Source: Phreatobacter cathodiphilus
Lineage (GTDB): Bacteria > Pseudomonadota > Alphaproteobacteria > Rhizobiales > Phreatobacteraceae
Length of the DNA stretch: 64,000 bases
Assembly: GCF_003008515.1 (NCBI RefSeq)
Contig: NZ_CP027668.1
Location: forward strand, 1-64,000
Direction: 5' to 3'
Of the stretch, positions 1 through 64,000 are shown piece by piece (the first letter of the stretch is position 1; every line of letters begins with the position of its first letter). Under the pieces are notes generated by a model, which worked only from the letters and a program-made list of their open reading frames with translations, ran no database searches and was not told where the DNA came from. The translations under genes were made by a program, and so were the position numbers.

Positions 1-703
1 CCGCGGCGGCGGGGATGTTGACCACGACATAGCGCTGGCCGAAGCCGAAGCGGCTGTCGGCCAGCCGCTCCAGCGACTTCTCCAGGGCCCGCACCCGAGC
101 CTCGGCCGGAATGTTGAGCTGCCGCAGCGTGGCGGCGGCCACGAGGCCGGAGGGCAGCAGCCCCACCCGGCGCTGGAAGCGCTGCACGGCGGCGAAGGTC
201 GCCTCGTCGAAGACGTCGCCCGCGGCCTCCGCCGGCGACAGGTCGCCCTCGAGGGCGAGGCGGCGCTTCAGCCGGGCGACGTCGGCGCCGCGCTGGCCCT
301 TGGAGAGGCGCAGGGTCGTCGGCAGCGTGCCCCAGCCGCCGCGCTGGGCGATCTGGCGATAGCTGGCGAGCGCCGCCTGGGTCACGGCGACGGTCTGCGG
401 CCCGTAGGTCGGCTGCGGATCGGTGGAGATGGCAGTCACCCGCGGCGGCGGGGCCGGGCGTGGCGGCCGCGGTCGCGCGGGCGGCACGGCGGCTTGGGCG
501 GGTGCCTGGGTCGCCGGATCGCCCGCGGGGGCCTGGGCGGCGGGCGCCGGTTCGATGGGTGCCGCCGGCGCCGGTGCGGGAGCTGCGGGCGCCTCGGCTG
601 CGGGGGGAGCCGGCTGCTGCGCCTCGGCGACCGCCGGCACGAGCGAAACCGTGGCGCTGAGAAGCGCGGCGAGAAGCAGCCGGGTAGCGATGCGATCTGT
701 CAT
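1..703 (-). CDS. L,D-transpeptidase family protein, N-terminal part (truncated by window edge)
   Basis: Only the first 234 residues lie in the window; the 3' end runs off the left edge. Residues 1-29 look like a cleavable signal peptide (RLLLAALLSATVSLVPAVAEA). A long Ala/Pro-rich linker follows (about 30-90), then a peptidoglycan-binding-1 type repeat (about 130-195, with LSKGQRGADVARLKRRL and FDEATFAAVQRFQRRVGLL). The next visible stretch, RVRALEKSLERL followed by RYVVVNIPAA, is typical of YcbB-like murein L,D-transpeptidases. Such enzymes make 3-3 crosslinks or anchor proteins in the periplasm. The YkuD catalytic domain with its Cys is outside the window, so activity cannot be checked. It is the last visible gene of a minus-strand run with the thioesterase, the unknown protein and the GtrA protein. 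Confidence 0.8.
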   Translation of the reverse strand, partial: MTDRIATRLLLAALLSATVSLVPAVAEAQQPAPPAAEAPAAPAPAPAAPIEPAPAAQAPAGDPATQAPAQAAVPPARPRPPRPAPPPRVTAISTDPQPTYGPQTVAVTQAALASYRQIAQRGGWGTLPTTLRLSKGQRGADVARLKRRLALEGDLSPAEAAGDVFDEATFAAVQRFQRRVGLLPSGLVAAATLRQLNIPAEARVRALEKSLERLADSRFGFGQRYVVVNIPAAA

Positions 704-773
704 GAATCCGTTCGTCGGCAGCACGATGGCTGCGTTCCATAGCTGAATTAAGGCAGCTTGTCGCAACGGGAGG

Positions 774-1217
774 TCAGCGGGCGCGCTGAATCGCCGCCGT
801 GAGGCTTTCCGGCAACGGGATCGGCCGCCGGCTGTCGGCGTCCACATAGACGTGGACGAAATGGCCGTGGGCGAGGGTGGTTTCGCCGCCCTTGGCGAAG
901 ATGCCGATCTCGTAGCGCTGGCTCGACCGGCCGGCCTCGGAGAAGGCGAGCCCCGCCTCCAGCGGCTCGGGATAGGAGGCGGGCGCGAAATAGGAGCAGC
1001 GCGTGTCGACGACGAGCCCCATCCACGGGCCCGTCACAGGAACGAGGCCCGCTTCCGCGATCAGGAAGGCGTTCACCACCGTGTCGAAATAGGAATAGTA
1101 GACGACGTTGTTGATGTGGCCGTACTGGTCGTTGTCCGACCAGCGCGTCTGGATGGCCGAGAACCAGGTGAAGTCGCTCCGCGGGCGGGGCGTCGGGCGA
1201 GGCGGCGCGGCGGTCAT
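774..1217 (-). CDS. acyl-CoA thioesterase, 4HBT hotdog family
   Basis: A 147-residue single-hotdog protein. The N-terminal segment TRWSDNDQYGHINNVVYYSYFDT carries the D-x-D-x-x-G-H-x-N-N signature of 4-hydroxybenzoyl-CoA thioesterase/YbgC-like enzymes, which hydrolyse acyl-CoA thioesters in the cytoplasm. The ATG at 1217 is preferred over upstream in-frame starts because AGGAGA lies about 9 nt before it and the homologous region begins soon after. The gene sits 43 nt downstream of an unknown protein on the same strand and 70 nt before the L,D-transpeptidase. The substrate cannot be told from sequence. Confidence 0.85.
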   Translation of the reverse strand: MTAAPPRPTPRPRSDFTWFSAIQTRWSDNDQYGHINNVVYYSYFDTVVNAFLIAEAGLVPVTGPWMGLVVDTRCSYFAPASYPEPLEAGLAFSEAGRSSQRYEIGIFAKGGETTLAHGHFVHVYVDADSRRPIPLPESLTAAIQRAR

Positions 1218-1260
1218 CGGCAGGCACTCTCCTATGGGAGCCGGAATCGTCTCCGCAAGG

Positions 1261-1734
1261 CTAGGCGAGGAGCGCCGCGGGATCGAGGGGGCGGATGTCG
1301 GGCTCGACCCAGGCGAGCCGCGCTTGCGGCGACAGCAGCCGCTCCCGCGTCCAGAAGATGAAGATGCCGTCCTTGGCGCCGAAGGGGCCGGCGACATAGG
1401 CGTTGACCCGCCCCGCGAGGTCGGGTGGGGCATCCCCCTCCAGGAACCGCGCGGCCGACCAGACGAAATACATGGTCACCGTCTCGTGATAGCCGCGCAT
1501 GTCGTCGTTCCCCCGGCCGACCGCGAGATTATAGGCCTTGATCCCCTCGCGCAGGCGGTCGCGCGCCGCGGCCTCGCCATGGGTGGCGACGTGCCAAAGC
1601 CCGGTGGCGAGATGCGCCTGGTGCGACCACTCGGCGAAGGGCAGGGTCCGCGCCCGGAAAGCCTCGACGATGGCGAGAATGGGCGCGTCGGAGGCGAAGG
1701 GCTCGAAGCTGCGAGCCGGCGTGTCCATGGCCAT
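1261..1734 (-). CDS. conserved hypothetical protein
   Basis: A 157-residue soluble protein I cannot assign. It has no signal peptide or membrane segment. Visible features are a central EWSHQAHLATGLWHVATHG stretch with two His residues three apart, a GYHETVTMYFVWSAARFL segment, and aromatic-rich helices. The His pair plus HET could bind a metal, but this is inference. Start is the first of two in-frame ATGs (1734 or 1728), with a G-rich stretch upstream. It begins 16 nt after the GtrA gene and is followed 43 nt later by the thioesterase, so the three are probably co-transcribed. Confidence 0.6.
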   Translation of the reverse strand: MAMDTPARSFEPFASDAPILAIVEAFRARTLPFAEWSHQAHLATGLWHVATHGEAAARDRLREGIKAYNLAVGRGNDDMRGYHETVTMYFVWSAARFLEGDAPPDLAGRVNAYVAGPFGAKDGIFIFWTRERLLSPQARLAWVEPDIRPLDPAALLA

Positions 1735-1750
1735 GGCGGCCCCCCCGATG

Positions 1751-2254
1751 TCAGTGGCGGCCTCCCGGCCGCGAGAAGACGAAGAGCCGCGCCATCGCGA
1801 AATTGGCGACGAAGGCGAGGCCGATGGGAACGATGGCGGCGAGCGACAGGGGGAGATAGCGCACCGCGAAGAGGAAGCTCGCCACCTCGATGGCGAGGCC
1901 CACCGTGCCGGAGGCGACGAAGCGCAGGTAGGTCGGCCAGCTCAGCCGCCTCCCGCTCTCGTGCGCGAAGGTGAAGAGCGTGTTGAGTAGGTAGGAGTTC
2001 GACACCGCCACCGCCCAGCCCAGCGCCTTGGCGAGGCCAAGGGCGGGATCGTTGGCGGCGAGGCCGAGGGGGGTGAGCACGAGAACCGTCACCCCCACAG
2101 TCACCGCATAGTTGACGAAGCCGTTGCCGACGCCGATGACCCCGAAGGACAGCATCTTGCGGCCCTCGCGGAGGAGGGTGGCGGCCAGGCCGCCGGTGGG
2201 GGGCTGTTGTCGTTCATTCATCACAGCGCCGTGGTCTACACGCTTTTGCACCAT
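1751..2254 (-). CDS. GtrA-family membrane protein (lipid-linked sugar flippase)
   Basis: Up to 167 residues with four hydrophobic segments (around residues 34-58, 70-90, 108-128 and 133-155) and the GtrA-family pattern SFGVIGVGNGFVNYAVTVGV followed by SNSYLLNTLFTF and a C-terminal FVANFAMARLFVFSR. GtrA proteins are thought to flip undecaprenyl-phosphate-linked sugars across the inner membrane. The start is uncertain: ATG at 2254 or ATG at 2221 (MNERQQ), neither with a strong ribosome site. It is transcribed divergently from the GT2 glycosyltransferase at 2354, which is the usual functional partner (GtrB-type). Confidence 0.85.
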   Translation of the reverse strand: MVQKRVDHGAVMNERQQPPTGGLAATLLREGRKMLSFGVIGVGNGFVNYAVTVGVTVLVLTPLGLAANDPALGLAKALGWAVAVSNSYLLNTLFTFAHESGRRLSWPTYLRFVASGTVGLAIEVASFLFAVRYLPLSLAAIVPIGLAFVANFAMARLFVFSRPGGRH

Positions 2255-2353
2255 GAAACAGCCGGTCCGCCGTGATGATGTGCCCCTCCCTTCACGGCAG
2301 CGTGAAGTTGGGTATCATGGACAGGTTTGAGGAGCGGCCGCGGCCGTCGGCAC

Positions 2354-3403
2354 ATGAGCAACAGCGACAGGCGTGTCATCGCCTTTCCCGGCAGCGAGCT
2401 TCCCCCCTTCGGTCTCACCATCGTCGTGCCGGCCTACAACGAGGCGGAAGCCCTCCCGCACACCCATGCCAAGCTCACCGCCTTCGCCCGCAAGCTGAAG
2501 GACGAGCGCGGCCTGCCGGTCGAGATTCTCTACGTCGACGACGGCTCGCGGGACGGCACGCGGGCGGTGGCCGAGACCCTGAGGCCCGACGGCGCCGACG
2601 TCCAGGTGATCGGCTTCTCGCGCAATTTCGGCAAGGAGGCGGCTCTCCTCGCCGGCCTCGACCATGCCCGCTACGGCGCCGTCATCTTCATGGATGCCGA
2701 CGGCCAGCATCCCACCGCCGTCGCCGAGACGCTCGTCTCCCGCTGGCTGGACGACGGTTACGACGTCGTCTTCACCTACAAGGCCCACCGCCGCGACGAG
2801 CCGCGCCTGCGCACGCTCTTCGTCAACGCCTTCTACGGCCTCGTCAATGCGGGCGTGCGCCACAAGATCCCGGCCGATGCCGGCGACTTCCGCCTGCTGT
2901 CGCCGCGCGCCGCGGCGGCACTGCGCCGCCTCCCCGAGCGGGGCCGCTTCTTCAAGGGCCTGTCGAGCTGGGTCGGCTTCCGCCAGATCGGCATCCCCTA
3001 CGAGCCGGACGCCCGCGAGCAGGGCGAGGCCAAGTGGAGCTTCTGGGGGCTTCTCGCCTTCTCCATCGAGGGCCTGACCTCGTTCTCCATCGTGCCGCTG
3101 CGCATCGCGAGCCTCCTCGGCGCGCTGCTGGCCGCGCTCGCCTTCTGCTACGGCCTCTTCATCGTCGCCGAGACGATCATCCATGGCCGCGGCGTGCCGG
3201 GCTATCCCTCCGTCTTCGTGGCCGTCACCTTCATCGGCGGCGTGCAACTGCTGATGATCGGCGTCCTGGGCGAATATATCGGCAAGATCCTCTCCGAGCT
3301 GAAGGGGCGGCCGGTCTATCTGGTCGCCGAGCACAGCCTGAAGCGTGCCGCCGACCAGCCCGCCGCCACGGACGCGGCCGGCCCGCTCGCCCAGGGCGAC
3401 TGA
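2354..3403 (+). CDS. GT2 polyprenyl-phosphate glycosyltransferase, GtrB/ArnC/FlmF-like
   Basis: 349 residues. The N-terminal GT-A domain has LTIVVPAYNEAEALP, the nucleotide-sugar motif YVDDGSRDGT and the metal-binding DAD in FMDADGQHP. Two C-terminal membrane helices (about 235-260 and 275-305) match GtrB, ArnC and dolichyl-phosphate sugar synthases, which transfer a sugar from UDP- or dTDP-sugar to undecaprenyl phosphate on the cytoplasmic face. The ATG at 2354 is chosen because the family start falls there, although the GAGGAG at 2329-2334 is about 20 nt away; a TTG at 2327 is also in frame. The stop lies 11 nt before a YdjC-type deacetylase, pointing to an operon and to an N-acetylated sugar as the cargo. 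Confidence 0.88.
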   Translation: MSNSDRRVIAFPGSELPPFGLTIVVPAYNEAEALPHTHAKLTAFARKLKDERGLPVEILYVDDGSRDGTRAVAETLRPDGADVQVIGFSRNFGKEAALLAGLDHARYGAVIFMDADGQHPTAVAETLVSRWLDDGYDVVFTYKAHRRDEPRLRTLFVNAFYGLVNAGVRHKIPADAGDFRLLSPRAAAALRRLPERGRFFKGLSSWVGFRQIGIPYEPDAREQGEAKWSFWGLLAFSIEGLTSFSIVPLRIASLLGALLAALAFCYGLFIVAETIIHGRGVPGYPSVFVAVTFIGGVQLLMIGVLGEYIGKILSELKGRPVYLVAEHSLKRAADQPAATDAAGPLAQGD

Positions 3404-3414
3404 GCCCAGCCGTC

Positions 3415-4212
3415 ATGAAGCGTCTCATCCTCTGCGCCGACGACTATGCGCTGGCGCCGGGGGTCTCGCGCGCCATCCGCGACCTCGCCGCCGCCGGCCG
3501 GCTCAACGCCACGTCGGTCATGACGCCGGGGCCGGACCTCGCCGCCGAGGCCGCGCGGCTCCTCGCCGTCTCTCCGGCCGGCTTCCAGATCGGGCTCCAC
3601 GTGACGCTCACAGGGGGGCTGACGCCGCTCACCGCGCCGCGCCTCGCCATGGCCGAAGGCATCGGCTCGCTCCTGATGCGCTCCCACTTGCGCCGGCTCG
3701 ATCGCGGCGCCGTCGCCGCCGAGGTCGAGGCGCAGATGCAGGCCTTCATTGCCGCCTTCGGCGCGCCGCCCGCCTTCGTCGACGGCCACCAGCACGCCCA
3801 TCTGCTGCCCGGCATCCGCGACATCGTCGTGGCGGCGGCGGAGCGCCACGCACCCGGCGCCTGGATCCGCCAGTGCAGCGGGCCGGGCGGTGCCGGAGCG
3901 GGCGTCAAGGGCCGGGTCATCGCCGGCCTCTCGCGGGGGCTGCGCCGGCTCCTCGCCCGCCACGGGGTCGCGACCAACCCCGCCTTCTCCGGCGCTTACG
4001 ACTTCCGCCGCGCCGCCGATTTCGCCGCGATCTTCCCGACCTTCCTTCCCCGGCTGCCGGACGGCGCCCTCGTCATGGTCCATCCGGGGCATGTCGACGA
4101 GGCGCTGAGGCGGGCCGATCCGGTCCACGGCCCCCGCGAGCACGAATACGCCTATCTCGCCGGCGAGACTTTCCCCCGCGACCTCGCCGCCGCGGGGTTC
4201 TCTCTCACCTGA
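3415..4212 (+). CDS. YdjC/ChbG-family carbohydrate deacetylase
   Basis: 265 residues of the ChbG/HpnK/NaxD fold. Metal and catalytic residues visible are D9-D10 (CADDYALA), H62 (GLHVTLTGG) and H125, H127 and H129 in VDGHQHAHLLPG. The family removes N-acetyl groups from sugars: chitooligosaccharides for ChbG, undecaprenyl-phosphate-linked GalNAc for Francisella NaxD. It starts 11 nt after the glycosyltransferase stop, so the two are almost certainly one transcription unit. No signal peptide is seen, so it acts on the cytoplasmic side, in line with deacetylation of a lipid-linked sugar before flipping. The exact substrate is inference from context. Confidence 0.87.
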   Translation: MKRLILCADDYALAPGVSRAIRDLAAAGRLNATSVMTPGPDLAAEAARLLAVSPAGFQIGLHVTLTGGLTPLTAPRLAMAEGIGSLLMRSHLRRLDRGAVAAEVEAQMQAFIAAFGAPPAFVDGHQHAHLLPGIRDIVVAAAERHAPGAWIRQCSGPGGAGAGVKGRVIAGLSRGLRRLLARHGVATNPAFSGAYDFRRAADFAAIFPTFLPRLPDGALVMVHPGHVDEALRRADPVHGPREHEYAYLAGETFPRDLAAAGFSLT

Positions 4213-4233
4213 ACGGCCCTGGGCGACGCGCTG

Positions 4234-4250
4234 TTGCGAATGATTCGCAA
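4234..4250. promoter_or_regulatory. 17-bp perfect palindrome, candidate metalloregulator operator
   Basis: TTGCGAATGATTCGCAA has 7-bp perfect arms around a 3-nt centre. It lies 22 nt after the deacetylase stop and 110 nt before the outer-membrane-like gene. The shape and the central AATGATT resemble Fur-superfamily boxes of proteobacteria. The regulator is inferred, not shown. Confidence 0.5.
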
Positions 4251-4359
4251 AAGCGCCAGAGTGATGCGCCGAATCATCACCGGGGCTCCGACGTGCGGTA
4301 GCCACTTGCCGGCGCAGGAAGCTCGGGCATAGTCCCGCAGGGGACAACTGGGGCTCACC

Positions 4360-5283
4360 ATGAATCGCTTCGTCGCGGCAGCCGCCGCAATGCTTCTCGC
4401 CGCGCCGGCCATGGCGGCCGACGTCGCGCGCCGCCAGGCCGAGGCGCCCGCCGCCGAGGCGGCCGGACCGGATGACGCCTACGGTTTCCTCGACGGCACC
4501 GGCGTCGGCAGTCCGGGTGACCGCGGCCTCACCTCCGAGACCACCGCCCGCTTCGGCAAGTTCGACGGGCGCTACACCGGCATCAACACCAAGCTCGAGG
4601 CCGGCTGGACCCCCGTCCAGCGCCTGCAGGTCTCGCTCGCCGTCTGGGCCGCCTATCACGACATCCGCAACAACACGGTGCCGGGCTATCCGAACCAGAA
4701 CCGCTTCGCCTTCGACGGGCTCGCCGGCCAGGTTCGCTACCAGCTGAAGGAGCGCGGCGCGACGCCCTTCGATCCGGGCCTCACCGTCGGTCTGGAACTG
4801 CGCTGGGGCCGCTTCTCCGAAGGCCTCGGCATCTCCGCCGAGCGCTTCGCCGCCACCTTCAAGGTCGCCGCCGACGCGGCCCTGGTCGGCGATCGTCTCT
4901 ACGGCGCGGTGAACCTCAACATCGGCCCGGGCACCGAGCGCCCGCGCGGCGCGGCCGGCTATGCCAACGATTCCGGCCTTGAGCTCGGCGGCGCGCTCGC
5001 CTGGCGGGTGGGCGAGGGGGCCTCCACCTTCGTCGGCGGCAATGTCCGCTATGTCGCCGCCTATGGCGGCGCCTTCCTCAACCAGTGGGGCGGCCACGCC
5101 GTCCTCGTCGGCCCGACCTTCTTCCACAAGATCGGCGATGTCGGCCCGCTGAAGGACACCTTCGTCTCCCTTGCCTGGAACGCCCAGGTCTGGGGCCGGG
5201 CGGCGGGCGGCGCCACCGGCAGCCTCGACCTCGTCAATTTCGAGCGCCACCAGGTGCGCGTGAAGCTCGGCGGCGCCTTCTGA
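4360..5283 (+). CDS. predicted outer-membrane beta-barrel protein of unknown function
   Basis: 307 residues with a clear signal peptide (MNRFVAAAAAMLLAAPAMAADV, likely cleavage after AMA). The mature part alternates polar and hydrophobic residues, is rich in Gly and aromatics (GLELRWGRF, YGAVNLNIGPG, FVGGNVRYVAAYGG) and ends in a terminal Phe (VKLGGAF). These are typical of an outer-membrane beta-barrel recognised by the BAM machinery. I do not recognise a named family. The palindrome at 4234-4250 in its upstream region suggests metal-dependent control, so a role in metal or siderophore-related transport is possible but unproven. It is monocistronic by spacing. Confidence 0.65.
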   Translation: MNRFVAAAAAMLLAAPAMAADVARRQAEAPAAEAAGPDDAYGFLDGTGVGSPGDRGLTSETTARFGKFDGRYTGINTKLEAGWTPVQRLQVSLAVWAAYHDIRNNTVPGYPNQNRFAFDGLAGQVRYQLKERGATPFDPGLTVGLELRWGRFSEGLGISAERFAATFKVAADAALVGDRLYGAVNLNIGPGTERPRGAAGYANDSGLELGGALAWRVGEGASTFVGGNVRYVAAYGGAFLNQWGGHAVLVGPTFFHKIGDVGPLKDTFVSLAWNAQVWGRAAGGATGSLDLVNFERHQVRVKLGGAF

Positions 5284-5351
5284 CCGGGCTCTGCCCGGCG
5301 CTTCCGTCTTCGCCACGGATCGGCCATAACTCGCGCTGACAAGGCTGGGCC

Positions 5352-5642
5352 ATGGCACGTTTCTTCTTCAACCGGCGAGGACAGGATCCGGAGACGGCGG
5401 ACGCCTCCCGCCGCCTCACCACCCTCGTCCGCGACATTCTCTCGCTGTCCGAGGATGACGGTGTCACGGTCAGTGAGATCGCCTGCTCCCATCCGGAATG
5501 CGGGGATGCGGAAACCGTGGTTCTCGTCATGCGCGTCGGCCGCCGCACCGAGGCGGTGAAGGTGCTCAAGGCCATGCGCCTCGTGACCGAGGACGAACTG
5601 CGAAAGGCCCTCGCTCAATCCCCTTCCGATGCACTGCCCTGA
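5352..5642 (+). CDS. small conserved hypothetical protein with CSHPEC motif
   Basis: 96 residues with no signal peptide or membrane helix. The centre reads VSEIACSHPECGDAETVVLVM, placing two Cys and a His within seven residues, which could bind a metal. The flanks look like a small alpha/beta domain (TTLVRDILSLSEDDGVTV and VGRRTEAVKVLKAMRLVTEDELRKAL). Codon use matches the neighbours. I do not recognise a family with confidence. It precedes the ABC transporter by 110 nt and could be independently transcribed. Confidence 0.55.
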   Translation: MARFFFNRRGQDPETADASRRLTTLVRDILSLSEDDGVTVSEIACSHPECGDAETVVLVMRVGRRTEAVKVLKAMRLVTEDELRKALAQSPSDALP

Positions 5643-5752
5643 CCCGGCTCTTCCACCGGCGCCCGCGGCGTGATTCAAAGTGCGGCGGCGACTCCGCCGA
5701 AGCGCTGCATCCAGACGGCCCATTCCCTCACGACGATCCCCGGGGTTCCCTC

Positions 5753-7852
5753 ATGATACCCATCGCCATCACAGCAGGAACGGCCGGCCTCGCGCTGGCC
5801 GGGGCGAGGCTCGCGGGTCTGATCGACCTGCCGCCCTACGTCTTCCTTCTGACGATCGTCGCCGCCGTCGTCGCCTGGCTGTCACGCCCGACCGCGACGC
5901 TCATCCGCGCCATCATCGCCTTCCTGGTCGTCTGGCACCTGGCGGCGCTCTCCATCCTCCTGCTCAGCGAGATGGGGCGCATTCCCGCCGCCCTCGGTCC
6001 CTACCTGCCGACGCGGGCCAGCGTCCTTCTCTCGGTCATCTTCGCCATCGCCGTCTACGGCCTGAGCTTCGTCGGCACGATCCGCCAGATCACGGCCCTC
6101 GCCGACCCCTTCTTCGAGGCACGGGACATCGGCGTGGTGAACCTGCCCTTCGGCCTCTCCCTGCGCATGCAGGAGCGCTATGTCGCCCACGCCCTGCTCT
6201 ACATCCTGCTCGTCATCAACATCGCGCAGGTGCTGGCGACCGTCCTGCTCAACCAGTGGAACAACCGCTTCTACACGGCCCTGCAGCAGCGCGCCGAGGC
6301 GACCTTCTGGATCGAATTGCAGTATTTCACTGTCGTCGCCTTCCTGTGGGTGATCCTCGCCGTCTACGAGCTCTACCTGACCCAGTGGACCCAGATGCGC
6401 TGGCGCCGCTGGATGACGGGCCGGCTCACCGGCCACTGGCTCGACGGGGGCGGCCACTACCGCATGCGTCTCCAGGGCAATCAGGCCGACAACCCGGACC
6501 AGCGCATCGCCGAGGACGTGCGCATGTTCACCGAGAACACGCTGGCCCTGATGATCCGCTTCTTCTCGGCGATCCTGTCGCTCTACGCCTTCGTGCTGAT
6601 CCTCTGGGGCCTGTCGGCGAGCTTCAAGTACAACGTGCTCGGCTTCGACCTGGAATCGATCCCCGGCTATCTCGTCTATGCGGCGCTCTTCGTCGCCGTC
6701 TTCGGCACGGTCTGCGCCCATCTCATCGGCCGCAGGCTCATCGGCATCAACTTCCTGCGCCAGCGCTACGAGGCCGACTTCCGCTACAGCCTCGTCCGGG
6801 TGCGCGAGAACGACGAGCAGATCGCCCTGCTGAAGGGCGAGGCCGCCGAGGCACAGGGCCTTGCCCGCCGTTTCGCCAACGTGGTCGCCAACTGGTTCGA
6901 CTACATGAAATACACCAAGCGGCTCACCTGGTTCACCAGCTTCGTCAACCAGGCCTCGGTGATCTTTCCCTTCATCCTGCTCGCCCCGGCCTATTTCTCC
7001 GGCGCCGTGCAGCTCGGCTCGCTGACCCAGACCGCCGGCGCCTTCGGCCGGGTGGAGTCGGCACTGATGATCTTCACCAACCTCTATGCCTCGCTCGCCG
7101 ACTACAAGTCGGTGGTCGACCGCCTCACCGGGTTCGAACGATCCGCTGCGGGCGCGCGTACGACCCCGCCCGCCGCCATCGTCACCGAACGGAACGGCGA
7201 CCACCTGAAGCTCGCCGACCTCTCGGTCACCCTGCCCGACGGGCGCCAGCTCGTCTCGGCCCCGGACCTCACCGTGAAGCCCGGCGACCGCGTCCTCGTC
7301 ACGGGACCCTCGGGCTCGGGCAAGTCGACGCTCTTCCGCGCCATTGCCGGCATCTGGCCGCACGGGTCCGGCACCGTCGTCTCGCCGTCGGGGGCCGACA
7401 TCATGCTGCTGCCGCAGCGTCCCTATTTCCCGGTGGCGAGCCTGCGCGACGCCGTCACCTATCCGTCCGAACGGGGCGCTTATTCCGACGCTGAGATCGT
7501 CGAGGCGCTGGAGGCGATGAACCTCGCCGCACTGACCACCCGCCTCGACGAGGAGGCGGCCTGGCACCAGACGCTCTCGGGCGGCGAACAGCAGCGCCTC
7601 GCCCTCGCCCGCGCGCTGCTCAGCAAGCCCGACTGGCTGTTCCTCGACGAGGCGACAGCCGCCATCGACGAGACCGGGGAGGCGGCCCTCTACAAGGCGC
7701 TCTGCGACCGCCTGCCGAACGCCACCATCGTGTCCATCGGCCACCGCTCGACCCTGGTGAACTTCCACGACCGGCGCGTCCATCTCGTCAAGGACGAGAC
7801 GGGCCTCCACGTCGCGGCCGACGCCCCGCTCATGCCGCTGGTCAAGGGGTGA
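5753..7852 (+). CDS. SbmA/BacA- and YddA-like ABC transporter, fused permease and ATPase
   Basis: 699 residues. The N-terminal half carries about eight hydrophobic segments including the ABC_membrane_2/SbmA_BacA core (LLNQWNNRFYTALQQRAEATFW, NPDQRIAEDVRMFTENTLAL). The C-terminal half is an ABC ATPase with Walker A GPSGSGKST, signature LSGGEQQR, Walker B WLFLDEATAAID and the switch His in IGHRST. Relatives import peptides, very-long-chain acyl-CoAs or vitamin B12 (YddA, BacA, Rv1819c). The ATG at 5753 is chosen as the first start before the hydrophobic N-terminus; upstream in-frame sequence is not family-like. Cargo is unknown. Confidence 0.88.
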   Translation: MIPIAITAGTAGLALAGARLAGLIDLPPYVFLLTIVAAVVAWLSRPTATLIRAIIAFLVVWHLAALSILLLSEMGRIPAALGPYLPTRASVLLSVIFAIAVYGLSFVGTIRQITALADPFFEARDIGVVNLPFGLSLRMQERYVAHALLYILLVINIAQVLATVLLNQWNNRFYTALQQRAEATFWIELQYFTVVAFLWVILAVYELYLTQWTQMRWRRWMTGRLTGHWLDGGGHYRMRLQGNQADNPDQRIAEDVRMFTENTLALMIRFFSAILSLYAFVLILWGLSASFKYNVLGFDLESIPGYLVYAALFVAVFGTVCAHLIGRRLIGINFLRQRYEADFRYSLVRVRENDEQIALLKGEAAEAQGLARRFANVVANWFDYMKYTKRLTWFTSFVNQASVIFPFILLAPAYFSGAVQLGSLTQTAGAFGRVESALMIFTNLYASLADYKSVVDRLTGFERSAAGARTTPPAAIVTERNGDHLKLADLSVTLPDGRQLVSAPDLTVKPGDRVLVTGPSGSGKSTLFRAIAGIWPHGSGTVVSPSGADIMLLPQRPYFPVASLRDAVTYPSERGAYSDAEIVEALEAMNLAALTTRLDEEAAWHQTLSGGEQQRLALARALLSKPDWLFLDEATAAIDETGEAALYKALCDRLPNATIVSIGHRSTLVNFHDRRVHLVKDETGLHVAADAPLMPLVKG

Positions 7853-7862
7853 GGCGTCGGCG

Positions 7863-7877
7863 GTCCGGTTTCCGGAC
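7863..7877. promoter_or_regulatory. inverted repeat upstream of hxlR-type gene, candidate operator copy 1
   Basis: GTCCGGTTTCCGGAC, inside a longer perfect repeat at 7861-7879 with 8-bp arms and a TTT centre. It lies 34 nt before the HxlR ATG. A 12/15 identical element precedes lysE at 8581-8595. It could also work as a weak terminator for the ABC transporter gene that ends at 7852, but there is no T tract. Confidence 0.55.
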
Positions 7878-7911
7878 CGTCTCCTCACGCCTGGCGTGCT
7901 AGACTGCCGGC

Positions 7912-8577
7912 ATGGTGGCACATGGGCAGTTCTGCGCGGTCGCGCGCACGCAGGATCTTCTCGGCGGGCGCTGGACGCTTCTCGTCGTGCGCGAGCTTCT
8001 GTGCGGCGCGCGCCGCTTCAACGACGTCCGGCGCGGCATCCCGCGCATATCCCGGACCGTGCTGTCGGAGAGGCTGCAGGCGCTCGTCGAGGCGGGGGTG
8101 GCCCGGCGCCTGGAGGGCCATTCCGGTCCTGAATACGAGCTGACGGCGGCTGGCCGAGACCTCGTCGGCATCATCGCGGCCCTTGGCACCTGGGGCCAGC
8201 GCTGGCTGCCCCGCCCCGCCGACCGGGAGGTGATCGATCTCGACCCCCTGCTTCTCGACATGCAGCGCCGGGTGCGGCCCGCCGCGGCGCCGGCCGAACC
8301 CTTCGTCGTGCGGATCGCCCTGAAGGATCTGCCTGTCCGCTTCCTGCTGATGAAGGATGGCGACGTCGCCGCCTGCGGTCACAATCCCGGCTTTCCGGAA
8401 ATGCTGGAGGTGAGCGGGCCGCTCGGCGCGCTCGCCGGCTGGTGGCGCGGCGATCTCAGCTTCGCGGAGGCGCGGCGGCGTGGCCTCGCCCTGTCCGGAC
8501 CGCGCTCCATGACCGGTGCGTTCCCCCGCTGGTTCGATCGCTATCTTTTCGCCGACGTCGCGCCAGCCGCCTCCTGA
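7912..8577 (+). CDS. HxlR-family winged-helix regulator with C-terminal SCP2-like domain
   Basis: 221 residues. Residues 8-100 form the HxlR winged helix, with the signature ARTQDLLGGRWTLLVVRELLCGARRFNDVRRGIPRIS (two parts) and LSERLQALVEAGVARR. The remainder (about 135-215) resembles the SCP2-type sensor domain found in many 210-230 residue HxlR proteins. HxlR proteins usually act as dimeric repressors or activators responding to small electrophiles or metabolites. Start is the first ATG; no ribosome site is visible, so it may be leaderless or start elsewhere. A near-identical inverted repeat before this gene and before lysE suggests autoregulation plus control of the exporter. Confidence 0.87.
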   Translation: MVAHGQFCAVARTQDLLGGRWTLLVVRELLCGARRFNDVRRGIPRISRTVLSERLQALVEAGVARRLEGHSGPEYELTAAGRDLVGIIAALGTWGQRWLPRPADREVIDLDPLLLDMQRRVRPAAAPAEPFVVRIALKDLPVRFLLMKDGDVAACGHNPGFPEMLEVSGPLGALAGWWRGDLSFAEARRRGLALSGPRSMTGAFPRWFDRYLFADVAPAAS

Positions 8578-8580
8578 GGA

Positions 8581-8595
8581 GTCCGGAATTCGGAC
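8581..8595. promoter_or_regulatory. inverted repeat upstream of lysE, candidate operator copy 2
   Basis: GTCCGGAATTCGGAC (5-bp arms, 5-nt centre) starts 3 nt after the hxlR stop and 63 nt before the lysE ATG. Together with the 7863-7877 element it gives the consensus GTCCGGNNTNCGGAC. More GGACC/GGTCC half-sites follow up to about 8620. Confidence 0.55.
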
Positions 8596-8658
8596 CGGAC
8601 AGACCGTCGGCGCCGGTCCAACAAGGGACCTCCGATCCTCCGCATCAGGTGAGGTCCC

Positions 8659-9258
8659 ATGTCCACTGCAACCCTTCTCGCCATTCCCGCCGTTGCCTTC
8701 GTCACCTCGATCAGCCCCGGGCCCAGCAACATCATGCTGCTGGCGTCCGGCGCCAACTTCGGGTTCCGGCGAACGATCCCGCAAATTTTGGGTATCACCA
8801 TCGGCTTCAGCACCCTGCTGCTGGCCACCGGTCTCGGCCTCGGCGCAGTCTTGGCGGCTTATCCGCTCGTCGAGCGGGGGCTGAAATGGGCGGGAGCGGC
8901 CTACCTCGTCTATCTCGCCTGGCGCATCGCCCTGTCGCGCTCCATGGATGCCAGTGCCGGGGAGCAGGCAAGGCCACTCACCTTTACCGAGTCCGCGCTC
9001 TTTCAGTGGGTCAACCCGAAGGCCTGGGTCGTCGCGCTCACAGTCATGGCGGTCCATACGAGCCCGCATGCGCCGCTCGTCTCTGTCGGCCTCGTGGTGC
9101 TGGTCTTCGCGCTGGTGAACCTGCCGGCCGTATCGTGCTGGGCAGCCTTCGGCCTCACCCTGCGCAGCATCCTCGCCGATCCGGCCAGGCTGCGCCGGTT
9201 CAACATCGCCATGAGCCTCCTGCTGGTCGCCTCGCTCTGGCCGATGTTGGCAGGCTGA
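8659..9258 (+). CDS. LysE/RhtB-family amino-acid exporter
   Basis: 199 residues with six hydrophobic segments. The N-terminus reads AFVTSISPGPSNIMLLASGANFGFRR, the conserved LysE/RhtB first-helix motif (SPGPxxxxV/LxxxGxxxGxR), and residues 114-124 read FQWVNPKAWVV, matching the family's NPKA motif. Members export amino acids or related small molecules by proton exchange. GTGAGG about 8 nt before the ATG supports the start. It directly follows the HxlR gene and carries its own copy of the inverted repeat. It ends 7 nt from the convergent META gene. Confidence 0.9.
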   Translation: MSTATLLAIPAVAFVTSISPGPSNIMLLASGANFGFRRTIPQILGITIGFSTLLLATGLGLGAVLAAYPLVERGLKWAGAAYLVYLAWRIALSRSMDASAGEQARPLTFTESALFQWVNPKAWVVALTVMAVHTSPHAPLVSVGLVVLVFALVNLPAVSCWAAFGLTLRSILADPARLRRFNIAMSLLLVASLWPMLAG

Positions 9259-9265
9259 GCGGCCG

Positions 9266-9742
9266 TCAGAACGCCGGCTCGAAGGTCACCGTGCCGCGCA
9301 CGCCGGTGAAGGTCATGCCGCGCGTGCCGTGCGGCCGCCAGCGATTGGCGCCCTGGATCGCCCAGAAGATGGCGCGCTCCTGCCGGTCGATCTCGCCGCC
9401 GCACTTCTTCTCGATGAAGTTGAGCGGTCCGAAGCGGATGTCGCTCGGCCCGTTGCGGCGATAGTCGGCATTGACCGGATTGCAGCCGCCGAAGCCGGTC
9501 ATCCGCAGCCCGGGGGTGAAGGTGAAAGCGGGCCGGTCGGTCGCCACCGGACGCCGGCCGTTGACGGACACCACCGCCAGGCGCGTGCCGACGGGAAAGC
9601 GGTGGTAGAGCATGATCTCGGCGCGGGTCGGCTGGCGCGGGGCCTGCGGCTCCCGCCGGCGCTGCGCCTCCGCGCTGCTCGTCAGGGTCAGGGTGGCGAC
9701 CGCTGCCAGGGCCGCGGCTGTAACGGGGCGTGTCCGGGTCAT
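9266..9742 (-). CDS. secreted META-domain (HslJ-like) protein
   Basis: 158 residues with a signal peptide (TRPVTAAALAAVATLTLTSSAEAQ). The mature part matches the META/HslJ fold: VVSVNGRRPVATDRPAFTF, the characteristic GGCNPVNADY (GGCN motif), the FGPLNFIEKKC strand with its second Cys, and ERAIFWAI. META proteins are envelope proteins of poorly defined function, linked in E. coli to heat shock and novobiocin resistance. The ATG at 9742 gives a proper signal peptide; longer in-frame starts would add an unrelated Arg/Gly-rich stretch. It is convergent with lysE and follows the sigma-54 activator by 50 nt. Confidence 0.8.
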   Translation of the reverse strand: MTRTRPVTAAALAAVATLTLTSSAEAQRRREPQAPRQPTRAEIMLYHRFPVGTRLAVVSVNGRRPVATDRPAFTFTPGLRMTGFGGCNPVNADYRRNGPSDIRFGPLNFIEKKCGGEIDRQERAIFWAIQGANRWRPHGTRGMTFTGVRGTVTFEPAF

Positions 9743-9792
9743 GGCACCCGGTTTAGGCAGATGGGGCCCGCGGTTCAACCCTAACCGGCGGG

Positions 9793-11238
9793 TCAGCCCG
9801 CCTGAAGCAGGCCCTCGCGGGCCCAACTCTCGCGCTTGCGGTAGATGGTGGAGGGGCTGATCTCCAGGGCCGCCGCGGCCCGCGACAGATTGCCGTCGAA
9901 GGCCGCCAGCGCCTCCTCGATGATGCGCCGTTCCTGCACCCAGAACGGCTCCACCATCGGCGGGGATCCGGCGACGTGTGTGGGCCCGGCGACGGGGGCG
10001 GCCATCGGCTGGGAGCCGTGGGCGAGGGCAAGGGGCAGCATCGGCGCGGTGACGCGCTCGCCGTCGTGCATCACGACCAGCCGGCGGATGACGTTCTGCA
10101 GCTGCCGGACGTTGCCCGGCCAGGAATAGCGGGAGACGATGTCGGCCGCCGCCGCGTCGAAGCCGCGGAAGTGCCGGCCCTCTTCGGCGGAAAAGCGAGC
10201 GAGAAAGGCCTCTGCCAGGGCCAGCACGTCGTCGCCGCGCCGGCGCAGCGGCGGCAGGTGGATCGGCAGCACGCAGAGCCGGTAATAGAGGTCCTCGCGG
10301 AACCGCCCGGCGGCGACATCGGCGAGCGGGTCGCGATTCGTGGCGCAGACGAAGCGCACGTCCACCGCGCGCGTGCGCGTGTCGCCCACCCGCCGCATCT
10401 CCCCGGTCTGGATGAAGCGCAAGAGCTTCGTCTGCAGTGCGAGGTCCATCTCGCAGATCTCATCGAGGAAGAGCGTGCCGCCGTCGGCGAGCTCGGCCGC
10501 GCCGGCCCGGTCCTCCGTCGCCCCCGTGAAGGCGCCCTTCACGTGGCCGAAGATCTCGCTCTCCATCAGGTCCTTCGGGATGGCGCCGCAATTGAGGGCG
10601 ACGAAACGCGTCGCCGGCCGGCCGGAGAGCGTGTGGACGGCCTGGGCCGTCACTTCCTTGCCGGTTCCGCTCTCGCCGGTGACGAAGACCGGGGCGCGGG
10701 ACGGGCCGATGCGGCGGATCTGCTCGTAGATCTCGGTCATCGCCGGGGATGTGCCGATGAACCCCTGAAAATCGGCGCTGTCCCGGCGGCCGGGGGCGGC
10801 GGGGCGGGCGGCCGGGCGGTCGGCCTCCATCAGCTTGCCGACGCGGCGGAGGAGATCGGTGGCCGACAGCGGCTTGCCGGCGACGTCGCTCGCCCCGGCG
10901 CGCATGGCCTCGACCGCCGAGCCGAGCGAGACGCGGGCGCTGGTGGCGAGGATCGGGCCCTCGTAACCGGCGAAGCGCAGGGATTCGATGGTCTCGGCTC
11001 CCGCGGCCGCTCCGCCGTCGAGGCAGGCGACGATGAGGTCGGGGTCACGCCTGTCGAGGATCTCGAGCCCGTCCTCGACGGAGGCGGCCTCGCGGCAATC
11101 GGCCTCGGTCGACAGCGCCTGCACGGCGAGGCGCCGGAAGGCCGGATCGGCATCGATGATCAGGACGAGACGCCGGACACGCCGGGACACGGGCTCTTCT
11201 GGGCCCTCGAAAGGCATCATGGCCGGGCGACCCCTCAC
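9793..11238 (-). CDS. sigma-54-dependent NtrC-family activator with degenerate receiver domain
   Basis: 481 residues: receiver-like domain (about 22-138), AAA+ sigma-54 interaction domain (about 160-395) and a Fis-type helix-turn-helix (about 438-475, AFDGNLSRAAAALEISPSTIYRKRE). The AAA+ part is intact: Walker A GESGTGKE (188-195), the sigma-54-contacting GAFTGA loop (235-240) and Walker B GGTLFLDE (253-260). In the receiver, a gapless alignment to NtrC-type receivers puts Cys72 (DLIVACLDGG) where the phosphoacceptor Asp should be, and the acidic pair reads IIDADP, while the Thr (ATSAR) and Lys122 (GKPL) remain. It may therefore not be controlled by Asp phosphorylation. No cognate kinase is adjacent. 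Alternative ATGs are at 11220 and 11217. Confidence 0.88.
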   Translation of the reverse strand: MRGRPAMMPFEGPEEPVSRRVRRLVLIIDADPAFRRLAVQALSTEADCREAASVEDGLEILDRRDPDLIVACLDGGAAAGAETIESLRFAGYEGPILATSARVSLGSAVEAMRAGASDVAGKPLSATDLLRRVGKLMEADRPAARPAAPGRRDSADFQGFIGTSPAMTEIYEQIRRIGPSRAPVFVTGESGTGKEVTAQAVHTLSGRPATRFVALNCGAIPKDLMESEIFGHVKGAFTGATEDRAGAAELADGGTLFLDEICEMDLALQTKLLRFIQTGEMRRVGDTRTRAVDVRFVCATNRDPLADVAAGRFREDLYYRLCVLPIHLPPLRRRGDDVLALAEAFLARFSAEEGRHFRGFDAAAADIVSRYSWPGNVRQLQNVIRRLVVMHDGERVTAPMLPLALAHGSQPMAAPVAGPTHVAGSPPMVEPFWVQERRIIEEALAAFDGNLSRAAAALEISPSTIYRKRESWAREGLLQAG

Positions 11239-11334
11239 GCGGACCGAACTGCAACGGCCTCACTCTCCACGATCAGGGTAAACGGCGCGTTTCCACTCCC
11301 TTTCCAAATCGGCCGGCCGGCGTCCCGAAACGAA

Positions 11335-11358
11335 ACGGGCCCGCGTAAGCGGGCCCGT
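11335..11358 (-). terminator. hairpin terminator after LTXXQ protein gene
   Basis: A perfect 10-bp inverted repeat (arm ACGGGCCCGC, loop GTAA) lies 33 nt beyond the stop of the minus-strand LTXXQ gene. Reading minus, it is followed by TTTCGTTTCG. It probably ends transcription before the sigma-54 activator gene. Confidence 0.65.
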
Positions 11359-11390
11359 CGAAACGCTGTGGAAAGGCTGTCGGCGCGCCG

Positions 11391-12011
11391 TCAGAGACGG
11401 CCGCCCTCGCCGCCGGGTCCGCCACGGCCGGGGCCGCCGCGATGGCCTTCCCAATGGCCACCCCAGCCACCGCCCATGCGGCCATGGCCGCCTCCGCCCA
11501 TCATCATGCGGCCGCCACGCTGCATCATGCGGTCGACGCGGCGCTTCTGCGCCTCGTCGAGCGAGGCGTAGAGCGGCGCCGCGGCATCGGCGAGCTTCTT
11601 CATGGTGGCGGCGTTCTCGCCCATCCGGTCGGCCATGGTGCGCAGGCGCTGCACCGGGTCGGGGCGCGCCGCGTCACGGTTCTCGCGCATCTCCCGCCAG
11701 CGCTGCATCCGCTCGGTCATGCGCTGGTTGCGCTGGGTCGCGGCCTCGCGCAACGCCGTCTCCAGCGCCGGCCAGTGACGCTCCTGCTCGGGGGTGAGCC
11801 GCAGCATGGCCTTCAGGCCGGCAATGCGCGCATCCGTCATGGCGGCGCGATCCTCGGGGCTCATCCGCATCCACCCGGGGCCGCGGCCCTCGCCACGGGG
11901 GCCGGACTCGGCATTGGGGCCGCGCGGACCGCCGGGAGCAGGCTGGGCGATGGCGGCCGCGCCGAGCGCCAGGGTGGCGGCTACGCCGGCGGCGATGATC
12001 ATGGTCTTCAT
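11391..12011 (-). CDS. Spy/CpxP-like LTXXQ-motif periplasmic protein
   Basis: 206 residues with a signal peptide (MKTMIIAAGVAATLALGAAAIAQ). The mature protein is helical and charged, with one clear LTXXQ motif (LRLTPEQERHWPALETAL) as in Spy/CpxP-type periplasmic chaperones, and a Gly/His/Met-rich tail (RMMQRGGRMMMGGGGHGRMGG) that could bind metal. CpxP/Spy proteins are induced by envelope stress and act as chaperones or stress sensors. The partner two-component system is not adjacent. The gene is preceded by a ribosome site (AGGAGAC) and followed by a strong hairpin, so it is probably monocistronic. Confidence 0.8.
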   Translation of the reverse strand: MKTMIIAAGVAATLALGAAAIAQPAPGGPRGPNAESGPRGEGRGPGWMRMSPEDRAAMTDARIAGLKAMLRLTPEQERHWPALETALREAATQRNQRMTERMQRWREMRENRDAARPDPVQRLRTMADRMGENAATMKKLADAAAPLYASLDEAQKRRVDRMMQRGGRMMMGGGGHGRMGGGWGGHWEGHRGGPGRGGPGGEGGRL

Positions 12012-12088
12012 GGGAGAGTCTCCTCTGGGGTTCGCCCTGATGAGGAGAATCTACGCCACCGGACCCGGCGGACCGAGTTAAACTTCGT

Positions 12089-12931
12089 TCATGTGGCCGG
12101 AGGCTTGGGCCCCGCCGCCTTTCCGAACTGGGCGAAGAGCGTTTCGAGCTGCGCCAGCTGCTGGTCCTGCACCTCGCGTCCGGCCTCGAACATCCGGCCC
12201 ATGGTCGCCGTCCAGGTGTCGGCCGCCTGCTGGCCGAGCGTGCGCGGGCCGCTGGTCTCGGTCTCGGCCGTCTGCGGCTTCATCGCCGCCGCCAGCAGGG
12301 GGTTCGCCGCCTGCATCTGCCGGGCGATCTCCATCATCTGCTCCAGCCCGGGCATGGCCGGCATCTGGCCCGGCTTCTGCGCTGCGGACTGGCCGAAGAA
12401 ATTGCCGAACATACCCATCATTCCCGCCATCGGATCGGCCGCGGCGGTCGCCTGCGGCGGCATCATCCGGGCGATCATGGCGGTGAACATGTCGCCGAGC
12501 GGGTTCTGCCCGCTCATCGCGCCCTTCATCAGCCCGCCCATCAGGAGCGAGGCCATCATTGGCATCACCTGCCGCATCGCCTCCTGCTGCATGCCGGTCG
12601 CCAGGGCCGTCTGCTGGGCGATGGCCTGGGTGAGCTCGGGCGTGCCGAAGATGCGGGCCAGCGCCTGCTGGCCGGCCGCCATCATGGCCTGACCCGCCTG
12701 CATCGGCTGCTCGAACATCTGGGCGTAGTTGTTGCCCGAGGCGAACAGGCCGAAGAGATTGGCCATGTCGGCGGGCGACTGGGTCGCCTTGTTCAGACCG
12801 AGCGAGAAGGCCGGCAGCAGCGCGTCCATCGCCGCCTTCACCTGCTGCGGCGCCATGCCGAACTGCCCGGCGAACTGGTCGAAGCCCTGTTTCGCCTGCG
12901 CCTGGGCGAGAATGTCGGCGAGGTTGAACAT
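12089..12931 (-). CDS. DUF937-type Met/Gln-rich protein
   Basis: 280 residues without a signal peptide. It begins MFNLADILAQAQAKQGFDQFAGQFGMAPQQV and continues with KAAMDALLPAFSLGLNK, the opening pattern of DUF937/YidB-like proteins. The rest is unusually rich in Met, Gln and Ala (PMMASLLMGGLMKGAMSG, MAGMMGMFGNFFGQ) and probably forms amphipathic helices. Function is unknown. The ATG at 12931 has GGAGGAG about 6 nt upstream and is preferred over a longer in-frame start. The gene follows the MATE gene on the same strand at 63 nt. Confidence 0.75.
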   Translation of the reverse strand: MFNLADILAQAQAKQGFDQFAGQFGMAPQQVKAAMDALLPAFSLGLNKATQSPADMANLFGLFASGNNYAQMFEQPMQAGQAMMAAGQQALARIFGTPELTQAIAQQTALATGMQQEAMRQVMPMMASLLMGGLMKGAMSGQNPLGDMFTAMIARMMPPQATAAADPMAGMMGMFGNFFGQSAAQKPGQMPAMPGLEQMMEIARQMQAANPLLAAAMKPQTAETETSGPRTLGQQAADTWTATMGRMFEAGREVQDQQLAQLETLFAQFGKAAGPKPPAT

Positions 12932-12994
12932 GACGGCTCCTCCGGGGGCGAATCCCGCCCCGCGACGGCATCTAACCACGCCCTCCCGCCATCG

Positions 12995-14437
12995 TCACGT
13001 TCCCGCGGTCGCCCCCTTGCCGGAGGTGAAGGGCGACAGGCCGCTCGGCGGTCCGGCCGGAGCGGGCGGATCGGTCGGCGGGCGGGTCGCCATCCGGTCG
13101 ATGACCCGGAAGCAGATGACCATGGACAGGATGCCGAAGAGGATGCCGCCGGCCGCCTGGCCGGCGATGATGCCCTGAGCCCCGTAGTCCGGCCCGGCGA
13201 TCCAGGCGCCAGCCATGGCGAAGGGAACGGTGCCGACCGTGGCGCGGGCCCAGTTGAGCGCCGTCGAATAGGTCGGGAAGCCGAGATTGTTGAAGGCGGC
13301 ATTGCCGACGAACACGGCCCCGTTGAAGGCCCAGCCGAGCGAGGCGTAGATGCAGAAGAAGGCGATGACGGCCGCCGCCGTGCCCGTGGCGTCGAAGAGC
13401 CTCACCACCTGGGGCGACAGCACCAGCAGCACCAGCCAGACGGCCACGCCGTAGAGGCTGAGGAAGACGAGCGCATCGACCAGGGTCTGCCGGACGCGGG
13501 CGAACTGCCGCGCCCCGACGTTCTGCCCCATGATCGGTCCGACCGACCCGGACAGCGCGAAAAAGGCGCCGAAGGCGACCGGCACCAGGCGGCCGAGCAC
13601 CGCCCAGCCGGCGACCGCCCCGTCGCCGTAGCGGGCGATCATGGCGGTGACGATGCCGTTGCCGACGGGCGTCGCGATGTTGGTCAGCACGGCGGGAACG
13701 GCGATGGCGGCGATCGGCCGGATGTCGCCGAGGACGTCGGAGAGGACGGGACGGGCGGTCAGCCGGTGCACCAGCGTCACGCCGCGCAGCCCCATATAGG
13801 CCATCGCGCAGCGGGAGATGATGGAGGTGACGGCGGCACCGTCCACCCCGAGGCCGAAGCCGAAGATGAACAGCGGGTCGAGGATCGCGGTCACGACGCC
13901 GCCGGTGAGCGTCACCCACATGGCGCGCTTGGCATCGCCGACCGCCCGGAGGATGGCCGAATACATCATGCCGAGGCCGAGGAAGGCGCTCGCCGGCACC
14001 ACCATCCAGAGGAAGCGGTCGGCGATGGCGAGGGTGCGGCCGCTGGCCCCCAGCGAGGCGAGGAAGAAGGTGGAGGCCGGCAGCATGGTGGCCGAGAGTA
14101 CCGCCATCGCCACCGCCATGCCGATCAGGCTGGACGTGGCGAGCCGGCGCGCCTTGTCGCGGTCGCCCGCCCCCAGCGCCCGCGACACCAGCGCCGTGCC
14201 GGCGATCGACAGGCCGATGGCGAAGGAGGTGAGGAAGAAGAGCACCGTGCCGGCATAGCCGATGGCGGCGGCCAGCTCCTGCTCGCCGAGCTGGGCGATG
14301 TAGAACAGGTTGAGGAGGTCGACCACGAACACCGCCATGAGACCGACTGACCCGGTGAGGGTCATGACGATCACGTGGCGCATGGTGGAGCCCTGCGTGA
14401 ACTTGCCCGGCGCGCGGGCCGGGGCGGCGGCTGTCAT
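12995..14437 (-). CDS. MATE-family multidrug efflux transporter
   Basis: 480 residues with twelve hydrophobic segments in two similar halves. Family features include LVSRALGAGDRDKARRLA in the first half and GPIMGQNVGARQFARVRQ in the second, the conserved inter-helix loops of MATE exporters. It would use a Na+ or H+ gradient to expel cationic drugs or metabolites across the inner membrane. The ATG overlaps the stop of the KefB/C gene as ATGA (14434-14437), so translation is probably coupled to that gene. Substrates cannot be predicted. Confidence 0.9.
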   Translation of the reverse strand: MTAAAPARAPGKFTQGSTMRHVIVMTLTGSVGLMAVFVVDLLNLFYIAQLGEQELAAAIGYAGTVLFFLTSFAIGLSIAGTALVSRALGAGDRDKARRLATSSLIGMAVAMAVLSATMLPASTFFLASLGASGRTLAIADRFLWMVVPASAFLGLGMMYSAILRAVGDAKRAMWVTLTGGVVTAILDPLFIFGFGLGVDGAAVTSIISRCAMAYMGLRGVTLVHRLTARPVLSDVLGDIRPIAAIAVPAVLTNIATPVGNGIVTAMIARYGDGAVAGWAVLGRLVPVAFGAFFALSGSVGPIMGQNVGARQFARVRQTLVDALVFLSLYGVAVWLVLLVLSPQVVRLFDATGTAAAVIAFFCIYASLGWAFNGAVFVGNAAFNNLGFPTYSTALNWARATVGTVPFAMAGAWIAGPDYGAQGIIAGQAAGGILFGILSMVICFRVIDRMATRPPTDPPAPAGPPSGLSPFTSGKGATAGT

Positions 14438-16281
14438 CCCGAAAACCTCGTCTCGTCCGCCAGGACGTCCTCGGCCTCTGGATTGAGGGCCTTCGCCTTG
14501 CGCGCCGGTTCCGTCAGCGGTGCCGGCGTGACGCGCTGCTGGTGCATCAGGTGGACGCCCGCCTGGATGCCTTCGTGCATCTGCAGTTCGAGGCGCGCGG
14601 CGTCGCGCTTGCGCAGGTCACTGACTGTCTGGCGGGCGATCTCACGCTCGATACCAAGCGCCACCAGCGCCTCGCGTCCGAAGACGAGGGCACTCTCCAG
14701 CACCTCGCGGATCTCGTAGTCCACACCCTCTTCGCGGAGCTTGATCGTGTGCTCCCGGTCGAAGGAGCGGACATAGAGCTTGGCGAGCGGGAATTCCGCC
14801 TTGATCAGTTCGACGATCTTGTCGGCGACGTCCCGCTTGTCGACGCAGACGCAGATGAGACGGGCCGTGCCCGCGCCCGCCGCGCGCAGCACGTCGAGCC
14901 GGGTGCCGTCGCCGTAGTAGATGCGAAACCCGAAGGTGCCGGCGGCCTGGATCATCTCCACGTCGTTGTCGATGATCGTCACCTCCGCCCGCTCGGCCAG
15001 CAGCGCCTGGGACACCACTTGGCCGAAGCGGCCGAAGCCGATCATCAGCACCTCGCCGGTGAGGCCGTCCGCGACCTCCACCCCGTCGAGCGACTGCGCC
15101 GACGGCGCGGCGACGAGAAAGCGCAGGCCCATCAGCGCCAGCGGCGTCAGCACCATGGAGATGATGACGATGGCGGTGAGGGTGGCATTGGCCTGGCCGT
15201 CGATGAGGCCCGTGCTGGTGGCCGCAGCATAGAGGACGAAGGCGAACTCGCCGCCCTGCGCCATCATCAGCGTGCGCTCCATGGCTTCGCCGTGGCCGGA
15301 GCGGGTCAGCCGGGCAACGGCATAGATGCCGACGCCCTTGGCGACCATGTAGGCGGCCACATAGACCGTGACGAGCCGCCAGTTGGCGACGACCACCGAG
15401 AGGTCGAGCGACATGCCGACCGCCATGAAGAACAGGCCGAGGAGAATGCCGCGGAACGGCTCGACGTCGGCCTCGAGCTGGTGGCGGAAGGTCGATTCGG
15501 AGAGCAGCACACCGGCGAGGAAGGCGCCCATCGCCATCGAGAGCCCGCCAAGTTGCAGGGCGAGGGCCGATCCCAGCACCACGAGGAGCGCCGCCGCCGT
15601 CATCACCTCGCGGGCGCCGTAAGCGGCGAGGAAACGGAACAGCGGATTGAGCAGGAAACGACCGCCGACGATGAGCGCGGCGACCGAGCCGATGCCGATC
15701 GCCACCGCCGTCAGGCGCGAGACGAGATTGCCGTCCTGCGCCCCCGTCACCGCGGGCGCGAGGAAGGCGACCAGCGCCAGCAGGGGCACGATGGCGAGAT
15801 CCTCGAGCAGCAGGATGGAGACCATCTTCTGCCCGTGCGGCGTGTTGAGCTCGCCGCGCTCCTCCAGGGTCTGCATGACGATGGCGGTGGAGGTGAGGAC
15901 GAAACCCGCGGCCGCGACGAAGGCCACGGCCGGCGGGAAGCCGCCGGCGAGGCCCATCAGCGTGAGGAGACCGGTGCAGACCCCGACCTGCAGCAGGCCG
16001 AGGCCGAAGATCTGCCTGCGCAGGCTCCACAGCCGCGCTGGCCGCATCTCCAGCCCGATGATGAAGAGGAACATGACCACGCCGAGTTCGGCGATGTGCA
16101 GGATCGCCGCGGGATCCGAGATCAGCCGCAGGCCGAAGGGACCGATGGCGAGGCCCGCCGCAAGGTAGCCGAGGATCGAGCCGAGCCGCGCCTTGCGGAA
16201 CAGCGGCACGGCCACGCAGGCCGCCGCCAGCAGGGTGACGGCCGGGATCACGAAGGCTGTGGGGGAATGGGCGTCGGCCAT
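14434..16281 (-). CDS. KefB/KefC-type CPA2 potassium/proton antiporter with RCK domain
   Basis: 615 residues. About twelve membrane helices (residues 5-390) carry the CPA2 features GSILGYLAAGLAIGP, FLFIIGLEM and LLLEDLAIVPLLAL. The cytoplasmic TrkA-N/RCK domain begins at GEVLMIGFGRFGQVVSQAL with a GxGxxG nucleotide site and continues to GIEREIARQTV. KefB/C systems release K+ in exchange for H+ during electrophile stress and are gated by glutathione adducts. No KefF/KefG ancillary gene is present. The ATG at 16281 gives a normal first helix; an upstream in-frame start adds 11 residues. The stop overlaps the MATE start. Confidence 0.9.
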   Translation of the reverse strand: MADAHSPTAFVIPAVTLLAAACVAVPLFRKARLGSILGYLAAGLAIGPFGLRLISDPAAILHIAELGVVMFLFIIGLEMRPARLWSLRRQIFGLGLLQVGVCTGLLTLMGLAGGFPPAVAFVAAAGFVLTSTAIVMQTLEERGELNTPHGQKMVSILLLEDLAIVPLLALVAFLAPAVTGAQDGNLVSRLTAVAIGIGSVAALIVGGRFLLNPLFRFLAAYGAREVMTAAALLVVLGSALALQLGGLSMAMGAFLAGVLLSESTFRHQLEADVEPFRGILLGLFFMAVGMSLDLSVVVANWRLVTVYVAAYMVAKGVGIYAVARLTRSGHGEAMERTLMMAQGGEFAFVLYAAATSTGLIDGQANATLTAIVIISMVLTPLALMGLRFLVAAPSAQSLDGVEVADGLTGEVLMIGFGRFGQVVSQALLAERAEVTIIDNDVEMIQAAGTFGFRIYYGDGTRLDVLRAAGAGTARLICVCVDKRDVADKIVELIKAEFPLAKLYVRSFDREHTIKLREEGVDYEIREVLESALVFGREALVALGIEREIARQTVSDLRKRDAARLELQMHEGIQAGVHLMHQQRVTPAPLTEPARKAKALNPEAEDVLADETRFSG

Positions 16282-16412
16282 GAACTCGCGGGGGTTTCGG
16301 GCAATCGACCCCAATCTAGGGGCAACACGGGCTTATCGCACCCATGTGTTTTCACGCATGACGCGACGGTATCGCCACAACCGTGGGGTTGGTGTGGATC
16401 GGCAGCCCCGTC

Positions 16413-17828
16413 TCAGCCTGTGCCGCCGACCGTGATGCGCTCCATCTTCAGCGTCGGCTGGCCGACACCGACCGGAACCCACTGGCCCGCCTTGCCGCAG
16501 GTGCCGATGCCGGTGTCGAGGCTCATGTCGTCACCGACCATGGTGACCCGCTTCATGTCCGAGGGGCCAGAACCGATCAGCATGGCCCCCTTCACCGGCG
16601 CCCCCACCCGGCCGTTCTCGATCCGGTAGGCCTCCGTGCATTCGAAGACGTACTTGCCGGAGGTGATGTCCACCTGACCGCCGCCGAAGCTGACGGCGTA
16701 GAGTCCGTTCTTCACGCTGGCGAGAATCTCGTCCTTCGTGTGGGCGCCGCCCAGCATGTAGGTGTTGGTCATGCGCGGCATGGGCGCATGGGCATAGCTC
16801 TCGCGCCGGCCGTTGCCGGTGGCGGCGACACCCATCAGCCGGGCGTTCTGCCGGTCCTGCATGTAGCCGACGAGCCGGCCGTCCTCGATCAGCACGGTGC
16901 GGTGAGAGGCGGTGCCCTCGTCGTCGATCGAGATCGAGCCGCGGCGGTCGGCGATGGTGCCGTCATCGACCACGGTGACGCCCTTGGCCGCCACCATCTC
17001 GCCCATCAGCCCGGCGAAGGCAGACTGGCCCTTGCGGTTGAAGTCGCCTTCGAGGCCGTGGCCCACCGCTTCGTGCAGCATCACCCCCGGCCAGCCGGGC
17101 CCGAGCACCACGTCCATCTCGCCGGCGGGGGAGGGGATGCTCTCGAGGTTCACCAGCGCCTGGCGGATGGCTTCGTCCGCGGCGTGTTTCCAGCGTTCCT
17201 CGGTGATGAAACCGGCATAGCCGGCGCGCCCGCCGAAGCCGTGGCTGCCCGCCTCCTGCCGGTCTCCGGACCCGGCGACGACGGTGACGTTGAGGCGCAC
17301 CAGCGGGCGCACGTCGCGGAACGTGCCGCCGTCGGGCCTGAGGATCTCGACCACCTGCCAGGAGCCGGCGAGCGACACCGTCACCTGCCGAACCTTCGGG
17401 TCCTTCGCCCGGGCATAGGCGTCGATGGTCTCGAGCAGCTTTACCTTTTCGGCGAAGGCGGGGGCGTCGAGCGGGTTCTCGTCGCCGTAGAGACGGACAT
17501 TGGAGCGCGCCGGGCCGGCGGCCAGCGTGCCGGAATAGCCGCCCGCCACCGCCTTTACCGTCTCCGCCGCCCGCTTCAGCGCAGGTTCGGACACGTCGGA
17601 GGAATGGGCATAGCCGACCGCCTCGCCCTTCACCGACCTCAGTCCGAAGCCCTGGGAGTTGTCGGTGCCGGCCTGCTTCAGCCGGCCGTTGTCGAAGAGC
17701 AGGGATTCCGACTGCTTGTACTCGACGAAGAGTTCGCCGTCGTCGGCGCCCGCCAGAGCCTCGTCGAGAATGGCGCGGGCCCGGGCGGGATCGAGATCGG
17801 CGCGGGCGAAGAGGGACAGGTCGGCCAT
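16413..17828 (-). CDS. tldD: metalloprotease TldD
   Basis: 471 residues, full length for TldD. The zinc site HExxxH is present as H252-E253-A-V-G-H257 (GVMLHEAVGHGLEGD), and the third ligand Cys lies near the C-terminus in DTGIGTCGKAGQW. TldD forms a cytoplasmic heterodimer with TldE/PmbA and degrades unfolded peptides, processes microcin-type precursors and CcdA-like antitoxins. No tldE is in the window. It follows the IalB gene by 73 nt on the same strand. The order IalB - TldD - (COX operon divergent) is a familiar Hyphomicrobiales arrangement. Confidence 0.95.
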   Translation of the reverse strand: MADLSLFARADLDPARARAILDEALAGADDGELFVEYKQSESLLFDNGRLKQAGTDNSQGFGLRSVKGEAVGYAHSSDVSEPALKRAAETVKAVAGGYSGTLAAGPARSNVRLYGDENPLDAPAFAEKVKLLETIDAYARAKDPKVRQVTVSLAGSWQVVEILRPDGGTFRDVRPLVRLNVTVVAGSGDRQEAGSHGFGGRAGYAGFITEERWKHAADEAIRQALVNLESIPSPAGEMDVVLGPGWPGVMLHEAVGHGLEGDFNRKGQSAFAGLMGEMVAAKGVTVVDDGTIADRRGSISIDDEGTASHRTVLIEDGRLVGYMQDRQNARLMGVAATGNGRRESYAHAPMPRMTNTYMLGGAHTKDEILASVKNGLYAVSFGGGQVDITSGKYVFECTEAYRIENGRVGAPVKGAMLIGSGPSDMKRVTMVGDDMSLDTGIGTCGKAGQWVPVGVGQPTLKMERITVGGTG

Positions 17829-17901
17829 GGCGGCTCCGGCGCGAGAAACGGTGACTGTCCGGCTATCTAGTGCGCCGGACGCCGCGGCGCGAGCCCGAAG
17901 C

Positions 17902-18438
17902 TCAGGGCAGGGCCTCGAAGCCCGGCTTGAAGCCGTTGAGGGAGACCGGCACGCCGATGCCCTCCTCCGGCGTCTGGAAGATGATGAAGGTCGCGGTCTG
18001 GCCGGAGGACAGCTGGTTCAGCAGGTTGTCGTCCATCACCACCTCGGCGACGCAGCCCGAGGGCAGGCAGCGCACGAAACCGGCACGGCCGACGTCGGCG
18101 TTGTCGATCTTCAGGCCGAGCCCGGAGGGCAGCAGCACGCCGAGCGGGGCGAGGACGCGCAGCAGCCGCGCCTTGCCGTCCGCCGTCTTCAGGGCGATCA
18201 CCGTCAGCGCGACGTTCGGCCGGTCCTCGGCGGCGACGTTCTGGACGAGCGCGCACTGCTCGGAGCGCGAGCCCGGCGGCGTGTCGCAGCGCACCTGCCA
18301 GTCGCCGTGCGTGGCGCGGACGGCGCCCTGGGCCGAGGCCGTTCCCCCCGTCGCGACGAGCATCAGCGCAGCCAGGGCTGCGCCGATCAGGCCGTGGCGC
18401 AGTCCGGGGGCCTTTCGCAGCGAGGTCGGCATGGTCAT
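17902..18438 (-). CDS. invasion-associated locus B (IalB) family protein
   Basis: 178 residues with a signal peptide (GLIGAALAALMLVATGGTASAQ). The mature protein begins VRATHGDWQVRCDTPPGSRSEQCALVQ, the IalB-family opening (GDWxVRC...C), followed by a second Cys pair in VRCLPSGCVAEV and the segment FQTPEEGIGVPVSLNGFKPGFEAL. IalB was defined in Bartonella as an erythrocyte-invasion factor, but homologues are widespread in free-living Rhizobiales, where the role is unknown. ATGs at 18438 and 18432 are both possible. It is divergent from the cox operon. Confidence 0.87.
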   Translation of the reverse strand: MTMPTSLRKAPGLRHGLIGAALAALMLVATGGTASAQGAVRATHGDWQVRCDTPPGSRSEQCALVQNVAAEDRPNVALTVIALKTADGKARLLRVLAPLGVLLPSGLGLKIDNADVGRAGFVRCLPSGCVAEVVMDDNLLNQLSSGQTATFIIFQTPEEGIGVPVSLNGFKPGFEALP

Positions 18439-18929
18439 CCGTGGGGCTCCGCAGCTCGGGGCACGATCAGGGGCAGGCAGCGCCGGATCGGACGAGCCGA
18501 CGCAACGAATCGCCACCGGTGCCTAGCGGGCCCGGCGAGCACGCGAGGGACCATTCCCTCGCAATGGTGTCAAGATTATGCGTGGACGGCCGGCTTGCCA
18601 TGCCGTTTTCACGGGAGAGAACCGCCTTTCGGCCAATTCCATCGCAGGGTTCCCGAGTTTATAAGCCCTTCAAGCTGCAATCGGTCCGGGCGCTTGGAAA
18701 AGCTCTAAAGGGTCGCATTGCGAGCATGGCGTTTTTGTGTTTCAAGGGGCCTGCAAACCCTCGGCCGGCCGTTGTGAGACGCATTGATCGGAGATGCGTC
18801 CCCGGTCGTAAGGCAAGGGCAGCCGAAAGCCCCGGCGTGCGGTCAACCGATCCGCCGGGACTGCGAGCGACAACAGAGACAGGGTCGGCGTCCGGCGATT
18901 GTCGGCCCTTGGCTACGGAGCGGAAGAAC
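18439..18929 (+). promoter_or_regulatory. 491-nt leader of the cytochrome oxidase operon
   Basis: No convincing gene lies between the IalB start and the coxB start. This is the longest gene-free stretch in the window. It is locally less GC-rich (about 18640-18760, for example GAGTTTATAAGCCC and GTTTTTGTGTTTC), as expected for promoters. An inverted repeat GACGCAT-N9-ATGCGTC at 18778-18800 is a candidate operator. I cannot place -10/-35 boxes with confidence. The region must hold the divergent promoters for ialB and the cox operon. Confidence 0.45.
18778..18800. promoter_or_regulatory. inverted repeat in cox leader
   Basis: GACGCAT and ATGCGTC form a perfect 7-bp repeat with a 9-nt spacer, 130 nt before the coxB start. 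The spacing suits binding by a dimeric regulator, or a hairpin in the leader RNA. No regulator is identified. Confidence 0.35.
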
Positions 18930-21520
<2,591 letters not shown>

Positions 21521-21606
21521 TCCGCCGTCCCGAAGCCCGGAGCCAGCGCCCCGGGCTTCGACCCCCTCCGGGACCCGTCCGTCCCGCCGCAACCATCGAG
21601 ACCGTC

Positions 21607-22539
21607 TTGTCCCTCGTCGACGATACATCGAGCATCGAGCGCACCGCCCTGGTCAGCCAGGCCGAGCCGCGCGACTTCATCGCCCTGCTGAAGCCGCGGG
21701 TGATGTCGCTCGTCGTCTTCACGGCGCTGACCGGGCTTATCGTCGCGCCGGGCGGGCTCCATCCCGTCCTCGCAGCCATCAGCCTGCTGTGCATCGCGGT
21801 GGGCGCGGGGGCCTCCGGCGCCCTCAACATGTGGTACGACGCGGACATCGACGCGCTCATGGTCCGCACCGCCAAGCGACCGATTCCCGCCGGCCGCGTC
21901 GCGCCCGGCGAGGCGCTCGCCTTCGGGCTCGTCCTCTCGGTCCTCTCGGTGCTGGTGCTCGGCCTCGTCGCCAACTGGCTCGCCGCCGGGCTCCTCGCCT
22001 TCACGATCTTCTTCTATGCCGTCGTTTACACGATGTGGCTGAAGCGCTGGACGCCGCAGAACATCGTCATCGGCGGCGCCGCCGGCGCCTTCCCGCCGAT
22101 GATCGGCTGGGCCGCGGTCACCGGCTCGGTGTCGATCGAATCGATCGTCCTCTTCCTCATCATCTTCATCTGGACTCCCCCGCACTTCTGGGCGCTGGCC
22201 CTGATCAAGTCCGAGGATTACGCCCGCGCCGGCGTGCCCATGCTCCCCGTCGTCTGCGGGGAGGACGAGACGCGCCGCCAGATCCTGCTCTACACGCTGG
22301 TCCTGGCGCCGGTCGGCATGGCCCCCTGGTTCCTCTCCTTCGCCGGCCTCGCCTATGCGCTGACCTCTTTCGTCGGCGGCCTCGTCATGGTCTGGCTCGC
22401 CGTCGACATCTTCCGCCGCCGCGAGGGCGCTGCGGCCCGCAAGGCCGCCGGCCGCATGTTCGCCTTCTCCATCCTCTATCTCTTCGCGCTCTTCGCCGTG
22501 CTCCTCGTGGAGCAGGGCGTCGTGGCGCGGATCTTCTGA
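21607..22539 (+). CDS. ctaB: protoheme IX farnesyltransferase (haem O synthase)
   Basis: About 310 residues with the UbiA-fold Asp-rich motif NMWYDADID and the ctaB-typical openings [21 protein letters not shown] and [11 protein letters not shown]. It converts haem B to haem O by adding a farnesyl group, the first step to haem A for subunit I. No ATG fits the family N-terminus; the TTG at 21607 ([23 protein letters not shown]) gives the usual length and is the best start, with a weak GAG-containing site upstream. It lies 86 nt after ctaD and is followed 12 nt later by the small coxF-like gene. Confidence 0.93.
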
Positions 22540-22551
22540 GGAGGCGCGGCA

Positions 22552-22716
22552 ATGGTCGATCACCCCACCGAGGCCGGCATCGTCCTCACGCCCGAGGAGA
22601 AGCGTCGTCAACGCCAGCGCAATCTCGCCATCGCCTTTGCGCTGGCCGGGCTCTGCGTGCTGTTCTGGGTCATCACCATCGTCAAGGGCGCCGCCATCCT
22701 GCAGCGGCCGATGTGA
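22552..22716 (+). CDS. CoxF-like small membrane protein of the oxidase cluster
   Basis: A 54-residue protein, easily missed because of its size. It has a basic N-terminal part (LTPEEKRRQRQRNLAIA) and a single membrane helix (about 26-46, AFALAGLCVLFWVITIV). The ATG at 22552 is preceded by GAGGAGG at about 9 nt, a strong ribosome site. Position between ctaB and ctaG is where alphaproteobacteria carry coxF. The exact role in oxidase assembly is not established; start and stop fit tightly between neighbours (12 nt after ctaB, 7 nt before ctaG). Confidence 0.85.
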   Translation: MVDHPTEAGIVLTPEEKRRQRQRNLAIAFALAGLCVLFWVITIVKGAAILQRPM

Positions 22717-22723
22717 GGCGGAG

Positions 22724-23338
22724 ATGAGCGACGCGCACCTCGAGACGGCAACTCCCCGCGACTGGAAGCGCGACCTGAAGGTCGCCTCGGCGGCCTTCGC
22801 CTTCGGCCTGGCCATGTTCGGCGCCGCCTATGCCGCCGTGCCGCTCTACGACCTCTTCTGCCGCGTCACCGGCTTCGGCGGCACGACCATGCGCGCCGAG
22901 CGCCCGGCCGACCGGGTCATCGACCACCCCGTCGACATCCGTTTCGATTCCAATATCGGCGCGGGCCTGCCCTGGCGCTTCCAGGTCGACACCACCCGCC
23001 ATTCCATCAAGGCGGGCGAGACCCACACCATGACCTACAAGGTCACCAATCTCGCCTCCGTCCCCGTCACCGGCATGGCCACCTACAACGTCGCCCCCGC
23101 CGAGACCGGTCGCTACTTCAACAAGCTCGAGTGCTTCTGCTTCACCGAGCAGACGCTCGCCCCGGGCGAGTCGCGCGAGTTCACCGTCGTCTATTTCGTC
23201 GATCCCGCGATCGCCGACGATCCCTCGGCGCGCACCGCCAACACCATCACCCTGAGCTACACCTTCTACCGCCAGACCCAGTCGTCCAAGCCCGTCGCCC
23301 AGGGCGCCGCGCCGACGGCTGGATCGCGGACCAACTGA
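22724..23338 (+). CDS. ctaG: cytochrome c oxidase assembly protein CtaG (Cox11-type copper chaperone)
   Basis: 204 residues. One N-terminal membrane helix (about 20-42) anchors a periplasmic domain with the Cox11 copper motif CFCF (KLECFCFTEQTL). Cox11 delivers copper to the CuB site of subunit I. Other family marks are FDSNIGAGLPWRF and VYFVDPAIADD. It starts 7 nt after the coxF-like gene with GGCGGAG upstream, so translation is probably linked. It is followed by ctaE after 49 nt. Confidence 0.95.
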   Translation: MSDAHLETATPRDWKRDLKVASAAFAFGLAMFGAAYAAVPLYDLFCRVTGFGGTTMRAERPADRVIDHPVDIRFDSNIGAGLPWRFQVDTTRHSIKAGETHTMTYKVTNLASVPVTGMATYNVAPAETGRYFNKLECFCFTEQTLAPGESREFTVVYFVDPAIADDPSARTANTITLSYTFYRQTQSSKPVAQGAAPTAGSRTN

Positions 23339-23387
23339 CAGACCGCCGCGACGGGGCACCGTCGCGGAGAGCCCTACGGAGACTTCA

Positions 23388-24266
23388 ATGGCCGAGGCCC
23401 ACGCCAAGCATCACGACTACCACCTGGTGCCACTCAGCCCCTGGCCGTTCGTCGGCTCGATGTCGGCCTTCGTCATGGCCATCGGCGCGGTCATGTGGAT
23501 GAAGTCCATGGCTCTCGCCGGCCTGCAGCTCGGCTGGGTCGTCTTCTTCGCCGGTCTCATCGGCGTCCTCTACACCATGTTCGGCTGGTGGTCTGACGTC
23601 ATCCGCGAGGGCCAGGAGGGTCACCACACCCGCGTCGTGTCGCTGCACCTGCGCTACGGCATGATCATGTTCATCGCCTCCGAGGTGATGTTCTTCGTCG
23701 CCTGGTTCTGGGCCTATTTCGACGCCGCCTTCTTCCCCGGCGAGGCGATCCAGTACCAGCGCACCGAGCTCACCGGCGGTCACTGGCCGCCGAAGGGCAT
23801 CGAGACCTTCAACCCGCTGCAGATCCCGCTGCTCGGCACCATGGTGCTGCTGCTCTCGGGCACCACCGTCACCGCCGCCCACCACCACATCGTGACGGGC
23901 GAGCGCGAGCAGGCGAAGATGTACCTCTGGTTCACCGTCGTCCTCGGCTTCCTCTTCACCTGCCTGCAGGCTTACGAGTACAGCCACGCCCATTTCGGCT
24001 TCTCCGGCAACATCTATGGCGCCACCTTCTTCATGGCGACCGGCTTCCACGGCTTCCACGTCATCGTCGGCACCATCTTCCTGCTGATCTGCGTTCTGCG
24101 GCTCTACAAGGAGACGCACCTGACGCCGGAGAAGCATTTCGGCTTCGAAGCCGCCGCCTGGTACTGGCACTTCGTCGACGTGGTCTGGCTGTTCCTCTTC
24201 GCCGCCATCTACGTCTGGGGCTACGACTGGTCGGGTCGCGCCCTCGCCGGTGCCGTGGGCCACTGA
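23388..24266 (+). CDS. ctaE: cytochrome c oxidase subunit III
   Basis: 292 residues with seven membrane helices, full length for the family. Typical features are HDYHLVPLSPWPFVGS, RYGMIMFIASEVMFFVAWFWAYF (first half shown only), and GFHGFHVIVGT and WHFVDVVWLFLF near the C-terminus. Subunit III stabilises the oxidase and supports proton uptake and turnover. It is the last gene of the operon: a strong hairpin with a T tract follows 22 nt after the stop. Confidence 0.96.
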   Translation: MAEAHAKHHDYHLVPLSPWPFVGSMSAFVMAIGAVMWMKSMALAGLQLGWVVFFAGLIGVLYTMFGWWSDVIREGQEGHHTRVVSLHLRYGMIMFIASEVMFFVAWFWAYFDAAFFPGEAIQYQRTELTGGHWPPKGIETFNPLQIPLLGTMVLLLSGTTVTAAHHHIVTGEREQAKMYLWFTVVLGFLFTCLQAYEYSHAHFGFSGNIYGATFFMATGFHGFHVIVGTIFLLICVLRLYKETHLTPEKHFGFEAAAWYWHFVDVVWLFLFAAIYVWGYDWSGRALAGAVGH

Positions 24267-24288
24267 GGGCGCTCCCCTCCGGAACGCG

Positions 24289-24318
24289 AAAGGGCGGCCT
24301 CGGCCGCCCTTTTTGTTT
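24289..24318 (+). terminator. Rho-independent terminator of the cox operon
   Basis: A perfect 10-bp stem (AAAGGGCGGC, loop CTCG, GCCGCCCTTT) is followed by TTTGTTTT. It lies 22 nt after the ctaE stop and separates the operon from the M16 protease pair. It is the clearest intrinsic terminator in the window. Confidence 0.9.
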
Positions 24319-24405
24319 TGCCGCCGCGGTCACGGGCTTGTCATGGGGGCCCCGAGGATGATCCATGGCTGAATGGACCGGACCCGCGGTGACGATGGTG
24401 GTACG

Positions 24406-25764
24406 ATGCCGATGACACGACGCATGTTCACGACGGGCCTGGCCGCTGTCGCCGCCCCCGCGCTGCTGCCCTCCGCCGCCCCGGCCGTGCCCGTGGAGCG
24501 CGCCTACCGGCACGTCCTCGCCAACGGGCTCGAGGTGGTCGCCATTCCGGACCATCGCGTGCCGGTGGTCACCCACATGCTCTGGTACAAGGTCGGCTCG
24601 GCGGACGAGGAGCCGGGTCGCTCCGGCCTCGCCCATTTCCTCGAGCATCTCCTGTTCAAGGGCACCTCGCGCAACCCCGCGCCGGTCTTCTCCCGGGCCA
24701 TCTCGGCGGCCGGCGGCCAGGAGAACGCCTTCACCTCCTATGACTATACCGGCTACTTCCAGCGCATCGCCGCCGAGCAGCTGCCGGTGATGATGGATTT
24801 CGAGGCCGACCGCATGACGGGTCTGGTCCTCACCGACGAGGTGGTGCTGCCCGAGCGCGACGTGGTGCTGGAGGAGCGCCGCCAGCGCATCGACAACGAT
24901 CCCGGCGCGCGGCTGGGCGAGCGGATGCAGGCGCGGCTCTGGGGCGAGACCCATCCCTACGGCATCCCCATCATCGGCTTCCAGGACGAGATCGCCCGGC
25001 TGGACCTCGACGACGCCATGGCCTTCTACCGCCGCCATTACGCGCCCAACAACGCCATCCTCGTCGTCGCCGGCGACGTGCCGGCCGACGCCGTCTTCCG
25101 CATGGCCGCCGAGACCTACGGGCGCATCGATTCCAATCCGGCCATCCTCGCGCGCACCAGACCGCCCGCGGCAGCCAGGGACACCCGCGAACGCGTCCGC
25201 CTCGCCGACCAGCGCGTCCGCCAGCCGAGCCTCACCCAGACCCATGTCGTGCCCTCCTACCGCACCGCCCGGCCGGGCGAGGCGGAGGCGCTGGAAGTGC
25301 TCTCCCAGGTGGTGGGGGCATCCCCCAACGGCCGCATCTACAAGACGCTGGTGGCCGACCGGGGGCTGGCCGTCAGCGCCGGCTGCTTCTATGCGAGCTC
25401 CGCCCTCGGCGACGGCCGCTTCGGCATCTATGCCGCGCCCCGGCCGGGGGTCACCATCGAGGCCCTCGAAGCCGCCATGTTCGAGGTCGCCGACCGCGTC
25501 GCCGGCGACGGCGTCGGCGAGGACGAGATCGCCCGCGCCAAGACCCGCCTCATCGCCGAGTCGGTCTATTCGCAGGACAGCCAGGCCTCCATGGCGCGCA
25601 TGTACGGCGCGGCTCTCACCTGCGGCGCCTCCATGGACGACCTGCAGCAATGGGTCGCGCGCATCCGCGCCGTGACCCGCGACGAGGTCAACGCCATGGC
25701 GCCGCGCGCCTTCGATTTCTCGCGCGCGATCACCGGCGAACTCGCGCGCGCGGAGCGGAGCTGA
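24406..25764 (+). CDS. M16-family zinc peptidase, active subunit, Tat-exported
   Basis: 452 residues from the ATG at 24406 (an ATG at 24373 would add 11). The N-terminus MTRRMFTTGLAAVAAPALL fits a twin-arginine signal (TRRMF plus hydrophobic stretch). The M16 zinc motif HxxEH is present as HFLEHLLFKG, with the downstream acidic region DEVVLPERDVVLEERRQR supplying the third ligand. The second half is the inactive M16C domain. It probably degrades peptides in the periplasm. It overlaps the second M16 gene by one base (TGATG), so the two should be made together and form a heterodimer. Confidence 0.88.
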   Translation: MPMTRRMFTTGLAAVAAPALLPSAAPAVPVERAYRHVLANGLEVVAIPDHRVPVVTHMLWYKVGSADEEPGRSGLAHFLEHLLFKGTSRNPAPVFSRAISAAGGQENAFTSYDYTGYFQRIAAEQLPVMMDFEADRMTGLVLTDEVVLPERDVVLEERRQRIDNDPGARLGERMQARLWGETHPYGIPIIGFQDEIARLDLDDAMAFYRRHYAPNNAILVVAGDVPADAVFRMAAETYGRIDSNPAILARTRPPAAARDTRERVRLADQRVRQPSLTQTHVVPSYRTARPGEAEALEVLSQVVGASPNGRIYKTLVADRGLAVSAGCFYASSALGDGRFGIYAAPRPGVTIEALEAAMFEVADRVAGDGVGEDEIARAKTRLIAESVYSQDSQASMARMYGAALTCGASMDDLQQWVARIRAVTRDEVNAMAPRAFDFSRAITGELARAERS

Positions 25765-27107
25765 TGCGCCGCGCCCTCGCTCTCGCCGCCGCCGGATTCC
25801 TGACGATGGTTCATGCCCTCACCCCGACCGCCCCGGCGAAGGCCCAGGCTCCCGCCAGCCAGGCGGGCCGCGTCCAGCGCGTCGTCTCGCCCGGCGGCGT
25901 CGAGGCCTGGCTGGTGCGCCAGACCCACCTGCCGGTGCTCGCCCTCTCCTTTGCCTTCCGGGGCGGTACGTCGCAGGACGCAGCCGGCCGCGAGGGCACG
26001 GGGAACCTGATGGCCGCCATGCTCGACGAGGGTGCCGGGGACCTCGATTCCGACGCCTTCCACGGGCGTCTCCAGGACCGTGCCATCGAGGTGAGCTTCG
26101 CCGCCAGCCGCGACCTCTTCTCCGGCTCGCTCCGCACCCTCTCGGAGCATCGCGGCGAGGCGGCGGAGCTGCTGCGCCTCGCCCTGACCCGCCCGCGGTT
26201 CGACGCGGCGCCGCTGGAGCGCATGCGCCAGTCCATCCTCGCCTCCATCCGCCGGGCCTCGACCAATCCAGGCTCCATCGCCAGCGACACGTTCTGGTCC
26301 GCCGCCTTTCCCGGCCACCCCTACGGACGGCGCGGTGCCGGCACGCTCGACAGCGTCGCCGCCATCACCCGCGACGACCTCATCGCCCTCCACGGCCGCA
26401 TTCTCGCCCGCAACAATCTCAAGGTGGCGGTGGTCGGCGACATCACCGCCGAGGAACTCGGCCCGCTGCTCGACGCCGTCTTCGGCGAGCTGCCGGCCAA
26501 GGGCGGTCTCGTCGCCGTCCCCGACGCGGTCATCGCCGCCACCGGCGAACGCCGCGTCGTCCCGCTCGACGTGCCCCAGGCGACCATCTCCTTCGGCATG
26601 CCCGGCCTGAAGCGCGAGGACCCCGATTTCATCCCGGCCTTCGTGCTGAACCACATTCTCGGCGGCGGCGGCTTCTCCTCCCGCCTGTACCAGGAGGTGC
26701 GCGAGAAGCGGGGCCTCGCCTATTCCGTCTCCTCCGGCCTCGCCGCCCTCGATTCCGCGGGCCTCGTGACGGGAGGCACCTCGACGCGCAACGACCGCGC
26801 CGCCGAGAGCCTCGCCGTCATCACCGCCGAACTGCAGCGGATCGGCACGGAGGGGCCGACCTCGCTCGAACTCGAACAGGCCAAGCGCTATCTCATCGGC
26901 TCCTGGGCCCTTCGCTTCGAGACCTCGACGCAGATCGCATCCAACCTGCTCCGCATCCAGCTGGACGGGCTGGAGCCCGACTATCTCGACCGCCGCAATG
27001 GCCTGATCGACGCGGTGACGCTGGACGACGCCCGCCGCGTCGCGCGCCGTCTCTTCGGCGCGCCGCGGATGCTGGTCGTGGTGGTGGGCAAGCCCGAGGG
27101 GCTGTGA
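25764..27107 (+). CDS. M16-family protein lacking the zinc motif (partner subunit)
   Basis: 447 residues with a signal peptide (RRALALAAAGFLTMVHALTPTAPAKAQ). It has the M16 fold throughout (SFAFRGGTSQDAAGREGTGNL at the N-terminal domain; GGFSSRLYQEVREKRGLAYSVSS in the C-terminal domain), but where HxxEH should be the sequence is NLMAAMLDEGAG. It therefore lacks the zinc ligands and is a catalytically inactive partner, as in the alpha/beta mitochondrial processing peptidase. The C-terminal R-Y pair (substrate-binding RLY and GLAY) is conserved. Start at 25764 overlaps the upstream stop. Confidence 0.88.
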   Translation: MRRALALAAAGFLTMVHALTPTAPAKAQAPASQAGRVQRVVSPGGVEAWLVRQTHLPVLALSFAFRGGTSQDAAGREGTGNLMAAMLDEGAGDLDSDAFHGRLQDRAIEVSFAASRDLFSGSLRTLSEHRGEAAELLRLALTRPRFDAAPLERMRQSILASIRRASTNPGSIASDTFWSAAFPGHPYGRRGAGTLDSVAAITRDDLIALHGRILARNNLKVAVVGDITAEELGPLLDAVFGELPAKGGLVAVPDAVIAATGERRVVPLDVPQATISFGMPGLKREDPDFIPAFVLNHILGGGGFSSRLYQEVREKRGLAYSVSSGLAALDSAGLVTGGTSTRNDRAAESLAVITAELQRIGTEGPTSLELEQAKRYLIGSWALRFETSTQIASNLLRIQLDGLEPDYLDRRNGLIDAVTLDDARRVARRLFGAPRMLVVVVGKPEGL

Positions 27108-27111
27108 GGCC

Positions 27112-27912
27112 TCACCGCCTGCGCAGGCGCTGGAACGCGTAGGCGCCGAAGACGCCGACCAGCGTCAGGGCCAGGCCGAACCAGGTCAGCGCATATTCGA
27201 AATGCCGGTTGGCGAAGACGAGGCGCGTCTCGCCGCCCACCGGCAGGCCGCCGGGAACGGGGGTGGCGTCGGCGTCCACCGAGAAGGGCGCGGTCCTCGC
27301 GGGGTCGAGGCCGAGACTGCGGCCGATGACGGCGAGGTCGCGGGTGTAGAAGGTCCGCCGCGCCGAATCGTCCGGCGCCGCGAAGAGGCCGCGCTCCTCC
27401 GGATAGCGGACGAGGCCGGTGACGGCGACCTCGCCCTCCACCTGGCCCGCCGCGCGGGTGGCGGGATCGCGCCGGTCGGTCGGCACAAAGCCGCGGTTGA
27501 CCAGCACGGTGTCGCCCGCCGCCGTCACCAGCGGCGTCAGCACGAAATAGCCCTGGCCCTGCGGGCGCGTCCGGTCGGCCTGCCGGCTGTCGCCGGCGAC
27601 GTGGTAGAGATAGGCTTCCGCGTCATGACGGAAATGGCCGGTCACCGTGACCTTGCGGTACTCGTCGCGCGCGGCGCTCATGCGTGGCCAGGCCTCGCGG
27701 CCGGGCAGCGGGATCGCGGGAGCCCGTGTGCGCTGTTCCACCTGCGCGATGAGGCCGTTCTTCCAGGCGAGCCGTGACACCTGCCAGGAACCGAGGCCGA
27801 CCAGGATTCCCAGCGCCAGCAGGGCGGCGATGGCCGGCACGACGAGGGAGCGCGGCCGCGCGGCGGGAGGCGGCGAGGCGATCGGAACGGGTCGGCCGGG
27901 CGTCGAGGTCAT
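27112..27912 (-). CDS. SURF1-family cytochrome oxidase biogenesis protein
   Basis: 266 residues with two membrane helices at the ends (about 24-45 and 240-260), the SURF1 hallmark. Family motifs are GSWQVSRLAWKNGLI, GYFVLTPLV, VLVNRGFVP and NRHFEYALTWFGLALTL. SURF1 helps insert haem a into subunit I. It lies near the cox operon but on the opposite strand, after the DUF983 gene (21 nt upstream) and only 4 nt from the convergent M16 gene. Confidence 0.93.
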   Translation of the reverse strand: MTSTPGRPVPIASPPPAARPRSLVVPAIAALLALGILVGLGSWQVSRLAWKNGLIAQVEQRTRAPAIPLPGREAWPRMSAARDEYRKVTVTGHFRHDAEAYLYHVAGDSRQADRTRPQGQGYFVLTPLVTAAGDTVLVNRGFVPTDRRDPATRAAGQVEGEVAVTGLVRYPEERGLFAAPDDSARRTFYTRDLAVIGRSLGLDPARTAPFSVDADATPVPGGLPVGGETRLVFANRHFEYALTWFGLALTLVGVFGAYAFQRLRRR

Positions 27913-27933
27913 GCCCCGCAGATAGGCCCTGCC

Positions 27934-28305
27934 TCACTCGCTGTCGAGGCGGCCTTCGCGCGCACCATGGCGATATTGCAGCGCCACCATCAGGCCTTTC
28001 ATCGGGCGCAGCAGCCCGAGGCAGACCGCCAGCACCAGCGGACCGAAGATGACCGCGTGGACCCAGAAGGGCGGCTCGTAGCGGACCTCGACCACCAGTG
28101 CCATGGCGCAGATGATGAAACCGGCGAAGAGGATGACGAAGACCGCCGGCCCGTCGCCCGAGTCGGCGAAGGCGAGGTCGAGCCCGCAAGCGCTGCAGCG
28201 GGGCTTCACCGTCAGGAACCCGTCGAACAGGTGTCCTTCGCCGCAGCGCGGACAGCGCCCGCGCAGGCCCGTCGCGACCGGTGACTGCTCCTGATAGTAA
28301 GTCAT
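27934..28305 (-). CDS. DUF983 family zinc-ribbon membrane protein
   Basis: 123 residues. An N-terminal zinc ribbon (RCPRCGEGHLF and PRCSACGLDLAFAD, four Cys) is followed by two membrane helices (about 60-80 and 85-108). DUF983 genes almost always accompany alphaproteobacterial cox and surf1 genes and are presumed to aid oxidase biogenesis, though the mechanism is unknown. ATG at 28305 (MTYYQEQ) is chosen since upstream in-frame sequence is not family-like. It precedes SURF1 by 21 nt and is divergent from cheY. Confidence 0.88.
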   Translation of the reverse strand: MTYYQEQSPVATGLRGRCPRCGEGHLFDGFLTVKPRCSACGLDLAFADSGDGPAVFVILFAGFIICAMALVVEVRYEPPFWVHAVIFGPLVLAVCLGLLRPMKGLMVALQYRHGAREGRLDSE

Positions 28306-28430
28306 GCAACACTCCGGGGCGTCCGGACCCCCAGGGTACCGCCGCCGTCGACTATTTTCTAACCCTGTCGGGAACTGGACGCCACATCGGCGCGTTGCTT
28401 CGGCTTTTTCCCGATGCCCCAGACGCTGCG

Positions 28431-28445
28431 TTAACCGCTTCTTCA
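28431..28445 (+). promoter_or_regulatory. CtrA-like half-matching box upstream of cheY
   Basis: TTAA-N7-TTCA (TTAACCGCTTCTTCA) resembles the CtrA consensus TTAA-N7-TTAA with one mismatch. It lies 102 nt before the cheY start. CtrA often controls motility genes in this class. The match is weak and unproven. Confidence 0.25.
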
Positions 28446-28546
28446 AGGCTGGCAGGCATTTTCATACCGATCGCCGCGATGCGTGCGGTTCGAACAACTT
28501 TCCGGAACGGTGCGCCAAGAGCTGCGCCGGCGCTTGGAGCAGAGTG

Positions 28547-28930
28547 ATGGCTGTTGACCTTTCGATGCCGATCCTCGTGGTCGACGATTACAACACGATG
28601 ATCCGCATCATCCGTAACCTTCTGAAGCAGCTCGGCTTCGACGACATCGACGACGCGTCGGACGGCTCGGCCGCCCTCGCGAAGATGAAGGAGAAGAAGT
28701 ACGGGCTGGTGATCTCCGACTGGAACATGGAGCCGATGACCGGCTACGAGCTCCTCAAGGAGGTCCGTTCCGACGGTTCGCTCTCGCGCACGCCCTTCAT
28801 CATGGTGACGGCGGAGTCCAAGACCGAAAACGTCATCGCCGCCAAGAAGGCCGGCGTGAACAACTACATCGTGAAGCCCTTCAACGCCCAGACGCTGAAG
28901 GCCAAGATCGACGCGGTCTTCGCCGACTGA
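28547..28930 (+). CDS. cheY: chemotaxis response regulator CheY
   Basis: 127-residue stand-alone receiver. All active-site residues are present: D13 and D14 (VVDDYNT), phosphoacceptor D58 (VISDWNMEPM), T88 (MVTAE) and K110 (IVKPF). The KEKKYGLVISDWNMEPMTG stretch is typical of CheY. Phospho-CheY binds the flagellar switch FliM. GGAG about 8 nt before the ATG supports the start. It precedes cheZ, which would dephosphorylate it, but no cheA, cheW or cheR is in the window. Confidence 0.93.
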   Translation: MAVDLSMPILVVDDYNTMIRIIRNLLKQLGFDDIDDASDGSAALAKMKEKKYGLVISDWNMEPMTGYELLKEVRSDGSLSRTPFIMVTAESKTENVIAAKKAGVNNYIVKPFNAQTLKAKIDAVFAD

Positions 28931-28957
28931 TCGGCCTGAACCGAGACCTCCGACATC

Positions 28958-28977
28958 GGCCGGCCCCGGGGCCGGCC
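28958..28977. repeat. 20-bp perfect palindrome between cheY and cheZ
   Basis: GGCCGGCCCCGGGGCCGGCC is fully self-complementary. It lies 27 nt after the cheY stop. As RNA it would form a GC hairpin that could slow transcription or protect the 3' end of cheY mRNA. There is no T tract, so a true terminator is less likely. Confidence 0.5.
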
Positions 28978-29041
28978 TGCGGGGGGCATGCACACCGACC
29001 GGACTCACGCCGCCGCTGACGTCCCCGAGGAACAGGCGATC

Positions 29042-29713
29042 ATGAAAAAAGTGTCCACCGAGCATCTCGACCGCATCGTCCAGTTCATCCGGACCAAGGG
29101 CAACGGCGACGTCTCGCTCGGCGACGTGGTCGCGCTGGCCGAGGTGACGGTCGAGTCGCTGTCGAGCTTCTTCCGCTCCATCGACATGGCGGTCTACCGC
29201 GAACTCTCGGACATCGCCTCCTTCATCACCAACATGAAGGTGGAGGTCGGTCGCCTGCAGCCCAACGACCTCAAGCACAGCCGCATTCCCGCCGCCGGCA
29301 TGGAGCTGGACGCCATCGTCAAGGCCACCGAGAAGGCGACCGACACGATCATGGGCGCCGCCGAGGAGCTGATGGCGGCCGACGCCTCCGATCCCGTCGC
29401 CTACAAGGCCATGGTCGACGAGCGCATGATGCTCATCTTCGAGGCCTGCTCCTTCCAGGACATCACCGGCCAGCGCGTTGCCAAGGTCATCGACACGCTG
29501 AAGCACATCGAAGCCCGCGTCACCCGCTTCGCGGATGCGATCAGCGCCGCGGACGCGGACGGCTACCTGTCGGAAGACGAGCGCCGCCGCGAGGAGCGCA
29601 AGCTGAAGAACATCCTGCACGGTCCCCAGCTCGACGGCGAGGGGGTCGACCAGAGCGACGTCGACGCGCTTTTCGCCAAGCCCGCCAAGAAGGGCGCCAA
29701 GAGCGAGGCCTGA
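29042..29713 (+). CDS. cheZ: protein phosphatase CheZ
   Basis: 223 residues of mostly helical structure. The catalytic Asp and Gln of CheZ are present as D140 and Q144 in FEACSFQDITGQRV, the most conserved block of the family. The C-terminal DQSDVDALFA matches the CheY-binding tail. CheZ speeds loss of phosphate from CheY. The ATG at 29042 is favoured because similarity starts there; an ATG at 28988 would add 18 unconserved residues. The last codons and stop are triplicated downstream (29701-29743). Confidence 0.92.
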   Translation: MKKVSTEHLDRIVQFIRTKGNGDVSLGDVVALAEVTVESLSSFFRSIDMAVYRELSDIASFITNMKVEVGRLQPNDLKHSRIPAAGMELDAIVKATEKATDTIMGAAEELMAADASDPVAYKAMVDERMMLIFEACSFQDITGQRVAKVIDTLKHIEARVTRFADAISAADADGYLSEDERRREERKLKNILHGPQLDGEGVDQSDVDALFAKPAKKGAKSEA

Positions 29714-29743
29714 AAGAGCGAGGCCTGAAAGAGCGAGGCCTGA
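29701..29743 (+). repeat. 15-bp tandem triplication spanning the cheZ stop codon
   Basis: GAGCGAGGCCTGAAA occurs at 29701-29715 and 29716-29730, with a third copy truncated to 13 bases (GAGCGAGGCCTGA) at 29731-29743. The unit encodes S-E-A-stop-K in the cheZ frame, giving three in-frame TGA stops. The copies are identical, so the duplication looks recent or is kept by slippage. Confidence 0.9.
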
Positions 29744-29762
29744 GGCCGACTGCCCGGCGTCC

Positions 29763-30653
29763 TTACCAGACGAGCTTGCGCATGACGTGACGGGGCTGGT
29801 GCCCCGTTTCCGCGATCAGCGCGGCCAGTCCCTCGGCCTTCACACCCGCCTCGTCCAGCAACACCTCGGCATGGATGCCTTCCGCGAGGAACAGGCAGTC
29901 GAAGCCCATCCGCGCTGCGCCGGCGACGTCGGTGCGCATGGCGTCGCCAATGGCGAGAACACGGTTGTTTGGCGGGCGATGCCCCAGAATGCGCTCCGCA
30001 TAGCGCCAGCATGCTTCGTAGGCCGGCTCGTAGGGCTTGCCGGCATAGAGCACCTTGCCACCCATGGACTGGTAGCGGTCGCCGATGGCGCCGGCGCAGA
30101 AGATGAGGTCGTGGCCGACCTCCACCACCTTGTCGGGATTGCCGCACAGGAAGAACAGGTCGCGCGCCTTCATGCGCTCGAGCCGCTCCTGGTAGTCGTC
30201 CGGCGTCTCCGTGCGATCGTCGACGAGGCCGGTGCAGACCACGTAGTCGGCCTCCTCGATGTCGACCAGGCGGGTGTCGATGCCCTCGAAGACGACGAGG
30301 TCGCGCTGCGGCCCGACATGGTGCACCGGAGCCCCCGGCCGGGTTCGCATATAGTCGCGCGAGACGTCGCCCGACGTGACGATGGCGTCGTAGGCGGCGC
30401 GCGGCACGCCCAGCCTGTCGAGCTGGCCGACCACCACGGGGGCCTGCCGCGGGGCGTTGGTGATGAGGATCACCGGCACGCCGCTCCGCCTGATCGCCAC
30501 CAGGGCCTCGCAGGCGGCCGGATGGGCCTTCATGCCGTTGTGCAGCACGCCCCAGACGTCGGAGAAAACGAGGTCGTAATCCCCGGCGATGGCGGAGAGG
30601 CCGTCGATCACGGCGGCAGTCGACAGGGGCGGGGCGGCGATGGTGTCGGTCAT
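29763..30653 (-). CDS. HAD-superfamily class IIA hydrolase (TIGR01459 type)
   Basis: 296 residues. Motif I FSDVWGVLHNG (DxWG), motif II in LITNAPR, and a C-terminal AIGDAMRTDVAGAARMGFD motif IV are those of class IIA HAD phosphatases (NagD/PGP-like; TIGR01459 subgroup). These dephosphorylate small metabolites in the cytoplasm; the native substrate of this subgroup is unknown. In many Rhizobiales it sits beside ribF; here ribF is about 11 kb away. It is the last of a minus-strand run purD - unknown - dehalogenase - HAD with gaps of 33-62 nt. Confidence 0.87.
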   Translation of the reverse strand: MTDTIAAPPLSTAAVIDGLSAIAGDYDLVFSDVWGVLHNGMKAHPAACEALVAIRRSGVPVILITNAPRQAPVVVGQLDRLGVPRAAYDAIVTSGDVSRDYMRTRPGAPVHHVGPQRDLVVFEGIDTRLVDIEEADYVVCTGLVDDRTETPDDYQERLERMKARDLFFLCGNPDKVVEVGHDLIFCAGAIGDRYQSMGGKVLYAGKPYEPAYEACWRYAERILGHRPPNNRVLAIGDAMRTDVAGAARMGFDCLFLAEGIHAEVLLDEAGVKAEGLAALIAETGHQPRHVMRKLVW

Positions 30654-30715
30654 GGCTGCGGGTTAAGGGGCGGCGGCCCGGGGGTCAAGCGCGCCGCCGA
30701 CGGTCGCGGCGCGCC

Positions 30716-31627
30716 TCACGCGAGGGTGGTGGCGCGCAGGAAGGGCAGCAGGGCCGCGAGGCAGCCCGCCGGGTTCTCCTCGGGGATGAAGTGCCCTGAA
30801 TCCACCGCCTCGCCGCTGGCTTTCGGCGCGAAGACCTTCCAGGCCTCCAGCGGGCTCGCCCCCGCCGAGGGGATGCCGGCATCGCCCCAGACGACGTGGA
30901 CGGGCTCGCCGATGGTGCGGCCGGCCGCCTTGTCGGTCGTGTCGGCGACGAGGTCGACGGTGGCGCCGGCGCGATAGTCCTCGCAGCATGCGTGGATCCG
31001 CGAGGGATCGTTGAAGAAGTCGCGATAGTGCTGCAGCGCCCGGTTGTCGTAGGAGTCCAGCGTCCCGCTCTTGGTCCAGAGCGACAGCTTCTCCTCGAGA
31101 TAGGCCGTCGGGTTGCGGCCGATCTCCGCCTCCGGCGCGCCGTCCGGTCCCGACAGGAAGATCCAGTGCTCGGTCTTCGGCGAGGGTGCGGCGCGAATGC
31201 GCTCCCACATGACGAGGGTCGGTACGATGTCGAGGAGCGCCAGGCGCTCCAGCCGCCCGGGATGGTCCAGCGCCAGGCGATAGGTGACGCGGGCGCCCCG
31301 GTCGTGGCCGCAGGCCATGAAGCGTGCATGGCCGAGGGCCGACATGACCTCGATCATCACCTTCGCCATGTCGGACTTGGCATAAGGGAAATGGTCGGTG
31401 CCGCCGCGCGGCGCCGTCGACCAGCCATAGCCCGGCAGGTCCGGCAGGACGAGGGTGAAGTGCTTCGCCAGTTCCGGGGCGACCTTGTGCCATTCCACAT
31501 GGGTCTGCGGGAAGCCGTGAACCAGCAGCAGCGGCGGGCCGGATCCGCCGGAGCGCGCGAAGATCTGGCCGACGGAGGTGTCGATCCAGTGCGATTCGAA
31601 TCCGGGGAAGAGATCGTAGGTGGCCAT
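30716..31627 (-). CDS. fluoroacetate/haloacetate dehalogenase-like alpha/beta hydrolase
   Basis: 303 residues. The nucleophile is an Asp: D109 in CGHDRGARVTYRLALDHP. Compared with the well-studied fluoroacetate dehalogenase of Rhodopseudomonas palustris (D110, R111, R114, D134, H155, W156, Y219, H280), every residue is found here at the same spacing: D109, R110, R113, D133, H154, W155, Y218 and H279. These are the nucleophile, carboxylate-binding arginines, acid, halide pocket and base. The enzyme would hydrolyse fluoro- or chloroacetate to glycolate in the cytoplasm. AGGAGAA about 9 nt before the ATG supports the start. No dedicated regulator or transporter is adjacent. Confidence 0.9.
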   Translation of the reverse strand: MATYDLFPGFESHWIDTSVGQIFARSGGSGPPLLLVHGFPQTHVEWHKVAPELAKHFTLVLPDLPGYGWSTAPRGGTDHFPYAKSDMAKVMIEVMSALGHARFMACGHDRGARVTYRLALDHPGRLERLALLDIVPTLVMWERIRAAPSPKTEHWIFLSGPDGAPEAEIGRNPTAYLEEKLSLWTKSGTLDSYDNRALQHYRDFFNDPSRIHACCEDYRAGATVDLVADTTDKAAGRTIGEPVHVVWGDAGIPSAGASPLEAWKVFAPKASGEAVDSGHFIPEENPAGCLAALLPFLRATTLA

Positions 31628-31660
31628 GGTGTTCTGTTCTCCTGGGCGGACCGCCCTGGG

Positions 31661-32164
31661 TCAGGCGACCGCTCCCTCATCGACAACGCCCCGGGCGAGC
31701 AACCGGCGGATCGCCGTGACGAAATTGTTGAGGGCTTCCGGCGTCAGGGTGAGCGGGTTCTCGGAGGTCGCGACCGGCACGTCGATTTCGATCAGCCCCG
31801 CCCGTCGCGAGAGGTTGACGTCGATGGTGGCGCCGCTCAGCTGCAGGTCCGGAACGGCGAAGGCCTCGCCGGTCCAGAGACTGCGGAAGGGCGTCTTGTC
31901 GGTGGGAATGGTTTCGCCGGCATCGCGGATATGACGCAGCAGCCCGTCGATCCCGTCCGCCAGCGCCTCGACCCGCTCGTGCGCCACCCGCTTGCCGCGG
32001 CCATCGACGAAGAACACGCCGCCGTCGTCCCGGCGGAGATGAAAGTCGAAATCGGGACTTATGCGGGGATCGATGTCCCGGAGGCTGGCGATGGTGCGCC
32101 CGCCCGCACCGGCCGGCCAGACGGCTTCCCAGATCCGACCCATCGTCGTCTTCAGCCGTTGCAC
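31661..32164 (-). CDS. hypothetical protein downstream of purD
   Basis: 167 residues I do not recognise. There is no signal peptide or membrane helix. It looks like a mixed alpha/beta soluble protein, with a C-terminal helix (PEALNNFVTAIRRLLARG) and a central strand-rich part (FHLRRDDGGVFFVDGRG, DLQLSGATIDVNLSRRAG). The GTG start at 32164 has GGAGA at 7 nt; an ATG seven codons in is the alternative. It lies 51 nt after purD and 33 nt before the dehalogenase, so it probably shares their transcript. Confidence 0.6.
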   Translation of the reverse strand: MQRLKTTMGRIWEAVWPAGAGGRTIASLRDIDPRISPDFDFHLRRDDGGVFFVDGRGKRVAHERVEALADGIDGLLRHIRDAGETIPTDKTPFRSLWTGEAFAVPDLQLSGATIDVNLSRRAGLIEIDVPVATSENPLTLTPEALNNFVTAIRRLLARGVVDEGAVA

Positions 32165-32215
32165 GCGCGTCTCCGGGTTGGTGGCCCGCCACGCTAGCGG
32201 CGCGGCGCCCCCGGC

Positions 32216-33508
32216 TCAATCCCGCAGGTGGGGGGCCTGTTCCCGCGCCACCGCTTGCCAGCCGATGTCGCGGCGGCAGAAGCCGCCCGGCCAGTCGATG
32301 AGGTCCACCGCCCGGTAAGCCTTTTCCTGCGCTTCCGTCACCGTCCGCCCCGTGGCGGTGACCGCGAGGACGCGGCCGCCGGTGGCGACGATCTCGCCGT
32401 CCTTCACCGCCGTCCCCGCATGGAACACCTCGACTCCGGGCAGGTCGCGCGCCCGCTCGATGCCCCGGATGAGGCTGCCCTTCTCCGGCGTGCCGGGATA
32501 GCCCCTGGCGGCCATCACCACGGTCAGCGCCGCCTCGTCGTACCAGCGCGCGCTCATGGTCTTGAGCTGGCCGTCGGCGGAGGCCAGCAGCAGCGTCAGG
32601 AGATCGTCCTTCAGCCGCACCATCAGCACCTCGCATTCGGGGTCGCCGAAGCGGCAGTTGTATTCGATAAGCTTGGGCCCTTCGGTCGTGATCATCAGTC
32701 CCGCGAAGAGCACGCCCTTGAACGGATGGCCCTTGGCCTTCATCGCCGCCAGCGTCGGGCGGATGATCGCGGCCATGGTCCGCTCGACCATGGCGGGGGT
32801 CATCACCGGGGCCGGCGAATAGGCGCCCATGCCGCCGGTATTCGGGCCGGTGTCGCCGTCGCCCACCCGCTTGTGGTCCTGGGCGGTGGCGAGCGCCAGC
32901 GCCGTCTCGCCGTCGCAGAGCGCGAAGAAGGAGGCCTCCTCGCCGGTCATGAACTCCTCGACGACGACGGCGGCGCCGGCCGCGCCCATGCCGCCCTCGA
33001 ACATCATGTCGACCGCCGCCAGCGCCTCGTCCAGCGTCATGGCGACGACCACGCCCTTGCCGGCGGCGAGGCCGTCGGCCTTGATCACGATCGGCGCGCC
33101 CATGCGCTTCACGTAGTCCTTGGCCGGCCGGGCCTCGGTGAAGCGCTCGTAGGCTGCGGTGGGAATGCCGAACTCCCGGCAAAGATCCTTGGTGAAGCCC
33201 TTGGAGCCTTCGAGCTGCGCCGCCGCCTTGGACGGGCCGAAGACCTTGATGCCGGCTGCGGCGAGGTCGTCGGCGATGCCGGCCACCAGCGGCGCCTCGG
33301 GTCCGACCACCACGAAGGTGACGGCGTGGGTGCGGCAATAGGCGACGACGGCGGCGTGGTCGGTGACGTCGATCGCCGCGAGGGTCGCGACCTCGGCGAT
33401 GCCCGGATTGCCCGGCGCGCAGTGGAGGGTCGTGAGCAGCGGGCTCGCCGACAGGGCCCAGGCGAGGGCATGTTCGCGGCCGCCGCCGCCGATCAGAAGC
33501 ACGTTCAT
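32216..33508 (-). CDS. purD: phosphoribosylamine--glycine ligase
   Basis: 430 residues, full length. N-terminal domain opens [19 protein letters not shown]; the ATP-grasp region has [29 protein letters not shown] and [12 protein letters not shown]. It condenses phosphoribosylamine with glycine to GAR, the second step of purine synthesis, in the cytoplasm. It is divergent from xseA, with 116 nt between the starts. Downstream genes follow closely on the same strand. Confidence 0.97.
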
Positions 33509-33624
33509 GGCCGTCTCCGCCGAGGGATCGGCGCCCTGTCTCCGTCAGATGCAGGCTGCCCCTTCAACCCTCGTCCCGCAGCGTCTAGACAAGAGCGCCC
33601 CGTCCGGCAACGGATTCGCTGCGC

Positions 33625-35214
33625 ATGACCGACGTCGTCCCGTCCAACACGCCCGAGATTTCTGTCTCGGACCTCTCCGCCGCCATCAAGCGGACGGTGG
33701 AGGACGCCTTCGGCTATGTGCGGCTGCGCGGCGAGGTCTCGGGCTTCAAGGGCCCGAGCGCTTCGGGACATTGCTATTTCCGCCTGAAGGACGAGGGCGC
33801 CGCCATCGAGGCGGTCATCTGGAAGGGCACCTACGGGCGGCTGAAGTTCAAGCCGCAGGAGGGGCTGGAGGTCGTCGCCACCGGCCGCGTCACCACCTTC
33901 CCCGGCTCGTCCAAGTACCAGGTCGTCATCGAGAGCCTGGAACCGGCCGGCGTCGGCGCGCTCATGGCCCTCCTGGAGGAGCGCCGTAAGACGCTCGCCG
34001 CCGAGGGCCTGTTCGACGCTGCCCGCAAGCGGCCCTTGCCCTATCTGCCGGCGGTGATCGGCGTCGTCACCTCGCCGACCGGCGCCGTCATCCGCGACAT
34101 CCTGCACCGGCTCGAGGACCGCTTCCCGCGCACCGTGCTCGTCTGGCCGGTGCGCGTGCAGGGGGAGGGCAGCGCGGCGGAAGTCGCCGCCGCCATTCGC
34201 GGCTTCAACGCCATCGGCCCCGACGACGACCTGCCGCGGCCCGACGTCATCATCGTCGCCCGCGGCGGCGGTTCGCTGGAAGACCTCTGGGGCTTCAACG
34301 AGGAGATCGTCGTCCGCGCCGCGGCCGGGAGCGCCATTCCGTTGATCTCCGCCGTCGGCCACGAAACCGACACCACGCTCATCGACTTCGCCGCCGACCG
34401 CCGCGCACCGACCCCGACCGCCGCCGCCGAGATGGCGGTGCCGGTGCGGGCCGACCTCGTCGCGGAGACGCAGGGCCTCGGGCGCCGCCTCGGTCTCGCC
34501 GTCGCCCGCCGCATGGACGGCCGGCGCACCGAACTCAGGGCGGCCGCCCGCGCCCTGCCCGATGCCGAGCGGCTTCTCGCCACCGCCCGCCAGCGCCTCG
34601 ACGCCGCCGGTGAGCGTCTGCCCAATGCGCTCGCCGCCAATGCTGGCGCTCACCGCACGCGCCTCGTGCGCGCGGCGGGGCGGCTGTCGCCGGCGCTTCT
34701 GGCAGGGCGGATCGAACGCAGCCGGGACCGGGTCGCGACGCTGTCGGATCGCGCCATGGCGGCGCTGGAGCGGCGCACCGAGCTGCGCCGCCAGGGCTTC
34801 GTCACCCTGTCGGACCGTCTCTCCCGTTCGCTCGGTGTCTATGCGAGGACCCAGTCCGACCGCCTCGGGCGCGCCCGCGACCGTCTTCACTCGCTCCACG
34901 CCCGCGCGCCGCGCGCCATCGCCCTCGTCCTCCGCCGCGGCAGCGAGCGGTTGGACGGCGCGGCGAAGCTCCTCGCCGCGCTGTCCTACCAGGGCGTTCT
35001 CGCCCGCGGCTTCGCGCTGGTGCGGGATGCGGAAGGCCGGCCGCTGCGCTCCGCGGCAGCCGTCACGCCCGGCATGGCGCTCGCCATCGAATTCGCCGAC
35101 GGCCGCGTCGGGGCCACGGCCGGGGGCGACGCGCCGCCGCCTGCGCCGAAGCCCGCAAGGGCTGCCGAGCCCAAGGCCCGCAAGGGCGGGGAAGGGCAGG
35201 GCAGCCTGTTCTGA
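33625..35214 (+). CDS. xseA: exodeoxyribonuclease VII large subunit
   Basis: 529 residues. An N-terminal OB-fold ([26 protein letters not shown], first part) is followed by the catalytic core with [38 protein letters not shown] and [28 protein letters not shown], all diagnostic of XseA, then long coiled helices and the typical C-terminal QGSLF. With XseB it degrades single-stranded DNA. xseB is not in the window. It ends 4 nt from the convergent carboxylate-amine ligase. Confidence 0.96.
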
Positions 35215-35218
35215 GCCG

Positions 35219-36340
35219 CTACTGCAGCGTCTGCGCCGCGATCCAGGTCTTCACCGCGCGCAGTGCGTCATGCGGCGTCTCGGCGAGGCCGAGAGCCGAC
35301 TTCCACACGGTGAGCTGGCCGTCGGCGCTGGTGCCGCGGACGCAGATGTCGAGGCAGCGGGCGAGGTCGTCCGAGCAGCCGAGCGCGTCGGCATCCTCCT
35401 CCAGCAGCGTCACCGTCTCCTGCACCAGATCGGCGATGGAGACGGTGGTGCGCCGCTCCTCGTCGACGAAGGAGCCGTGGATGCCGTAGCGCTGCGCCCG
35501 CCACTTGTTCTCCTGCGCCACAGCCCGCGACAACGGCGAAAGGTCCGAGCGGAAATCCGGGTGGCGGAGGAGGTAGCGCACCATCGAGCGGTAGAGCGCG
35601 GCGATGGCCAGCGAATCGTCGAGGCTCGTGCAGGAATCGGGCGCCCTGAGCTCCAGCGTCGGGAACCGGCGGGAGGGCCTCACCGCCCACCAGACGTAGC
35701 TCGAATCCTCGATCACCCGTGCCTCGACCAGCAGAGCGACATAGTCGTCGTACTCGGCCTGGGTCTTGAACATCTCCGGCAGGCCGGTGCGCGGCAGCTC
35801 GTCATAGGCGGCCAGGCGGTACCCCATCAGCCCCGTCGCCCGCGACTGCCAGAACGGCGAGGAGGTCGACAGGGCGATGAGCAGCGGGATGGTCGGCATC
35901 AGCCGGCCCATCACGTCGATGCGGCGCGACAGGTCGTCGAACTCGGCATGCACGTGCAGGCCGCAGACGATGTTGCGCTGGCCGAGCATCTGCAGGTCGT
36001 GCATGACGCTGTCGTAGCGCGGGGCGTCGCTGGCCCGCTGCGTCGCCCACATGGCGGTCGGATGGGTGCCGGAGGCGAGGACGGCGAGGCCGTGCTGCGC
36101 CGCCACCTCGCCGAGCATGCCGCGCATGGCCTGCAGCTCGTTGCGCGCGGCGGAGGCCGTGGCGTGGACGGAGCTCGTCAGCTCGATCTGCGACTGCAGC
36201 ATCTCGCTGCCCACCCTGTCGCCGAGGCGGGCCTTGGCGGCCTCGAAGAAGCCCTGCGGCATGCGACGCATCACGGCCTTGGTCTCGGCATCGACCACGA
36301 AAAATTCTTCCTCGATGCCAAATCGGCGGGTGTCCGACAT
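35219..36340 (-). CDS. YbdK-type carboxylate-amine ligase (GCS2 family)
   Basis: 373 residues. The opening FGIEEEFFVVD is the GCS2 signature (GxEEEF), with SEMLQSQIELTSS, GLHVHAEF and LELRAPDSCTSLDDS following. YbdK-like enzymes show weak glutamate-cysteine ligase activity; the physiological substrate is unknown. The ATG at 36340 (MSDTRR) is preferred over one four codons upstream because that upstream codon is part of its ribosome site (GGAGA, 7 nt). It is convergent with xseA and 263 nt downstream of rsmE. Confidence 0.88.
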   Translation of the reverse strand: MSDTRRFGIEEEFFVVDAETKAVMRRMPQGFFEAAKARLGDRVGSEMLQSQIELTSSVHATASAARNELQAMRGMLGEVAAQHGLAVLASGTHPTAMWATQRASDAPRYDSVMHDLQMLGQRNIVCGLHVHAEFDDLSRRIDVMGRLMPTIPLLIALSTSSPFWQSRATGLMGYRLAAYDELPRTGLPEMFKTQAEYDDYVALLVEARVIEDSSYVWWAVRPSRRFPTLELRAPDSCTSLDDSLAIAALYRSMVRYLLRHPDFRSDLSPLSRAVAQENKWRAQRYGIHGSFVDEERRTTVSIADLVQETVTLLEEDADALGCSDDLARCLDICVRGTSADGQLTVWKSALGLAETPHDALRAVKTWIAAQTLQ

Positions 36341-36603
36341 GATGGTCTCCATGAATGGACGTCAAACAGCAGTGGTGGAGCGTGCCGGAAAACAGCCGCT
36401 CGCCGGCGCGCCCCTCCCAGTCCGGGGCGGCGTCCGGCGCGCCTGAGGCTCTCTGGCGGCGGGGCGAAAATGTGGCCCGATCCGGTCACGGATCGCCACG
36501 ATTTCGTAACGTATTGAAAGATGGCGTGAACTTAATTCCGTTGACTTCGGCCCGAAACGCCGCCCTTCCGCCGGGCGCTTGCGTCGCTGCAGGCCGCGCT
36601 GCC

Positions 36604-37350
36604 TCAGCGCCAGTCGCCGAGGCTGGCCTGCACCACCGCGAGGGCGGCGACCGCCGCCGTGTCGGCCCTGAGGATCCGCGGGCCGAGCGACAGGGCGAGG
36701 GTTCGCGGGCGCCTGGCGATGAGGACCCGCTCTTCCTCGGAGAAACCACCCTCGGGGCCGATGAGCACGGCGAGCCCGCCCTCGGCGGGACCGGCGGCAC
36801 GCAGGGCTTCCACGGGATTGGCGATCGCCGCGCTCTCGTCGCAAAAGACGAGGAGCACGTCGTCGGGCAGGGCGGCCAGTGCGGTGGTAAGCGGTTGGGC
36901 GTCATCGCATCCGGCAACCGCCAGAATGCCGCATTGTTCCGCCGCCTCGACGGCGTTCGCGCGCATCCGCTCGCTGTTCACGCGGCTCGCCTGGGTGCGG
37001 CGGGTGATGACGGGAACGAGGCGCGACACGCCCATCTCCACCGCCTTCTGCACCATGTAGTCGAGCCGGGCATGTTTGAGCGGCGCGAAGAGCAGCCGCA
37101 GGTCGCCGGCCTCCGGCTGCGGCCGCAGGCGCTCTTCCACTGCGAGGGAAAGCGACCTCTTGCCGCTGCGCCTCAGGCGCGCCGCCCATTCGCCGCTCGC
37201 CCCGTCGAAGACCGCGATGCGCGCGCCGTCGTCGAGCCGCATGACGTTGAGCAGATAATTGGCCTGATCGGCCCCGCAGGCGATGATCGCCCCTTCCGCG
37301 AGAGGAGCGGCCACGAACAGCCGTATCGCCTTGAAATCATACGCCGCCAT
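36604..37350 (-). CDS. rsmE: 16S rRNA m3U1498 methyltransferase
   Basis: 248 residues, full length. A small PUA-like N-terminal domain (IRLFVAAPLAEG, HYLL-like YLLNVMRLDDGARIAVFDG) precedes the SPOUT knot domain with LFAPLKHARLDYMVQKAVEMGVSRLVPV (partial), IGPEGGFSEEE and LGPRILRADTAAVAALAVVQ. It methylates U1498 of 16S rRNA on assembled 30S subunits. It is divergent from the secreted protein at 37526 and lies in the common rhizobial rsmE/ubiA neighbourhood. Confidence 0.95.
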   Translation of the reverse strand: MAAYDFKAIRLFVAAPLAEGAIIACGADQANYLLNVMRLDDGARIAVFDGASGEWAARLRRSGKRSLSLAVEERLRPQPEAGDLRLLFAPLKHARLDYMVQKAVEMGVSRLVPVITRRTQASRVNSERMRANAVEAAEQCGILAVAGCDDAQPLTTALAALPDDVLLVFCDESAAIANPVEALRAAGPAEGGLAVLIGPEGGFSEEERVLIARRPRTLALSLGPRILRADTAAVAALAVVQASLGDWR

Positions 37351-37525
37351 GTCGCGCGCTTCCCCCTGTGCCGGACCGGCGGCCCTGCATCGGTGGCGAG
37401 GCGGCGATGGTGGGAAACCCGCCCCGACCGTCCGTCACATTTGCCACGATGCTGACCGATTGATATGTAACCAAGCGATTTCACTCAACCTCGCTCGCTC
37501 TGCGGACGTGTTCAGGGGCCGAACG

Positions 37526-38005
37526 ATGCACCGTCCTTACGCGATCAAGACTGCCCTGGCCGCCCTTGCCGTCGCTGCCGTGATGGCGGGCGAGGCGCGC
37601 GCCAACGAGATCTGCCAGGCCGAATTCCAGCCGCTGATCGCCGCGCACCAGGAGGTCATGAAGCAGACCCAGGCGGCCATTCCGCGCGGGCGCCCGACCA
37701 GCTTCGAGCAGGCCAAGGCCAATGCCCAGCGCGCCTGTGCCGCGCTCACCACCGCCCAGGCCTCGTTCCGCCGGCTGCAGCAGTGGATGACCACCAATGC
37801 CGATTTCTGCCGCCTGCCCGAGCAGATCATGAACGACGTCAACACCGGCGTCGCCAACATCACCCGCAACCGCACCCAGGCCTGCAACGGCGTCGCCCAG
37901 CTCGAGCGCCAGCGGCGCCAGGCGGAGGCCGGCGGCGGCAATCCCTTCGCGCCCAATGCGGGCCGTCGCCCGCAACTCGACCTGCGCACCCCCGGCGCGC
38001 TCTGA
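37526..38005 (+). CDS. secreted hypothetical protein, cysteine-containing
   Basis: 159 residues with a signal peptide (TALAALAVAAVMAGEARANE). The mature part is largely helical and has four Cys (EICQAEF, QRACAAL, DFCRLPEQ, TQACNGV), probably two disulfides in the periplasm. A Gly/Asn-rich tail (AEAGGGNPFAPNAGRRPQ) follows. I do not recognise a family. It is followed 7 nt later by ubiA in the same direction, so they may be co-transcribed, though a functional link is not evident. Confidence 0.65.
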   Translation: MHRPYAIKTALAALAVAAVMAGEARANEICQAEFQPLIAAHQEVMKQTQAAIPRGRPTSFEQAKANAQRACAALTTAQASFRRLQQWMTTNADFCRLPEQIMNDVNTGVANITRNRTQACNGVAQLERQRRQAEAGGGNPFAPNAGRRPQLDLRTPGAL

Positions 38006-38012
38006 CACGGCG

Positions 38013-38954
38013 ATGACCGCCGCGGACGGACGCGTCGCCGACGCCGTTCGGGGCTCCTGGGTCGACACCCACGCGCCCCTCGCCTGGCGGCCCTATCTCC
38101 GGCTCGCCCGCGCCGACCGGCCCATTGGCTCCTGGCTCCTGCTCCTGCCGTGCTGGTGGTCGGCGGCCTTCGCCGCGCTGGCGGCCGGCCAGCCCCTGCC
38201 GAACCTCTGGCACATGGCGCTGTTCGCCGTCGGCGCCGTGGCGATGCGCGGAGCGGGCTGCACCTATAACGATCTCGTCGACCGCGACATCGACGCCATG
38301 GTGGAACGCACCCGGTCGCGGCCGCTGCCTTCGGGACAGGTGACCAGCCGGCAGGCCAAGATCTTCCTCCTCGCCCAGATCGGCCTCGGCGCCCTCGTCC
38401 TGCTGGCGCTCTGGCAGCCCTTCGCCTGGGCGGTCGGCATCGCCTCGCTGGCGGTGGTGGTGATCTATCCCTTCATGAAGCGCATCACCTCCTGGCCGCA
38501 ATCGGTGCTCGGCCTCGCCTTCTCCTGGGGCGCGCTGATGGGCTGGGCGGCGGCCTTCGGCCGGCTCGATGCACCGGCGCTGCTGCTCTATGCGGGCTCC
38601 ATTCTGTGGGTCATCGGCTACGACACCATCTATGCCCACCAGGACCGCGAGGACGACGCCATCGTCGGCGTCCGCTCGACCGCGCTGCTCTTCGGCGAGA
38701 GGACACCGCTCTACCTGTCGCTGTTCTATGCGGCGGCGGTCGCGCTCTTCGCGGCGGCGCTGTGGAGCCTCGCGGCCCCGCCGCTCGCCTATGCGGGCCT
38801 CGCCGCCTTCGCCGTGCACCTCGCCTGGCAGGTGCGCAGCCTCGACATCGCCGACCCGGACCTCTGTCTCCGGCTGTTCAAGTCCAACCGCGATGCCGGG
38901 CTCATCTTCCTCGCCGGGCTGATGGCCGCCGCGCTGCTCGCCGCCCTCAGCTGA
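38013..38954 (+). CDS. ubiA: 4-hydroxybenzoate polyprenyltransferase
   Basis: 313 residues with eight or nine membrane helices. Two Asp-rich motifs are present: NDLVDRDID (first) and YDTIYAHQDREDD (second), as in UbiA. The opening RLARADRPIGSWLLLLPCWW is typical. It attaches the polyprenyl chain to 4-hydroxybenzoate in ubiquinone synthesis. The start at 38013 is 7 nt after the secreted-protein gene. The last two codons overlap the end of the PaiB gene through the palindrome TCAGCTGA (38947-38954). Confidence 0.94.
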   Translation: MTAADGRVADAVRGSWVDTHAPLAWRPYLRLARADRPIGSWLLLLPCWWSAAFAALAAGQPLPNLWHMALFAVGAVAMRGAGCTYNDLVDRDIDAMVERTRSRPLPSGQVTSRQAKIFLLAQIGLGALVLLALWQPFAWAVGIASLAVVVIYPFMKRITSWPQSVLGLAFSWGALMGWAAAFGRLDAPALLLYAGSILWVIGYDTIYAHQDREDDAIVGVRSTALLFGERTPLYLSLFYAAAVALFAAALWSLAAPPLAYAGLAAFAVHLAWQVRSLDIADPDLCLRLFKSNRDAGLIFLAGLMAAALLAALS

Positions 38955-39594
38955 CCTTGCCCCCGCGCAGGGACTCCACCAGCTCCGCCACCGCCGCGTC
39001 GGCCGGATCGCCGGAGGCGGACAGACCGGCGACGACACCCTCCACATCCGCCGCCGGGCGGTTCTGGCTCATCTTCAGCTTGGCGTCGAAGGACGAGACC
39101 GCGAACTGCATGCCGACGATCGCCCGCATCTGCATGGCGACGAAATCGTCCGGCGCGTCGCTCAACGCCCAGGGATGGTCGCGACCGCTCTCGTGCCGGT
39201 CGGTGAGGTCGGCGAGGTTCTGCCGCAGGAAGGCTTCCTCCGTCGGCCAGGACACCCGCCCGCGCACGTGGACGCTGGCATAGTTCCAGGTCGGCACGAC
39301 CTTGGCCGTCTCCTTCTTGGTCGCGTACCAGGAGGGGGTCACATAGGCCTGCGGACCGGTGAAGACGAGCAGCGCCTCGGCCCCCTCATCGGTGTTCCGC
39401 CAGTGCGGATTGGCCTTGGCGACATGGCCGAAGAAGGCGGGGCCGGTCCCCTCGACCTCCTTCAGGATCACCGGAAGGTGGGTGGCGAAGAGACCGTCGC
39501 GGCCATGGGTCACCAGCAGCGCGAAGGGGTGCGCCCGGCAGAAGGCCATCACCTCGGCCTCCTCGCCCATCCGGAACAGGGGCGGCACATACAT
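38947..39594 (-). CDS. PaiB-like FMN-binding negative transcriptional regulator
   Basis: 215 residues of the split-barrel flavin-binding PaiB family: MYVPPLFRM, HPFALLVTHGRDGLFATHLPV, GPQAYVTPSWYATK, VPTWNYASVHVRG and the C-terminal AVSSFDAKLKMSQNRP. Bacillus PaiB affects sporulation and protease genes; elsewhere the role is unclear, and flavin-linked enzymatic roles are possible. AGGAGG 9 nt before the ATG at 39594 is strong. A 12-bp hairpin lies just upstream (39623-39652). It overlaps the end of ubiA by 8 nt. Confidence 0.88.
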   Translation of the reverse strand: MYVPPLFRMGEEAEVMAFCRAHPFALLVTHGRDGLFATHLPVILKEVEGTGPAFFGHVAKANPHWRNTDEGAEALLVFTGPQAYVTPSWYATKKETAKVVPTWNYASVHVRGRVSWPTEEAFLRQNLADLTDRHESGRDHPWALSDAPDDFVAMQMRAIVGMQFAVSSFDAKLKMSQNRPAADVEGVVAGLSASGDPADAAVAELVESLRGGKVS

Positions 39595-39622
39595 GGCGGA
39601 ACCCTCCTGCCGCAACGACAGC

Positions 39623-39652
39623 GGCCGGGACGATAGGAGCATCGTCCCGGCC
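39623..39652 (-). promoter_or_regulatory. 12-bp hairpin between chemoreceptor gene and paiB-like gene
   Basis: Arms GGCCGGGACGAT and ATCGTCCCGGCC pair perfectly around a 6-nt loop. Reading minus, the loop is GCTCCT, and the ribosome site of the downstream gene, AGGAGG at 39603-39608, starts 15 nt after the stem. Loop and ribosome site could pair over five bases (CUCCU with AGGAG). It may also act as a terminator of the chemoreceptor gene, though no T tract follows. Confidence 0.55.
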
Positions 39653-39694
39653 GGTCCAATCAAGCCTGGTCATGGCGCGAATGCGCCCCGCTGA

Positions 39695-41404
39695 TCAGGC
39701 GGCGCGCACCTCGGCGACGAAGGTCTTGAGGGCTTCGTCGATGCTGGCCGAGCAGCCGGCGAGGCGACGGCTCGCCTGGGTCACCTCGGAGGCGGAACGG
39801 CCGGCGCCCTCGGCCGCACCGCTGACGTCGAGGATGGAGCGGCGGGCGAGGTCCGCCTGGCTGTTGGCCTCCGCGATGGCCCGCGAGATCTCCGACGTCG
39901 AGGCCTGCTGCTGGTCGACGGCCGCGGCGATCGCCGTGGTGATGTGGTCCATCGAGCCGATCGTCTCGGTGATGACGCCGATGGCCTGGACCGTGGCGTT
40001 GGTGGCCGCCTGCATGCGGCCGACCTGGGAGGCGATCTCGTCGGTGGCCTTGGCGGTCTGGCCGGCGAGCTGCTTCACCTCGGCGGCCACCACGGCGAAC
40101 CCTTTTCCGGCCTCGCCGGCGCGGGCGGCCTCGATGGTGGCGTTGAGGGCGAGCAGGTTGGTCTGTTCGGCGACCGCGTTGATGAGGCTGATGACCTCGC
40201 CGATCTTGCGCGCCGCGCCGTCGAGTTCCGCCACCCGCGCGCCGGTCTCGCCGGCTTCCTGCACGGCCCGCCCGGCCACCTCCGAGGAGGCCGACACCTG
40301 GCGGCCGATCTCGATGATGGAGGCGGCGAGCTGATGCGCCGCGCTCGCCACCGCATTCATGTTGGCGGTGGCCCGGTCGGTGGCCTTCGAGGCGTTGTCC
40401 ACCTTGCCGGCCATGGCGGCAGACGTGGTGGTCAGGGCCGAGGCGCTGGCGTCGAGCCCGCCGACGGCGGCGTCCGCATCGGCGATCCGGGCGGCCATCG
40501 CCTTCTCGTAGTTGACGATGGCGGCCTCCAGCCTCCGGCCGCGGTCGGCGCGCGTCTCGGCTTCGGCCAGACGCTCCGCCTCCGCGGTCTTGGCCCGGCG
40601 GGCGTTGTCGCGCAGCACGGCCAGGGCCCGCGTCAGGTCACCGATCTCGTCGCTGCGCGTCGGAGCGGCGATGGGCGTGTCGAGGTCGCCGGCGGCCACC
40701 CGCTCGAGCGAGGCGGTGGCGGCCACCAGCGGCTTGACCGCGCGGCGGACGACGACGGCCGCGAGCCCGCCGAGGACGACGACGATGACAAGCAGCGCAG
40801 CCACCATGCCCATCAGCGTCTGGCGCGCCTCGGTATGCAGCGCGGCGGTGGGAATGCCGATGAACAGCACGCCGATCACCTTGCCGGCGCCGTCCAGGAC
40901 GGGATGGTAGGCGGTGTAGAACGAGCGGCCGAACAGCGTCGCCGGTCCGTAATAGGGACGGCCGGCCTTCAGCGGCGCCTGCGCCGGGTGGTCGGGAGCG
41001 AGCGCGGTGCCGACGGCGCGGTCGCCGTTCTCCTTCTTCACGTTGGTGGTGCGGCGGATGAAGACGCCCTGGTCGTCGGTGACGAAGATGGTGGCGACAC
41101 CGCCCACCGCCTGCACCGTCCGGTCGACGATGCCGTGGTCGGTGAAGGCCGGCATGGAGCCGGCGCGCATGTCGGTGACGCGCTCCTCGGCGACGGTGAA
41201 GCGACTGTCGGCATGGCTCGCAGAAAAGAGCACCGCCAGTGTGCGCAGGTTGGTCTGCGCGTCCTGCAGCGCCGTCGTCTGGTTGCGGGTCTGGATCAGC
41301 CACCAGCCGGCGGCGATCGTCACGGCGGCGGTGATGACGAGGAGGAAAATGACGAAGCCGACGGACTTTCCGCCGATCTTCAGGGTGGGAATCCGGGCAG
41401 ACAT
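39695..41404 (-). CDS. methyl-accepting chemotaxis protein with periplasmic Cache domain
   Basis: 569 residues. A first membrane helix (about 14-37), a single-Cache-type sensor (about 40-190: [47 protein letters not shown]), a second helix (about 195-220), HAMP (about 218-272) and a long cytoplasmic signalling domain with the conserved hairpin tip [21 protein letters not shown]. It would sense a small ligand in the periplasm and control CheA. No receptor-tethering C-terminal pentapeptide is seen. AGAGGAC before the ATG supports the start. A CtrA-like box lies 48 nt upstream. Confidence 0.93.
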
Positions 41405-41451
41405 GGGGGCTGTCCTCTGGTTCGACTGGTTCCAGAGTAGGCGTCACCGCG

Positions 41452-41467
41452 GTTAATATAGGATCAA
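41452..41467 (-). promoter_or_regulatory. CtrA-like box upstream of the chemoreceptor gene
   Basis: On the minus strand the sequence is TTGATCCTATATTAAC, which matches TTAA-N7-TTAAC except for one base (TTGA). It lies in a locally AT-rich stretch 48 nt before the chemoreceptor start. CtrA control of chemotaxis genes is common in alphaproteobacteria. Confidence 0.4.
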
Positions 41468-41520
41468 CAGTGTCGAAATGTAATTAAGATTCGCATCCAG
41501 AAGATGGAAATAGTCGCCTG

Positions 41521-42510
41521 TCAGGCACCGTCGAGGATGGCGCGGGCGTCGCGGCTGTCCTGGTCCATCTGCACGATCAACGCATCCAGCGTCTCGAACT
41601 TGGCTTCCGGCCGGATGAAGCCGGCGAAGACGATGTCGAGGTCGCGGCCATAGAGGCTCTCGGCGAAGTCGAAGACATGGACCTCGAGCAGCGGTGCGCC
41701 GTTGTCGAAGGTCGGGCGGCGGCCAAAGCTCGCCACGCCGTCGAGCCAGCGGCCGTCGAGGCCGACCTTCACGGCATAGATGCCGTGCCGGAGCCCGCAA
41801 GCCGGATCGAGCTTCAGGTTGGCGGTGGGATAGCCGAGCTCGCGCCCGCGCTTTTCGCCGTGGATGACGGTGGCGGTGACGAACCAGGCGTGGCCGAGCT
41901 GGTCGTTGGCGGTCGCGACGTCGCCGGCGGCGAGGGCGTCGCGGATGGCGGAGGAGGAGATGGTGGCGCCGCCGCTGTCGAGGGCCTTCACCTGGCTGAC
42001 GCCGAAGCCCTTGGAGCGCCCCGCCTGCTGCAGGGTCTCGGCACTGCCGCGGCGCCGCGCACCGTAGTGGAAGTCGCGGCCCACGACCACGTCCGCCGCC
42101 CCCAGCCAGTCGACCAGGAGCTCGGTTTCGAAGGCGTCGGCCGGGGTTTCGGCGAGGGTGCGGTCGAAGGGCAGCACGGCGAGCGCGTCGATCCCGAGTC
42201 CGGCCAGCAGCCGTGCCTTGGCGGCCGGGTCGCTCAGGCGGAACAGCGGCACGTCGGGCTGGAAATAGGCGCGCGGATGCGGCTCGAAGGTCATGACGAT
42301 GGTCGGCCGGCCGGCCTCCGCGGCACGCCGGCGCGCCGCCTCCACCACATGTTTGTGGCCCCGGTGGACGCCGTCGAAATTGCCGATCGCCACCACCGCG
42401 CCGCGCAGCGCGTCAGGCACCGCCGCGTCGCGGGCCAGGACCGGGAAGGAAGCGGCCGGCCGTGGCGGCGGCAGGATCAGGGGCATGGCGAAAGCGGGCT
42501 TCGATGGCAT
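41521..42510 (-). CDS. ribF: bifunctional riboflavin kinase / FAD synthetase
   Basis: Up to 329 residues. The N-terminal FAD synthetase domain has AIGNFDGVHRGHKHV and TFEPHPRAYF, with the nucleotidyl-transferase element ISSSAIRDAL. The C-terminal riboflavin kinase domain has HGEKRGRELGYPTANL, GIYAVKV and LEVHVFDF. It makes FMN and FAD in the cytoplasm. ATGs at 42510 and 42486 are both possible; neither has a good ribosome site. It follows the MaoC gene by 61 nt. Confidence 0.95.
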   Translation of the reverse strand: MPSKPAFAMPLILPPPRPAASFPVLARDAAVPDALRGAVVAIGNFDGVHRGHKHVVEAARRRAAEAGRPTIVMTFEPHPRAYFQPDVPLFRLSDPAAKARLLAGLGIDALAVLPFDRTLAETPADAFETELLVDWLGAADVVVGRDFHYGARRRGSAETLQQAGRSKGFGVSQVKALDSGGATISSSAIRDALAAGDVATANDQLGHAWFVTATVIHGEKRGRELGYPTANLKLDPACGLRHGIYAVKVGLDGRWLDGVASFGRRPTFDNGAPLLEVHVFDFAESLYGRDLDIVFAGFIRPEAKFETLDALIVQMDQDSRDARAILDGA

Positions 42511-42571
42511 GGGCTGTGGCGCGGCGGACCCTGCCGATGGCGGCCCGGCCCGTCAAGCAGCCTCTTCGCCC

Positions 42572-43024
42572 TCAGGCCGCAGCCTCGAGTTCGGTGCGGG
42601 AGGGAACACGCACCCAGGCCTCGCCCTCCAGCACCACCGCCGCGTCCGCGGCACATTCGCAGGCGAGCCGCGCCCTCTGGCGCTCCGGCATCAGCTCCGC
42701 CACCTCGACATGGACGCGGACCACGTCGCCGATCTTCACCGGCGCCCTGAAGTTGAGCGTCTGGGAGAGATAGACGGCACCCGGTCCGGGCAGGCGCGTC
42801 CCGATCACCGCCGAGATGAGGCTCGCGGTATAGAGCCCGTGGGCGATACGCTGGCCGAAGCGGGTCTTCGAGGCATAGACGTCGCAGAGGTGAATGGGGT
42901 TCTGGTCGCCGGAAATGTCGGCGAAACCGACGATATCCTGGTCGGTGACGGTCTTCATCACCAGTTCTGACAGGCCGACAGTCAGATCCTCGTAAGCGAG
43001 CGACCGGATGGAACGGATCGGCAT
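42572..43024 (-). CDS. MaoC-family (R)-specific enoyl-CoA hydratase-like protein
   Basis: 150 residues with one hotdog fold. The hydratase catalytic motif is seen as DIVGFADISGDQNPIHLCD (Asp and His), and IAHGLYTASLISAVIGTRLPGPGAVYLSQTLNF (split) is family-typical. Such enzymes hydrate trans-2-enoyl-CoA, for example supplying PHA monomers. It sits directly upstream of ribF on the same strand, an arrangement common in Hyphomicrobiales, where a HAD gene of the type at 29763 often completes the set. Confidence 0.88.
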   Translation of the reverse strand: MPIRSIRSLAYEDLTVGLSELVMKTVTDQDIVGFADISGDQNPIHLCDVYASKTRFGQRIAHGLYTASLISAVIGTRLPGPGAVYLSQTLNFRAPVKIGDVVRVHVEVAELMPERQRARLACECAADAAVVLEGEAWVRVPSRTELEAAA

Positions 43025-43245
43025 GGGGGGAACACCTCCTCAAGGGGGCGCCACCTTCACCGTCGTTATGATGCAGCGCAATAGGACAATCTGCTGACGG
43101 CGCGGCGGTTCCCTGGTGGGGGGCGACATCCCTGTGGGCAAGCGCGGCGAGGGGCTGCGACCCCACGGAAACGCGAGACGAATCAGCGTGCCGCATTGCA
43201 TCCTTCCGGCAGCGCAACAGCCAGCGGATCACATTCGGCTCACCC

Positions 43246-44769
43246 ATGGCCCGACCGGGTTCCTACCTCATCGCCCTCTGCATGGTGGCGATCGCCGCAT
43301 CGGCCTCCGTCCTCGCCTTCACCGTCGCCGCGGTCGAGGCGGGAACGGCGGCGGTTGTCGGGCTGGGCGTGCTGCTCGCCATGGTCATCGGCCATTTCGG
43401 CGGGCAGATCGGCGCCGACCGCGCAGCGACCGAAACGCGTCTCGTCGATCTCGCCCGCACGAGCGGCGAGACGACCCGCGGCCTCGCCGAACTGACGCAG
43501 CGCATCGAGCGTTTCGAGGCCATGGCGCTCGACAGGGCGCGCGCCGTCGCCGACCCCATCGCCGAGGAGGTCGGCGAGCTCGGCGCGCTGGTGAAGCAGT
43601 TCGCCGAGACCCTGCAGATCCATGAGGAGGCGATCCTCCAGGTCACCAGCCAGGGCGCCGTGGCCGCGGCGCCGGCCGCGCCGGCGACGGCGCCCGTCGC
43701 CGCCTCCGCCCCGCGCGAAACACCGCCGCCGCCGCCCGTCCAGGTGTTGCAGCGGCAGGCGGCGCAGCTCCGCCGCCAGGTCGAGCCGCGCTCGGCGACC
43801 GCCGACCTGCCGGAGGTCTTCGAGGGCATGACCCGCGCTGACGCCATCACGGCCATCGACGAGGCGATCTCCGCCAAGCGCTACGAACTCTTCCTGCAAC
43901 CCATCGTCACCCTGCCGCAGCGCAAGGTTCGCTCCTATCAGGCGTCGGTGCGCCTGCGCACCGCCGAGGGACAGGTGCTGCTGCCGCAAGACTATCGCAG
44001 CCTCGCCGACGATGCGGGGCTGATGCCGGGCCTCGATGCCGAGGTGCTCGGCCGCTGCGTGCAGATCGTCCGCCGCTTGACCGCCCGCAACCGCGACGTC
44101 GGCCTCGTCTGCGACGTCTCCGGTTCGGCCCTGGCGGATGCCGCCTTCGCCACCGAGCTGATCGCCTCGCTGGAGGCCTCGCGCGCCATCGCCGGCTCCC
44201 TCGTCCTCGGCTTTACCCAGGCGACCGTCCGCGCCATGAGCGCGCTCGACGTCGAGACCCTGCGCAGCCTCACAGACAAGGGCTTCCGCTTCGCCATGGA
44301 CGGCGTGCGCGACCTGCGCATCGAGCCGCGCGACCTCGCCGACAAGGGCTTCCGCCTCATCAAGGTGCCGGCCTCGCTGATGATCGCCCGCTCCGCCGAG
44401 ACCGGCGCCGCCATCCACGTCGCCGACCTGGCGGGCCTCTTCCTGCGCTACGGCATCGACCTCGTGGTCGAGGACGTGGAGACCGAGGCGGTGGTGGTGG
44501 ACCTGCTCGACTACGACGTGAAGCTCGCCCAGGGCTCCCTGTTCTCGCTGCCCCGCCCGGTGCGTGCCGAGGTCATGTCGGCGGCCGAACCGGCTGCCGC
44601 CGCGCCCGTGGCTGCCGCGACGCCGGCCGGCCGCGCCCGCCCCGACCAGCGTCCCGAGGCCCGTCCCCAGACACTCGGCGCCGCCGTCCTCGCCCAGGCC
44701 GCGGCGACGCGCGAGCCGCGCCGCCCCGGCGGCTCCGGCCTCAGGGCGCTGATCCGTGACCGGACCTGA
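43246..44769 (+). CDS. membrane-anchored degenerate EAL-domain protein, TipF-like
   Basis: 507 residues: two membrane helices (about 7-29 and 34-50), a coiled coil (about 58-135), a Pro/Ala-rich linker and an EAL-type domain (about 205-455). The EAL motif itself is lost: ELFLQPIVTLPQRKVRSYQASVRL has Q232-A-S where E-A-L should be, and the metal-binding DDFG loop reads FAMDGVRD. The domain end KLAQGSLFSLPRP keeps the QG..F element. It cannot be an active c-di-GMP phosphodiesterase but may bind c-di-GMP. The layout matches Caulobacter TipF, a c-di-GMP receptor for flagellar assembly. It precedes mutL by 31 nt. Confidence 0.8.
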   Translation: MARPGSYLIALCMVAIAASASVLAFTVAAVEAGTAAVVGLGVLLAMVIGHFGGQIGADRAATETRLVDLARTSGETTRGLAELTQRIERFEAMALDRARAVADPIAEEVGELGALVKQFAETLQIHEEAILQVTSQGAVAAAPAAPATAPVAASAPRETPPPPPVQVLQRQAAQLRRQVEPRSATADLPEVFEGMTRADAITAIDEAISAKRYELFLQPIVTLPQRKVRSYQASVRLRTAEGQVLLPQDYRSLADDAGLMPGLDAEVLGRCVQIVRRLTARNRDVGLVCDVSGSALADAAFATELIASLEASRAIAGSLVLGFTQATVRAMSALDVETLRSLTDKGFRFAMDGVRDLRIEPRDLADKGFRLIKVPASLMIARSAETGAAIHVADLAGLFLRYGIDLVVEDVETEAVVVDLLDYDVKLAQGSLFSLPRPVRAEVMSAAEPAAAAPVAAATPAGRARPDQRPEARPQTLGAAVLAQAAATREPRRPGGSGLRALIRDRT

Positions 44770-44800
44770 CGCCGGCTGCGCCGGGCGCTAGGATCATCCC

Positions 44801-46597
44801 ATGGCCGTCCGCCAGCTCTCCGAAGGTGTCGTCAACCGCATCGCCGCCGGCGAGGTGATCGAGCGCCCCGCCGCCGCGGTGAAGGAGCTCGTCGAGAACG
44901 CGCTCGACGCCGGCGCCTCCCGCATCGACGTGCTGATCGAGGCCGGCGGCCGGCGGCTGATCCGCGTCGCCGACGACGGCTGCGGCATGGTTCGCGACGA
45001 CCTCGCCCTTTGCGTCGAGCGCCATGCCACCTCCAAGCTCGACGACGAGGACCTCCTCGACATCCGCACCCTCGGCTTCCGTGGCGAGGCGCTGCCGTCC
45101 ATCGGTGCGGTCTCGCGCCTCACCCTCACCACCCGCCATGCCGACGAGCCCCACGCCTGGTCGCTGACCGTCGATGCCGGCGCCAAAGGCGAATGCCGCC
45201 CGGCCGCGCTGGCCGCGGGAACGCGGGTGGAGATCGCCGACCTCTTCGCTGCGACGCCGGCCCGGCTGAAGTTCTTGAAGAGCGACCGCGCCGAGGCCGC
45301 CGCCGTCGCCGAAGTGGTGAAGCGCCTGGCGCTCGCCCATCCGACGGTCGCCTTCTCGCTGGCGGATGCCGACGGCCCCACCCGGCACTTCCCCGCCCAG
45401 GCCTTCGGCGAGGCCGGCCTCCTCGCCCGCATTTCGGATGTCGCCGGCCGCGACTTCGCCCAGAACGCCCTGCCCATCGACGTCTGGCGCGGCGAGGTCC
45501 GCCTCTTCGGCTTCGCCGGCCTGCCGACCTTCGGCAAGGCGACGGCGGCGAGCCAGTTCCTCTTCGTCAACGGCCGGCCGATCCGCGACCGCCTCGTGCT
45601 CGGCGCCATCCGCGGCGCCTATGCCGACACCATGCCGCGCGACCGCCACCCCGCCGTCGCGCTCTTCCTCGAGCTCGACCCCCACGAGGTCGACGTCAAC
45701 GTTCACCCCGCCAAGACCGAGGTGCGGTTCCGTGATTCAGGCCTGGTGCGCGGCCTGATCGTCGCGTCGATCCGTGAGGCCATCGCCGCGGCCTCGCCGT
45801 CGACCGCCACCACAATCGCCGCCGCCACCCTCGGCGCCTTTCGCCCGGCAGGCGCCGCCGTCCCTGCGGCGGGCTGGGACTGGCGCGCCTCGCCGTCACG
45901 GCCGTCGGCGCCGGCCGGCGGCTTCGGCGAGGCGGCCCAGACCGCCTTCGCCATGGACATCGCGCCCTCCGCCGATGCCCGTGCCGCCGAGGCCGCGCCG
46001 GCCGAGGACGATCTCGACCGGCCGCTGGGTGCGGCGCGCGCCCAGGTCCACGGCACCTACATCCTCTCCCAGACCCGCGACGGGCTCGTCATCGTCGACC
46101 AGCACGCCGCCCACGAGCGCCTCGTCTACGAGCGGCTGAAGCGACAGATGGCCGAGAGCGGCATCGCCCGCCAGGCTCTGCTCATTCCGGTCGTGGTCGA
46201 GCTCGATCCGGCCGATGCCGCCCGCCTCGTCGAGCGCGCCGACGACCTCGCCGCCTTCGGCCTGGTGGTCGAGCCCTTCGGGCCAGGCGCCGTTATCGTG
46301 CGCGAGACCCCGGCCATGCTGGGCGAGGCCGATGCCGAGGCGCTGACCCGCGACATTGCCGAGCACCTCGCCGAATGGGACAGTACGGCGCCGCTCGAGC
46401 AGCGTCTCATGGCGGTCGCCGCCACCATGGCCTGCCACGGCTCGGTGAGGGCCGGGCGGCTGCTGCGCCCCGCCGAGATGAACGCGCTGCTGCGCGAGAT
46501 GGAGGCGACGCCGGGCTCGGCTCAGTGCAACCACGGCCGTCCCACCTCGGTGACCCTGTCGCTAGCCGATGTCGAGCGGCTCTTCGGCCGGCGCTGA
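44801..46597 (+). CDS. mutL: DNA mismatch repair protein MutL
   Basis: 598 residues. The GHKL ATPase N-terminus has [29 protein letters not shown] (partial), DDGCGM and [14 protein letters not shown]; the C-terminal dimerisation domain has [26 protein letters not shown]. It couples MutS mismatch recognition to strand removal. The C-terminal QHAAHER motif is present. I do not see the endonuclease DQHAxxExE signature intact ([12 protein letters not shown]), so nuclease activity needs care. It ends 4 nt from the convergent patatin gene. Confidence 0.96.
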
Positions 46598-46601
46598 GTC
46601 C

Positions 46602-47492
46602 TCAGGTCCCCGGCCGGCCGGCGATCTCGGCGGGGATCGCCTCCAGGGCCAGCGTCACCCGCCGCTTCACCTCGTCCTTCACCGGCTCGCAGGCGGTAAG
46701 GATCTCCCGCGCGCGCAGGAAATCCAGCACCCGGAAGCGGTCGACGGGCGGACGCAGGTGGATGGTCGGCCGGTGTTCGGCGAGCCGCGCGGTGCTCAGC
46801 ACCTGCATCATCAGCGTCACCGAGCCGAACATGGCGTCCCAGGGCTCGGGAATCACGTCGTCGATCTCGCGCTCCGCTCCGGAGCCGTTCAGCACGTCGA
46901 CGGCGAGCGTCACCGCCGCCGAGACCCGATCGACCGGGACGGGGTTGATCGTGCCGCCGTCGACCAACACGTGGCCGCGATGGCGCACCGGCCGGATCAC
47001 GCCGGGAATGGCCATGGAGGCGGCGACCGCCGGCACCAGCAGCCCGTCCGAGAAGGCGATGTCGGTGCGGGCGTAGAAGTCGGTCGCCACCACGGTCAGC
47101 GGGATTTCCAGCTCCTCGAAGGTGGCCGGGATCACCGGCGGCAGGAAGGCCGCCAAGAGCTTCTCCGCGTCCACCAGGACCGGATTGGTCAGGCCGCCGC
47201 GCAGGATGTCGGAGAAGCGACCCACCCGCGCCGCAAACAGGGCGCGCAGCACGTCCGGCTTCATCCGCAGCACGCCGAGCGCGTAATCGCGCATGTCCGC
47301 GCCGCTCATGCCGGCGCAATAGCAGGCCCCGACGATGGCGCCGATGGAGGTTCCGGCGACCTGGCGCGGGCGGATGCCGAGGTCGTCCAGCGCCTCGATC
47401 ACCACGATATGGGCGAGGCCCTTGGCGCCGCCGCCGCCGAGAACGAGCGCGAGATCCGGGGACGGGGCCGGAGCGATGTCTGTCGGGTTCAT
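46602..47492 (-). CDS. patatin-like phospholipase, RssA-like
   Basis: 296 residues. Patatin features are complete: oxyanion hole GGGGAKGLAHI, nucleophile elbow GTSIG (Ser) and catalytic Asp in DGG (VLVDGGTINPVP). The size and cytoplasmic location suit RssA/YchK-type acyl hydrolases. The substrate is unknown. It is convergent with mutL (4 nt) and divergent from the esterase at 47597. Confidence 0.9.
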   Translation of the reverse strand: MNPTDIAPAPSPDLALVLGGGGAKGLAHIVVIEALDDLGIRPRQVAGTSIGAIVGACYCAGMSGADMRDYALGVLRMKPDVLRALFAARVGRFSDILRGGLTNPVLVDAEKLLAAFLPPVIPATFEELEIPLTVVATDFYARTDIAFSDGLLVPAVAASMAIPGVIRPVRHRGHVLVDGGTINPVPVDRVSAAVTLAVDVLNGSGAEREIDDVIPEPWDAMFGSVTLMMQVLSTARLAEHRPTIHLRPPVDRFRVLDFLRAREILTACEPVKDEVKRRVTLALEAIPAEIAGRPGT

Positions 47493-47596
47493 GGGACGAG
47501 TCTAGCCCAGCCGCCCGCATGGCGGGAGCCCACCGGCCGGCTTGCCCTTGCGGGCGGGGCGGGCTTTCATCGGCGCCACTGCAAGGCGGATGAATC

Positions 47597-48559
47597 ATGA
47601 TCGACCTGACAAGCGCCCTCGGGCCCTCCTTCGATGCTGGCAAGGCGCCCGCCGATGCCCTCGCCGTCAACGCCGCCATCCTCAAGCGGCTGGAGAGCTG
47701 GGACAACTGGGCTCATCCCCCCGCCGTCATCCGCCAGATGCGGCGCGAGGGCCGCGGTGCCTTCCCCGCCCCCATTCCCTCGCCGCGGGCGCGCACGATC
47801 ACCATGGACGGCCCGCACGGCCCCATCGACCTGAGGATCATCGCCCCCGAGAATCCGAAGGGCGTCTATGTCCACATCCACGGCGGCGGCTGGGTGCTAG
47901 GCAGCGTCGACCAGCAGGACCAGTGGCTGGAGCGCTTCGCCGACCGCGCTGGCATGGCCTGCGTCTCCATCGACTACCGCCTCGCGCCCGAGCACCCCTA
48001 TCCGCAGGGGCCCGACGACTGCGAGGCTGCCGCGCTGTGGATCGCCGGCGAGGCGAAGCGGCTCTTCGGCACCGACCGGCTGGTCATCGGCGGCGAGAGC
48101 GCCGGCGCCCATCTGGCGGCGGTGACGCTCCTGCGCCTGCGCGACCGCCACGGCGTCATGCCCTTCCGCGCCGCCAATCTCCACGCCGGCTGCTACGACC
48201 TCGCACTCACGCCCTCGGTGCGGCGCTGGGGCGCCGAGAAGCTGGTGCTCAACACCCGCGACATCGAGATGTTCGTCCGCCATTTCCTGGTCCAGGGCGG
48301 CGATGTCCGCAACCCCGACATCTCGCCGCTCCATGCCGACCTGAAGGGCCTGCCGCCGGCGCTCTTCACCGTCGGCTCTCTCGATCCCCTCGTGGACGAC
48401 ACCCTGTTCATGGCGCCGCGCTGGGCGGCGGCCGGCAACCGCGCGACGCTCGAGGTCTATGCCGGCGGCTGCCACGTCTTCATCGGCTTCCCCGGCTCCA
48501 ACACCGACCGCTGTCTGGAGCGGATCGAGACCTTCATGGGCGAGGCCTGCGCGGACTGA
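47597..48559 (+). CDS. HSL-family alpha/beta hydrolase (esterase)
   Basis: 320 residues with the hormone-sensitive-lipase features: oxyanion motif HGGGW (VHIHGGGWVLGS), nucleophile GESAGAH, and catalytic Asp and His in SLDPLVDDT and GGCHVF. Residues 1-60 form a cap region. It would hydrolyse short acyl esters in the cytoplasm; no signal peptide is present. GCGGATGA before the ATG gives a moderate ribosome site. It ends 6 nt from the convergent kinase gene. Confidence 0.88.
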   Translation: MIDLTSALGPSFDAGKAPADALAVNAAILKRLESWDNWAHPPAVIRQMRREGRGAFPAPIPSPRARTITMDGPHGPIDLRIIAPENPKGVYVHIHGGGWVLGSVDQQDQWLERFADRAGMACVSIDYRLAPEHPYPQGPDDCEAAALWIAGEAKRLFGTDRLVIGGESAGAHLAAVTLLRLRDRHGVMPFRAANLHAGCYDLALTPSVRRWGAEKLVLNTRDIEMFVRHFLVQGGDVRNPDISPLHADLKGLPPALFTVGSLDPLVDDTLFMAPRWAAAGNRATLEVYAGGCHVFIGFPGSNTDRCLERIETFMGEACAD

Positions 48560-48565
48560 GCCGGC

Positions 48566-51500
48566 CTATTCGGCAGCGAGCTTGCGCACCCGCCACTGGG
48601 CGAGCAGCGCCCTGAGCGCTGCCGGGCGCACCGGCTTGTTGAGCAGATGCACCGATTTCGCCTGCGCCCGGTCGCGCACCTCCGGGCTGCGGTCGGCGGT
48701 GATGAGGATGGCGGGCAATGAGGCGCCGAAGCGCCAGCGCAGCTGGGTGACGACGTCGAGGCCGTTTCCCTCGTCGAGGTGGTAGTCGACGATGACCACG
48801 TCCGGCGGCACCTGACTGGCGTTGAGCACGTCGTGGGTCGCCGGCCAGCCGTCGGCGATGAGCGTCCGGCAGCCCCAGCCCGACAGCAGTGCCTCCATGC
48901 CGTGCAGGATCTTCGGCTCGTTGTCGATGGCGAGCACGGTCAGCCCGTCGAGCGGGGCGGCCGGCAGGGGCGAGGGCGCAGGGCCGGGCGCCACCGCCGG
49001 CAGGGCGGGGGCGATGGGCACCGTGACCGAGAACGTCGAGCCGCGCCCGACCTTCGACTTCACCGTCAGCTTGTGCTCCAGCACCCGCGCGATGCGCTCG
49101 ACGATGGAGAGCCCGAGCCCGAGGCCACGCGCCACCTTCGCCCCCTGCTCGAGCCGCTGGAACTCCTGGAAGATGATCCGCTGCTTGGCCTGGGGAATGC
49201 CCGGCCCGCTGTCGTGCACCTCCAGCGACAGCTTCTTGCCGCGCCGGCGGCAGCCGATCACCACGCCGCCCTCGGCGGTGTACTTGATCGCGTTGGAGAT
49301 GAGGTTCTGCAGCAGGCGGCGCAGCAGCCGCCGGTCGGAGTGGATGGCGAGCGCCGTCGGCACGAAGGTGAGGCTCAGCCCCTTCTGCTCGGCGATGGGG
49401 GCGAACTCCACCGCGAGCTGGCGGAACAGCTCGTCGATGCGGAAACTGCCGAATTCCGGCTTCATCGCGCCCGCATCCAGCCGCGAGATGTCGAGGAGAG
49501 CGGCGATGATCTCCTCCACCGCCTCGAGGGAGGCGTCGACATTGTCGACGAGCCGCCGCTCGTCGCCGCCGGTGCGCCGTTCCACCAGGCTCGTCGTGTA
49601 GAGGCGCGCCGCGTTGAGCGGCTGCAGGATGTCGTGGCTGGCCGCGGCGAGGAACCGGGTCTTGGAGAGGTTCGCCTCGTCCGCCTCCTGCTTCGCCAGC
49701 GCCAGCTCGGCGTTGAGCCGCGTGAGCTCCTCGGTGCGCTCGCGCACGCGCCGCTCCAGCGTCTCGTTGGCGCGCTCCAGCTCCTCGGCCGCCGCGACGG
49801 AGGCCGTGACGTCGGTATAGGTGGTGACGATGCCGCCGTCCGGCAGGCGCGCGGCGCGGACCTCGATGAACAGGCCGAGTTTGGCAAGGCGCTCGATCTG
49901 CGGTTCGTCGGCCTTGAGGAGCCGTTCGGCGCGCTCGGCCACCAGCGTCTCGATGTCGCCCGGTCCGAACTCGCCGCGCACCGCCAGCGCCCTGACGATG
50001 CGGTCGAAGCCGGCGCCGATGTGCAGCGTCTCCGCCGGCAGGGCGAGGACCTCGGCGAAGGGCCGGTTCCACACCATGAGGTTGCCGTCGGCGTCGAAGA
50101 CGCTGACGCCCTGGCGGGCGTGTTCGAGCGCCGTCTGCAGGACCTCGCGGTTGTACTGCATCGCCGCATTGGCGTCGTCGAGCAGCTTCAACGCGTCGGT
50201 GGTCGACACGGAGCGCTTCTTCAGGAGCAGCGACAGGACGAGGCGCGAGGATGCCGTGCCGATAGCCGAGGCGAGCAGGCGCTCCGAGTAGCGCAGCAGT
50301 TCGATGTCCGCTTCCGCCGCCCCCTCCAGCGGCAGGCCCTGCTCCATGGCGTAGCTCTCGAAGGCGGCATGGGTGCGCTCCGCCCCGAGATAGCGCGCCA
50401 CCGTCGCGCGCACGTCCTCCACGGTCACGGCGCTGCGCCAGAGCCGGAAGCTCGGCGCATAGTCGGAGGGGGGTGAGGGCAGAAAGATCTTCGCCTGCAT
50501 CACCTCGATGGCCGAGGCCCGGCGCAGCAGCGAGACGCCGGCATAGAGCAGGAGGTTGAGGAGCAGCGACCAGAACACGCCGTGGGCGAGCGGCGGGAGG
50601 TCGACCATGCCAAACAGGTTCTGCGGCCGCAGCCAGACGATGCCGAAGGGGCCCTCGGCGACGAGCCGCGAGGGCAGGGCGCCCGTCGTCGTCAGCATGG
50701 GGAGGAGCAGCGTGTAGGTCCACACCGCCAGCCCCCCCGCCATGCCGGCGACGGCGCCGCCGGCATTGGCGCGGCGCCAGAACAGCCCGCCGAAGAAGGC
50801 GGGCGCGAGCTGCGTCACCGCCGCGAAGGACAGGAGGCCGATGGAGGCGAGCTGCGCCTCGCCGGCGATGCGGTAGTAGAGATAGGCGAGGATCATCACC
50901 GCCAGGATGATGGTGCGGCGGATCATGAGTATGGTCGGGCCGAGGTCGGTGCGGTCGTCGGCCGTGCCCTCGCCAGCGAGCAGGCGGCCGCGCAGCGTCA
51001 GAAGAGACGGGATGACCACGTCGTTGGAGATCATGATCGACAGCGCGACGCTCGCCACGATCACCATGGCGGTGGCGGCGGACAGGCCGCCGATGAAGGC
51101 GGCGAGCGTCAGCAGCTCGTTGCCCCGGGACATCGGCAGGGCAACCACCGTCATGTCGCTATCCATGGAGCCGGCCGGGAAGACGAGGAGCCCGGCCACG
51201 GCGATGGGAATGACGAAGAGGTTGATGAGCACGAGGTAGAGCGGGAACAGCCAGGAGGCGCGGCGGATCTCCGCCTCGGAATGGTTCTCCACCACGCCGA
51301 CATGGAACATGCGCGGCAGCAGGATGCCGCAGCAGAAGGATAGGGCGCTCATCGTCAGGAAGGTCGACAGGTCCGGCCAGCGCAGCACCGAGGCGGCGAT
51401 GTCGGGCCGCGACCGCGCCTGGGCGAAGAGGTCGGAGAAGCCGTCGAACATCACGTAGGTCGTGTAGAGCCCGATGGCGAGGAAGCAGACGAGCTTGACG

Positions 51501-52111
51501 ATGGACTCCGCCGCGACCGCGAGGATCAACCCGTCCTGGTGCTCCGTCGCATCGGCGTGGCGCGTGCCGAACAGCATCGCGAAGACCGCCATCGACACCG
51601 CCACGACCAGCGCGAGATCGCCGAAGAAAGGCAGTTCCTGGGTGACGTTGACGATCTCGTCCGGCCGGATCGTCGTCATCAGCGAGGACGACACCGCCTT
51701 CAGTTGCAGGGCGACATAGGGGATCGTGCCGACGGTCACGATGAGGCAGACCATGCCGGCCACCGCCTGGCTCTTGCCGTAGCGCGCGCCGATGAAATCG
51801 GCGATCGAGGTGATGTTCTGCGCCTTGGCGATCCGCACCACTCGGCGGATCAGCGGCCAGAACAGCGCGAAGAGCAGCATCGGCCCGATATAGATGGCGA
51901 GAAAGTCGAAGCCGGAGCGCGAGGCGAGACCGACCGAGCCGAAGAAGGTCCAGGACGTGCAATAGACGGCCAGCGAGAGGGGATAGATCCAGGTCTGGCT
52001 CTGCCGGATCGCCTTTTCCTGCGCGCGGCGGCGGTCGCCCCAATAGGCGACCACGAACAGCGCCCCGAGATAGGCGAAGGCGGTCAGGATGATGACCAGA
52101 CCCATGCTCAT
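48566..52111 (-). CDS. SSS-transporter-fused hybrid sensor histidine kinase (NahK/ErcS-like)
   Basis: 1181 residues: a sodium/solute-symporter-like membrane domain with about thirteen helices (1-530), a PAS-type segment (about 655-770), a coiled linker, HisKA with H826 (FLAAASHDILQPLNAARL), HATPase with N940 (LISNAIKYT), DSGPGI (967-972) and GLGLGL, and a C-terminal receiver with D1109 (VIVDYHLD) and Lys in LNKPV. H-D-I-L-Q-P-L is typical of the NahK/SSS group. It may couple transport or sensing of a metabolite to phosphorelay. The receiver suggests a downstream Hpt partner not in the window. Confidence 0.9.
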   Translation of the reverse strand: MSMGLVIILTAFAYLGALFVVAYWGDRRRAQEKAIRQSQTWIYPLSLAVYCTSWTFFGSVGLASRSGFDFLAIYIGPMLLFALFWPLIRRVVRIAKAQNITSIADFIGARYGKSQAVAGMVCLIVTVGTIPYVALQLKAVSSSLMTTIRPDEIVNVTQELPFFGDLALVVAVSMAVFAMLFGTRHADATEHQDGLILAVAAESIVKLVCFLAIGLYTTYVMFDGFSDLFAQARSRPDIAASVLRWPDLSTFLTMSALSFCCGILLPRMFHVGVVENHSEAEIRRASWLFPLYLVLINLFVIPIAVAGLLVFPAGSMDSDMTVVALPMSRGNELLTLAAFIGGLSAATAMVIVASVALSIMISNDVVIPSLLTLRGRLLAGEGTADDRTDLGPTILMIRRTIILAVMILAYLYYRIAGEAQLASIGLLSFAAVTQLAPAFFGGLFWRRANAGGAVAGMAGGLAVWTYTLLLPMLTTTGALPSRLVAEGPFGIVWLRPQNLFGMVDLPPLAHGVFWSLLLNLLLYAGVSLLRRASAIEVMQAKIFLPSPPSDYAPSFRLWRSAVTVEDVRATVARYLGAERTHAAFESYAMEQGLPLEGAAEADIELLRYSERLLASAIGTASSRLVLSLLLKKRSVSTTDALKLLDDANAAMQYNREVLQTALEHARQGVSVFDADGNLMVWNRPFAEVLALPAETLHIGAGFDRIVRALAVRGEFGPGDIETLVAERAERLLKADEPQIERLAKLGLFIEVRAARLPDGGIVTTYTDVTASVAAAEELERANETLERRVRERTEELTRLNAELALAKQEADEANLSKTRFLAAASHDILQPLNAARLYTTSLVERRTGGDERRLVDNVDASLEAVEEIIAALLDISRLDAGAMKPEFGSFRIDELFRQLAVEFAPIAEQKGLSLTFVPTALAIHSDRRLLRRLLQNLISNAIKYTAEGGVVIGCRRRGKKLSLEVHDSGPGIPQAKQRIIFQEFQRLEQGAKVARGLGLGLSIVERIARVLEHKLTVKSKVGRGSTFSVTVPIAPALPAVAPGPAPSPLPAAPLDGLTVLAIDNEPKILHGMEALLSGWGCRTLIADGWPATHDVLNASQVPPDVVIVDYHLDEGNGLDVVTQLRWRFGASLPAILITADRSPEVRDRAQAKSVHLLNKPVRPAALRALLAQWRVRKLAAE

Positions 52112-52310
52112 GGCGGCGATGTCGGGGGCATGATCATGGGAAAACCGTCATGGCGGAGCCGCAGCCCATGGGGGGCGCCGATCTGACCACGCGGGCGGCA
52201 GCCTGTCCATTCCCGCCTCCGGTCATGTCAGGGGAAACGGTTGCCATCCCGGCGAATCTGGCCGACCCTGCGCGCCCCGCTGACGCGACTGGCATAGCAG
52301 GAGGCCCGCC

Positions 52311-52721
52311 ATGCTCAAGGAATTCCGCGAATTCGCTCTGAAGGGCAACGTCGTCGACCTCGCCGTCGGCGTCATCATCGGCGCCGCCTTCGGCCGCATC
52401 GTCGAGTCCATCGTCGGCGACCTCTTCATGCCGATCCTCGGCGCCATCGGCGGCTTCGACTTCACCAATTACTTCCTGCCGCTCAGCAGCGCCGTCACCG
52501 CCACCAACCTGGTGGACGCGCAGAAGCAGGGCGCCGTCATCGCCTACGGCCGCTTCATCACCATCGCCATCAATTTCCTGATCATCGCCGGCGTCATGTT
52601 CATGGTGGTGAAGGGCATGAACCGCCTGAAGCGGCAGCAGGAGGCCGCGCCCGCGAAGCCCGCCGAGACCCCGGCCGACGTGCTGCTGCTCACCGAGATC
52701 CGCGATCTCCTGAAGAAATAG
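52311..52721 (+). CDS. mscL: large-conductance mechanosensitive channel
   Basis: 136 residues with two membrane helices (about 18-45 and 75-100). The N-terminus [31 protein letters not shown] is the highly conserved MscL first helix. It opens under hypo-osmotic shock to release solutes. AGGAGG about 7 nt before the ATG is a strong ribosome site. It ends 6 nt from the convergent rsmD gene. Confidence 0.97.
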
Positions 52722-52727
52722 CCGGGA

Positions 52728-53282
52728 TCAGGCGCGGCGCAGGAACAGGAGCTGCGTCTCGCCCGCCTCGCGGCGCTCCTCCGTCACGAAGCCTTCGGGG
52801 ACGGCGACGGCGACGTCCCCTGCCTCCTCCAGCACCACAAGCGCGTCGGGGGCGAGCCAGCCGCCGTCGCGGGCGCTCGCCAGCGCCCGCTCGCCGAGAC
52901 CCTTGCGGTAGGGCGGGTCGCAGAAGGCGAGGGTGAAGGGCTCGAAGGGCGCGAGCGGGCCGAGCTTCGTCGCGTCGCGCTTGAGGAGCCCCGTGACGCC
53001 CGCCAGCCCCACCGCGTCGACATTGCCGCGGATGAGGCCACGCGCCTCCGCGCTCTGGTCGACGAAGGCGGCATAGGCGGCTCCGCGCGACAGCGCCTCG
53101 AGTCCGAGGGCGCCGGTACCCGCGAAGAGGTCCATGACCCGTGCGCCGTCGCACGGGTCGCCGTAGCCGTGGACGAGCACGTTGAACAGGCTCTCCCGCA
53201 GGCGGTCCGAAGTCGGGCGGATCGCGTCCGACTTCGGGCCGAGGAGGCTGCGCCCCCGGTATTTTCCGCCGACGATGCGCAA
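52728..53282 (-). CDS. rsmD: 16S rRNA m2G966 methyltransferase
   Basis: 184 residues, full length. SAM-binding motif VMDLFAGTGALGLEAL and catalytic DPPY (FCDPPYRKGL) are present, with the opening MRIVGGKYRGRSL typical of RsmD. It methylates G966 of 16S rRNA. It starts 3 nt after the pseudouridine synthase gene, so the two are one transcript, as in many rhizobia. Confidence 0.95.
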   Translation of the reverse strand: MRIVGGKYRGRSLLGPKSDAIRPTSDRLRESLFNVLVHGYGDPCDGARVMDLFAGTGALGLEALSRGAAYAAFVDQSAEARGLIRGNVDAVGLAGVTGLLKRDATKLGPLAPFEPFTLAFCDPPYRKGLGERALASARDGGWLAPDALVVLEEAGDVAVAVPEGFVTEERREAGETQLLFLRRA

Positions 53283-53285
53283 GGC

Positions 53286-56183
53286 TCAGCGGTCCCGCTT
53301 GCCCCCGAAGGGCTTGCCGCCCGGCTTGCCGCCGAAGGGCTTTCCGCCGGGTTTGCCGCCGAAGCTCTTGCCACCGAAGCTCTTGCCGCCGGAGGGACGA
53401 TCGCCGAAGGAGCGCTCGCCGCGACCGCCGCCGAAGCTCTTGCCGCCCGACGGACGATCGCCGAAGGAGCGCTCGCCGCGACCGCCGCCGAAGCTCTTGC
53501 CGCCGGAGGGCTTGTCGCCGAACGAGCGTCCACCCGAGGGGCGATCGCCGAAGCTCTTGCCGCCAAAGGGCTTGCCGCCGCGGGGACGATCGCCGTCCGG
53601 ACGCTCGGCCCGGTCGCCGAAGCGGCTCTCGCGCGGCTTGAAGTCACGGCCGCCGCTCCGCTCCTCGCGGTCGCCCCAGGGCTTGAAGTCACGGCGCGGC
53701 GCATCGCCGTCACGATCCCGGAACGGACGCTCGCCACGCGGCTTGAAGTCGCCACGCGGAGCGTCGCCGTCGCGATCCCGGAACGGACGGTCGCCACGCG
53801 GCTTGAACTCGCCACGGGGCCTGAACTCGCCACGCGGGGCGTCCCCGTCGCGATCCCGAAACGGACGATCGCCACGCGGCTTGAACTCGCCGCGGGGCCT
53901 GAACTCGCCACGCGGAGCGTCGCCGTCGCGGTCCCGGAACGGGCGGTCACCGCGCGGCTTGAAATCGCCGCGGGGCTTGAACTCGCCGCGCGGGGCATCG
54001 CCGTCCCGGTCGCGGAAGGGCCGGTCGCCGCGCGGCTTGAAGTCGCGGCGCGGTGCGTCGCCGTCCCGGTCGCGGAAGGGGCGCTCGCCACGCGGCTTGA
54101 AGTCGCCGCGCGGGGCATCGTCGCGGCTGCGGAACGGGCGCTCGCCGCGATCCTCCGTCTGGCGCGCCTGGCGGCTCTCGAAGCGTTCCTGCCGCGCGGC
54201 GGCCGGTTCGTCACCGCCCATCTTCTCGACGCGCACGCGCCGGCCACGGGAATCGGTCAAGGGAGCGCCGCGCTTGAAGTCGCGCTCGCCGCCCTCCTCG
54301 CCGGGCCGTCCGCCCTTATAGGCCGGCCGCGCCTTGTTGCGCGGGCCGAAATCGGTCGCCTCGCCGTCTCGCCAGACGCGCGGACGGTTGCCGAAGCGGT
54401 GCTCCGGCGTCCTGCCGGCGCCGCGCTCGCCCTCGTCGCGGTCACGGCCGAAGCGGGCCGGACGCTCGTCGCGGCCGAAGCGGGAGGGCCGCTCGTCGCG
54501 GTCGCCGAAGCGGGAGGGCCGCTCGCCGCGTCCCTCGAAACGGGCCGGCCGGGCGTCGCGCTCGGGGCGCCCTTCGGGACGGCCCTTGCGGGAGGAACGC
54601 TCCTCGCGGGCCCCCACCTGCTCGAAGACCGGCCGGTCGAACTCCACGCCGGCGAGCTCGGAGAGCTCCTCGCCGAGCTGGTCGCGCAGCACCCGCGTGC
54701 GGATCTCGTCCACCTCGCCCTCGGGCAGCTCGCCGAGCTGGAAGGGACCGAAGGAGACGCGGATGAGGCGGTTCACGTCGAGGCCGATGGCGCCGAGGAC
54801 GTTCTTCACCTCGCGGTTCTTGCCCTCGCGCAGCGACAGGGTGAGCCAGCTGTTGGCGCCCTGCACGCGGTCGAGCTCGGCCTCGATCGGCCCGTACTCG
54901 ATGCCGTCCACCTCGATGCCCTTGCGCAGGCGGTCGAGGGTCGTCTGGTCCACGCTGCCATGGGCGCGCACGCGGTAGCGGCGCAGCCAGCCGGTGGCGG
55001 GCAGCGCGAGCACGCGGGCGAGGCCGCCGTCGTTGGTCAGCAGCAGCAGGCCCTCGGTGTTGATGTCGAGGCGCCCCACCGTCACCACCCGCGGCAGGTC
55101 GTCGGGCAGGCGGTCGAAGATGGTCGGGCGGCCCTCCGGATCGCTGTTGGTGGTCACCAGGCCGGCGGGCTTGTGGTAGAGCCACAGCCGGGTGCGCTCG
55201 CGCTCCGGCAGTTTCTCGCCGTCCACCAGCACCACGTCGCGCTCGGTGACGTTCATCGCGGGCGAGGTCAGCACCGTGCCGTTGACGCTGACGCGCCCGG
55301 CTTCGATCCACTCCTCGGCCTCGCGCCGCGAGCACAGGCCCGCGCGGGCGAGGACGCGGGCGATGCGCTCCTCGCCGCGGTTGACGGGCTCGAACGAGCG
55401 GTCGCGCTCGCGCGGCACGGTGTTGCGGTCGCGCTGGCCGCGCTCCTCGGCGAACGAGCGCTTCGGGCGGTCCTCGCGACTGCTGCGCTCGGCGCGCGGC
55501 TTCTTCTCGATGCCGGCCTCGCGGGCCAGCGCCTTCACCACCGGATCCTCGTCGATGTCGTCGAGGAAGGCGGGCATGTCCTCGTCGGCGGCGATGGGAT
55601 CGTAGGCCTCGATCCGCGCGGCCTTGCCCTTGCGGCCGCCCTTGGCGGGCTTCTCGACGGCAGGTTCGGCCTCGGCGGCGGGAGCCGGGGCCTCCGTGAC
55701 GGGGGCGGCCTCGGCCTTCGCGGCCTTCGCGGTCTTGGCCTTGGAGGCAGCCTTGGCCTTCGGCGCCTCGGCGGCGGCCGGGACGGTCTCGGCGGGGGCG
55801 GTTTCGATGGGAGCGGCGGCCTTGGCGGTCTTGGTCTTAGCCGCGGTCGCCTTACCCGGCTTGGCGGCATTGGTCTTGGCAGGAATTGTTTTCGCCGGAG
55901 CGGCCTCGGCGGCCTTCGCCTTGATCGTCTTGGCGGTCGTGCTTTTCGCCTTTGCGGCGGTCACGGCCTCGGCCGGAGCGGCCTCGGCGGCCTTCGCCTT
56001 CGCCGTCTTCGCGATGGCGGTCTTCGCCTTGGCGGCGGTCACGGCCTCGGCCGGAACGGCGGCAGCCTTCGCGGCCTTCTTGGCGGCGGCGGGCTTGGTC
56101 TCGGCGGCGGCCGGAGCGGCTTTGGAATCGGTTTTGCGCGTCCGGCTGGGGGCCGGACGGTCATCGTCGCGCTTGCGGGGCAT
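53286..56183 (-). CDS. RluB/RsuA-family pseudouridine synthase with long repeat extensions
   Basis: 965 residues, far longer than the 240-300 residue core family. Residues 1-190 are Lys/Ala-rich and histone-like (repeats of AKTKTAKAAA type). The core is at about 270-515: an S4 domain (ERIARVLARAGLCSRREAEEW) and a catalytic domain with D373 in GRLDINTEGLLLLTNDGG. A tail of about 445 residues follows, rich in Arg, Gly, Asp and Phe, with about seven copies of a unit like FKPRGDRPFRDRDGDAPRG and later SFGDRPSGGKSFGGGRGER repeats. The core would isomerise a uridine in 23S rRNA; the tails probably bind RNA or condense. The start at 56183 is divergent from tadA. Confidence 0.88.
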   Translation of the reverse strand: MPRKRDDDRPAPSRTRKTDSKAAPAAAETKPAAAKKAAKAAAVPAEAVTAAKAKTAIAKTAKAKAAEAAPAEAVTAAKAKSTTAKTIKAKAAEAAPAKTIPAKTNAAKPGKATAAKTKTAKAAAPIETAPAETVPAAAEAPKAKAASKAKTAKAAKAEAAPVTEAPAPAAEAEPAVEKPAKGGRKGKAARIEAYDPIAADEDMPAFLDDIDEDPVVKALAREAGIEKKPRAERSSREDRPKRSFAEERGQRDRNTVPRERDRSFEPVNRGEERIARVLARAGLCSRREAEEWIEAGRVSVNGTVLTSPAMNVTERDVVLVDGEKLPERERTRLWLYHKPAGLVTTNSDPEGRPTIFDRLPDDLPRVVTVGRLDINTEGLLLLTNDGGLARVLALPATGWLRRYRVRAHGSVDQTTLDRLRKGIEVDGIEYGPIEAELDRVQGANSWLTLSLREGKNREVKNVLGAIGLDVNRLIRVSFGPFQLGELPEGEVDEIRTRVLRDQLGEELSELAGVEFDRPVFEQVGAREERSSRKGRPEGRPERDARPARFEGRGERPSRFGDRDERPSRFGRDERPARFGRDRDEGERGAGRTPEHRFGNRPRVWRDGEATDFGPRNKARPAYKGGRPGEEGGERDFKRGAPLTDSRGRRVRVEKMGGDEPAAARQERFESRQARQTEDRGERPFRSRDDAPRGDFKPRGERPFRDRDGDAPRRDFKPRGDRPFRDRDGDAPRGEFKPRGDFKPRGDRPFRDRDGDAPRGEFRPRGEFKPRGDRPFRDRDGDAPRGEFRPRGEFKPRGDRPFRDRDGDAPRGDFKPRGERPFRDRDGDAPRRDFKPWGDREERSGGRDFKPRESRFGDRAERPDGDRPRGGKPFGGKSFGDRPSGGRSFGDKPSGGKSFGGGRGERSFGDRPSGGKSFGGGRGERSFGDRPSGGKSFGGKSFGGKPGGKPFGGKPGGKPFGGKRDR
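53396..53509 (-). repeat. 57-bp tandem duplication in the tail of the pseudouridine synthase gene
   Basis: Two copies, 53396-53452 and 53453-53509, are identical over the first 52 bases. Each encodes 19 residues of the RGG-like tail (GERSFGDRPSGGKSFGGGR in reverse orientation). Confidence 0.85.
53690..54125 (-). repeat. in-frame tandem repeats (about 60 bp) in the tail of the pseudouridine synthase gene
   Basis: About seven imperfect units, some with an 18-bp insert, encode variants of FKPRGDRPFRDRDGDAPRG. The units differ mostly at synonymous positions (for example ggaacggacg, gaaacggacg and gaagggccgg), so the protein sequence is kept while the DNA has drifted. Confidence 0.85.
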
Positions 56184-56278
56184 GGGGTTCTCGTGAGATC
56201 GGGTTGTCGCGGCGCCATCCGGCGTGCGCGGCCGGGTGCCCCGGCAGGAGCGCGGGCCTTTAGCACGAACGGGGCGAA

Positions 56279-56755
56279 ATGGCGAGAGCCGGTGATTCGC
56301 AGCAGCCGCAGGCGGCATCGACGCCCATGGCGGAGGCTCTGGGTGAAGCCCGCGCGGCCGCCGCGCGCGGCGAGGTGCCGGTCGGTGCGGTGATCGTCCG
56401 CGACGGCGTCGTCATCGCCCGCGCCGGCAACCGCACCCTCGCCGACCGCGACCCGACCGCCCACGCGGAGATCGTCGCCATCCGCCTCGCCTGCGCCGCC
56501 CTCGGGTCCGAACGCTTGCCCGGCTGCGACCTCTACGTGACCCTCGAACCCTGCCCGATGTGCGCCGCCGCCATCTCCTTCGCCCGCATCCGCCGGCTCT
56601 ATTTCGGCGCGGCGGACGTGAAGGGCGGGGCGGTCGAGAACGGCGTCAGGCTCTATGGGAGCTCCACCTGCCACCACCGGCCGGAGGTCTATGGGGGATT
56701 GAGCGAGACCGCATCCGCCGAGCTCCTGCGCGACTTCTTCCGCGACCGCCGCTAG
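56279..56755 (+). CDS. tadA: tRNA-specific adenosine deaminase
   Basis: 158 residues. The zinc site is complete: H62 and E64 (PTAHAEIVAI) and C92 and C95 (LEPCPMCAAAI). EVPVGAVIVRDG and FGAADVKGGAVENGVRLYG are typical. It converts A34 to inosine in tRNA-Arg(ACG), an essential step for reading CGN codons. An ATG at 56327 is an alternative start. It is divergent from the pseudouridine synthase gene and shares a CTAG with the convergent permease gene (56752-56755), which gives the stop of both. Confidence 0.94.
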   Translation: MARAGDSQQPQAASTPMAEALGEARAAAARGEVPVGAVIVRDGVVIARAGNRTLADRDPTAHAEIVAIRLACAALGSERLPGCDLYVTLEPCPMCAAAISFARIRRLYFGAADVKGGAVENGVRLYGSSTCHHRPEVYGGLSETASAELLRDFFRDRR

Positions 56756-58452
56756 GCGCCCGGCCGCGAGCCGAGGCGGGTGTCGCGCGCGATCATCCGG
56801 GTGAGGATGACGACCGGCACGATGCCGATGGCGACGATCACCAGCGCGCCCGTGGAAGCCTGGGCGAGCCGCTCGTCGGAAGCGAGGTTGTAGACTCGGA
56901 TGGCGAGCGTGTCGAAATTGAACGGCCTGACGATGATGGTCGCCGGCAGCTCCTTCAGCACGTCGACGAAGACGAGCAGCGCCGCCGTCAGCAGCGGCCG
57001 CCGCAGCATGGGGGCATGGATGGCGGCCGCGACCTTGGCCGCGCTGGCGCCCAGCGTGCGCGCGGCGGCGTCGAGGGAGGCCGGGATCTGGTGCAGGCCC
57101 GATTCCACCGGGCCCGCCGCGACGGCGAGGAACCGGACGAGATAGGCGTAGAGCAGCGCGGCGGCGGTGCCGGAGAAGAGCAGGCCGGTGCCCCAGCCGA
57201 AGGCCGCCTTCGCCCAGCCGTCCAGCGCCGCGTCGAACCCGCCCAACGCCATCAGGATGCCGACGGCGATGACGGTGCCCGGCACCGCATAGCCGATGCT
57301 GGCGATGCGGATGGCGGTGGTGGTCACGGGACCCGGCGACAGCCGCCCCGCATAGGCGACCAGCGTCGCGGCCGTCACCACGAGCACGGCGGCGGCGCCG
57401 GCGAGAACGAAGGAGTTCTGGGCATAGGTGAGGAAGCGCCCGCTCAGCAGCGGGTCGCCGTCGAGGGCGTGCAGGCGCAACAGCGCCGCCACCGGCAGGA
57501 TGAAGCCGAGGAGGACCGGCAGGCCGCAGGCGATGAAGGCGAGGGCGCCGGCGCGCCGGGTCAGGTACAGCGGCGCGATGGTGCGGTGGCGCCTGCCGCC
57601 GGCGCCGAAGCGGCGGTCGCGCCGGGCCAGGAATTCGACGGCGACGAGCAGGAGCACGAAGCCGAGGAGGCCGGTGGCGAGTTGCGCCGCCGCCACCCGG
57701 TCGCCGAGGCCGAACCAGGTCCGGTAGATGGTCGTGGTGAAGGTCGTCACGCCGAAATACTGCACCGTGCCGAAGTCGGCGAGCGCCTCCATCAGCGCCA
57801 GCGCCACGCCGGCGGCGATGGCCGGCCGGGCCATGGGCAGGCCGACGCGCAGGCAGGCGGTCCAGGGGCTGGCGCCGAGGGTGCGCGCCGCCTCCAGCAC
57901 GCAGGTCGACTGGTCGAGAAAGGCGGCCCGGGCGAGGAGATAGACGTAAGGGTAGAGCACGAGGGTCAGCATGAGGCTGACGCCGGGCAGGTTGTGGATC
58001 TCGGGAAACCAGTAGTTGCCCCGCGACCAGCCGAACATCGCCCTCAGGCCGCTCTGGATCGGGCCGGCGAAAGCCATGGCGTCGGTATAGGCATAGCCGA
58101 TGATGTAGGCGGGAACGGCGAGGGGCAGCAGCAGCAGCCACTCGAAGGCGCGCGAGCCGGGGAAGCGGCAGAGCGTCACCAGCCAGGCGGTGCCGACGCC
58201 GATCGCCGCCGTTCCGGCGCCCACCATCACCATGAGCCCCAGCGTGTTCAGCACGATCTCGGCCAGCACCGTCTCGGCGAGATGGGCGATGGAGCCGCTG
58301 CCGCGCTGGAAGATGCTGAGCGCCACCGCCAGGATCGGCGTCGCCACCACCGCCGCCAGGACCAAAGCCAGCCCCAGCAACGCAGGACGCCCGGCCATGA
58401 CGACCGGGCGCTGCGGGGCGGGGGAGGAGGGGCCGAGGACGGCGTCGGTCAA
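56752..58452 (-). CDS. ferric iron ABC transporter, fused permease
   Basis: 566 residues with about twelve membrane helices in two homologous BPD_transp halves, as in FbpB/SfuB/AfuB. Each half has an EAA-type loop: EAARTLGASPWTACLRVGLPMARPA and DAAARTLGASAAKVAAAIHAPMLRRP (partial). It moves Fe3+ delivered by the periplasmic binding protein. It starts 4 nt after the binding-protein gene. The ATP-binding subunit (FbpC) is not in the window, since the next gene on this side is tadA in the other direction. Confidence 0.92.
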   Translation of the reverse strand: MTDAVLGPSSPAPQRPVVMAGRPALLGLALVLAAVVATPILAVALSIFQRGSGSIAHLAETVLAEIVLNTLGLMVMVGAGTAAIGVGTAWLVTLCRFPGSRAFEWLLLLPLAVPAYIIGYAYTDAMAFAGPIQSGLRAMFGWSRGNYWFPEIHNLPGVSLMLTLVLYPYVYLLARAAFLDQSTCVLEAARTLGASPWTACLRVGLPMARPAIAAGVALALMEALADFGTVQYFGVTTFTTTIYRTWFGLGDRVAAAQLATGLLGFVLLLVAVEFLARRDRRFGAGGRRHRTIAPLYLTRRAGALAFIACGLPVLLGFILPVAALLRLHALDGDPLLSGRFLTYAQNSFVLAGAAAVLVVTAATLVAYAGRLSPGPVTTTAIRIASIGYAVPGTVIAVGILMALGGFDAALDGWAKAAFGWGTGLLFSGTAAALLYAYLVRFLAVAAGPVESGLHQIPASLDAAARTLGASAAKVAAAIHAPMLRRPLLTAALLVFVDVLKELPATIIVRPFNFDTLAIRVYNLASDERLAQASTGALVIVAIGIVPVVILTRMIARDTRLGSRPGA

Positions 58453-58456
58453 GGCA

Positions 58457-59491
58457 TCACTTCCAGCCGGCGCGGTCCATGATCTTCAGGGCCTCGGCAT
58501 TGTTGCGGGCGAAGACGCGGGCATTGAGCGCATCGACCTTGAACTTGCCCCAGGCGGCGACGTGGGGCGGCGGCTCCACCCCGGCGACGACCGGATATTC
58601 CGAATTGCCGAAGGCGAAGTAGCGCTGCGCCGAGGGGGTCGAGAGATATTCGAGGAAGGCCTTGGCCGCGTCGATGTTCTTGGCGTGGCGGGCGATGCCG
58701 GCCGCCGAGATGTTGACGTGGGTGCCGCGGTCCGCCTGATTGGGGAACACGACGCGCAGCTTCTCCACCACCGCCTTGTCCTCCGGCTTGGAGGACAGCG
58801 CCATCCGGCCGAAATAGTAGGTGTTGGCGACGGCGATGTCGCCCTCGCCGGCCGCGGCGGCCCTGATCTGGTCGGTGTCGCCGCCGCGCGGCGGGCGGGC
58901 CATGTTGGCGACGACGCCGCGCGCCCAGGCCTCGGTCTTCTCCGGCCCGTGGGCGGCGAGGACCGACCCGGTCAGCGACTGGTTGTAGACGTTGGTCGAG
59001 GAGCGGATCAGCACCTTGCCCTTCCATTTCGGGTCGGCGAGATCCTCATAGCTGCCGATCGCGCCTTCGGCCACCTTGTCCTTGGCGACCAGGAACACGC
59101 GGGCGCGGGTGGAGAAGCCGAACCAGTTGCCGTCGGGATCGCGCAGGTTCGCGGGGATGCGGCTCGCCAGCGTCTCGGAGGCGAAGGGCTGCAGCAGGCC
59201 CATGCCCTGCGCCTTCTCGATGCGGCCCGCATCCACCGTGATCAGCACGTCGGCGGGGGAGTTCGCGCCCTCGCTCTGCATGCGGGCGAGCAGCGGGTCC
59301 TCGCCGGCCTCGACGCGGTTGATGGCGATGCCGGTCTGCTTGGTGAAGTCCGAATAGAGCGCCTCGTCAGTGTCGTAGTGGCGCGAGGAATAGAGGTTGA
59401 GGGTGCGCGTCTGGGCGCGCAGCAGCGCCGGACTGGCGACGAGCAGGGCGGCGCCGCCGAGGAGGGCGCGACGGGTGGGGGACGGGGCCAT
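58457..59491 (-). CDS. ferric iron ABC transporter substrate-binding protein (FbpA/FutA-like)
   Basis: 344 residues with a Tat-like signal (SPTRRALLGGAALLVASPALLRAQ). Mature features: LNLYSSRHYDTDEALYSDF (His-Tyr pair of the iron site) and ANTYYFGRM (Tyr-Tyr pair), as in FutA/FbpA. It binds Fe3+ in the periplasm. The ATG at 59491 has GGAGA 7 nt upstream; an in-frame TTG four codons earlier overlaps that site and is less likely. The gene leads the permease (4 nt gap). Two Irr-like boxes lie 113-152 nt upstream. Confidence 0.93.
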   Translation of the reverse strand: MAPSPTRRALLGGAALLVASPALLRAQTRTLNLYSSRHYDTDEALYSDFTKQTGIAINRVEAGEDPLLARMQSEGANSPADVLITVDAGRIEKAQGMGLLQPFASETLASRIPANLRDPDGNWFGFSTRARVFLVAKDKVAEGAIGSYEDLADPKWKGKVLIRSSTNVYNQSLTGSVLAAHGPEKTEAWARGVVANMARPPRGGDTDQIRAAAAGEGDIAVANTYYFGRMALSSKPEDKAVVEKLRVVFPNQADRGTHVNISAAGIARHAKNIDAAKAFLEYLSTPSAQRYFAFGNSEYPVVAGVEPPPHVAAWGKFKVDALNARVFARNNAEALKIMDRAGWK

Positions 59492-59560
59492 GGGGGTCTC
59501 CAACGGGCGGTTCTTGCGCTGCGGACCGGGGGGCGGACCGGGGGCGGGAAAGGGTGCGCG

Positions 59561-59589
59561 ACTATCCTATCGCCGGTTCCGCAGGGCAA
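59561..59589 (-). promoter_or_regulatory. candidate -35/-10 promoter of the iron transporter genes
   Basis: On the minus strand TTGCCC (59584-59589) and GATAGT (59561-59566) are separated by 17 nt, a plausible sigma-70-type promoter. It lies 70 nt before the start codon and just downstream of the two inverted repeats. Confidence 0.35.
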
Positions 59590-59603
59590 GACCGTGGAAC
59601 AAC

Positions 59604-59643
59604 ATTGGAATGACTCCAGACATCTGTTTGGAATGTCTCCAAA
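59604..59643. promoter_or_regulatory. tandem Irr/ICE-like operators upstream of the iron transporter genes
   Basis: TTTGGAATGTCTCCAAA (59627-59643) is a perfect 6-bp inverted repeat with a 5-nt centre. ATTGGAATGACTCCAGA (59604-59620) is a second, less perfect copy, 23 bp away start to start, close to two helical turns. Both share TTGGAATGNCTCCA. Copy 2 agrees with the Irr iron-control consensus TTTAGAA-N3-TTCTAAA at 11 of 14 defined positions. Iron-dependent control through Irr is the best guess. Confidence 0.6.
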
Positions 59644-59771
59644 TGCGGAAATTTGTTGAAACACTCAGTCAACTTGCAGGCGCCTCAGGGCTGCAGATCG
59701 CGGCCGTTCCGGGGCCGTGACCGCCGGGGCGCCGGATCAAAAATCTGCGACCGAAACGCGCAGCCCCCGCG

Positions 59772-60587
59772 TCAGCGGCGTCCGGCCGCCGCATAGGCGC
59801 CGCTGCAGGCGATGAAATGATCGGTGCGGAACTGCCGCTCCGCCCGGCCGTAGACCAGCGGCGCGCCGTCGGGCTGCGTCATCTCGCCTCCGGCCGCCGC
59901 GAGAACGGCATGGGCGGCGGCGATGTCCCATTCGGTGATGGAGGCGAAGCGGGCGCTGACGTCGGCCTCTCCCTCGGCGATGAGCGTGTACTTCAGCGAC
60001 GAGCCCACCGGGCGCTGCTCGCCGATGCCGCGCCCGGCGTAATAGGCGCTGGTGGCGGCGTCGGGATGGGAGCGGCTCACCAGCGCGACGGGCCCGCCGG
60101 CGGGCAGGGGGCGCGTGCGGATGGTCCGGCGACGGGTCGCTGCGGAGATGGGAGCACCGGGGGGCAGTTCCATGGCCTCGGCCTTCGACCCCGCCCCCAG
60201 CCACAGCCGCGACAGGGCCGGCGCAAAGACGACTCCCGCCACCGGCCGGCCGTCGGCGATGAGGCCGATGTTCACGGTGAACTCGCCGTTCTGGCTGATG
60301 AACTCGCGCGTGCCGTCGAGCGGGTCGACGGCGACGAGCATCCGCGTCGAGGCCGGCCACCGGCCGGCGGCGGCGGCCTCCTCGGCGAGCACCGGCACCT
60401 CCGGCAGCAGGCCGGCGAGCCCCGCCAGGATGACCTGCTCCGCCGCGTGGTCGGCGGCCGTGACCGGCGACCCGTCGCTCTTGATCGACGACGCCCCGCC
60501 GTAATGGGCCATGATCGCGGCCCCTGCCGTGCTGGCGAGGGTGCCGAGGGCATCGAGCAGGCGCGCGTCGGTGAAATCGGTGCTCAT
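59772..60587 (-). CDS. cysQ: 3'(2'),5'-bisphosphate nucleotidase CysQ
   Basis: 271 residues of the inositol-monophosphatase fold. Metal motifs VDPLDGTREF and EWDIAAAHAVLAAAGGEM are present, along with VLAEEAAA. It removes the 3' phosphate from PAP formed in sulfate assimilation. Length and motifs suit CysQ rather than SuhB. It is divergent from the extensin-like gene and ends 280 nt before the iron-binding protein gene on the same strand. Confidence 0.92.
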   Translation of the reverse strand: MSTDFTDARLLDALGTLASTAGAAIMAHYGGASSIKSDGSPVTAADHAAEQVILAGLAGLLPEVPVLAEEAAAAGRWPASTRMLVAVDPLDGTREFISQNGEFTVNIGLIADGRPVAGVVFAPALSRLWLGAGSKAEAMELPPGAPISAATRRRTIRTRPLPAGGPVALVSRSHPDAATSAYYAGRGIGEQRPVGSSLKYTLIAEGEADVSARFASITEWDIAAAHAVLAAAGGEMTQPDGAPLVYGRAERQFRTDHFIACSGAYAAAGRR

Positions 60588-60744
60588 CGGGCCTGACTAG
60601 GCGAAGCCGCTGCGCGAAGGAAGTGTCTCCTCGCCGGACAGCCGCGCAATCCTTTCTTTACCGCCTTTCTTGGCAGCCTGTTCACCCGGCCGCGCCATGA
60701 TGAACGGCACGTTAGGGACATTTCCCGCATTTTCGGAAAAGCCG

Positions 60745-61521
60745 ATGAGTGTTGCGTTCGGCACACAGCGCCCGGGCCGCCGGGCCTTCAGATGGTTCGC
60801 CTTCGCCCTGGTCGCCCTGACCATGGCGGCCTGCGGCCGCTATGCCTATGAGCGGCGCGAGCAGTGGCGCTCCGACCTCGAGAGCCGCTGCATGGCCTCG
60901 GGCGCCGTGCAGATGTCGCGCTACGTCCAGCGCGCCAACACCATCAACGGGCCCGGCACCTGCGGCATGGACTATCCGCTGCGCGTCGCCGCCCAGGCGC
61001 GCGGGCAGGTCGCCTACAACCGCCCGCAGACGCTCGCCTGCCAGATGGTGCCGACCGTCGATCGCTGGATCGACAATGTCGTGCAGCCGGCGGCCCAGCG
61101 CTGGTTCGGCGCCGCCGTCCTCGAGGTGAAGGCCGGCTCCTATTCCTGCCGCGGCATCCGCGGCGGCCGCTCCGGCCGCATGTCGGAACATTCCTTCGGC
61201 AATGCCCTCGACGTCTTCGCCTTCGTCCTGTCGAGCGGCCATACCGTGGTGATCCGCCAGCACTGGCGCGGCGAGACGGCCGAGTCGGGCTTCCTGCGTG
61301 AGATCTTCGTGCGCGCCTGCGACCATTTCACCACGGTGCTCGGCCCCGGCGCCGACCCGTTCCACTACGACCACTTCCACCTCGACCTCGCCCGCCACGA
61401 TCCCCGCTGGACCCGCCGCGTCTGCCGTCCGCGGCCCGAGACGGTGCAGATGCTGCAACCGTCCTCGCCCGGCGGCGCCTTCGGCTGGGGCATGAGCCAG
61501 CCGCGCATGCTGACGCGCTGA
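60745..61521 (+). CDS. extensin-like C-terminal (LAS-peptidase-like) lipoprotein
   Basis: 258 residues. The N-terminus has a hydrophobic segment ending in LTMAAC (possible lipobox, Cys30). The extensin-like C domain has CGMDYPLRVAA and the LAS metallopeptidase pattern: SEHSFGNALDVFAF (SxHxxGxAxD with H149 and D156) and YDHFHLDLARH (HxH at 210-212). These are the zinc ligands of D,D-carboxypeptidase-like enzymes, so a role in peptidoglycan processing is likely although the family name comes from plant extensins. The ATG at 60745 is chosen from the hydrophobic start; an upstream ATG at 60670 is less likely. Confidence 0.87.
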   Translation: MSVAFGTQRPGRRAFRWFAFALVALTMAACGRYAYERREQWRSDLESRCMASGAVQMSRYVQRANTINGPGTCGMDYPLRVAAQARGQVAYNRPQTLACQMVPTVDRWIDNVVQPAAQRWFGAAVLEVKAGSYSCRGIRGGRSGRMSEHSFGNALDVFAFVLSSGHTVVIRQHWRGETAESGFLREIFVRACDHFTTVLGPGADPFHYDHFHLDLARHDPRWTRRVCRPRPETVQMLQPSSPGGAFGWGMSQPRMLTR

Positions 61522-61591
61522 GGCGCGCGGCCGCGGCGTCAGCCTTTCGATCCGGCGGCGCATCCCCTACATTCCGGCATGCGCCGTCCGC

Positions 61592-64000
61592 ATGGAGCGT
61601 GCCGCCTTGCAGAACACGTTGCTTGCCATCGCCATCGCCCTCATCGCCGCCATCGTCGCGGCGGTGATCGGCCCGTGGCTGGTCGACTGGAACGGCTACA
61701 GGCCGCGCATCGAGGCCGAGGCCTCGCGCCTGTTCGGCACGCCGGTTCGGATCGGCGGCGACCTCTCCATCCGCCTCCTGCCGACCATCCGCATCGACGC
61801 GCGCGACGTCGCCATCGGCACGGAGACGAGCGGCGCGCGGATCGGCCGGCTCCACGGCGAGCTGCGCGTGGCGCCCCTGCTGCGCGGCGAGGCCTCCCTC
61901 AACGCCCTCCATATCCGCGACGCGGACGTGCGTCTCCGGCTCGGCCAGGTGCCGGGCCGCGTCCTGCCCGTCGAGGCGCTGACGGTCGAGAACGCCCGCC
62001 TTTCCGTGTCCGAGGAGGGGGGCCCGGCCACCCTCCTCGCCGAGCGGATGATGCTGTCGGGCGAATCGCGCGGCACGGCCGGGCCGGTCAGGCTGGAAGG
62101 CTCGGCCACGGTGGGCGAGACGGTGCTGCCGCTGCATCTGATGATGAGCCTCGCCGAGCACGGCGACCTCATGCTGCGCCTCAGGGTGCCCGAACGTCCC
62201 GAGGGGCCGGGCCTCGAGGCCGAGGGCACGATCGGCGCCGCGGGGCGGCCGCGTTTCGACGGCACCCTGGTCATGACCGGCCGCAGCGGCCGGCTGCCCT
62301 GGCGCGTCTCCGGTCCGGCCGCCGCGACGGCCCAGGCCCTCGTCATGCAGCGGGCGGAGGCGCAGGTCGGCTCCGGCGAGCGCATCGCCCGCGCCACCGG
62401 CTCCTTCCGCCGCGGCTTCGGGCCGGGCGGCGCGATCGAGGCGGTGGTCTCCGTCCGGCAGGCCGACCTCGACAAGCTGATCGAGGGTCCGCCCCGCACG
62501 CCGCGCATGGTGCTTGCGGCGCTGCTCGCCGAAGTCCCGCGTCTGGCCGAGGGCGCCGTGCCGATGACGCTCGGCTTCGACATTGCCGGCGCGACCCTCG
62601 GCGGGGCGCCGCTCGGGGACCTGCGCGGCGACATGGAGGCGGTCGACGGCCGCTGGACCGTCAAGGCTTTTTCAGGCCGGTTTCCCGGAGAGGCGCAGGT
62701 CGAGGCGGCGGGCGATCTGACGCTCGCCGGCGAGATGGGCTTTGCCGGAACGCTGTCCGTCAACGCGGCGCGGCCCGCCGTGCTGCTCTCCTGGCTCGAC
62801 GGCCAGCCGACGCCTCCCGGCACGCTCGACGATCCGCTGACCCTGACGACCCGCATGACGGCCGATGCCGGGCGCCTCCTTCTCGAGGACATCACCGCTC
62901 AGACCGCCGCCGGCCGCACCTCCGGCCGCATCGCGCTCGACGTGCCCGCCCTCGGCCGCCACGCCTTCCAGGCCGAGCTGACGGCCGACGCCCTCGACCT
63001 CGACCTGATGCTGCGCATCGCCCGCGGCGCCGGGGCGCGGCTCGACCCCGCCACCGACACCCGCGTCCAGTTGCGCGCCGGCCAGGCGCGCTTCGCCGGC
63101 TTCCTGGCCCGCGACGTCGATCTCGCCGTCGCCACCGACGGGCGCACCTTCGAGGCCGAGCGGCTGAAGGTCGGCGACCTCGCCGGCTTCGGCCTCGATC
63201 TCACCGGCCGTCTCGACGGCCTCGGCGGGCCGCTGCTCGGGCGGCTCTCCGGCCGGCTCAGGGCGGCCGATGCGGACGGCCTCGTCGCCCTGCTGCTGCG
63301 TGACGAACGCACGCGGACATTGGCCGAATGGATCCGGAACCGGGCGCCGTCGCTCGCCGGAGCCGACCTCGCCGTGACCTTCGCCGCCAGCGGCCGCCGC
63401 GCCCTCGGCCTCAGGATCGAGGGCCGTGTCGGCGAGGCGAACCTGCAGATCGACGCTGCCGGCGCCGGCGATCCCTTCGAGCCGGCGGGTCTGACGGGCC
63501 GTGTCGCCCTCGCCATCGACGCGCCGCGCGCCGACCAGATCTTCGCCCTGGTGGCGGGCGCCGCCGCGCCGGCGCCGACGCCTGTCGCCCGCACCCGCCT
63601 GTCGGCGCAGGTGGAGCGCCCGGATCCCGCCACCTTGCGGCTGCGGGGCTCTCTCGTCTCCGCCGGCACCACGCTCTCCTTCGACGCCGGTCGCGGCGGC
63701 GACGGCAGCGGCCGCCTCACCGCCGCCCTGCGCTCCGAGGACGTCTCGGCCCTCATGCCGCTCGCCGGCGTCCCCGCCGAAATCGCCGGCCGCCTGCCGG
63801 GGAGTTTCGACCTCACCGCCGTCGCCGATGACGGCGGCTGGCGCACCGAGAAGGCCGAGGGTCGGCTCGGCGGCACCACCGTCACCGCCCGTCTGAACGG
63901 GCGCGGCGCTTCCGCCCGCGGCGAGATCGGCCTTGGCGACATGACCGGCGAGGCGGCGATGGCGCTGCTGTCGGGCCCGGCCTGGCTCGTCGACGGCGGG
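61592..64000 (+). CDS. AsmA-family envelope protein, N-terminal part (truncated by window edge)
   Basis: At least 803 residues; the 3' end runs off the window. One N-terminal membrane helix (about 8-30, NTLLAIAIALIAAIVAAVIGPWL) is followed by WNGYRPRIEAEASRLFGTPVRIGGDL and a long repetitive beta-rich periplasmic region (DARDVAIGTETSGARIGRLHG, ALHIRDADVRLRLG). AsmA-like proteins span the periplasm and help move lipids to the outer membrane. The ATG at 61592 gives a short basic N-terminus before the helix; a TTG five codons later is an alternative. Confidence 0.85.
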   Translation, partial: MERAALQNTLLAIAIALIAAIVAAVIGPWLVDWNGYRPRIEAEASRLFGTPVRIGGDLSIRLLPTIRIDARDVAIGTETSGARIGRLHGELRVAPLLRGEASLNALHIRDADVRLRLGQVPGRVLPVEALTVENARLSVSEEGGPATLLAERMMLSGESRGTAGPVRLEGSATVGETVLPLHLMMSLAEHGDLMLRLRVPERPEGPGLEAEGTIGAAGRPRFDGTLVMTGRSGRLPWRVSGPAAATAQALVMQRAEAQVGSGERIARATGSFRRGFGPGGAIEAVVSVRQADLDKLIEGPPRTPRMVLAALLAEVPRLAEGAVPMTLGFDIAGATLGGAPLGDLRGDMEAVDGRWTVKAFSGRFPGEAQVEAAGDLTLAGEMGFAGTLSVNAARPAVLLSWLDGQPTPPGTLDDPLTLTTRMTADAGRLLLEDITAQTAAGRTSGRIALDVPALGRHAFQAELTADALDLDLMLRIARGAGARLDPATDTRVQLRAGQARFAGFLARDVDLAVATDGRTFEAERLKVGDLAGFGLDLTGRLDGLGGPLLGRLSGRLRAADADGLVALLLRDERTRTLAEWIRNRAPSLAGADLAVTFAASGRRALGLRIEGRVGEANLQIDAAGAGDPFEPAGLTGRVALAIDAPRADQIFALVAGAAAPAPTPVARTRLSAQVERPDPATLRLRGSLVSAGTTLSFDAGRGGDGSGRLTAALRSEDVSALMPLAGVPAEIAGRLPGSFDLTAVADDGGWRTEKAEGRLGGTTVTARLNGRGASARGEIGLGDMTGEAAMALLSGPAWLVDGG

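Follow-up and report, generated by a model that had tools for sequence, protein, structure and literature searches.

Does the product of a minus-strand gene lying downstream of purD in Phreatobacter cathodiphilus release halide from haloacetates, and is fluoroacetate the substrate for which the gene has been retained? The gene lies in the window, by which we mean the whole stretch of DNA analysed, 64,000 nucleotides from the start of a genome that consists of one contig of 4.49 Mb. Enzymes that cleave C–F bonds are mined for work on PFAS on the assumption that they evolved for fluoroacetate. From its sequence and its predicted structure, the window protein is very probably a haloacetate/fluoroacetate dehalogenase (we take fluoroacetate dehalogenase to be EC 3.8.1.3). 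The coordinates of the gene, of its active-site codons and of its neighbors are collected in Table 1.

Table 1. Genes and active-site codons of the window, with positions counted from its first nucleotide
Feature	Position	Strand	Remarks
Dehalogenase-family alpha/beta hydrolase gene (fluoroacetate/haloacetate)	30716..31627	-	303 aa; ATG at 31627, stop 30716-30718
D109, predicted nucleophile (RPA1163 D110)	31301..31303	-	alignment; role from an excerpt of PMC11022551
R110, predicted carboxylate binding (RPA1163 R111)	31298..31300	-	alignment
R113, predicted carboxylate binding (RPA1163 R114)	31289..31291	-	alignment
D133, predicted triad acid (RPA1163 D134)	31229..31231	-	alignment; role from an excerpt of PMC11022551
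H154-W155, predicted halide pocket (RPA1163 H155, W156)	31163..31168	-	alignment; role from an excerpt of PMC11022551
Y218, predicted halide pocket (RPA1163 Y219)	30974..30976	-	alignment; role from an excerpt of PMC11022551
H279, predicted triad histidine (RPA1163 H280)	30791..30793	-	alignment; role from an excerpt of PMC11022551
purD, phosphoribosylamine-glycine ligase	32216..33508	-	upstream, same strand; TIGR00877, 536.6 bits
ORFan between purD and the dehalogenase gene	31661..32164	-	167 aa; GTG start; of 41 genomes searched, found in its own alone
HAD-IIA gene	29763..30653	-	downstream, same strand; TIGR01459
xseA, exonuclease VII large subunit	33625..35214	+	divergent from purD; PF02601, 354.3 bits

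Active site and predicted fold

Pfam and NCBIfam returned only general alpha/beta hydrolase matches for the window protein. Its top matches among PDB sequences in a phmmer search were the chains of RPA1163 from R. palustris (PDB 3r3u and others), with an E-value of about 2e-104, far above chance. The two proteins were aligned without gaps over 295 positions, 156 of which are identical (52.9%), and residue i of the window protein corresponds to residue i+1 of RPA1163. The first-pass annotation had claimed that eight functional residues of RPA1163 recur at the same spacing with an offset of one, and the alignment bore this out, as all eight lie one position lower. The Asp-His-Asp triad, the Arg pair, which binds the carboxylate in fluoroacetate dehalogenases, and the His-Trp-Tyr halide pocket are all complete in the window protein. 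W184, which corresponds to W185 of RPA1163, is also conserved.

The AlphaFold2 model of the window protein (mean pLDDT 93.9, pTM 0.93) shows a predicted alpha/beta hydrolase fold with a cap, nearest to those of known fluoroacetate dehalogenases. The structural alignment that had been proposed as a check placed residues 3..299 of the model on residues 4..300 of the RPA1163 crystals, with the same offset, a Z-score of 48.2 and an rmsd of 1.2, and the pocket positions superposed at the backbone level, so that the outcome named in the first-pass annotation as a refutation did not arise for the aligned positions. Z-scores of 46-48 were obtained against the RPA1163 crystals, including those with bound fluoroacetate, chloroacetate and glycolate, and Foldseek concurred, with TM values of 0.91-0.97 among the 50 matches listed. 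The fold is also like that of FAc-DEX FA1 (1y37; Z 43.6), which is 39% identical to the window protein in the structural alignment. On the other hand, 17 of 39 selected pocket-surrounding positions are unlike those of RPA1163 (for example Y154->E, S157->I and Y149->P), which suggests that the rate and the halide preference may differ between the two enzymes.

We take DehH1 to be the name of the H1 haloacetate dehalogenase compared here; DehH1 and FA1 were left out of the tree and of the residue-by-residue comparison. An excerpt of PMC12955510 gives DehH1 an Asp/His catalytic core with a His-Trp-Tyr fluoride pocket. An excerpt of PMC11022551 gives FA1 an Asp/His catalytic core, names Trp150 and Tyr212 for its fluoride pocket, and reports that the pocket Trp is required for the release of fluoride and not for that of chloride.

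Four solved relatives carry the full set of eight residues, namely RPA1163, DAR3835 (Daro3835, 8sdc), D4B (9c9f) and NOS0089 (Alr0039, 3qyj). The first three bear the title fluoroacetate dehalogenase in the PDB, and the last is listed as defluorinating in an excerpt of PMC11022551. Two further members of the family bear other names. In 4b9a from P. aeruginosa, named an epoxide hydrolase, Thr replaces the triad Asp (the T131D mutant has also been solved), and in 4nvr from Salmonella, named an acyltransferase, Trp replaces the pocket His equivalent to H154. These two names, together with the purely general domain matches, would fit a window protein that is an epoxide hydrolase, an esterase or acyltransferase-like and is devoid of dehalogenase activity. 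However, 4b9a and 4nvr each lack one of the eight residues, and the window protein clusters with RPA1163, apart from both, so we regard this alternative as highly improbable. The earlier assignment to the fluoroacetate-dehalogenase type is one on which sequence, model, tree and active site agree.

In the proposed mechanism, R110 and R113 would grip the carboxylate of a 2-haloacetate, and an SN2 attack by D109 on the alpha carbon would expel the halide, which H154, W155 and Y218 would stabilize as it leaves. The H279-D133 pair would activate a water molecule for hydrolysis of the glycolyl ester on D109, which would free glycolate.

Possession of the eight residues is no firm criterion for activity. 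The triad acid is missing from 4b9e, a structure that contains MFA according to its PDB title, and a hydrolase from Serratia whose nucleophile is Ser likewise defluorinates fluoroacetate (excerpt of PMC13230308), so the set is not indispensable for defluorination. Nor does its presence identify fluoroacetate as the natural substrate.

Distribution of the family and of its residue set

The six nearest named relatives, five titled Phreatobacter and one Rhizobiales bacterium, show 82-94% identity. Compared with nine of eleven relatives in the genus, the window gene gave dN values of 0.05-0.19 and dS values of 0.46-0.86, and purD behaved alike. This purifying selection indicates that the protein is in use.

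The residue set proved to be common within the family. All eight residues occur in 96 of 110 family rows (the window row counted), although some of the loci behind this count were retrieved with peptide patterns that cover part of the active site and so favor the motif. The earlier remark that the full set is seldom retained in alpha/beta hydrolases at large fits four homologues of 31-35% identity (L082-L085), each of which lacks three or four of the residues, but inside the family the full set is the rule. In a residue count of 147 rows, for which further loci were added and the contig-end fragment L080 was removed, the set was complete in 82 of 87 purD-linked rows (the window counted), 31 of 39 unlinked rows, all 15 rows of unclassed linkage and 4 of 6 PDB rows. 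It was also complete in 28 of the 28 best-scoring loci of a class-wide draw (L172-L199), which were found with a profile of the dehalogenase family and therefore say little on its weaker members; one of them, L179, comes from the order of the window genome itself.

Family members are present in 107 of 199 genomes of that order (E<=1e-40, RPA1163 as query), and at least two family matches were found in each of the 12 genomes of the genus (E<=1e-20). Among 72,556 plasmid records, 348 carry a family member (E<=1e-30). In view of these counts, and of a second copy in the same genome that is itself complete, we reject for this family the rarity of the motif suggested in the first-pass annotation. 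The eight-residue motif is a signature of the family, neither a rarity nor a proof of activity, and no sign of an unusual organism. By the first word of the record name, 61 of the 348 plasmid records are from Klebsiella and 65 from Rhizobium.

Linkage to purD

On the minus strand, the order of genes is purD, the ORFan, the dehalogenase gene and the HAD-IIA gene, and a CheZ-like gene also lies in the immediate surroundings. No fluoride exporter, transporter or regulator was found among these immediate neighbors and xseA. For the window, L160 and L002, a search for a fluoride riboswitch gave no match to this or any other Rfam family at the gathering score. A promoter scan yielded no sigma-70-like site, and the three terminator-like matches (1.5 expected) are all intragenic, one of them in the ORFan. 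The earlier description of a setting without a dedicated regulator stands, and it is strengthened by the conserved linkage to purD described below.

Both flanking genes distinguish the window locus from that of RPA1163. The ORFan occurs between purD and the dehalogenase gene in the window genome alone among the genomes searched and at 1 of 12 loci of the genus, while purD lies upstream on the same strand at all 12; the ancestral order was thus probably purD followed directly by the dehalogenase gene. Searches of Pfam and NCBIfam at E<=0.001 gave nothing for the ORFan, its one PHROG match had an E-value of 0.28, and its genome contains no further copy of it. Its GC3 is 0.85, and a GGAG stretch precedes its GTG. 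The HAD-IIA gene adjoins the dehalogenase gene at 12 of 12 genus loci and was not seen at the non-genus loci compared. Whether it might encode a phosphoglycolate phosphatase or a further dehalogenase was considered, but we make no such claim, since TIGR01459 is a hypothetical equivalog and the gene was seen in this position in the genus alone.

In the order, which we take to be Hyphomicrobiales, 195 of the 199 genomes have purD (E<=1e-60). Of the 107 genomes that encode a family member, at least 62 have purD no more than 5 kb upstream and in the same orientation; in 3 it is near but on the opposite strand, and 25 are unlinked, a class that may include contig ends; 17 could not be classed, one of which (G091) proved to be purD-linked on closer inspection. 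The 62 linked genomes represent 23 of the 37 families having the dehalogenase gene, and the gap between the two genes is at most 400 bp in 52 of 64 cases. The copy at L146, which we assign to R. palustris on its 98% identity to RPA1163, has purD upstream on the same strand as at the window locus, and so have all 12 loci fetched in its family (that of G045). Outside the order, purD was absent within about 1.5 kb on each side at 27 of the 27 best-scoring class loci (L172-L199 minus L179).

We built a tree by a quick method, with SH-aLRT as its sole support measure, from 87 rows thinned from 147 at 74% identity (L080 left out). The 41 linked rows, that of the window included, all fall into one clade of 56 rows (SH-aLRT 96) with RPA1163, 10 unlinked rows and 4 unclassed rows. 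NOS0089, DAR3835 and D4B, which share the family and the eight residues with the window protein, lie outside this clade, unlike the window protein, as do the second copy, 4b9a and 4nvr.

The linkage need not be functional, because gene order around purD is generally stable. An xseA match was found at 32 of 34 linked named loci, and within 3 kb downstream of linked loci a patatin ORF cluster recurs at 16 of 33 and a pseudouridine-synthase ORF cluster at 17 of 33 (these are stop-to-stop ORFs clustered by blastp, and each of the two clusters takes its name from the Pfam match of a single example). The same picture would be expected if the genes were simply inherited vertically in a quiet neighborhood. 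So lasting an adjacency across many relatives hints at an everyday function. In the openly licensed PMC literature, we found no report that the RPA1163 lineage is conserved next to purD; the window protein itself is a new member of a kind of enzyme that is already known and common.

We consider it likely that the window protein is a hydrolytic haloacetate dehalogenase of the RPA1163 lineage, produced by read-through from purD and acting as a general scavenger or detoxifier of small 2-halo acids rather than within an induced fluoroacetate pathway. Homology, the complete active site, the fold, the clade and the purD linkage are the data behind this reading, from which we infer catalysis, co-transcription and the physiological role. 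In the cell, transcripts started ahead of purD would most likely run on into the gene and give constant basal expression, and the likeliest use of its product would be a low-level, steady hydrolysis of 2-halo acids.

Native substrate and additional copies

The widespread occurrence of a purD-linked RPA1163 lineage in one alphaproteobacterial order makes its native role directly testable. Haloacetates might be promiscuous substrates of a lineage that evolved to act on a different small carboxylate with an alpha substituent, perhaps a toxic or damaged compound from the surroundings of glycine or purine metabolism, and the span of the purD link over 23 of 37 families is in line with this idea. 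The Km of 86.8 mM given for RPA1163 in an excerpt of PMC12184663 would, if the unit is right, lie far above the likely natural level of fluoroacetate, and an excerpt of PMC11139923 takes the opposite view of the family to the argument, drawn from this Km, that fluoroacetate was not the selected substrate. However, 82 of the 87 linked rows, the window counted, have kept all eight residues, the His-Trp-Tyr pocket included, which points to selection for the release of halide, and the general stability of the purD block weakens the argument from linkage; we think such promiscuity possible but unlikely. It is likewise doubtful, and for the present a speculation, that in Hyphomicrobiales the RPA1163 lineage has long accompanied purD in a housekeeping role, selected for an ordinary metabolite or a ubiquitous natural 2-halo acid, with cleavage of fluoroacetate as a by-product.

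The genome holds two high-scoring family members, the window gene and a copy at G000:C1:3197525 (L002), which are 47% identical. The second copy has all eight residues, its best PDB matches are Alr0039 and 9c9f, and it groups with 9c9f in a set of 7 rows (SH-aLRT 95). Around it (L200, G000:C1:3192000-3204000) lie an FCD-type GntR regulator, two TctC receptors, a DUF4147/MOFRL protein, presumably of the glycerate-kinase type, and two dehydrogenases of the isocitrate/isopropylmalate type. These surroundings look more catabolic and fit a regulated use of small acids, which makes the second copy the better candidate for a dedicated use of haloacetates.

This comparison bears on whether the window gene itself serves a dedicated catabolism of fluoroacetate, as its complete active site and the presence of CrcB and of a glcD-like gene elsewhere in the genome might suggest. 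Its neighbors are purD, the ORFan, the HAD-IIA gene, the CheZ-like gene and xseA, the gene occurs in 12 of 12 genomes of the genus, and it is the second copy that has the more catabolic surroundings, all of which make a dedicated role of the window gene improbable. The one CrcB fluoride channel match of the genome, at 1289649, is far from the window gene, and the best glcD-like match scored 459.6 bits, below the cut-off of 567.9. The presence of CrcB was dropped as an argument because it is common (10 of 14 control genomes).

Tandem copies were observed behind purD at several loci. Four loci of Hyphomicrobiaceae type (L036-L039, ORF starts 4892, 4628, 4436 and 4748) carry tandem dehalogenase pairs after purD, and in the first copy of each, Gly occupies the position of the halide-pocket Trp (residue set DRRDHGYH), which provides a natural Trp-less set. 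Two additional loci, L046 and L047, carry further pairs behind purD, and one copy at L047 has Phe in place of the pocket Tyr. The lineage offers natural homologues in large number, among them these tandem copies without the pocket Trp.
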